From assembly GCF_019059575.1 (NCBI RefSeq), contig NW_024883026.1, positions 1-64,000 on the forward strand: DNA of 64,000 nucleotides, in the 5' to 3' direction. This document shows positions 1 to 64,000 of the stretch, piece after piece. Both the position numbers and the translations under genes were made by a program. Within the stretch, counting starts at the first letter, position 1, and the number at the start of each line of letters is the position of its first letter. Under the pieces are notes generated by a model. The model was not told the DNA's origin and searched no databases. It saw only the letters and a list, made by a program, of their open reading frames with translations. The stretch comes from Amphibalanus amphitrite. Lineage: Eukaryota; Arthropoda; Thecostraca; Balanomorpha; Balanidae.

Positions 1-726
<726 letters not shown>

Positions 727-746
727 CTCCTGCTCCCATCCCTCAC

Positions 747-3700
747 CTCCAGTACAGAGAGCGGCAGCTGCTCCTGAAGCTGCGTCAGCTCAAACTCGGG
801 CTGCAGCCGCGCCAGTCTGCCCTCCAGCTCATTGCCCTGCCGGCCGGCCAGCGCACACAGCTTCGCCAGACTCAGATAGGTCTTCTTCCTGTGGTACGAG
901 AACGACAGAAACGAGTGGGTGGGTGCTGGTCAAATAAGGACCCCACGCCATCCAGCGCCATAGCATTAACCGCACCACAAACCATCTCCATCCAATATTG
1001 ATCGAGTAGCTGTGGCTCGGTACTTCGTTCCAAGCGTTGCAATAAAGCGCTCAAAGACGTGGAACATAATTAAAGACATGAATTCCAACGCGTTGTTCTT
1101 GAGCAAATCTGGCAAAACATTTTTCTTTGAGTGTTCCCTTCGCTTCTCACCGCGTCCTACCCCACCAGCTCCCGTGTGGCGACCTTGCGAGGTCCATTTC
1201 CACCGTCCACCCATCCGGCGGCTCACCTGGTGAGGAACTCCGTCTCCGACGTGGCACACTGCTCCAGTGTATCCCCCGCCTGTCCATACCGCCCGGCCTC
1301 CAGCTCATTCAGCCAGCGCAGGCCGCGGTACTCCTGTAGGAAGCCGGCGAGCTCGGCACGGCGACACTGGCTGAGCAGCTGTCCGCGCCGGCCCTGGTCC
1401 AGGTACCAGTTGAACAGGAAGTCGGCGAAACCCTGCCCACGGAGGACATATCAGTCAGCGGGGTCACCGGTACGGGTCGGCGGGCGACATATTAGTGAGC
1501 TGGGTCAATTATGGTACAGTCAAGTCATAGCGATAAATTACAAAATATAACGGTAAACAGAAACAGCATGGCGAGTGCAACCTGACTGGGACGCTAAAAA
1601 CTATTTAGTTACGATAAGTTAGGTCTAGCCATGCGGATGAAGTTGTACGGTACAGATGCATTAACGCCGACGACCAGCGTCTCTCTCCCTCCTCTCTCCG
1701 TACCTTGTCGGCGAACTGTGTCAGGTACTTGTTACGCCGCTCGGTGCTGTTGGTCTTCTCACAGACCTCCACCAGGATACGGAAGTCGAGGTACTTCTCG
1801 GCCAGACTGGTGGCACGCTCGTACTCCTCAGCCTCCACTGAAACGGGACGGGCGGGAAATTTGGGGACTTACAGTGCAGACGGGGCAAACGGTAGTATGA
1901 CCCCAGTCCCAACGCAATTGAAAATTGCAAATATCAAACCAGTTACAAACTTCCCTTCGCTGACCTAAATAAAAATCTAGAACAAAGGACCAAAAATAAA
2001 TCTAATTTCAATATCGATTGTCTTGACACGATCAAAATTCATCATAGAAATCTTTTCACACTTCCGTAAACCATCCGCAACAGTCAACACCCTGCACTTC
2101 ACCGCAGTCCAACACGCACTTCACCGCAGTCCATCACCGTTTCAGACATCATTATTCCTCTTCAATCCAAGTCCAGGCCCTCCATCCTACTCCACCCTAG
2201 TTCCCCTCCCCCCGCTGCTTACATAGCGGATGGATCAACTGGTAGCGGTCCTTTTCAAACTCCGCCTCCACCGCCGCATACCGCTCGACGCCGCGCAGAC
2301 TCTCCAGCTGAACGGTGTAGCCGGAGAGCAGCAGGTCAGCCAGCTCCAGCAGCTGCCGGGTCGGGTCAGGTCAGATCAGGTCAGAATGGATGATGTACCC
2401 GGAAAGCAGCAGGTCAGCCAGCTCCAGCAGCTGCCGGGTCAGGTCAGGTCAGGTCAGGTCAGGTCAACTGAACGGTGTACCCGGAGAGCAGCAGGTCAGC
2501 CAGCTCCAGCAGCTGCCGGGTCAGGTCAGGTCAGTTGAGTGTAGCCGGAGAGCAGCAGGTCAGCCAGCTCCAGCAGCTGGCGGGTCAGGTCAGGTCAGTT
2601 GAGTGTAGCCGGAGAGCAGCAGGTCAGCCAGCTCCAGCAGCTAGCGGGTCAGGTCAGGTCAGGTCAGTGTAGCCGGACAGCAGCAGGTCAGTCAGCTCCA
2701 GCAGCTGGCGGGTCAGATCAGGTCAGTTGGGTGTAGCCCGACAGCGACAGGTCAGTCAGCTCCAGCAGCTGCCGGGTCAGGTTAGGTCAGTCGAGTGTAC
2801 CCGGAGAGCAGCAGGTCAGCCAGCTCCAGCAGCTGGCGGGTTAGGTCAGGTCAGGTCAGGTCAGGTCAACTGAACGGCGTACCCGGAGAGCAGCAGGTCA
2901 GCCAGCTCCAGCAGCTACCGGGTCAGGTCAGGTCAGGTCAGTGTAGCCGGACAGCAGCAGGTCAGCCAGCTCCAGCAGCTGGCGGGTCAGGTCAGGTCAA
3001 TGTAAGAATAGGGTGTTACACTTGCATTGTGAAACAAAACGTCTTCAAGTTTTTCACTTCGTCTCTCGTTCCCGATTCATATCAGTCATCGATAACCATG
3101 ATAGCTCCACTGCCCCTTTGTTTATCCTTACCAACATTCTCCCTTCCTTTTCCAGCTATTTCCCTCATCCTGTCCAGCTTATAAAATACTGGTCCTGGTG
3201 AAGCCTGGCCTGTGTCTCCCCTGACCTGCTGGTAGAGGCTGGTCCGTGTCGCGCCCGTCTCCGTGTTGGGCAGCGCCTGTTTGAGTGTGATCTGGTACTG
3301 ACGGTGAAGCAGCTCGCGGGCCGGACCGGCCGTGCCCCAGGGCTGCCGCTCGCGGCACTGCTGCTGCTGGGGCCACTCAGATCCCTCCTCCCCGGTGGTG
3401 GGGGTCTGTTCAGGGGTTAGGTCGGCCGCCGCCGCCGACACAGACGTCAGCATCCGCTGAGGGCGGAGGAAGAAGGCGCCCGTCATTACTGGTTAAGGTC
3501 GGTTGCCTTTTGGGGCAGCAGTCAAGGTCAATGGACAGTGAAGTCAGTGATCAACGAGGTCAGTGCTAACAGGGTGACTTGCTGGTGTATTCCCATAACT
3601 TAATATCAGAGGCCTCACTTATCTCGCCTTTGAATGGTTATTCGAGCAGCCAGACGCGACTGTGCGGCGCCCGGCCCGTTCCACTCACCACCAGTATGGT

Positions 3701-6700
3701 GTTTGTGTCCGAGGTCAGCTGCACCAGGTCGCGCGGCGGAGCGCCCGTGGCCAGCAGCTCCTCCTGGAGGCCGACCAGCGCACCGATAATATCGTCCACG
3801 GCCGACAGGTGGCGGAAGAAGACGTCCTGCGCCGTGAGCGGGTGCTGCGGCACCTCGCCGCGCTCCTCGACCACGCGGGTGACGGCGTCGTCGACCACCT
3901 GACCCAGTCTGGCGAGTGGCGGGTCACAGGTCAAACACAGGTCAAACATTACCACCTGATTCAGCCTGGCAGGTCGAAGGTCAAACACAGATCACAGAAA
4001 AGAGTCATCGAACAGTTGACCCAACCCAATGTCTCAAATAGTTCACATGCCATAAGCGCATTGTGCAGGTCAAACACAGGCCACAGAAAGACCAACGTCA
4101 CGTCCAATGCCTGACGTCCTAGCCTAATGTCATAGACTGGTCACTTGATAGGCACGAAGCAAGGCGACGTCCACCATGAGTCACCTGCAGTACCAGTCCA
4201 TACTAAGCCCCGTCAGCTATCGCCGTCCCCTACTCACTGTGCCGACTGGTTGGTGAGCGCCATGGCGGCCAGGATCTTCTCGTGGTGCTCACGCAGCACC
4301 TGAGTGGTGGCCACCGCCGAATCCTCGCGACTGATACCCGTCAGCTGCGGAGGGACAGACGTCAGCAGTTGTTTCAGACGGCAAGGAAAACAAGCGGCAG
4401 ACGGCACTCACCACGAACAATCATGGCCCCGGTCTACCAGAGTTTAAACAATAATCATTAGTGAGAATGTCATTATGGTAAGCGCAGTAGCTCCTCAGAC
4501 AACACATTGCGGTTTGTTTCTCCCGGCCTATCCGTCGTCGATCGCCCGACGAGTATACCCTTTCAGGACCCCCGAGTCCATTCTTCATTCAAAGAAGCAA
4601 TCATCCGAACAACAATGGCAGTTGGCACCGACAGCAGCTCTAAAAAAAACTAAATGCACTGACGTCACCACCGTTGCAACAGATCCATCGCATTTCTCTC
4701 ACCCGGTCCCAGAGTCCGACGGCCCGGAGGAAGGCCAGGTAGAGCTGGTGCGCCTCCCGCTTGTCGCCGAGCTGATTTAGCAGGATCAGAGAGTTGGTCG
4801 TCGACACGGTGGCATCTGTAAGACGGTGCAGAGCGAGACGGATGTCAACGCTTGGAGGAAATGATTGACACGGTAGTTAACGCTTACCGAGTGAGAGAGC
4901 AAACGCGTAGAACAAATAAATCTAGATAATTTGTGACTGCATTACATACTGCGTTCCTCCCAGATTTATTCCTGTAACACCATTCCAGAGTAACACAAAA
5001 AAGTGATTTTGCACGAAACCCACGCTTCGTCCCATCCCCATCCCTTTCCACTGTCATACCACCCTGCCACGCTGCAGTTTTACTGACCGTGCGGCATGGC
5101 CTCAGCCCAGCGCGGGTCGGACGCCGGGTAGTCGTTGATGACGTCCGCGCTCAGGTCGGCCACCGTTTTATCCAGCTGTGAGTCGAACCCGTCGGCCGAC
5201 CGGCGCGGAAACAGCTCCTCCACCAATTCTGCGCAGCGCGTCTGGAGAGAGGGACGTGTCGTGGGGTCAGACAATCACAGGCTAGCGACCGAACTGCGCT
5301 GGGGTAATGAAGCGGCGGCTGCTCTTGGGCCATTGTAGTTTATTGGAGCGTTAGGGCGCGCCAACTACTGGGGTCATTTTGCGCCCATTGCTCTTGGGCC
5401 GGTGCAAAGTGGTAGCGAAACCAAAGCTGTGCTCGCTGCAATAGACGTTGTTTAGAATCGAGCAGCGGGCAGCTTAAAAAGAACTTAGATTATCACCAAC
5501 AGTTCCTATAACCAACATCAGCTGAGCCCAGCATGAAATTACATCGTTGTTGCCAATTGCAAACGTTTCTGACCAAGGTTTCTGGGCTACCAAATCCATC
5601 AAACGCACATCGCACTGTTCGATCCCAGCTGTCCTTCTCCTGCCCTCATTAGTCAATCACTGCCCCTAATCTCTCCCCATTCCCACCACCCCTCACCAGC
5701 TCGTTCCGGCAGTAGAGGATGCAGGCGGCGCGGAGCCGCGCCTTGGGACCGCCCGAGGTCAGCTCATCCACGTCTGCCTGAGTCATGGACACGTTCAGAG
5801 ACTGGTTCAGCCGGCTCTGGTCCATGGTCAACATCGAGCCGGGGACGCTGAAACGGGGAGGGGCGGAGGGTCACGTGTTATACAGCAGCCTCGCATGTAA
5901 GCGATTCCACTAAGAACGTATGATGTACCAACGAATGTACGCCAACATTTATCAAATGTATTTCAGATGGAGCGTAATTCTTATATTGCTTACGCGATAA
6001 AAATACGACTCAAACGAAACGCATTTTACAAAAGGTGTCATTAGACATTGCTAGAAAGCAAAAATGTCACACGGTAGCAAAATAAAACGATAATCTGTAA
6101 GACCGCTGATCTCTCTCAACATACGTGGTGCTGGTATCGGCGACGGTGGTGGCGCCGCAGGGGGCGCGCGCGTTCAGCCTCAGCAGGCCGTGGTGGCTGG
6201 TGAAGACCAGCGGGGCAGAGTCGGCGCCCAGACCCCATCCGAGCACCTGGTCGGACGGGGACGACAGACGCAGCGTCTCGGCCGGCTCTGAGGGACACGA
6301 CACTGCCGAAGGGAGTGGCGGTCATTAGGAGATAGAGGACAGTGTTGTAACGGGAGGGCATCAATAGACAGGATGGATGGATAACTGACGGATGTCGACC
6401 GAACACAGTTACTGTCACATGTGTGAAAACGACACATCGCCGCTGATATCTCGCGGTTGACAAAGATTGAAGACACCGGGACACCGGTTAGCAAAGGTTG
6501 ACGCAGACGATCTGACACCGGCCACACAATGTTTGCGTATATAATACAGCGCCGATCACTCACGGTTGACGCAGATGATCTGACGCCGCAGCTGGATGTA
6601 GGCCCGCTCGCCGGGGGGGGGGGGGAGGGGGCAGCAGGAGGTAACTCACGGTTGACGCAGAGGATCTGACGCCGCAGCTGGATGTAGGCCCGCTCGCCGG

Positions 6701-9700
6701 GGGCCAGCAGGCGGAGCTCAGTGCCGGCGCACTGTTCGACCGGCAGCGTGTACTGGACGACGTCGAACCGGGACCACTGGCGCGGCAGACGGTCCACGCT
6801 GTCCTCCAGCACACCTACGAACAAGGCACAGAGAGGGTGTGAAGACGATGTCGGGTCATCACCTCACAACTCATTTTGCGAAAGCCACTTATCACCGTGG
6901 CCATATTCATCGATTGAAGACTTCGAAAACGGAAAAAAACCTGATCTGCCTACTCATCTGTGGCTAAAATAAGGTTGTCGCATACCTACATATCTGGATT
7001 TTGTATACCAGCAACCTAAGCTAAGAGCATCCCTTGCCAGCAGTACGGTACGGGGATAGGTATGGCTGAAAAACGTTGACAACTTGGGACAAACTCCGGA
7101 ACTTCCGACCAGTCCCAGCCTAATCGGGCACGTTCGGGAAATCCCAACAAATTTCGGACTTGGCTAGTCAGTAGCTGCGACAATTTTGAGACTTCCAGTC
7201 CCGCACATCTCGATTAGTGTGGAAAACAGTTGGGCCGCGGGACTTTGCTGCTAGTCTGTCTAAAAAATGAGAGAAGTTTTCAATCGTTATCAATTCCAAA
7301 TGATTTATCCATTTCTTGCAAAACTGCATGTATGACCCTGCCCTCTACCCTCCGATCGCGCAATTCCGGGTGTTCACGGGCACCGCACACTGCTGCGTGC
7401 GGTGTGTGCGGTGCGTCCAGCAGGCGTGGGGGTAGGGGATGGGTAGGCGGCTCTGACGTCACGGCTGCGTGCGGTGGACGGTCCGCTGTGGCCAGTCCCG
7501 ACCGGCCACAGCGTTCGCTGTGTGCGGTGACGGAAGGCTGACGTAGGGACGCAGTGGGCGGAGCTTGGAGGCTGTGTGCGGTCCGACCGCACACAGGGCC
7601 CGTGAACAGCCCTCCGGTTCTGTGGCAGAATTTGGAGTCCAAAGTTTAACGTGCGCACATAGCCGCGCACGGCCGGTCCCCTCGCTGACTTCGCCTGGCT
7701 ACGGCCTGCCACCAACCGCAACCATGCCCGTCAGGAGCCAGGAGGCCCATAAATGTCAAGCACCCGTCGCGCTTCGAGCCCGGACTGATAAAACCAGGAA
7801 CACTTGCTCTCACCATGCGAAGTCCCACGCTCTGCCCTACCGACTGAGCTACGGGACCGGCAATATAATTGTTTCAATATAATTGTTTTTTCAATTATAT
7901 TTTCAATATAATTGTTATAATTGTTTTAAAGCTCATCTAATTCTAATAAGTGTTTCGTTTCAGCAATTAGCATATACGTGATACGACATCTTCCAGCCCT
8001 ATGTTTCGGTCAAATAACAATAGCTAGAGAATTTAGCTGAACTATAGTATCTAGGGACTTTTTTGAAATTTCTCCGTATTACGAGCGCTTCCATTCAATT
8101 TCGTAGCATCTGCGCAACAATCGCAACACAACACTTATTTGCTTTGTGGATTGCACAGGTTGGTGCGTTTTTCTAATATTTGTGTTAAAGTGTGCTCAGA
8201 TCAGTTTATTGTATTTTCAGGAAGAATATACGATTGAAAAGAACAAGTGAGTTAGTTACTTATCCTGTATCTTTTCATCATAAATGGATGGAAATATTCC
8301 ACCACAAATACCAAGCTTTTCATTTTGTAATTTTCATGTATTCAAATTTTGTTCTGCATGTTTTTCAAAGTCCATGAAGTTAAATTAATCAATTTAAACA
8401 ACACTTGACACTTTGATCAACTATTCTTTTTGCCTGTTATGGGCTAAAAATGTTCTGTATTATCAATGTGTTTGTGTTCAGACAGGAGTAGAACAATGTT
8501 TTCATGAATAAGTCATGATATACCATTCCTCACAGGAAAACAGTTGCCTGAACTTATAGACTGTTTTATCAACATTTCATACCGACTGAGTGACAGCTTG
8601 TCTGGTGGCCCTGCCCGTATCAAAACCCAGAGGCGGATCCAGCTCAGAGGTTTGGGGGGGGGGGGAAAACCATAAAAATTTATCGATTCTTTCCATGCAT
8701 CGTCCATAGGCGCAATGTTAAAATCATGCCGTTTGGGGGGGGGCAAATGCCCATTTTGCCCCCCTGGATCCGCCACTGTCAAAACCAGATACATTAAATT
8801 GCATTAGTAATAATGGCACATCCTAATGTCTCAGTCAACTATTACCTTGTAAGAGGCAGAACATCATTTTCTAGTTGACTGTAACTACCCTGATATACAC
8901 ATCAGATGGTTTGGCAACTATTTTAATTGTTGAGCATAATTTAGGAAGTGCCAAACATCAACTTTGGTCCTATCGCAGTTTTGGGTGTGTACCTAATTCA
9001 ATCAGCATGCTGTTGGTTGGCACTCCGTTAAATGGAAATTACATACTGAGGTTTCTGTCTCATTTATGAACAGCACAGTTCATATGCTTTTCACTAAATA
9101 GGAAAAATGCCAACAATTTGGCAGTGGTGATAATTAAACATCCACTAACAATGTTTCAGTCACATGTTAGGTACATCTGAAAAAAATACTTCCATTGCAT
9201 CCCATAATTTTGTTGACCCATATTTTTTGTAATTTTGTTAGTTCATGGCATATCTCAAACAGTGCTCAGCTAGAGTTTTAAAAGTTTAAGCTGTCATAAC
9301 TGCAATGAAAATGAAACTTCCACCACAAAGAAATATCTTACCAAATACCATGGTTGAGATAACACTCATCTTTTACCTCATCCATGATCGAACCCAGTGC
9401 AAGATACTTCTACACAAAATTTTAAGAGGGAGAGATGTTTTCTGGACCTTTTACAAATGCATCAGTTCACTATTTCTATCTTGGAGACTTTCAATCATGG
9501 TATTTATTGCAGCCTCTGATATGCGGTTCGATGATGGCCTCTAAAAATGCTTTTGTCGCCCACAGTCCCCATCATGGCTACCAACCACCGAGAGGCCATT
9601 CAAATGCAGATCCAGCAGGACTGGGCCAACCGCGAGTACATCGAGGTCATCACCAACAGCATCAAGAAGACGGCCGAGTTCCTCAACTCGTTCGACCTCA

Positions 9701-12700
9701 GCTGCAAGTCGCGGCTGGCCATCCTCAACGAGAAGCTGACCAAGCTGGAGCGGAAGATAGACTATCTGGAGGCGCGCGTGACCAAGGGAGAAACGCTCAA
9801 CTAGTGGTGACTGTAGTGTGGGACTCACGGTGATTAGAACACTGAGACACACTGGAAACTCGCGTCGCGCGTGGTGTCTGAACATGGTGCGGTCCCATGG
9901 AACGTCCACTGAAGTAGTCGTCTCTGGCAGACTTCTGTACGGCCCGGAACGACTGAACTATCAGAGTACCTGCTGCTAGTGGCTGAACCCGAGTGAATAT
10001 TAGTTTTCCAAGCGCAATTGGGTACAATTGCGCTTGGAAAACAATGACGTGCTACTTGCCGGATGCATTTATCGCAGCCCCTCAGGCGACCCCCATCGAA
10101 GTGTTGATGATTTGTCTTGCTTACTCCAAAATGCGATTTCTCTCAAGCACACTCACCTGCTCATTGTTGGGGATTTTAACATTCCTCAGATTGACTGGGA
10201 AAACAACTTTTGCAGCGCATCTGAAGCACATTTTGCCAACAAGTTTTTGTCTGCCGTTCAGGATGCATTCCTGTTCCAGCATGTCACCAAGCCTACCAGA
10301 TTTAGAGAGGGTTGTAGGCCTAGTATACTGGATTTGGTGTTTACAAATGATGAGAATATGATAACAAAGATCAAATATTGTCCTGGACTAGGAAGGAGTG
10401 ATCATGTGCTACTGAAATGCGATATTGCCTGTTACAACAAAAAATGTTCTTCTGCCGGCTTGAAATGGAATTTTCACCGCGCTGACTTCACGGCCTTGCG
10501 TGTAAAACTACATGCAGTTGACTGGAGCTGTTTGTCAACCATGAGTGTAGACGCGGGTTACAAGTGGTTTAGGAGCAAACTTGAATCGCTGATGAGTGAG
10601 TGCATACCCAAAGCAAGGAGCGTCAAGTCTAAAAAGAACGTTTACATGAATAGCCGTTCACTAAACCTCAAGAAGAAGAAGAAGGTACTGTGGTCAGTGT
10701 ACATGAGAACGCAAGACCCGATCGACTATAGCAGATACAAGATTTGTAGAAATAAGCTTAGGACATTGACTCGCCAGTTAAGGAAAGATTTTGAAGCTAA
10801 GATATCAGCAAACATGAAAGTAAACCCGAAGGCTTTTTGGAAATATGTGAACAGCCGCCGTAAAGTTAAATCAAGTATTGGTGATCTAAGAAACGACCAG
10901 GGCCAGCTTGTTAGCGAGGAAAAAGAGAAGGCCTCGCTCCTGAATGACGTCTTCTCAGGCGCATTCACTATTGAAAAAACGGATGTCGTGCCACAACTAG
11001 CAAACCGTTACACAGGGCCGCCGCTGATCGATATACCAGTCAACCTTTTCACGGTGATGGAAAAGCTTAAAGCACTGAACCCCAATAGTGCCCCAGGAGC
11101 TGATGACATTCACCCCCGCGTTTTAAGGGAGTTGAGTGGTCCTCTCTCCCTTCCCTTGACATTACTGTTCCGAAAATCGCTTGAAACTGGGTCTATTCCT
11201 GCAGACTGGAAGCACGGTAAAGTCATACCCATCTTTAAGAAAGGTGAAAAGGAAGACCCAAGAAACTATAGACCTGTCAGCCTCACATCTGTTCCCTGTA
11301 AGATTCTTGAGTCGCTCATCCGTGATTGTTTAATGGACCATTTGCTGTCAAATGACCTGCTGTCCAAGGACCAACATGGCTTCCGCCCGAAGCGATCTTG
11401 TGACACGCAACTGCTTGACTCTATAGACTCATGGAGCCGCCTGTTGGAGGACAAGACGGAGGTCGAAGTGATTTACCTTGACTTCCGAAAGGCGTTCGAC
11501 TCCGTCCCACACAAGAGACTGATAGGCAAGCTGCGCTGTTATGGTATTGGTGACCGAGTGTTGTCTTGGATTGAATCATTCCTGGAAGGCAGAATGCAGC
11601 AAGTGTCCCTATATGGAAACCTGTCAGACCTGGTCCCTGTGCGCAGTGGTGTGCCCCAAGGCTCAGTGTTGGGCCCATTGCTCTTCTTGCTTTATGTCAA
11701 TGACTTGCCAGATGCTGTCACTTCAAATGTGCGAATGTTCGCGGATGACACAAAGCTGTTCTCAGGCATCTCTTCTGAACATGATGTACGGACATTGCAG
11801 GCAGACCTGAACGCCCTCGTGGAATGGTCTAGAACTTGGCAGCTGCCATTTAACGAGAATAAGTGCAAAGTGCTTCATGTTGGTGCAGCCAAGGACCGCC
11901 ACTCATTTCAAATGGGGTCGGACAGACTGACAAACACGTCAGTCGAGAGAGACCTGGGTGTGCAGGTCGACTCAATCTTGAAGTTTCGACAGCAAGCGTC
12001 TACGGCGGTCTTCAAAGCGTCTCAAGTTCTTGCGGTCATCCGCCGGTCCTTCGCCTTTTTAGATGAATTTACCCTGCCTCTTCTTTTCAAATCTCTCGTG
12101 CGGCCTCACCTGGAGTTCAGCAGTCTTGTTTGGGGTCCGTTCAATAGAGCTGATCAGAAGGCAGTCGAAAGGGTCCAAAGAAGAGCCACCCGGTTAGTGG
12201 TGAGCATCCGCCACCTTCCATATCCTGAAAGGCTGAAGAGACTGAAGCTCCCGTCACTGTATTATCGGCGTAGACGCATGGATATGATTCACGCATACAA
12301 GATGCTGCACGGCCACGTTGATACTGATCCTTCAGAGCTTCTGGCAACGAATCCTGAAAGGCGAACTCGGGGTCACACACTTAAACTACGGAAGCCTCGT
12401 GCAACCTGTCGTGCCAGACTGAATTCATTTTCTGTACGGTGTATTAACGATTGGAACGGGCTTCCAGCAGAAATTGTACATTCGCCCTCAGTCAACGTCT
12501 TTAAGAACAGGCTGGATGCGCACTGGGAGTCGATCTGGTACTCCACTCCTGTAACAGACTGAGTACTAAGTGAAGTTATGGAAATCGGCGAGAACGGGCC
12601 CTACAGGACATCGTGCCTCTTGTCCCGATAACACGAAGATGAAGATGAAGATGAAGATGAATATCGATGCCCGCTCTTGAGCCATGTGCTTCTTGATATG

Positions 12701-15700
12701 TGGTGAAGTAAGGGATGACTGTATACTGTGTCCAAAGGACGTTAGCCAGCGCATTATTGAAACGGTCAAACCAAGGTGAAGCCATTATCTCCCGACCAGA
12801 GATTCTCGGTCGAGCGCTTCCAATGCCATTTCTGTTTTAATATTTACATCGACTGCAAAGAAGAAGGCCATACACTTGAAGAACTTTGTCGCTTAGTTAG
12901 TATAGAAGCAACAACCAGTCGACAAACTTTGCTTTATGCCGCATGCGACCGATCAATCCTCATGTTGCTTGTGTGGCCACCATGTACAAGATGTTTTGTT
13001 TTGTAAAGAAACAATGACGTAGACTACAATACATAGATACGTCAGCATGTCGTTGAAATTATCATGGGAGGATGATAATGAAATTTCATCTTGGGCTTTT
13101 ACCTGACTATGAGTGTAATACTCAGTGAAATGGCCAGGTCTGCTAGCAGACCTTATGAGGTAATGTCTGCTTTAATAGGCCGGAAAGTGAGGTGATGATT
13201 TTGTGCACTGGCCCATTTCACGGTGTGCACAGGACACAATCGAATCATGGTGTCCTGTCGTAACACCTTAGCCTTTTCGCACAGTAACGTAAAAATCGCA
13301 TCAGCTGTACCAGTAACTTTGCAAAAAGAAGTCCAGCAGAATAACGAATACGACCGTGCCGTGCTGTGTGGGGAAGAAGTACCGCTTTGGCACATCGCCT
13401 TACCTATGGCGAATACGGCCGTGCCGGGCTGAGTGGGACTCAGTGCGGTGGCCAGAACCACGATGCCGACGTTGGTCACCCACAGGTCCCGCAGGGTCAC
13501 CTCCAGTTCCTCGCTGGCTGTGTCGGCACTCTGCGGAAACGAAAAGCTCATATCGATGAACAAATAGATGAACAGCAATAGCTTACATTCAATAGCTCTG
13601 GGGAGCTTTCAATATTCAGACATTACACACAAAACAAAACCTGCCGTTCCTTTACGGATTAACTCCGCGTGCCTCCGCGGCCTATTTGCTTACCCAGAGG
13701 TGCTGAACGAAAGCGTCACGCGCCAGCCGCTCCACGTCGAGCTGCGAGTCCATGTGCTCGGCGTCGGCCACCCACCAGCGCTGCAGGTGGCGCGCTGTCA
13801 TCACGTACACCGTGTGACCGATACAGTCCGGCTCCTCCGGCGCCGCCGCTCGCAGTGAAACCAGCGGCTGGAGAGAGGGGGGCAGGGTATCAGATGGTGT
13901 GCGACATGGTCGCTAGTGAGAACCGATAGTTTGCTCATGAAAATGGCAATGCGTTCATAAATGATTTTCATACGAGAATGAAGGATGGAGAAATATTCAA
14001 ATAGCATTTGTTATTCCTAGTTAAAAAAAGCACAATCTTGTGTCCAAGACTTGTGGTGTTCTCAATTTGTGGTGAATCAAGCATATTCAGCTGCACAGTT
14101 CCTCGTTATCAATGCAGTATGCAAGACCAATACAGGGTAACTATCTAACGCCGACGAAGCCCGCCCCAATCACCGTGGGTCCCCCTGCGCTCCCGTCCGT
14201 CTGTCCGTCTCCAGTCCTCACCTCCTCAGCTCCGGCGGTCTGCATGGCTCCCCAGATGAGCGAGGAGACGCGCCGGCCGATGCCGCCCAGCAGGCCGGCC
14301 GGCGGGGCCAGGCGACGGCAGCCCAGCGCGCCGCCCGGCCACGAGACAAGCACCAGCGTGGACGTGGTGGTGGCCAGCAGGCAGCTCGAGTCGCCCAGAC
14401 AGATCAGACGCTCACACTCCTGGCCCTGGACACGCGGGGGGGGGGGGGCGTGGGGTCAAAAGTTGGCATCTTCGCATGTATGAAGCGTCACAGGACGCCC
14501 GCAACAAAGCACTGTCCGATTTTAGAGATCCGTCATAGTCCAGAGATTGGACCAATCTAATCCAACATCGTTGCGCGTGATTCGTTCACACTAACAGCGA
14601 TTACTTGAACGCAAAATCCCACACTACCAAATCGTGTTCCTGAAGCATCCCCATTACCGTACCTGCAGGTCAGCGTTGCTTTCAGTGCTGGAGCTCTCAT
14701 AGATGACGCTGGGCCAGAAGCGCAGCGTGCCCTCGGGGGACACTGCCAGACAACTGGGCACGTGCACCTCGGAGCCGCCGAGCACCTGGCGGCGCGCACA
14801 GGGAGCGGTCAGACAGTTACGAAGCATTACTGACTGCCGAACTAACGAGATTACTTTCGAAACGTTAGAAATTAGTGACATTGACGACTACCAACTGATG
14901 TACCAGGTGTAAAACTAAAAGCCCTTTCTGCATTCCCATGAAATTAGTCTCTAATTGTTGCAAGTATATGCCTAATATCAAAGAACGATTCAACGACCAC
15001 TCCATCGTACCTACGTCAGAGTACGGAGTCCCTCCCGGGAGCCCGCCACACGCCCCTTTTGTAGCGACTTCGCACGGTGCAACAGGTCAATGTGTGACGA
15101 GCCGAGATCCCTCCCCGCTGTTGTAGAATCCGGCGGCGTCTTACCTGTACCAGCTCAGCGCGGTGCGCCAGGTCACTGGGCGGCAGGGTGAGCTCGCGAC
15201 ACAGCGCCAGGCGGCGAGAGGCCGCCTCCGAGCTGGACTGGGCATAGCGCCAGACGAACAGGCGGCGGCCGCACACCAGCCACGCCCAGCCGCGCTCCGA
15301 CACCTGCACCGATACCTCGCCAGATCCTGGGGAAAGGATACAAGAGCTATGACACCTGGACTTATACATAACACCATGCGAACAGGAGTCAAAGATAACA
15401 GGCTGAAATGCATACCACATCTAATATGACTCACAGGAACACATGCATCTCAATCAACTGTGATAAAGCTGTGACAGCCACATTCTGTAAAATAGAACAG
15501 GGAATTTAAAAGCAGGCCAATGCTGTTATTTCTCCTGTTGATTGAAAGCAACATAATAACCTTTCATTCTGGCTATTTTTCAATATTCAGTAAAATTTCA
15601 ACTTGTTTATACTCTTTTCAGTCATTGTAACACCCACATTTACTAGCATTAAAACTTACTCTCAGATGAAGACAGCACTTCAGTGACCAGCACTGGAAGG

Positions 15701-16736
15701 GGAGACCCCAATGACTCCAAAGAGTATTCTTGAGTCTCTTCAATGATCCTTGAAGTATGCAGACCAGCCCCAGGACTGTAACAGAGAAATGTTGAATGAA
15801 AAATGAGAGAATGAGAGAAATGAGAAATGAGAAATGTTGAATGAGAATGAGAGAAATGAGAAATGTAACAGGAAGTCATTGGGAGACCCCAATGACTCCA
15901 AAGAGTATTCTTGAGTCTCTTCAATGATCCTTGAAGTATGCAGACCAGCCCCTGGACTGTAACAGAGAAATGTTGAATGAAAAATGAGAGAATGAGAGAA
16001 ATGAGAAATGAGAAATGTTGAGTGAGAATGAGAGAAATGAGAAATGTAACAGGAAGCTTCAAAGAAAAAATATGTTAAAATGAAAAACAATACAAAATAA
16101 TTCACAAGAAAAATCTTCAACATCCAGGTTTAGATAGCTAAGGATAAAACACTGTAGAGCAAACATTGGTATTTTATGAGGTATCAATATATATGATGTT
16201 GCTGTAGTCTGATCCATGCCAAGCTTGCAGCCAAAGTGCCCTGCTGAAAGCAGGGGGTACTTTCTGTACATACAGCTTTTACACTCAGATACGCAAATTA
16301 TTGAATGGAGGAACTAACTGCCGAAGGAACTCCAACCTCAACCTTGACATGGAACGGAATATAATTGCTGTATTAAGGTATTCACTGACATCTCAAGGTG
16401 CCATTTGGCACCAACATCTTTAAGTCACGTCCTACCTAAGGTAGGTAGGCACCTTAACAATATCTCTGCAGCAGGCAACTAGGTTGTGGGTGCAAACATG
16501 TTGAAATGCACCATAAATGCAGAATACTGAAAACAATCTTTACATTACAAGTAACAACCGTTTATTAGTGCAGTGTCGGAAAAATAATTACTGAATTAAA
16601 CCTACCTTGCAGAAAATGATGAGCTGAGCAATCCACGTGATTTTATGGCAGATTTTGACTTAGTTGCAGACGTTCTCGGAGATCCTCTGGCAGAAAATGA
16701 TTCCCGAGAAATTGCGTTGACTTGTGGAGTATACAT
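747..16736 (-). CDS. Nup133: Nuclear pore complex protein Nup133 (19 coding exons, C-terminus beyond window)
   Basis: Scaffold subunit of the Y-shaped Nup107-160 complex of the nuclear pore. Exons in transcript order: 16736-16606, 15775-15660, 15326-15145, 14785-14663, 14425-14222, 13867-13694, 13530-13404, 6814-6650, 6302-6125, 5847-5697, 5241-5088, 4815-4703, 4344-4238, 3908-3689, 3456-3226, 2352-2223, 1837-1704, 1432-1227, 888-747. Every junction has GT-AG borders and the phases join without a stop, giving 996 codons; human Nup133 has about 1,156 residues, so roughly 160 lie left of the window. Recognisable Nup133 stretches are [25 protein letters not shown] (propeller region), [17 protein letters not shown]-type AQDVFFRHL, and SLAEKYLDF with LTQFADK (C-terminal helical region). 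The first ATG in the first coding exon (16734-16736) is taken as the start; in-frame sequence upstream reaches the acceptor at 16757 without a stop. Three exons have neighbouring partial copies, reported separately. Identity is near certain; individual boundaries could be off by a few bases. Confidence 0.95.
2313..3001 (-). repeat. Ten-copy tandem array of a Nup133 exon 5' end plus its acceptor
   Basis: The 16th coding exon begins at 2352 with codons for [13 protein letters not shown] after a CCGGCAG acceptor. The intron upstream of it contains nine further copies of this segment (near 2403, 2485, 2547, 2610, 2676, 2740, 2804, 2886 and 2950). They are separated by runs of TGACC/GGTCA and spaced 62-82 bp apart. 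Most copies keep an AG at the acceptor position (GGCAG or GCCAG), but only the copy at 2313-2352 continues into the rest of the exon (VQLESLRG). Plus-strand frames across the array are by-products of the repeat. Confidence 0.93.
6495..6706 (-). repeat. Tandem partial copies of a Nup133 exon 3' end including its donor
   Basis: The end of the eighth coding exon (codons for [18 protein letters not shown], donor at 6650/6649) is repeated 86 bp further into the intron at 6558-6613 with the same donor sequence (AACC followed by GTGAGT). The copy carries a G/C-run expansion in place of the rest of the exon. A shorter, more diverged third copy lies at 6495-6528. Only the 6650 donor joins the next exon in the correct phase with the full exon upstream. 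Confidence 0.88.
7015..7775. other. Nup133 intron stretch, no gene recognised
   Basis: This part of the large intron has no coding sequence I can support. The segment 7370-7600 is GC-rich and repeats short words such as GTGCGGTG and TGCGTGCGG, so it may be a transposon fragment, but I found no clear termini. Confidence 0.4.
7776..7860 (-). repeat. tRNA-like sequence, probably a SINE head or tRNA pseudogene
   Basis: On the minus strand, starting at 7860, the sequence has a good polymerase III A box (TAGCTCAGTCGG) and a weaker B box (GGCTCGAAGC) about 60 nt later. That spacing is longer than in an ordinary tRNA, and no matching anticodon stem is evident, so I do not call a functional tRNA. A tRNA-derived SINE head fits better. 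Confidence 0.5.
8628..8778. mobile_element. hAT-type MITE with 8-bp target-site duplication
   Basis: A 151-bp element begins CAGAGGCGGATCCAG and ends CTGGATCCGCCACTG, an almost perfect terminal inverted repeat of the CAG..CTG type used by hAT elements. It is flanked on both sides by the 8-bp direct repeat TCAAAACC (8620-8627 and 8779-8786). The interior contains two G-runs and no coding capacity. Confidence 0.88.
9574..9804 (+). CDS. BRK1: BRICK1 / HSPC300, WAVE complex subunit
   Basis: A 76-codon frame encodes the small coiled-coil subunit of the SCAR/WAVE regulatory complex, which links Rac signalling to Arp2/3-driven actin assembly. It contains the family's core almost unchanged: [29 protein letters not shown] and the C-terminal [10 protein letters not shown]. 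The heptad pattern across residues 30-70 fits the coiled coil, and human BRK1 has 75 residues. The start is ATG 9574, eleven bases after an acceptor-like CCCACAG, so an upstream non-coding leader exon is likely; I cannot place it. The gene lies in a Nup133 intron on the opposite strand. A LINE has inserted about 200 bp after its stop codon, probably within or next to its 3' untranslated region. Confidence 0.96.
10001..12664 (+). mobile_element. 5'-truncated non-LTR retrotransposon (CR1/L2/Jockey-like)
   Basis: The element carries a partial endonuclease and a complete-looking reverse transcriptase (next entry) and ends in a (GAAGAT)n tail at 12635-12662, as CR1/L2-like LINEs often do. Its left end is a perfect inverted repeat: 17-nt arms at 10003-10019 and 10026-10042 around a 6-nt loop. 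This suggests an inverted 5' end at the insertion junction. The 7-mer TGAATAT occurs at 9994-10000 and again at 12658-12664 and is a candidate target-site duplication. The insertion lies in a Nup133 intron, sense to BRK1. Confidence 0.9.
10028..12562 (+). CDS. LINE ORF2-like protein: partial endonuclease plus reverse transcriptase
   Basis: An open frame of 844 codons without stops or frameshifts. Residues ~10-130 are the C-terminal half of an apurinic-type endonuclease ([11 protein letters not shown] at 48-51, LDLVFTN, GRSDH). Residues ~340-620 form the reverse transcriptase: [51 protein letters not shown] and the catalytic FADDTKLF near 570. The C-terminal part resembles the connector of CR1/Jockey-group proteins; I see no RNase H. 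The N-terminal half of the endonuclease is missing and the frame has no ATG at its left limit, so this copy is dead on arrival although recently inserted. FADDTKL favours the CR1/L2/Jockey group. Confidence 0.92.
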   Translation: MRLENNDVLLAGCIYRSPSGDPHRSVDDLSCLLQNAISLKHTHLLIVGDFNIPQIDWENNFCSASEAHFANKFLSAVQDAFLFQHVTKPTRFREGCRPSILDLVFTNDENMITKIKYCPGLGRSDHVLLKCDIACYNKKCSSAGLKWNFHRADFTALRVKLHAVDWSCLSTMSVDAGYKWFRSKLESLMSECIPKARSVKSKKNVYMNSRSLNLKKKKKVLWSVYMRTQDPIDYSRYKICRNKLRTLTRQLRKDFEAKISANMKVNPKAFWKYVNSRRKVKSSIGDLRNDQGQLVSEEKEKASLLNDVFSGAFTIEKTDVVPQLANRYTGPPLIDIPVNLFTVMEKLKALNPNSAPGADDIHPRVLRELSGPLSLPLTLLFRKSLETGSIPADWKHGKVIPIFKKGEKEDPRNYRPVSLTSVPCKILESLIRDCLMDHLLSNDLLSKDQHGFRPKRSCDTQLLDSIDSWSRLLEDKTEVEVIYLDFRKAFDSVPHKRLIGKLRCYGIGDRVLSWIESFLEGRMQQVSLYGNLSDLVPVRSGVPQGSVLGPLLFLLYVNDLPDAVTSNVRMFADDTKLFSGISSEHDVRTLQADLNALVEWSRTWQLPFNENKCKVLHVGAAKDRHSFQMGSDRLTNTSVERDLGVQVDSILKFRQQASTAVFKASQVLAVIRRSFAFLDEFTLPLLFKSLVRPHLEFSSLVWGPFNRADQKAVERVQRRATRLVVSIRHLPYPERLKRLKLPSLYYRRRRMDMIHAYKMLHGHVDTDPSELLATNPERRTRGHTLKLRKPRATCRARLNSFSVRCINDWNGLPAEIVHSPSVNVFKNRLDAHWESIWYSTPVTD
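12665..13403. other. Nup133 intron stretch, nothing recognised
   Basis: Between the LINE and the next Nup133 exon I see no coding sequence, inverted repeat or RNA gene that I can support. Confidence 0.4.
15701..16056 (-). repeat. Tandem duplication of Nup133 second coding exon 5' part and upstream intron
   Basis: A ~181-bp unit is present twice, at 15701-15881 and 15882-16056. It contains most of the second coding exon ([19 protein letters not shown]), its TTACAG acceptor and a run of GAGAAATG-type repeats. The left copy continues into the donor at 15660/15659 and is the functional exon. The right copy keeps the acceptor but runs back into intron sequence without an equivalent donor. The two copies differ at only a few positions in the exon part. 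Confidence 0.92.
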
Positions 16737-17130
16737 CTTGCGAGCTTTCAATGGTGCTGTCAAGGAAATTCAAGGTGCAAATCAAGTTTCGAATTAACTG
16801 ATCTGCTCTCAGTTATAGAAAATATATAACAATTCACCACACAATCCTAGCGTGTGAACGCAGGGTATATTGGTGAACGCGCCCGCGGAATTCGATAAAT
16901 TCACTGTTTGAAGCAGCTGCGCATTATATGTAACAAATCAAAAGTTTTAATTGCACTTTCCGCTTTTCTACAATCAGGCAGCAAAATGAGATAAGCATTG
17001 CTCTAATAAATGCTATTTATTTTGTAATATTCAAAATGAACAAATCGGCAACTTACCTTGATTAGAATCATAATATCACGAAAAGCAATATTTTGCCGCA
17101 AATGCGTGCAGTCAACCAGAGCTGCAACTT
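16737..17130 (-). other. Nup133: Probable Nup133 5' untranslated region with a leader intron
   Basis: An acceptor (CAG ending at 16757) lies 20 nt upstream of the chosen start codon, so an upstream leader exon is expected. A good donor (AAG followed by GTAAGT) lies at 17057/17056 in the same orientation. Joining the two gives a short upstream ATG frame that stops within about eight codons, so the leader exon is probably non-coding. The transcription start is not visible to me. Confidence 0.4.
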
Positions 17131-18075
17131 TACGAAACCTTGCACCTTTACCAGAATCTTACCTTTACCATGCCTTTACCTTATCACTCTTACGCATCGG
17201 TAAGCTAACGGAGTGTGCTCGAAAAATGCACAGTGAGAAAAGAATATGTCGTTGTAAATTGTCGCTTTGAATTGAATATTTGCTCATTTTTATGCAGCTG
17301 GAAGATCACCCATGGGAAGGCCCCCACCTACGAAGCAGACCCTTCTCGGATGGATAATATATAGGGGAGAGCCCATTGCTGAGCTACTCACGCCATACGC
17401 GGAATTCTGAAAGGGCGAAGCCGAAGTTATAGCGCGAGGGAGGATCAGTTAAAAAAATAGTGATAGAAGAGGTAGCGTTAATGACGTAGACGAGTCGGGC
17501 ATCAGCAAGGTTGTGTTTCGAGATGTGAACGCGTTTGGATTCCAATGTATGTGGGTTTATTGACACATCTGAAGCACAATACGATAACAAAATCACACCC
17601 TGAACAGACATGAACAGCATGGATGCAGTACAAACCTCAGCCAATCTGAACAATAACAATGCCCAAGTTGACTGACATAACTTATTACTTACGGAATTAA
17701 ACAGTTAACAGTTATACCATCTGAGTTGCAAGCACAATAACTCAAACAGCATCATAAACGGGAAGCATCCTCGACAATGCCTCAATCCGATCGTTATTGC
17801 ACAGAAGGCAACAACTGAAACCCGCTGAACATCCAATGCCGTGCGGTGTGCAGCCGGCAAACACTTCCCGATTTATCCAACTACAACGACATAATGACAT
17901 TGTTAATGCAAAAGGGAGCTCGCTGAAAGCATCCATCTGGTCGCCAGCCAAGCCAACCATATTTGTGCCGTCAGCCGATAACTCAACGGTTGCAGCGCAC
18001 ATGCAACAAAATATTAATGTGCGTTACCCCAGTAACAGCCTCCCACCCCCGCGGATACAAACCCCTTCGACCGTC

Positions 18076-19519
18076 CTAGTCATGTGCCTTGTCATCCGTG
18101 TGGGTCCACTTGGGCTCCCGCTTCTCGATGAATCCCCTGATACCCTCCTGTCCGTCTTTGAGTGCGATGTTGTCCACCATCAGCCGACTACCGAGCCGGT
18201 AGGCCTCGTCGATCGGCAGCTCCAGCTGCTGGTAGAAGAACTTCTTCCCCAGCGCGATGACGCTCCTGCTCTTTCGGACGATGGCGGCGGCGATGTGGGC
18301 CGTCTCGTGCTGTAGCTGGTCGGGCTCCACCAGCCGGCTGACCAGGCCGACACGCAGCGCCTCCTCACCGCTCAGCGGCAGCCCGGTCAGCAGCAGGTGG
18401 GCCGCCAGCCGGCGCGGCAGCACGCGCGACACGGCGATGCCCGGCGTCGAGCAGAAGATGCCCACGTTGCCGCCCGGCGTGGAGAAGCTGGAGCGCGGCG
18501 TGGCGATGACGATGTCGCACGAGGCCACCAGCTGGAACCCGGCGGCCGCCGCCGTGCCGTCAACCTGGCAGCCCAGGCGGCAGAGGGGACGTCAGCGGCC
18601 GTGAGCAGGGAACACGGAGACACGATGATCGCACTGATTCTCTGGCAAGTCATTGTCACCATCATTTCATTGCTAAATACATTCGAGACATCCCATTGAA
18701 GAGCCATCCGGGGCTCACCTGCGCAATGACAGGAACTTCCAGCTTTTGGAGACCCAGCATCAGCTCCGTGCAGGAATCGAACACGCACTGGTGGTGGTCG
18801 CGACCCTTTGCACTGGTCAACTCCTTCAGGTTGTGACCGGCAGAGAAGGCAGGGCCCTGACCGCTCAGCACTACCACCCGGGTGCTGGAGGACAGCTGAT
18901 TCACATGCTCCTGGAGATCATGAGCATTGTAGAGGTTCATTCACTCAGAACAAATCATGGGAGGAATGGAATCTCTGGGCATTTTATGTGAGTAATTCAA
19001 TTTTTTCCTCATTCAGGATAGTTGATAGAAATTGAGATGTCGCTAGTCCTTCAAGGATAGTTGCTGAAAGGCAAAAAGTATAAAATTCATAGCTGAAGCT
19101 TTGCAATGGAAACGATCTTCAAATAATCCAGCCTTGCTCTAATGCTGTGAAATGGTGGAAAGATTATCATACCAGCTTACCTGATACCTCTGACATTTAA
19201 TGCATATAGACACAGGAACTCATGAATTTGTTGCAAGTTATGGAAGTTCAGAGTGTATTTGTACTGATTAATTGCAATTATAATTCATAGGTACAGGGAC
19301 AATATTATGCCACACCTTTAGCTCACTCAGCATCTCCAGAGACAAAGCATTCCTGGTCTTGGGTGAAGTCATTGTGATATGTCTGACACCATCAGCATCA
19401 TGCACTGAGGTTAGACTGCTGGCCAGCCGGCTAGAAGCCCAACTGAAGTTCCCAGGACCGACTCTGGTCCTCAGGAGCATGGAACTCCATCTGCTGAACT
19501 GCTGAGGGAGAGCTGCCAT
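18076..19519 (-). CDS. ECHDC3: Enoyl-CoA hydratase domain-containing protein 3-like, mitochondrial
   Basis: Three exons, 19519-19316, 18910-18719 and 18564-18076, all join in phase 0 and encode 294 residues; human ECHDC3 has about 300. The crotonase fold is visible: RNALSLEML, GPAFSAGHNLKEL (first oxyanion-hole segment), ASCDIVIATPRSSFSTPGGNVGIFCS-type second segment, and the C-terminal VDNIALKDGQEGIRGF. The segment FCSTPG and the end of the protein fit ECHDC3 better than ECHS1 or other crotonases. The N-terminus is rich in Arg and Ser without acids for ~35 residues, as expected for a mitochondrial presequence. The start ATG (19517-19519) lies five bases after an acceptor (CCAG ending at 19525), so a leader exon is expected upstream. 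A possible polyadenylation signal on this strand is at 17556-17561. ECHDC3 has no well-established reaction. Confidence 0.93.
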
Positions 19520-19529
19520 GATATCTGGA

Positions 19530-21507
19530 ATGCAAATGGTGCTGTCATTCATGCTCATCTTGTTCATTCATGTCATTCAGGATGGAAATTCAAACACGGT
19601 CTTAAATTCAATGAAATAGCATTAAAATCGTAGCCTAGATTCAAGGTGCTAGCAGATACAGGTGGGTATACCTAGTTCAAGTTACCTCTACATCAGTGCA
19701 CAATATTGATATCAACAAAACTGAAGAGAAAGTTTGAACAGTTAAATTTAAAAATATTTCTGCAATTTGCACAAAAAGGGCAGAGGGAAACATGCAATGA
19801 GATATTATGCGGAACAATTTTGACAACACAAGTCACAGCATCGACATTTCAATGTGCTGGTTAACATTAGGCATGGAATCAAAGGTACAGTTTGATAGTT
19901 TCGAATGATTAAATTCCAATTCAACAATACAAAAAGGTAACCGTACGTCAAAAACTCCCGCTGTTTTTCAGACCTTGCTGAATGCGCTTTTACGCAGCAG
20001 TCCCGACAGGAAGCAATAAGCAAGTGCTTGATTCTTGTTCAAAAGCACTACTCGAAAATTTTTCTCTGCTTGCGAATCTAAAACGCAATGTAAAGGAACG
20101 CTGAAAACGCTGGAGGGTCTTTCGTAGCAAGTGACATTGAACAAAATGTCTTACTTGTTTATGTCTCTGGCGCGCAATCCTTGCCTCAAGACTTCCTTTC
20201 AAGTTTACCAAATTTACACTAGCAATTTATTACTTCAAGCGTCTGCTTTTTGAGCGGCGTATTCCACACGGAAACAAACGTGGTTTGACTTTCGATTGCA
20301 TTCATCATTTGAAAGTATGAGCTCAGCCCACCATACAAACGTCACCACTTCCCAATTAATTCCTGCCAGGCTGTAGGTCAACGTTCTTCAGAGCGTTCAC
20401 GGACAAGCTATCTCGGGAAAACTGGGGTCAGAGCTGCCGCTGGACGGTCTCGGTGCCGTTCCGCTGGAGAGTCCGTCTGGAATGCATTGGAGGAGACAAA
20501 AAGGCCGCGTCTCCCTCGCAGTGCGTCCAAAACGCATCACAAATCTAGTGGGACCTGCCTGTTGTTATAAGCTATAACTGTGCACGTGAGTTTTGTCTAC
20601 AAGTTTATGATCTTCCTCCGGTTTAACTTCCCTGAACTAACAACGCCTTCTTAGCCAAAAAGCACACGAAGATCAGCTAGACAGGTAGTTCTCACAATTC
20701 GTAGTCGTCATCTCTGGCAGAACCGTCATCCATTCGCCCAATAACAGTCACGGTATCGCTGACACCTCACTTTAGCACATGTATTTTAGGGCTATTAGCG
20801 ATCTGTACACAGAAATAACAGAAACCCAACACAGTAGAATCGCGTCATTGCTCTGTGGCGCAGACAGGTCTGGGCGCCACCGCTGCACGCGCAGCAACAA
20901 CGTATCACACGGTCGACCGCGCCGGGGCGTCGCCGACACATCCTAGTCCATCGCCCGCGCTCGCTCTCGCTCTCATACAATAGCTGTCTGTCACGCGCTC
21001 GACTCTCGCTCGCTCGTTCTGTCTCTCTCGCTCTCCTTGCACACTCGCGCGACAAGTCTCCTCAGGTGGCGCGTGGGGCGCGGCGCGCGCTGTCACCCAT
21101 TCGCGGAGCAGCGTCGCGCCGGCGCGAGCGCGCGCGCTACGCCATTCGAGGAGACCAAGCACAGTCGAACTGTAAAATAACGCGGTGACGCGGGGCGCCC
21201 GCGTCAGCACCGAAAACAGATCTGAATGCGGCAGCGAGACGGCGGCCGCCGACGCCGGCTGCCATGGTCGCACCTGGTACTGATAAATAATCTACTAGTG
21301 TAAAAATCATCAAGACGGGCGGGCGTGTCTGCAGCTAGTCCGGCCGGCCGGCCGGCCGAGTGCCGCCCGCCGGCGCGGCGGTAAGGGTGACTCTGCGCGT
21401 GCGTGCGGGCCGGCTCAGCGGGCGGGGCGGCGGCGCGGCGGCGGCGGCGGCGGCGGCTCGGCACGCGCCCCGCTGCACCAGCACTCGTCGGCCGGCTCCT
21501 GCACGGG
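19530..21507. other. ECHDC3 upstream region and MARK 3' flank
   Basis: No further coding exon is recognised here. From about 20900 to 21500 the sequence becomes very GC-rich, with GGCC, GCGC and CGG runs. This is adjacent to the MARK stop codon, so it is probably MARK 3' untranslated region. The boundary with the ECHDC3 leader and promoter is not visible. Confidence 0.45.
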
Positions 21508-40046
<18,539 letters not shown>

Positions 40047-40575
40047 CACCCGCGGCGCCGGCCGCCGGGCACAGGTGGGCGCCGCGAGCCGTCACCTGGC
40101 CACTGCACTGCACCGGCGGCTAACACCGTCCACACCGCCACCACACACCGGTCCCGTCACACACAGCACTGCGGCCGTGGCTGGCTACTGCCAGTACGCA
40201 GAGATCAGGCACACCACTTTGAACAGTGCAGATGGAGCAGCGCCCAGCAACAGTGTGTAGTGTAGGAAGAAGCCAGCACAGATGCCCATCAAACCTGAAA
40301 TAAGATGTAATTTCAGTAAATGATGACTTTTATTTTGATAACAGTATATATCCACATTAACATAGATCTCTGCAAACATTCTTAAAATGTAACAAAATTT
40401 AACCTTTTCACCTATTTTCATCTAGCAATTAAATGTGGAAAAGTGGCAAGTGTGTGATAGGCACCAAAACAGCAAGTGGCATGTCTGACATATAAATCAA
40501 ATATAGTCAAATAAATTGATTTGCCTTGTAAGAAAATGATATCAGTGCATCACAAACTTATACAGGTCACAAATG

Positions 40576-41908
40576 CAGTGTCCTGATTTTCGTCAATTTG
40601 GGTGGAAACCCACACCCGAACAGATTCTCTTTGTGACGTCCCGGAAAGCCAAACGACGTCCCTGACAGATAAAAGTAGACAGGTATATCGAACACCAAAA
40701 GCAAACTAACAAAAAGAAATATCACCTCTGTGGCCTAAAAACACGGCTGTGCAAAATGACAATAAATATATCCCAAGGTCTCACAAACCCACTCTTATAC
40801 TCAACTCCCCTTTCCAACACCGCTGGCGAACTGCCGCAACAGTAAACAACGCGGTTTTATTTTCGTTTTCTGTGCGTCAGATATGGATAGGTTTTTTCCT
40901 TTATCGTGAAGGTAATAGCTGCCATATGAAGGAGAAAAGACGTCGGAATAGAGGGATCTGAGGACGTCGTTTTCCACTTTTCAGTTTTAGTAACTGTGCG
41001 GTGTATAGATAAAAATTAGTCATGCGAATATATTACTTCGACATTTATCTCTAAGCACACAACATACCTTTTGTATCAAATCACTGTAACATATTTAATT
41101 ATTTTTCCCCTCAGAAGGTCACAGTAACGGGGTAGCGCTGCCCCTTGAACCTACCCTTCAAAAGCAGTTAATTTTGCATATGTTGATAGTGGTTGGAAAA
41201 AAAGTTTGTGTTTATTTATTTGAATTAAGATAAAGTTACCGAATTTCAACAGTTTTAATTAAAGTATGTCGTCTTTGGCTTAAAAATAACGCAATGTTGG
41301 GGACGTCGATTGACCTTGTCATTCCCATTAAATCGACGTCGGTACAAAACTGAAAAGTGCACGATGATTTCACATTTTTTCCAGCCAAGAAAAATTCAGC
41401 GTCTACCTTGGAGTTTTCTTCATTGAATTTCATAACAGGAAGCTATGGAAATTAATTTTCCTAACTGTTTTCCATCTCTTTGTTTGGACGTCTGTTTTTT
41501 ACGTCACTCCTCTTGCTCGATATAATATCCCTCTTATGACGTCAATATTTAGTGATAGCCGCTGGCTCTTGGGCTGATTTCGTTGAAGCATATTTGTCAC
41601 TGACTGTTGTGTACGATCATGGACAAGAACTAAACATCTTCAAAGTGTTGTTTTGGTGTTTGTGATGAATGATTGAAATTTGTATTGTACTAGGGGTAAA
41701 CTGGCATTACTTTGTGTCTAGTTATATATGATCCTTTGAGATGCCTTGAGGTGCTATTAGTCAAAATTGCTAGTGAAAATCGCTAATTTTAAGAGATTTA
41801 AGGGATCTTCAGTGGCTGAGGCTCCGCACCGATATCGACGTCCTTATGAAATACTGACGTCCTTGCGGCTTCAATCACACTCTCCGAAAAATCAATTTCA
41901 GGACACTG
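40576..41908. mobile_element. hAT-type non-autonomous element, 1.3 kb, perfect 8-bp duplication
   Basis: Begins CAGTGTCCTGATTTTCG and ends CAATTTCAGGACACTG, with an 11-bp perfect terminal repeat (CAGTGTCCTGA). It is flanked by the identical 8-mer CACAAATG at 40568-40575 and 41909-41916. The 8-bp duplication and CAGTG end fit the hAT superfamily. There is no transposase frame. The palindrome GACGTC occurs repeatedly along its length. Confidence 0.9.
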
Positions 41909-42104
41909 CACAAATGTTGTCCTAACTCATTTCCTTAAAATGTAAGCTCATAAAGAAACTGTTTGCAAATATGGTGTTTCCTAGTCCCTAAACAGTGAAC
42001 ACACATATGTTCCAAAAGGCATTAGAACAGAAGACCATTTTTATTACCACTTCATTCACTACATAATTACAGCTCACACTAACAAGGAAAGCCTGGAAAT
42101 TTAA

Positions 42105-42546
42105 AGGAAACAGTCCACTTTCCTGAAATCAGTATTTTGCTATTGATTTATTATTTTTTATGCTCAAAATAATCATGAAATAAAATAAAACCTTTTTGTA
42201 AAAACAATTATTTTCTATATTTTAATATAGGACGAACTATATTCTATGTAAAATAATGTTTGACGCGGAAGCTTATTACGTATTGACCAATCATATTGCG
42301 TAGCTCAAACCTACGCATACTGCATTGGCTGTAAGCAGCACGCTGATTGGCTGACGATGACGTGGCTGCATTCCTGTGCAAGGCACGCATTCCTCTACAA
42401 GGCACTCTTTTCGGAACGAGAAATGGAATATCTTCGTCTAGGGTGATCGTTGAGCCGTAAAAGCTCCTGATTTGTGCTAGTCTCAGCTCAAGCTACGAAA
42501 CTGCTATTCCAGCTCAAAACCCCATGTTAAAAGTGAACTATTTCCT
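42105..42546. mobile_element. TTAA-flanked MITE, 442 bp
   Basis: Flanked by TTAA at 42101-42104 and 42547-42550, with ends AGGAAACAGTCCACTT and AAGTGAACTATTTCCT (14 of 16 positions match as an inverted repeat). There is no coding capacity. Confidence 0.8.
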
Positions 42547-43084
42547 TTAAGGCTCCAGCATATATCTATATTCATTTTATTCATCTCATCTCTTAATTTA
42601 TGAAAATAATATTGCAAATATTATTTCACACCAAATATTGTTTATGTATTAGATGCATGCTAGCATGTAAACTTAAAAATGCAGACAAGGAGAGTTTTTG
42701 CACAATTTGTATATGATGCCTACTTGTATAAAGCTTAGCAAGTTTGTATTATGCTCTCCCTTTTTATAATTGAGAATGTCTAAAATGTTAGCCAGAGCTG
42801 TATTGAAGACATCAATAGAAACAATAAATAATTGCATTCTATTCATATGTCTACAACATGGAAAAGATATCCTTCATCAGCCCTGCTTTTACTGGATTTC
42901 ACAGGTTTAAGAAAGATATAATGGTTTGATCTGATTGCCTCTAGCAGATCAATGTTCTACCTTTCAACTTATAACTTCCACATTATCTTGAAAACTGAAA
43001 TATTGGTCATTAAAAGGTAGGCAGTCATTTCAATATTTGTCAAGATATGATACAACTGTAGTGCTGTTGATACAAATATGCAAC

Positions 43085-43225
43085 AGCAGAAATTTTAGGT
43101 TGTATGTTAGGTTAGGTTGTAGGTTTGTAGGTTTTAGGTTGTAGGTTGGTAGGTTTGCAGCTTGTAGGTTGTCAGGTTGTAGGTTAGGTTTGTGGGTTGT
43201 AGGTAAGTAGGTAAGGTTAAGACAG
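43085..43225 (+). repeat. Degenerate GTAGGTT/TTAGGTT minisatellite
   Basis: An irregular array of GTAGGTT, TTAGGTT and TTTGTAGG words. A few TTAGG units, the common arthropod telomere repeat, occur, but the array is too mixed to call an internal telomere tract. Confidence 0.75.
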
Positions 43226-43239
43226 GTTGGATGATGTTT

Positions 43240-44825
43240 TTGTTATTTGTGAGACATGTAAGCATCAATTTGGATTCAGGGTGTCAAATGTTGTAAGAAT
43301 ATGAAAAAATTATCATTGAAATCCTCTTAGGACTTTATCTTGACATTTACCATCTTTTCCAAGGACTTATATTTGGAGCATGTTCTTGGAGCATCAAAAT
43401 ATGCTTTGGAGCATGTTTTGAACATTAAAAAAAGACAGGAGCAGCCTGTCTGGATATTTTGTACAAATGCTCCTGAAACAGGCTTATAAGTGTGCTGTAT
43501 TGTATTATACTTTAAACTTTTTACAAAAAAAAAAGAAACTGGCAATTTGACACTGTTGCACGCATGCACATTACTGAGATTGCACTCACTTTATAAGTGT
43601 TGCTTTTCATATTTGAGCCAAATATTCCTCCATTTTTCAACCACAAACATACATGATTGCATCAAACTACGCAAATATTTTATTAGTAAAAGTTGCCGAA
43701 AAGTTGTGATGGGACTACAAGATACAGGAAGCCTGTTTTAACTTACAAAGGGACACAAATTGAAGAATCTAGAAAAGATGAAAATTTCTAGAATATTTAG
43801 CTTATAACAGTGCTACCGGATTAGGAGGACGCATCAATATTCTTTGAAGGTAATTCATCAGCTTCGCTTATACGTTCCGCGCATCATTCGCCGCAGTGAC
43901 CGTAAAATGGGCGTATCCAAAGACGAACAATAAGTGGTATAGAAAATGTCGCATGAAAACATTCTTACCATAACAGTCCAAAAATATGGATGATTGTAAA
44001 GAACCTTGCACCGATTAAATAAATTTAATTGATAAAAATGGCGAGCGCCTCAACTCAACAGAAAATCAGTGAGCACACTGCGCATGCGCATCATTTATGA
44101 CGTCAACAAATGAGTGAAAGCTTGAAGCGATTAAAATACTGCAAAAAGTAGTTCTGCAAAAGTTAACTTTTACATTTATTTCGTAATTTCAGTACCAACC
44201 GTATCGACCCAATCTTTCCGTCAAAAAGTACATTCAATGATGCCAACGGATGATTCTTCTGTCTTTTGAAGTTATGATATCATTCAAGATGCTCGGTGCG
44301 AAGGAAGTTGAAAGACAATTTGCCTAAATCGCTGGCAAGCGCTTTTTCGCTTGCATTCTATCTTCATAAGCATAAATGGATGAAAAAATAAGCGAATACT
44401 CATTAAACGTGATTTAATTTATTGATTGCATTAGATATTTCTAATAAGGGACAAACAAAAGCAGCTAACTTTGATAAAATAAAGTACCGCAAACAGCAAA
44501 CATGGGTAAGTGAGCAGGTGTGTTCATTGCTTGAACGCAAGTCCTGCTTATGGAAGGATAAACAGCTTGAACTTCCAAATTTTTCCATGGTTTACTCAAA
44601 AATTTCTGACTTCATCATTAAAATTACACACATCTTTAATACTAAGTCCGACTTGAGACATTTAAGAATTTTTTTTTTAAACTATTGTTTGATTTTTTGT
44701 AGCTGCTTGCGGTTGACCCTCACAAACAAAACACCCGATAATAAAAGCTTATGGTCAACGCAAGGTCAAGGTCATTTCAATTTTGGCTCGTGGTTGAGGA
44801 GGTTGGTGGACGGTGTGGGTTATTT
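43240..44825. other. Intergenic AT-rich stretch, nothing recognised
   Basis: No coding sequence, RNA gene or transposon termini that I can support. Confidence 0.4.
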
Positions 44826-46256
44826 TCGGTTTAAAGGGACCCTCCCACCTTAACATTAGTTTTGAGTTGAGATAGCCAAGTTTGCGGCCAGGCTCAGAAA
44901 CCACCATTTATCCTGGTCGCAACCCCCGCAGCTTTATGGTGTTCAAGAAATTTCTTCCCTTTACTTGCAGGGTGGGACCAGCGTGGTCCCTATCTCTTAA
45001 AGGGACACTCCCACCTTAACATTAGTTTTGAGTTGAGATAGCCAAATTGGTGGCCATGGCCTGCAAATACCGGTTTGGGCACTCACAACATCGACAAATG
45101 CTTTAATTCGGAGATATGGAATTTCAAACTTGCAGTTTTCGGATTCTAAGGGGCTAGTGCATTGGTATGCCCCCTTAGAATTTGTGACGTCAGCGGAGAT
45201 CTAACGATTTTTAAATCTTTTACTAAAACGTTTGGTAGCACGCGGTGGTATATGCGACCCCCACCGGACACGATTTGGTAGCCGAGGTCTGTGACGTCAG
45301 CCGGGCGTGAAGTTTTCCCTTCACCATAGGCCTCACACACAAACCGGCCGAAGTTCATGCCAGGATAGCCCGGCTTGAAAGTGCAAAAATGATTAAATTT
45401 TGCCCTCAATAGATTCATTGCTTCATTTTATAACTAAAAACGTCCGTTATTAGGACTCAATGAAGGTAAAAAGTACTCAAAATCGAAGTTCAAGAAGATG
45501 CTGTCCGAGCACAATCTGGTAACATCACGTGACCTCTTTTAAGCAAAATGTATATAATTTAAGGATGTTATTACACGATTGCTGCCTAAAACATCATAAA
45601 TAATACGCTTGTAACATTTATTGCTTCTGTTTAAGTCATAACATTGCAAAACGCAAAGTTTTTCATGGAAGTCACGTGACCAAAGGTATAGCAGGGGTTG
45701 GGACAAGCACTCAAAGGATTTCAAGTTTTTTAATTAAATTATATAAGTTTCATGATGAAATTGATAGAATGTATTTTTTCCGAATGAAATACAAATTTTC
45801 GTATGTAAAATATTATTCTTATGGGCGAAATTCTCCATATAAGAAATGTCAGTGACGTCACCAGGGCTTTACGTGGGCTTTACTCAAAACATCGGACCTA
45901 CCTGTTTCTTATAGGCATATTTACGTCTGGACAACGAGTTGCGGGGAAAAGTGCTGATTGTGTTGCAGTTTTAGGAGCCGGTGATTAGGCTGGATTTTTT
46001 GGTTACTTTTTCGTACCGATTCATGTATTTCATAGTGTTTGGCTTTTGAATATTTAGTTCTTTCAGATAAATATTACTTGCCTTACAACTTTTGTAAAAA
46101 CGTTTCATTTTTTTATAAGCCGACGTTCAGAGTCCTAAAAATACATCAGCACTACAATCATTGTAAACAAACAAATGGAGCACCACTTGGCTCTGTTCCA
46201 AGGCCATTTTTTAGTTTATCTGGTGGTTTTCTTGCTCTTGTACGTCGTTTTGTTGG

Positions 46257-46684
46257 ATAACGAGGCTTGAAATGATCTCACGCATGTCAAAGTGTTTTTA
46301 TTTTAGGCAAAATAAATATCTAAAACAGTAAAACAAGCTTTCGGCTTGTTTTACTGTTTCATTTCAGTTCATGTTGTTTTCATCAGTACTGTTTCAGTTC
46401 ATGTTGTAGCGTACGTAATGATACATTGTTCTACATTATTTACTTGCCATGTGCAATGTACCACACTATTTGCAACGTATTGCAATACGTTTAAAAAAGT
46501 GAGCTGCTATGAGGATGCCTGGAACAATATGATTGTGCTCTAGCTTTTGAAAATCAAAAACATGTTAATTTATTCAAACTTGATGATGGCGTAATGCCGA
46601 AAGCTTGTTTTACTGTTTTAGATATTTATTTTGCCTAAAATAAAAACACTTTGACATGCGTGAGATCATTTCAAGCCTCGTTAT
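46257..46684. mobile_element. Foldback element with 89-bp perfect inverted arms
   Basis: Arms 46257-46345 and 46596-46684 are reverse complements over 89 bp, starting ATAACGAGGCTTG. The ~250 bp between them has no coding capacity. The word GTTTTGTTGGAT occurs just left of the left arm (46247-46258) and again at 46727-46738, about 40 bp past the right arm; this could be a duplication or chance. Confidence 0.88.
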
Positions 46685-48331
46685 ATTAATAATAATCATG
46701 TCATCCATCCTCGCCCACATAAAAAGTTTTGTTGGATGTTTTGAATCCCTTAAGATTGACTTATATCATAATTAAGAAGCATGTTGATTGAAAACAATCT
46801 GAAGTATCCAGGAGGCTGACAGAGGTCCTGACTACTGAGCAATATCAATATCAAGTTGAACAAGTTATGAAATTTTGGTTGATAAACGCAAGTTGATCGG
46901 GCTCATATATCAGCAAGAAAAGGTAAAATTAAAAGAGCTTATTGTCCAAAAACAAGCTATAATATTGCAGACCTTGGAGCCATACTGAAGAGCACACTGA
47001 GCAGGATCATGCCAGAAAATGTTGACTGATGAGCGCATATTGATGTATTGGTATGAATATTGAATAATAACTTACAACAGCAAGATAAATTAGTGCTAAC
47101 TATCAAGTTAAAATCTAGAATGAATGGACTTGGGCAGTTTTACTATGCTTAGATGCTATGCAGATTGTAATGTGCATCAGGTACTCAGTGTCTGGCAAAT
47201 GAAACATGTGATCATTCCATTGCTACTGGAGGAGAAAGCTTGGATCACTAAATCCACTTTATGTTGATTTTGATGTTAATCATCATCACTGTATTTCTTG
47301 AAAAAAGGATTGTAGTAAAATTGTCAATGTGACAATCCATGCAGCGATGTGATCATATTATGTGTTCATAGTCATTCGTGATAGCCATTATTGGTCCAAT
47401 ATACAATGGCAAAGCTCTCAGTCTCAGTGTTTCTTCCTGTGGATGGCCAGCAGTGACTCCGAGCTTAGAAGTATTAGTTTTCTTCACAGGGCTGGGATAA
47501 AAAGTACTGAGGGTAATCTTCCACCAAGGAACTCTACTTTGACATGGTATGAGATGTAGGCACAAGTAGGTAGGTGCTCAGTTCCTTTCCTATAGTCAGT
47601 AGTTATGTATGTTTAGTTGGGTTAGCTTAGATCAGATTGCTAGTTTTTTAATTTGCCAAATGTCCAGAAAAATGTGACCTGAGCAATGAGCATACCCGAA
47701 CCTGACTAACCTGACAAGTGACAGCTGACCTAACCTCAATCATCACACATATTTGCAGCCTACCCAAGACCTGAGGGTAATCTTCCACCAAGGAACTCTA
47801 CTCACCAAGATGTACTCACCAACAGGTGAGTTAAACCTGCATGGCAGTAGCACCCAGTTATAGGTAGGTACTCACCCTAACTCAATCTTACCTGCTAACC
47901 TTCAACTTGCCAAAAGTTAGCTCACATTGCCAAGCTGTGTCCAGGGAAACAGAATGAGGACAGAGGAACTGGCTCATTGGGTGGCTGGTGTGAGTCTGTG
48001 CATTTTAAGTGTTTCTTCTCTGAAGCTACTCTGCACTGCTGTATGTCATGTTAGATGCTCAGAAAATGTGGGAAATGATTACTAAGCTACTTAAGTGCTT
48101 TATTAATGCTCGAGACATGAACAAGTACAGATCCTGCAGGGTACAGCTATGAGTTAGGTGCTAGGTGAGTATGTTATGTGAATGTGCTGTTCCCTGTTTG
48201 ACCGTAAGTATACAAACAAGCACAGGGTCACAGTTATATTCAATCTCCACATAAACATACAACAAAAACGGCCATATAGCCTAACTCCGAACACACCACA
48301 GATAACTTAAGCCTTTGAAGGCACAAAAATG

Positions 48332-48625
48332 TTTTGATTAACAGGACAGGTTTACAATATATCCTCTGTCCTTGGGGGATCTTGCTGCCAAGTTGAGGTA
48401 TGATGACTGAACTTCAGGATTGATCAACCTTTTCTTAGCCACTGCTTATACATATACGAGAAAGACCAAATGCTTGTTTGTTTTGATTTACAGGACATGT
48501 ATACAATATATCCTCTGTCCTTGGGGGATCTTGCTGCCAAGTTGAGGTACGATGACTGAACTTCAGGATTGATCCACCTTTTCTTAGCCACTGCTTATAA
48601 ACGAGAAAGACCAAATGCTTGTTTG
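48332..48625. repeat. Two-copy tandem duplication, ~149 bp unit
   Basis: Copies at 48332-48480 and 48481-48625 are nearly identical (shared CCTCTGTCCTTGGGGGATCT and GAAAGACCAAATGCTTGTTTG). The second lacks a few bases in the TACATATACG segment. No gene is recognised in or near it. Confidence 0.9.
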
Positions 48626-49909
48626 TAAACTGCGTTGAAAATTTAATGATCCACCTTCAATTCTGACATGAAGGCACAAATGAAATAGTTCCCTCTCCTT
48701 TTGGAATACACAAAGCAAAATATTTAATAAATTTTAGTGGATGGACAAGAGCAATTAGCACAGCTTTCCCTCAAGTTAACTTCTGGCACTGTTGATGAAT
48801 TACACTGACGCTTATTCGCTTCATATTTTGTAACAAACGCGCTAAAACTGCAACATAACAGCACTATATGCTTCTTGACAAAATGCAATAGTATTAAAAA
48901 TTTAGCCCTGATGGCATTCATTCTTGGTGGAAACGTAACTACAAAATATTTTGTAGTAACATTTAAATTCTGGCCGAAAACAGTGCACGGTTTAAAAAAG
49001 AATCATTCCAATGACGGTCCATTCTTGCGGTCCTGAAATCGCCACTATTTCCGGCCTCTCCAACGCAACTCGTTGTCCAGACGTAAATATGCTTCTTATA
49101 GGTATCTTGGGTATATGCTGCTTTGCGCGCAACAAATGCCGCACTTTCAAATAAAGTCGCTAGGAACAGCGGAGATCCCAAAAAGTAAACAAAAGTAAAA
49201 GTCTAATATCTTGAAAACCGTTGAATATTTTTCGATGAAATTTGGTAGATATTCGTTTTTGCTCTTTCTGAACCGAGCGACATCACTTTCATGCCAATTC
49301 ATTAACTTTTTTGAAGGTGGGAGGGTCCCTTTAAGGAAAAATTTTGAGGTCGTAACCGTCGTAACAAAGACGACACTACTTCGTAAAAACATTGATATTG
49401 GTCTCAACATGGTTATTCAAAAATAGTCAGGAAGGAGTAGTCTTTTAGGGTCACCGGAGGTCAGGACGAATTCGAACACGTGGCTAGGTACCTACATATT
49501 GACCAGGGCCCTGTTCGGTCGCTGTTTTTATATCACCGTGCTGTCGGTTTTCCCCATATATTCTTGCTGATGCGGCTTGGCCTCTCATTGGTCTAACGAA
49601 TAGACCACTTGAATTCGAGCAATGAGGAGCCAAGAAGCAGCAGCATGGTCGCAGCCTGCTGATAAATATGCATCAAAAATGTCAGTGTGCGTCCTGGTGC
49701 GTCCACCGTAACTTTGCATGTGCCGAAATCAGCTCACGGTGGTGGCTGATTTTTTTTTGGCGCAGGGCAGCTTCAGAATTAAATTCAGTTGTCTATGCAG
49801 CACACTGATCAATCTAGCAGCAGATTTGCCTTGTTGGCGGCCCTGCAGAAGTTTCGGGACAAGACGTCCCTGCCTCGGTCATCACGTGCTCAAACTGGCG
49901 AGCCACCCC

Positions 49910-50640
49910 GAGTCTACTCAGTGGACGAGCGGCCGCCCAGATGAGGCCTCAACCCTTGGTGTGGAGATAGGTATGGAAGACCTTGTTGAACATCGCCGAG
50001 CATCATTATGGAATACTGCAGTGGGTTCCTGCCCACTGCTGTATCGAGGGGAATGAGAGAGCGGACGACCTGGCAAAACAAGCGGCCGCCCTGCCCTGAA
50101 ACGCCCGCATGCTGACCAGGGCAGTTCATTGTGCGGCCTCGCATCGATGGCACGGCAGCTGGTCCGAGTCACTATTCAGGCCAGCCCTCGGGAGTAGCCG
50201 CCACTCCCTATTCCCGGAGAGGACTGAGAGGGCGCAGTTTCGGTGCGTCAGATGAGGGCGGGCCACTGGGGCTGCTTGCTCCAGTATGTGCACCGAATCG
50301 GCCATCTCCCCTCCCCGGCGTGCCAGTAGTGCTCGGACAAGCGGTGCCCGGGAGAGGCTGATGTGCCGGAGCACGTGCTGCTCCGCTGCCCGGCCCTCGC
50401 TGGCGCCCGTCAGCCTCGAACACATTGCTCCGCAGATTTTTGTAGCCCCCAAACTCTGACCCGTGCCTTGTTTCACGGCACGACGATACAGTGCGCTACG
50501 CGTATTGTGTTATTGAATCGACTAATTCGGACGCTCAAACATTGGAGAGCGTTCAATGCCCCGGACGCTCTGTCTGCAGTTCATATAGCCTTGTTCGGTA
50601 GTTGTGCACATGTGCTAACAAAAATACGTGGGTCATTTTA
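49910..50640 (+). pseudogene. Decayed LINE fragment: RNase H end and zinc-knuckle tail
   Basis: On the plus strand near 50018-50100 the frame reads QWVPAHCCIEGNERADDLAKQAAALP and then stops. This is the C-terminal motif of the RNase H domain of I/Jockey/R1-group LINEs. Near 50360, in a shifted frame, MPEHVLLRCPALAGAR resembles the Cys/His tail that follows RNase H in such proteins. Stops and frameshifts break the frame, so it is a dead fragment. It is a different LINE lineage from the one at 10001, which lacks RNase H. Confidence 0.75.
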
Positions 50641-51536
50641 GGTAAGGTCAAAGGTCAGGTCACCACAGTTCAGCAAAGGTAAAATATTGCCTATTTCAAC
50701 ATTTTTCGACAAACCGGCGCATAACTCGGGAACCAATGCAGCTACAGGCTACAGCGTCGCGGTAAAACGCATTTGATAGCTATTTTAACGCTCTTTCTGC
50801 GTACTGTCCTCAGATTTCAGCTATGATCAACGGTTTAGCCCCCAGAGAGCAAGAACTCTGAAAATAGCTGTTTTTTACGATCACGTCGAATGACCATGGA
50901 CTTTGAACAAGTCTTTTTGAAAATTTGACCAAAGGTCAAGCTCATCTAAGCTGTTTCATCGCTCTAGCATGCCCCCATCAAAAGTTATCATCGAAAGACC
51001 GCAGGGAACATAGACCGATGGTAGGACCACGAGCCGATGCCGGTGGAATAATCCTATGGTGATCCTATCAGAAAATTGCATCAGTGGGAGCTGTCTATAG
51101 CCCCCACTGGTGCAACTTTCTGATTCATTGTGTCGAGACTGCCTGTAACCCGATGTTTGAGAGTGTTTAGAATGATGCTCGTCCGAAAGACACGCCTTTC
51201 GATTTTCTCCTGTTGACTTAAAATGGATTGGGCACAAATTTGACCTGACCTTACGTCACTCATCGAAATTCCGAGATGTAGATTTTGTGCATACTGTTAC
51301 TCTTATCAATGGCTGAAAGTTTCAAGGCGATCATTCTGTTGGTGTGGCTATGACGACTTGACGAGCATTCTAATTTTTTTTTTCTGAGGTGAGCTGAGGT
51401 CACTTGCTGTGGTGCTGGTGACCTGATCTTAGTGACCCAGGTCTGCGACGCTATTTTTTAGATATCTGAAAAACCGCAGGGGGTGTCCGAAAGTCCGACC
51501 CCCCCCCCTCCCCCGGCGCGGCTTCGGACGCGGTTT
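50641..51536. mobile_element. GGTCA-rich TTAA-family element, truncated copy
   Basis: The interior matches the element at 27571-28764 in the same orientation: a GGTCAAAGGTCAGGTCACC start, a CAACGGTTTAGCCC-like block, a TGACCTGACCTTA block, and a C-run near the right end. The left terminus is missing; the sequence joins directly onto the LINE fragment. The right end GCGGTTTAAG is decayed. Confidence 0.75.
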
Positions 51537-51716
51537 AAGTATAGCAGGGCAGGACCTCGATCTTTGAGACCATATCAGTCCCGTTTCATCTTAATCCATA
51601 TAAACGGGATTCATTGCATTCTTCCATGAAAGCCTGACTTCAAATAAAATAAAAATGGAATGTATGTATTAGCTGTATCTCATTTTCTGTAATTTGTTTG
51701 TTTGACGACAGCAACC

Positions 51717-54700
51717 ATGCTTCCACGCGAGCTGGTGGAGCAGATCCTGTCCTACTGCGATGGATACACTCTGTATAGGGCAAGGGGAGTCTGCAAACTT
51801 TGGAAACAGAGTGCCGACTATCTCATCCAAAAGGTAAGCATGTGTTTGTGTGTTTTGACTATCTTACTCTACCTTACCTTTTCAATATAGGAGATAAAGT
51901 ATCTTGGGTTCCTGTTCTTGTCAAGCCTTCATGTCAAATGATGTGTGGTCATTACTTTGGGAGGAATGTGGGAGATGTGTATCCTTAGTCTCCGGGTTCA
52001 TCGCATTTACAATATTATTTATTCCTGTCCTGTCAGTGGCAGTGCAGTTATAGTATTACAGGCCACATTGTTAGGCGCTGCGCTGCAGGCTGCTGCATTG
52101 AGATAGTTAGGAGGTTAGACCTTGTCCAGCACCCTGATCCAGCTATTATTGACCCGTAAAGTTTGTCACAAGTTGAAATTTTCGATCGGGTTGTTGAGAT
52201 CATGCTTGAACGAACGCAAGAACCTTCGCAGAGTTAGGCTATAGACACGGAAATTGGCCATTCAGAGCATTATAACTAGATTTCTTTTGGAAAAAGTCAT
52301 AAAAATGTTTGAATTGTAGCCAAAGTCCATCTGACCTCCCCCCCCCCGTTTTGCAGAACCAGCTATGGGTGTGCTGTCAGCGCGAGATGGGCGCCGCCAC
52401 GCTGGACGCCATGGCGGCCTCGGACTGCGACTGTGACGCCCAGTACCGGGCCTGGTACCGCCACTCGCTGCTGGGTGGATGGCCCGTGGTGCAGATGCCG
52501 CCACTGGCTCTCCCCGAGGAGGGAGTGCTCGCCGTCGCCTGTATCGACGGTAGGACCACGAGACTAGCCGGTGAAATAATCCTATGGTATCTGCAGGCTG
52601 TTTGAAAATTGACGAACACTATTCGTTAGCATTGTGTTTTTCAGTTAAAAAAGACGGAGCAGCTCTCGCTGGGACAGATAGATCGTGTATTATGATTATA
52701 AACGGTAGATCATGCTAGCCGCTTAGATTGCTGAGACGAATGTGGGGTGTCATTTTTTCGCCGTCCAGTGTGTTTTAATTTCGGTATGTTGTGAGCGAAC
52801 AGGTTCATGGGACAAACGATAAGTGCCTGACTGCCTCTGTGATCATAAGTATTCGAGGCTTGTTTTCAGGTTCATGAAGCAATGAATTTATTATATGCGT
52901 TTTTTCTAAATCTAGATGGATGGTGTGTAATTTTCCGTCAGTCTTGTCAATGCTCTTCCAACTATCTTGTGCAGTTCCCTACCATCAGCCCATCGTGTCG
53001 CTATCGAGACTACCACCTCAGCTCGTCTGCGTCCCCGACAGGTGACTGCATGGTGATGGCGGCCACCGCTGACGGCGTGGGTCTGTTCGACCTCTTCGGA
53101 CATCTGGCGTACATGCTGCCCCACTGTACAAGCAGCTTTCCGATCCGTCAGTTGGAGATCACCCGGCCGCTCCGTGAGTGCTTAGGGAGCAGGGGATCGT
53201 CAGTGCTAGATTATTTGTGGGCTGGGAGGGGGAGGGTAAGGGCTGGCCGGCCGGACGTGTGACCGTTTTGAACAAGTGCGGTTCGACTCCAACGCCCTAG
53301 GTTTAGAGTGATGGGATGTGACGTTACAATTTTCTATCATATTTGTGACATAGCAGTTGACAGAATGACGTCTGTAATAATCGACAGAGCTACTGCGATT
53401 GAATTGTCTGAACCGCAAACTTTGGGCTATTTGCCGTGATGCTCAGGATCTGAGGGAACGACTCGTTTGCGTTTCGTTAGATCTCCGTCATTGCTTGTGG
53501 CAGCTCCTGTCCCCATGGCGCTGCGACGGACTGAAAGTACCGTTTACCGTTTCGGTAATCCCATGAACTGTACAATAGCCCACATGTGCCTGTCTGGTCT
53601 GACTGTGTCTGTCGCCGTCCGACAGCGGGTCTGGACGACCGTCGGATGCTGGTGATCGCGTACAGTAACAACATTGTGCGCGTGTGCGGCCTGTGGCACG
53701 ACGACGTGCGTAGCTCCATGTCACCACTGGTGCCGCTGATGACCCGCGAGGGACACGACATCACTGTCAAGTGAGTGCGCTTCGTTTGCTAGCACTGGGA
53801 ATGTGACGACTGGGGATTGAGGGAATAGTATCTGATCTAACGTGAAGGTCTTACGGAAAGGGAAGGGGTAGTATGCGGCCTAATTACGAGCGAGCGAGCG
53901 CAGCGAGCGAAGTGAGTCTTTTCAATATAACGGAAAAATCTCAGTATGAGCGGCCCGGCCCGGCCCGGCCTGTAACGCTTTTGAGAGGCTTATATCTCAG
54001 CAACCGCTGGACCGATTGGCCTGCGGTCTTTTTTGTTGGGTAGCCCCATCCCTTCTACCCCGTAATTGACTACTTTTGATACATCTCAGTGACCGCCGTG
54101 GCACGTGCCACGTGAAAAGTCAAGGGTGTTCAAGCAGTTTTGCAAAAGTAATGATTTTGAGAGGCCCATATCTCAGCAGCGGCTTGAGCGATTGTCTTGC
54201 GGTCATTTTTATAGGGTAGCTGCATCCCTTCTACCAAAGGTCGGATACTCTTCATCTATGTGAGTGACCCCCACTGCACGTGCAAAATACAACAATAAGA
54301 GGTGCCAAATTTGTTCCCATTTCAGTAGCTCGGTAATTACTGGGGCGATTTCGCTGAAACTTGGCATACAGGTAGGCACCCACCAGGCAATGCATTCCCA
54401 AGTGTTGCGGTTAGGGTGCTACTGCACGTGCGCACGTGCAGGGGGCGTTTCCAGATCTCGAGAACGGCTGGGCCGATTGCGCTCAAATTTGGTACACGGT
54501 TGGGGACCAGTTAGTAGGGTGCCGTGCAAAAGTCATTTTGGACTCCGTTTGCACGTGCGCACGTGCAGAATGCCGCTTCCAGATCTCAGGAACGGCTGGG
54601 CCGATTGCGTTCAAATTTGGCACACCGCTAGCGACCGGTTAGAAGGATGCTTTGCACAAGCCCGTTGGAAGCACCCTCTCGCCCTTCCGCACGTGCAGGG

Positions 54701-57662
54701 CTCACTATCTCGCTCGCTCGTTCTTCGCCCAAAAGGCGTTTTACTGGTATTATATATTTGCGGTCTTATGTAGTTATGTACCCATACTTATCTTGATGTC
54801 CTCTCTCGTAACCGCCTTTGAGAGTTCGCCAAGTTTGCATTTATTTTACTCGATCTCACCTGACTAGCTATGTGTCTCTGGACTCTGACTACTCTACCTT
54901 TGTCTTGCATTCCTGTGACCACTTGACGAGTGACCCGTTACCCTCGCCAGTGCCTCCGAGGACCTGGTGTGCGTCTCATATCCGAACGAGGCCTGGCTGT
55001 ACCGTGTTCGCGTCGGTCGGCTGACTGTGCGCGTGGACATCCTGTGTGTTGTGGAGCTGAGCTCGAGCGGCGGCCTGGCCACTACTGCACGCTGCTGCGG
55101 ACTGCGGGTAAGAACTGAGCGGGCACTCGCACTGGTCTGTCTGGGCGACGCTCTGTGCCAGGGAGGTGGAACATTACATGGCTGGCCTCTGTACAAATAG
55201 CACCGGGGGACTGCAGGAGTGGTATTACCTGTCAATCTCCGTTTTTTTTGCCCAAGTCTCAAGGTCTCTTCAAGAGAATGGTGGATCACGTATTTTCTAG
55301 GCGCAACTTAGTGACAAGCAATTGCCTATCGGTATCTAGCTTCATTTAGGTGGTTCTACTTAAATTGGACTCTCATTAGTTATCTCCCATGGACACTATC
55401 TATTTACGATGATCTTTTGTGCTTCCACACCTGCCAGTCTTGCTCTGTGCAGAGCAAGGAGTCATTTTACGCTAACCCGTGACACTCTCATCCTTACGAC
55501 ACAAACCCGTGTCGCTTTAACACCGTTCGCCCCTCCTCCGCCGGCAGATGGCGTACATGACAATACGCGCCGGCGCCCTGGTCTGGTGTGACGCGACTGA
55601 ACACTCGATGGCCGCAATGCTCGGCTCGCTGCCCTACCCTGCCAGGGTGCTCACGCCGCGCCGCATTAGGCAGGCCGATCCTCCCGCCGACGGCGACTCA
55701 GAGTTCCGGCCCATCCGACCGGAGGACATACGCGACCTGCACTTCAACGCCGGCAACTTCGTGGCCTCGCTCGGAACAGGTGTGGTGCGGGGACCGGGGC
55801 GGCGCTGGGGTAGAAGCTCGGATCTTATTTGTGTGTGCACACTGCACACAATGATGGTGGCGTTACCGACGATGGTTTGTCGTTAATTTCGGTCTTGTAA
55901 AATGTAAATGGTACCTCGCCTCGAAAGTGCAGCTGCCTTGTGGTCAGATGGTGGTCATGTCCTTCGTCTCCAGCGGTGTATGTCATTGAAGTGTGTCGGG
56001 TCAGTCTGTCTGACCTTAACCCTCGCCCGTATAGGGGGGGGGGGGTCGAACGGACCCCCCCCCATGGTTTTTCGCGAATAACTCGCGTAAAAAGCGGCCG
56101 ATCGCAACGAAACTTTCAGTACCCTCGCGTTGATCAATTTTACACCCACCCTGAAAATTTCATGACCCTGACCCCAATGACCTTTGACCTGTGACCTACT
56201 TTTCGAGACCATGTTTGGCCGGAATCGCGATTCGGCGTATGTCGGCTCGCATTAGCCGCGCGTTTGCAGTCTTTTCGTGGTTTCAAGCGTTCAAACATGT
56301 GATATGATGTTGCCCCCATGCATTAGGGTGGGTGTCAAGGTCATCTGAAGGTCAGGTCAGGTCATTGACCTTTGGTGACCTCGGTTCACTTTTTCGAGTT
56401 TTACATGTTTCTGGGCCAGTTTTTTTAGCTGAATTCGAATTTAGTAACCATATGAACGTTTACGAAGTAGTTTTGGTACCTTCGTAACATGTTACGAAGC
56501 TGTCAGAGGCGGTTGACACCTACTAGGAATACCCGGCAGGACCCCTACTGGTTGACCTGACCTGACCTGACCCGACCTGGACTAAATGCATAAAGACATC
56601 ATCTGTGATCAAAACTAACATGATATTCGTGATCGGCGCCCCGAAAACCCCCATAGCAGCCACACTTTACGACGTTTTAACAGGTCCCGATTTTCCCGAC
56701 TTTTGGGTCATTGACCTGACCTGCAAGGTCAACCAATGACCTAGGACCTTAAAATTAGGTATCATCGGCTTCCTCTCGTGACGGGCAACACGCTCGTTTT
56801 TTCCGCGAAGCTCTAGCTCGATCAGGGGCGAAACGGCAAGGGGGGGTCCAACGGACCCCCCCCCCCCTTATACGTTCGCGGCTGGAAAAACACCAATACG
56901 GGCGAGGGTTAAGCTGTTAGTCTCCAGGATTTTGGCGGGCCACCCCCGAGTCCTTTTCCGCCACGTTGCTAGTACGTCTGACCCCGTATGTTCCGTTCTC
57001 AGAGGTGGTGGTGGGCCACGCGGAGCTCGGCTCCCGCACGCTGGACGCGTTCATGGCACTGCGGTCCCGCGTGTCCGCCTGCCTGCTGCACGGCCGACTG
57101 ATGGTGCTCGGAACAGAGAACGGTGAGAGGCGAGGGAGGATAGGAAAGAAGAGCGAGGGCTGCGGGGAAGGAAAATTTAACGAGCTTCTAATATGTGTGT
57201 GGTGTAATGGCAGTTATCTGTTTTCATCCTCCCACTTGTTTTGCTACATAACAGTGTAATTGAGAGGAACAGTGGCTCAGCAGCCGTCATAAGCACAAAT
57301 CTCAACACCGCTACTTCGCACAGGTGTTGTCCAATACTCCCTCTGAATCTGACCTGTGCCTCTTTTCGCCCGTGTCAGGCACACTGGCGGTGTATTTCGT
57401 GCCCGACGAGCGCGCGCTGCTATCTGTCGACCTGGCCTGCCCGGCTGGCCGTCTCCAGCTCACTACCGAGCCACTACTGCGACTGCGAGTGATCGACCAG
57501 GCCGAGACAGTGCGTGTGTTCGCCCACGACGCGGCCGGCTGCCTGCACCACTGCTACTGGCGTCGGCCCGGCGCCGGTTACCGGCCCAGCCACGACCCGG
57601 CCGAGCCGCTGCTCACGCGCTGGATCAACGTGCCGCGGGAGACGGCCGGCGGCCGCTGGTAG
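51717..57662 (+). CDS. F-box protein, subfamily not recognised (8 exons)
   Basis: Exons 51717-51833, 52357-52549, 53042-53173, 53626-53770, 54951-55107, 55548-55779, 57003-57122 and 57379-57662 join in phase with GT-AG borders and encode 459 residues. Exon 1 (39 residues) is an F-box: MLPRELVEQILSYCDG followed by RGVCKLWKQ, the usual Skp1-binding helices, so the protein is probably a substrate receptor of an SCF ubiquitin ligase. The rest contains repeated short beta-strand-like segments (CMVMAATADGVGLFDLFG, RMLVIAYSNNIVRVCGLW, VCVSYPNEAWLYRVRVGRL). These would suit a beta-propeller, but there are no clear WD40 signatures; this part is inference. An acceptor (GACGACAG) six bases before the start ATG implies a leader exon upstream. 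Introns 4 and 6 contain repeat elements. It is transcribed away from MARK. Confidence 0.88.
53886..54721. repeat. GCACGTGC-rich repeat block with GAGCGAGCG ends
   Basis: In intron 4 of the F-box gene, ACGAGCGAGCG at 53886-53896 is mirrored by CGCTCGCTCGT at 54711-54721. Between them a ~130-bp unit (CAGATCTCRRGAACGGCTGGG..., then CAAATTTGG) is repeated with drift, each unit accompanied by GCACGTGC palindromes, twice as a tandem GCACGTGCGCACGTGC. This looks like a transposon-derived block; the superfamily is not recognised. Confidence 0.65.
56020..56908. mobile_element. GGTCA-rich TTAA-flanked piggyBac-like element, best-preserved copy
   Basis: 889 bp in intron 6 of the F-box gene, flanked by TTAA (56016-56019 and 56909-56912), with a perfect 13-bp terminal repeat CCCTCGCCCGTAT / ATACGGGCGAGGG. 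Inside the left end is a G-run, TCGAACGGA and a C-run; near the right end, a G-run, TCCAACGGA and a C-run. The interior has stacked GGTCA/TGACC words and no coding frame. Confidence 0.9.
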
Positions 57663-57804
57663 GCCGACACCGGACCGATGGGAAGCTGAGGTCAGGTGGG
57701 TGGGTCGGCCCGGCCGATCTGTAGGACCGATCGTGGTGTGAGGGACAGTGTGAGCCTTCAGCGGGCACACGCCTGCTGCTGTGACCCCGCTCAGGGCCGC
57801 CTCG

Positions 57805-57948
57805 GGTACCCCGGCTGTGTGAAGGCGTCCTATGATAGCTGTGAACTAGGGCGCCGCTTTAGAAAGTTCTGTCATGGTACCCCGGCTGTGTGAAGGCATA
57901 CTATGATAGCTGTGAACTAGGGCGCCGCTTTAGAAAGTCCTGTCATGG
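57805..57948 (+). repeat. Two-copy tandem duplication, 71-bp unit, in F-box 3' region
   Basis: Copies at 57805-57875 and 57876-57948 differ at very few positions (GGCGTCC versus GGCATAC, TTCTGTC versus TCCTGTC). They lie about 140 bp after the stop codon, probably in the 3' untranslated region. Confidence 0.88.
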
Positions 57949-58532
57949 TAGCCAGGGAAGAGTACCGCTGCCTCATCCACACGGTTTTCAGATCATTGTG
58001 TCCGATAAGCGGCAGACACGCTATAACGCCTCTCAGTTTCTATGAGATCACTCAAGAGCTAGCTCGTGCTTTCAAATGTGCCAGTTTTATACGCGAATCA
58101 ACCAGCCCTTCACGTGGGTGGGATATGTACAAAGGAAGTCTTTTCAGCAATCCCGCTGTGCTAGGTTTTGAGCGCAGCGTATGTGTAGTTTGTGGACGGT
58201 ACATTTCCAACAATTGGTGCCGTTTTGTGGTAGGAAGGAGGGGAGGGGAGAGGGGCAGTAGCTTGGAGTTGTTGCGACATCGCTATATGATGCCAGTTCT
58301 AACTTTCAGCTCTGGTGCAAATCATGTAACCTCGATCTCTATTCAGTTCAGTGCCAGATAATTTCAAAACATAAGTTTGTTTACTGGTCGGTATAATTAT
58401 CGATTTGTGTTTTACCGCTCTTTTTTTTATAAAAATCGCTCCCTTTTTTAAGTTTTAAAGCTCTCAAAACACACTAGGGCGTGCCTAACGCAATGCTTTA
58501 CCGATAAGCCGGGCTGCTGCCTCAGATGCGTG

Positions 58533-58538
58533 AATAAA
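58533..58538 (+). other. Candidate polyadenylation signal AATAAA for the F-box gene
   Basis: The first clear AATAAA found after the stop codon on this strand, about 870 bp downstream. It would give a long 3' untranslated region that includes the 71-bp duplication. Confidence 0.35.
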
Positions 58539-59046
58539 GTAATGCGCATTGAAGATATGCCGTACCATTGTAATACACATTCGCTTTGCTCATTTATCTA
58601 GGCTGTATGTTATATAGTTTTATTTTGATAATGGCTGTTTTCTCCTCACACTTAACATTACCTCTGATAGAATGTTTTCGTTGAAGGTTCCGTGGTTAAG
58701 AAGCTTGCAACATGGTTGCGAGTGTATCAGAACTTGTCTCGTGGAATACAACTGACAATAGTACATTCCTTGTTTTGTCGCTGCCGCCCGACCAAAATTA
58801 AATGTTCCTGTTTTGTACTTTATGTACTTATCTCAATCTTTGGCTTCATTGTTGCAGCTGGGCGTCTAGAAAAAAACGGTAGTGAGCATTGCAAAAAACC
58901 GGTGGGTAGTGGTCGTCTAAGGGTGGATACAGCTGTGAAATTTCGGCGCAGGTGAATACCTTCTAGTTACTGGCTCCTGAATGTGTTTGCGACTTATATC
59001 TAGTTATGTGAGTTTTTTATCGAAGAAAATATTTATATCCATAGTA

Positions 59047-59290
59047 CAGTCCACAGCAAAAGTAATGTGCGGTTTCAGTCATGGGTATGTTCTGTTTCTG
59101 AAGCTTAGGAACGATTAGCCTGACTACAATGAAAGTTTGAATGTAGCTTACATGTATCGTCACCCTTGACGCTGCAACTCTATCTATTGACGTCTTCTTT
59201 TCGATCACCCCGTATTAAAAAATCGCCAGTCAAAGCCATCCGTAGCGATTGGTAAAACCGCACAATGCACATTACTTTAGCGGTGGGCTG
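59047..59290. mobile_element. Tc1/mariner-type MITE, 244 bp
   Basis: Flanked by TA on both sides (59045-59046 and 59291-59292). Ends CAGTCCACAGCAAAAGTAAT and ATTACTTTAGCGGTGGGCTG form an imperfect inverted repeat continuing into ATGTGC/GCACAT. A TA target and CAG-type ends fit Tc1/mariner. There is no coding capacity. Confidence 0.8.
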
Positions 59291-59292
59291 TA

Positions 59293-60422
59293 CCTACCAA
59301 CTACGCACTCCACCGGAAGATAATGGCCTCCATGATGTGAACGGCCTTGACGTGAACCTAACATGCGTTGTCATTGCTAAAGCAGGTCAAAAAAGACATT
59401 TGCTTTACAATGAGCGCCGGATTTCGCACGAATTATGTGAACTGTCAGTTGTAGGTATAACTCGTACGATAAGGTCATGCAAATGTCAAAGTCATGGTGC
59501 ACACTGCACACGTACCTAATTGATGCCCGTCATTTGGACTATTACATAACCGAATGCGGAAGCATTTTGATTAGATGAATTTGCTGGCGCAGCTTTCTAC
59601 AAATCTTGCATATCGGAGACCTTTTTTACCACGGGCATCCCCGAACCGCTGTTGTTTCTTAGCTCCCTGCACATTTGGTGCAGCTGGGCATGCGTGTGAG
59701 GAAGCTGCCCGCTCTGATTGTGTTGGGTGTCCTTTATGTTCATGGTCTAAAATCGACACCGGCTGCTTATAATTCAAACGAATCTCAATTTCATTTGGAG
59801 CTTGAGATATCCGATTTTGCATATGAAATCGTACAGTATGACTTATGAGTTTGACTTATTCAAACTAAGGCCTTAAAAGGTGTTGTTCGCTAGACTTTTC
59901 TCATAGCGGCAGACGCGTTCTCAAACAAAGAGCGACACCCACGTCAAACACAGCGACACTTGCGTCTGTTCAGAGGTCGATGCATGATCCGACTGAGCTC
60001 TACTAATCCCTTAACAGTGGCAGATGCGTCATCGGACCAAAGATGCGCTGTGGTGCTCCTATGGAGAGGTGATAGTGACAGACGTCAACGGCACATCGGG
60101 GAACATCCGTTGGGACTCGCCTTATCTTCACCCGGGATCCTACTCTCGTCAAGGAGCTGGTTAAAGAAGATAGCCTCGAAGTGGCTGATTGCAGTGACAG
60201 GCAACTGATGTGTTTTATCTAGTTCAAGTGTATTATCGCTGTATGATACATAGGGGCATTCAAGCAGTAACTTTAAATGCGTGCACGGCAGATATCATTT
60301 TTCACTCAGTGCAATTGTAATGGTAAATATATGGTCGGTGACAAGAGGGCAGTGAAATGAGTGACAAATGGCAAATACTCATGTCAATGCCGCCGCACTG
60401 CAGTATGGCGAACGGCGTCAGT
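59293..60422. other. Intergenic stretch, nothing recognised
   Basis: No supported gene or repeat structure. The right part probably contains the 3' end of the carbonic anhydrase transcript. Confidence 0.35.
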
Positions 60423-61300
60423 TTATCGGCACGATAGCCAATTCCTGAGAAAGCTGCGATCGTACTTGCACAAAGCCCGGTTCCCCAGTTTGTGAAGCTT
60501 CCTCCAGTTGTTCTGGATTGTCTCCGTTCCGGCAGCGTTAGCTCTCAGGCTAGTGCGCAGCTGCTGCAGGAACGGGACTTCTACTGAGACTGGGTGGTCG
60601 TGTACTATCCAGGTGACGGCCGGACTGCACGGCGGGGTCGTCAGGCTGCCGTGGTAGCTGAAGAAGGTCCTCAGGGCGACTCGCAGCGGTCTCCGCAGCG
60701 GTCGCAGGTCGACCTGTCTGGTGACGGAGCTGCCCAGCTGCGACAGCTGCGGCAGGTCGCCGTCCAGACCCAGCGTCGGCAGGGACAGACTCAGCGCCGG
60801 GTGTCGACGTGCGCCAGCGCCGCCGACACGTTGCCGTACTGTTGGTTGAAGAAGACAAAGTGCGCCTCGGCCTGCTCGAAGGCGCCGTTCATCTTGTGCT
60901 CGGAGCCGCGGCCGCCGGCCGGGTCGTTCCAGTGTAGGTGCAGGTTGTCCAGGATGTACCGGCTGCTAAGGAGACCCGATCTGCTGCCCTTCAGCTGAAC
61001 GGCCGGCTGGCCAGAGTCGTTTTCCAGCGTCACACTCAGTGTGCGGCCCGTGTTCGTCGCCGTCAGTCGTCCAGCTTTGAGACGTTTGGCGAACCTCACT
61101 CGCGGCCCTCTACCATAATACCAGAATCGGTCCTCTGTCGGCCTCAACTCCACTGGTGACTGCTGGTCTCCGCCGCACTGCGGGAACTCCTTCCACCACT
61201 TATCCTGCGCCCAGTACTTCCAACTGGGTTCCACGGGCGCGGCTCGGGCCGGCAGAGCCACCGACACCAGTACTGTCAGAGACAGGCAGAGCCGCGGCAT
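60423..61300 (-). CDS. Secreted alpha-carbonic anhydrase, intronless, with a frame break
   Basis: Family reaction: reversible hydration of CO2. Residues 1-20 (MPRLCLSLTVLVSVALPARA) are a signal peptide. The alpha-CA domain follows: QCGGDQQSPVEL, zinc ligands His 121 and His 123 in NLHLHWND, Glu 134 in SEH, and third zinc ligand His 147 in EAHFVFFNQQYG. The first frame stops at 60791-60793 after 169 residues. The rest of the domain continues without a gap in another frame (from ~60800 to stop 60423-60425), with TFFSYHGSLTTPPCSPAVTW containing the substrate-site threonine. The two halves meet at one point with no room for an intron. This is therefore a one-base sequence error, a recent mutation making a pseudogene, or less likely recoding. 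Cys 41-42 region and the TTPPC Cys could form the disulfide known in secreted members. There are no introns over 878 bp while neighbouring genes are intron-rich, so retroposition is possible. Confidence 0.88.
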
Positions 61301-61340
61301 GGTGCTGAGGGACGACTGTCGGCGGGCGGGTCGGACCCCA

Positions 61341-61348
61341 CTTTATCC
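61341..61348 (-). promoter_or_regulatory. Possible TATA-like box of the carbonic anhydrase gene
   Basis: On the minus strand GGATAAAG lies ~41 nt before the start codon. It is enclosed by a 7-bp inverted repeat (GGTCGGA/TCCGACC, 61329-61352). A short leader of about 10-20 nt would follow. This is a visual call only. Confidence 0.3.
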
Positions 61349-61738
61349 GACCAGCGGACGTGTCAGTGTGGGCGAGGACGGGTGAAGAGCTGTCACATTA
61401 CGTTTATGGGCAGCGTGTACTGGCGTGGACGGCAGGCCGGTCCGCTGTTCAGGTGTCCCTATCGATTATTTCCGTGATACAACCTCTGCCATTAAACGAA
61501 GTCATTGCAATAATTTTTCATCAGCTACAGCCTACACATTTTCGAACAGTTGGTAGTATTTAGTAACAGTTGGCCTTCTCAGCGGTACGTACGTTTGAAA
61601 ATTGTCTCAGTTCCGTAGCGTGTTTACCCCGCCTGTTTGCGTGCTCTGGGAGCGTCGCTCATCACTCGCTCTACATCCGGGAGGTGGGCGCCAGCCGTCT
61701 AGATAGGCCGCCAGCGCTGCAATCAGCGGGCAGCTATC

Positions 61739-61746
61739 TTTATAAG
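61739..61746 (+). promoter_or_regulatory. Possible TATA box for the membrane-protein gene
   Basis: TTTATAAG on the plus strand lies ~500 bp before the start codon at 62248. It sits inside an 8-bp inverted repeat (GCTATCTT at 61733-61740, AAGATAGC at 61772-61779). If used, the leader would be ~480 nt. This is a visual call only. Confidence 0.3.
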
Positions 61747-62247
61747 CCATCTCGCCTGTCGCGGATATGCAGAAGATAGCGCTCGATCGCGGTGCGTCAT
61801 GCGTGTATCGTCGAACGGCCCTGTCGCGCACACCCACTCAGGACTCGTGACGTTTGCGCCCGTCACTCAAATGAAAGTGTGTTTGGTTCAGCGTTGTTCT
61901 CGGATCTATGAAAGTGAGATCAATTCGAGGTTATGTTGGAAAGGTCTAACGTGCACGTCAAAACCTCGTCCCCCATGTCCTGTTCCCTCGGCAGCCCCCC
62001 CCCCCCTCGCCCGCTGACCGCTGACATGCCGCAGCCGCCTGCTGACAGCGACTCTGTCACCGCTGACCCCTCGCCACCCCTCCTCCGCCCACCGGGATGC
62101 GATTCCGCTCATCGCGACGCTCAGATTATCATCATCGAGATCACGTGTGGCCTAGCGCTATCGAGCTCCGCCACGATAGCGTTCGGCGCGGCTCGGCCCG
62201 CTCGAGCGGCCGCTCCACAGGTGCCTGGGACGCGTCCCGCCGCAGCC

Positions 62248-64000
62248 ATGGAGCACCGCCGCGTCACCATGTCGCCGCTGGTGATGGTGATGATGGTGGG
62301 ATTGGTGGTGCCGTTCACCAATGCAGGTCAGTGCCCGGGATGATCTGTCGTGATGAGCGATAGTGTGAAACTTTGTCCAAGTGTGACCAGGTGTGAGGTC
62401 CATTGTGTGCTCCCGATCCTGACCCTATGGCTACCATTAACCTCCCGGATCATATAGGCATGCTTCTTTTTCGTGCTTCACTGTGAGGCTGTGTGTAAGC
62501 GCATTCATGACTTTTCTAACACTGCTGGAAAAGCTATGCAAGTAGGTACAACTGTTGGCTGTTCATTCGTTGTATGTCAGAGGAAACTCCATATCTGAAA
62601 TGTCCCTCTTGGCTACCCAGTGTCTTACGTTTAGATTGATACGCCTTGCTGCTAGCAAGAGGCAAGAGTATCCCTTACACTATTGAAGTCCATTATATTG
62701 TTGTGTTTGTCGAAACCTGTGTTGGTCTGTCAAATATGTCAGTGGTAGTCTGTAGTTTTGTTATTTGTACCAATGTCTTCATGTACTGTCGGCGCCGAAA
62801 GTCAATGATCATCACTCTCCACTAACAACTATCTTGCATGTTTCCCTCAGCGGCGGCGGTGATGGCGACTCCGCTCGGCGCTACAGACTACCAAGCCGAA
62901 ATCCTGGATCAGGTCAACATCATGGACCAGCTACTCAGCAACATGACTATCGAGCTGAGCAAAGCGACCCCAGATCCGACCGGGGCGCCACCGGACGAGG
63001 AGACGGAACCGGACGGGCCGGACAATCTGAAGCTAGACCACCCCATGGACACGCTGGAGCTCCTGCCGCACGGCAAGGCGTTCGACAAACGGAGCGCGCA
63101 GTGGCTTCCCGAGCTGCCCAAAACCCTGAACCTGCAGAGAGAAGAAAACCTCCAGTCGGAGACGAACGCGTGTCACAAGAACGACGTCAGCACGACCCTG
63201 AACGGTTCAGTTGCTGTGCTTGACCGTGTCTCTGCTAGAGAGTTCACCCCAGATGTCCTGGCCGACATGAAAGCACAGAATGATGCACTGGACACGTTCT
63301 TCACTAAATGTTCGCTGAGCGCTATGGACTACGCGGAAGCCCAGGAACTGCTCGGTTCCGTGGCAGCGACGGAGACGCACGTGACTGCGGCTAAGGCGGC
63401 GGCCACACCGGCCGAGGTGGGCCTAGAGGTTGGCTCTGCCTTCATGGTGGTGCTCATCACTCTCAGCTGCCTGATGGCGGTCGCCGCGATGGTCGGCCTG
63501 GCCGTGGTGGGCTACCGTTACGCCACCGTCACGGCCCGTCCCTCTGCGCGCCCCACCAAGGGCGGCGGCGGACCGACCATCCCGGCGGACAGGGTGCGCC
63601 CGGACGCCGGTCGGCCGAACCCGGCCTATGAGCCGGCCGACCCGCCCGGCAGTCTGCACCAGGCGCGCAACGAGCGCTGGCGACAGGACGGCGAGGTGAC
63701 GCCGCACCGGCCGGCCGCTTCAAAGTCCACCTGGGGCCGCATCTGGGGCGGCGTGGTGCGCGACTACCAGCGTGCGCGCGACTCGTACGCCGAGCCGCGC
63801 CGCGCCTCGCCTCCGCCGCGCCGCGCCTCGCCTCCTCCGCGCCGAGCCTCGCCCCCTCCTCGCCGAGCCTCGCCGCCACCGCGCCGGGCCTCGCCCCCTC
63901 CTCGCCGAGCCTCGCCGCCACCGCGCCGCTACTCGCCGCCGCCGCAGCCGGAGAGTGGCGACAACTGGGCATACGGACCGTCCGGGCGCAACAAGTCGAC
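62248..64000 (+). CDS. Single-pass membrane protein with PRRASPP-repeat tail (partial, runs off right edge)
   Basis: Exon 1 (62248-62326) encodes a signal peptide ending VVPFTNA. Exon 2 starts at 62851 after TTTCCCTCAG, joins in phase (1+2) and is open to the window end, giving at least ~409 residues. The mature ectodomain (~190 residues) is acidic and helix-like, with N-glycosylation motifs NMT and NGS and two cysteines (NACHK, TKCSL). A hydrophobic segment (AFMVVLITLSCLMAVAAMVG and following, 63430-63513) is the membrane span. It is followed by YRY and a basic cytoplasmic tail rich in Pro, Arg and Gly (NPAYEPADPP, WGRIWGGVVRDYQ), then seven tandem PRRASPP-type heptads. I do not recognise the family. 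The topology is inferred from the signal peptide and basic flank. The start ATG is the first in the exon; a second ATG eight codons later would shorten the signal peptide. Plus-strand +1 and minus-strand frames here are shadows. Confidence 0.85.
63795..63941 (+). repeat. Seven 21-bp repeats encoding PRRASPP heptads
   Basis: Seven consecutive in-frame units: six encode PRRASPP and the last PRRYSPP. Codon choice for Arg and Pro varies between units (CGC/CGA/CGG, CCG/CCT/CCC/CCA) while the peptide stays fixed. RRAS matches the basophilic (PKA-like) consensus R-R-x-S, and the PPPRR frames resemble SH3 ligands. Confidence 0.92.

Follow-up and report, generated by a model that had tools for sequence, protein, structure and literature searches.

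The window, i.e., the whole stretch of DNA analysed here, comprises bases 1-64000 of contig C1529 (143,694 bases), one of the 2644 contigs of an assembly of 807.55 Mb. At the very end of the contig (window 1-724) there is a CT microsatellite, which is probably the point where the assembly stopped. The gene segment and the intron that are the subject of this work are read from the minus strand, and their positions are as follows (the intron length is also given for C203, a second contig described below).

747..888, minus strand: Nup133 exon A, joined in frame
1227..1432, minus strand: Nup133 exon B, joined in frame
1704..1837, minus strand: Nup133 exon C, joined in frame
2223..2352, minus strand: Nup133 exon D, the source exon, 130 nt, in frame with its neighbours; donor GTAAGC from 2222
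2353..3225, minus strand: host intron, phase 0, donor GTCAGG after exon E; 873 nt in the window versus 1161 nt in C203
3226..3456, minus strand: Nup133 upstream exon E, joined in frame

When the five exons were joined in the order E-D-C-B-A, an open segment of 281 residues was obtained, which matched the Pfam family Nucleoporin_C (E 3.8e-21, residues 110-280) and, in a phmmer search against PDB, chains named Nup133, the best being 3i4r_B (E 4.8e-48, residues 36-277), which we take to be the human Nup133 protein. Exons farther upstream, joined by hand, matched the Nup133 chains 5a9q_3 (query 60-217, E 8e-18) and 6lk8_J (query 20-217, E 1.7e-13). The displayed Nup133 alignment was continuous across the E-D junction, which joins the two exons flanking the array; hence, 2223-2352 is a genuine exon, and the array occupies the 3′ end of a phase-0 intron of 873 nt. 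Judged from these matches, the host gene is animal Nup133 on the minus strand, the assignment already made in an earlier note on this DNA.

Anatomy of the array

Both TRF and a repeat finder located the array at 2308-2999. Its ten copies, all in register and one of them the exon itself, lie between 2305 and 3005 and are spaced, in this direction, by 78, 82, 64, 64, 64, 64, 64, 82 and 64 nt. The array and the units referred to below are:

2353..3000, minus strand: putative mirage-type minisatellite (see below) of nine extra units, (TGACC)n plus acceptor plus exon-D start
2430..2433, minus strand: extra acceptor nearest exon D (CAG 2433-2431, exon-like start at 2430), in a 78-nt unit
2434..2515, minus strand: 82-nt unit, the 45 exon bases of which end in GTTCAG and are followed by TTGACC; junction proposed to be of the founding type, of presumed ancestry
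2836..2917, minus strand: second 82-nt unit, GTTCAG joined to TTGACC; acceptor TAG

Read on the minus strand, each unit starts with (TGACC)n carrying few changes, continues with a short CG-rich stretch that ends in an acceptor (CCAG, GCAG, CTAG or GTAG), and closes with a copy of the exon start, which is the composition that the earlier note had proposed. The exon-like starts behind the nine extra acceptors are at 2978, 2914, 2832, 2768, 2704, 2640, 2576, 2512 and 2430, and the real start of exon D is at 2352, so that the nine extra copies in the adjacent intron, and the up to ten similar acceptors in a row, were confirmed. Compared with the first 38 exon bases, the extra copies are identical at 33-38 positions, two of them perfectly. 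The tandem units of 64, 78 or 82 nt contain 38-45 nt derived from exon 2223-2352: the previous figure of about 40 exon bases per unit is close for the 64-nt units (~38 nt), but too low for the two 82-nt units, which contain 45 nt.

A CAG or TAG directly precedes the exon-like part in 9/9 extra copies of the window, and the AG is kept in 13/13 extra units of C203. The pattern used for finding the copies itself requires an AG; the repeat finder, which has no such requirement, gave the same number and spacing, and this agreement, together with the contiguous 64-82 nt spacing, means that no unit lacking the AG was skipped. Selective constraint on the AG was considered and set aside, because 45 of the 58 columns around the acceptors are invariant across the units anyway, and the retention is thus indistinguishable from their general similarity. 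Within the exon-like parts, five of the seven single-base changes in complete codons are synonymous (a single codon of one copy accounts for two of the seven, and changes at bases 37-38 were not counted), a number too small to serve as a codon-position signal. The array (2353-3000, minus strand) taken as RNA folds better than 20/20 shuffled sequences (z -4.8), perhaps owing to a self-complementary CAGCTGCTGGAGCTG motif around each acceptor.

The view that the unit is not a random satellite was borne out: in addition to the copies being in register, nine of them have at least 30/38 matches, whereas no such copy appeared in any of 1000 sequences generated by a first-order Markov model of the array's composition, which rules out chance. 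A dispersed repeat family was likewise ruled out, since a DNA search of the whole assembly (which ignores simple repeats and highly frequent words, and rates the best candidates only) found the array solely in C1529 and in one further contig, C203, with two overlapping matches. As for other tandem repeats, TRF was applied to 15 sequences totalling 204 kb (the window and 14 fetched 10-kb pieces with a GC content of 46-58%, some overlapping or from both versions of the locus). Arrays with a period of at least 30 were present in 8/15 sequences, 15 arrays in total when repeats of the same locus are counted, and the highest scores were those of the two versions of the Nup133 array (792 and 1254), the next being 700. 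Elsewhere in the window there are a 181-bp tandem duplication (15700-16056, 98% matches) and an open frame of 852 residues (10004-12562, plus strand) that resembles, by eye, a non-LTR retrotransposon protein.

Reading through the array

The exon junctions that flank the array are open in frame, and among the ten acceptors only the last one leads to the body of exon D and its donor. Judged by eye, this real acceptor is not superior to its copies. A transcript that continues into exon D from any of the extra acceptors meets a stop within 20 codons, in 9/9 cases in the window and in 13/13 in C203; the TGACC pentamer runs through all frames. These stops rule out that the coding sequence of exon D extends through the array. 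We expect that exon definition favours the last acceptor and that the products of misuse are degraded.

The same features could be read as splice-decoy regulation, i.e., the extra acceptors would divert some transcripts to early-stop products, and copy number would tune the Nup133 level. CTGAC fits the branch-point consensus, and CTGAC repeats resembling branch points stand before each acceptor; the AG is retained at all nine extra acceptors, the early stop follows in every one of the nine read-throughs, and the array RNA folds better than all 20 shuffles. The retention, however, is not distinctive given the 45/58 invariant columns, and strong folding is expected of any repeat with self-complementary units. 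Work in C. elegans, as outlined in PMC4039745, ties intronic minisatellites to splicing decisions, but regular splicing is what the accounts of the amphioxus mirages report (PMC3087553, PMC3902484). On balance, we consider a regulatory role of the array very unlikely.

Two versions of the locus

C203 carries 13 extra units versus nine in the window, i.e., more and not fewer. The two contigs were compared using the window and three 10-kb pieces of C1529 against one 20-kb and four 10-kb pieces of C203, which were not chosen for full overlap, and matches longer than 400 nt were listed. With one exception the matching pieces follow the same order, reversed, at 93.4-99.95% identity depending on the block. 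The identity was 96.8% over 2-2999 (a stretch that includes the CT repeat and the array), 99.90% at 2.3-7.4 kb, 99.95% at 7.6-11.8 kb, 95.1% at 20.3-22.6 kb, 99.6% at 45.4-45.9 kb, 99.7% at 49.1-58.6 kb, 93.8% at 100.0-103.3 kb and 93.4% at 104.1-104.8 kb. The exception, at 54.2-54.8 kb (81.6%), resembles a dispersed repeat, and the array also matched itself out of register (84%). Among the compared pieces, no match longer than 400 nt was obtained for the C1529 piece at 133.7-143.7 kb or for the C203 piece at 275-285 kb.

Two larger differences were seen along these blocks. About 243 bp at window about 7370-7612 are missing from C203; this segment has, by eye, the inverted ends GGGTGTTCACGGGC and GCCCGTGAACAGCCC and looks like a polymorphic small inverted-repeat transposon. 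About 3 kb (window about 45922-49092) have no C203 counterpart and separate two blocks that adjoin in C203, so that they are probably an insertion in the window version. A 71-bp array at 57805 is equally long in C1529 and C203; hence, not every minisatellite differs between them. The pattern of matching blocks is as expected of a polymorphic animal, and C1529 and C203 are probably two haplotypes. The near-identical first 12 kb could instead represent two assemblies of one haplotype, in which case the difference in array length would have arisen somatically or through an assembly error.

At the array itself, C203 equals the window version plus one tandem duplication of 288 bp, with 0 mismatches over 3,389 nt. 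Since C203 is longer by 288 nt, this offset alone fits by length, and 41 breakpoints at it reproduce C203 exactly, none else between -700 and +199. All 41 fall at -2 to +38 of the real exon start. The block consists of four units (64+64+82+78) and is present in C203 as an exact duplicate. The range of breakpoints is narrow because the unit that lies 288 nt upstream shares all of these 38 bases with the exon and departs from it at -3 (TAG versus CAG). As read from the two versions, the last length change is an exchange, a slippage or a deletion within the first bases of the real exon or the 2 nt before it, and its direction may be either: a duplication in the window version would give C203, and the reverse deletion in C203 would give the window version. 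The earlier proposal that the array was seeded by the exon and changes in length is thus supported by a second version that differs by exactly one event with its breakpoint at the exon start.

A breakpoint within -2 to +38 also means that the first bases of the exon take part in exchange with their own copies. Carried further, this would be an exon-coupled recombination system in an animal other than a lancelet, in which the exon start and its copies exchange and so renew the acceptor and first codons in both directions, and the copy number of each allele alters the amount of Nup133 message lost through the use of upstream acceptors; we hold this extended version to be very improbable. Arrays in draft genomes deserve distrust, since PMC3087553 reports an assembly error in the draft version of one amphioxus mirage. 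For a mis-assembly of one or both arrays, with a different true copy number, speaks also that the extra 288 bp of C203 are an exact duplicate. Nevertheless, the second contig has more units rather than fewer, the substitutions between units recur in the same order in both contigs, and identical non-repeated sequence flanks both arrays, so that we regard an assembly artefact as very unlikely.

Origin of the array and its relation to the amphioxus mirages

The array is, with good probability, a neutral or nearly neutral, length-variable minisatellite tolerated by splicing and seeded by the 3′ splice boundary of exon D, i.e., a "mirage". Just upstream of the array the intron reads TTACATTGACC. 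The exon copy is longest in the two 82-nt units, where its end, GTTCAG, is joined to TTGACC. These two units suggest that the founding step may have been a tandem duplication from the intronic TTGACC to exon base 45 (GTTCAG), giving a unit of ~82 nt; the loss of CGT and three pentamers, with a few substitutions, would then have led to the 64-nt units, and slippage or unequal exchange would have multiplied whole blocks. Splicing would have tolerated the growth because the sole acceptor with the full exon and donor behind it is the last one, and transcripts that use upstream acceptors and read on meet the early stop and would presumably be degraded.

Mirages are described as minisatellite-like duplications of intron-exon boundaries in amphioxus (PMC3087553). 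As presented in the accounts cited, their hosts are the globins BflGb6 and BflGb9 and Adh3 (PMC3087553), to which TnC and PGBD5 were added (PMC3902484). All of these are cephalochordate genes; for the present assembly, a search for the GFP family (PF01353), intended as a pointer to amphioxus, gave 0 matches and was uninformative, as 14 control genomes yielded no match either. In BflGb6 the 3′ end of an intron and the 5′ part of the exon are repeated, with 6 versus 3 units in two haplotypes, and in BflGb9 the 3′ boundary of an exon is duplicated (PMC3087553). The AG/GT signals are kept in many units, not all (PMC3087553, PMC3902484), Adh3 data and globin RT-PCR suggest regular splicing despite the mirages (PMC3087553), and somatic instability has been reported for the Adh3 mirage. 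The Nup133 array likewise has a unit that spans the exon-intron boundary, keeps its splice signals (AG in nine of nine and 13 of 13 extra units) and, if the contigs are read as haplotypes, differs in length between them (9 versus 13 units). Its unit measures 64-82 nt, as against 150-160 bp for BflGb6 and 10-72 bp for Adh3; unlike the amphioxus mirages it contains a pentamer, (TGACC)n, and one change in its length could be traced to a single event at -2 to +38 relative to the exon start, whereas the amphioxus mirages carry splicing data and the Nup133 array is known here from its sequence. Anatomy and length variation are those of the amphioxus type, and on these grounds the array would be a further case of it.

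A second exon edge of the same gene is duplicated in the manner of BflGb9:

6558..6617, minus strand: intronic duplicate of the end of an exon, its donor (GTGAGT from 6563) intact; 59/60 identical to 6644-6703
6644..6703, minus strand: exon end presumed to be the genuine one, with its donor (GTGAGT from 6649); frame open to the donor, exon within the 6lk8_J match (query 20-217)

Here the exon end and its donor are duplicated 86 nt into the intron (6558-6703), with a C-run at the junction. A 50-base piece of the 6558-6617 copy is unchanged in C203, and the surrounding stretch of 301 bases is not identical there.

Related arrangements have been described in human. The 37-bp repeats of F7 intron 7, as described in PMC6627357, are also variable homologous intronic repeats that carry splice-site copies; there the donor is copied and the most upstream one is normally used, whereas in Nup133 the copied site is the acceptor, the most downstream of which is presumably the one in use. 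The internal tandem repeats of segmental duplications indicate, as set out in PMC2812944, that minisatellites can be located at exon-intron boundaries, as in Nup133, and can alter gene structure; those belong to recent paralogs, half of them in coding sequence, and the Nup133 array is intronic, in two versions of one locus. Among the matches listed in the literature searched, there was no report of such an array for Nup133 or for arthropods; the one arthropod match dealt with Dscam.

Mirages have been proposed in PMC3087553 as a source of new introns. That some of the Nup133 units already serve as short exons, through GG↓GTAC donor-like sites, is highly improbable, since the GGC to GGG change that yields GGGTAC (a possible weak donor) in 4/9 extra units is also an ordinary third-position substitution, and an added exon of ~32 nt would shift the frame.

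If the array is the mirage-type minisatellite that we favour, it offers a clear example of a boundary minisatellite whose most recent change in length maps to the start of a living exon (-2 to +38), both versions being present in one assembly. These versions are nearly identical and have 9 and 13 extra acceptors; their comparison would be a natural way of testing whether duplicated acceptors are ignored by the spliceosome, and, if the animal is not a lancelet, the mirage phenomenon would be wider than the amphioxus examples cited.
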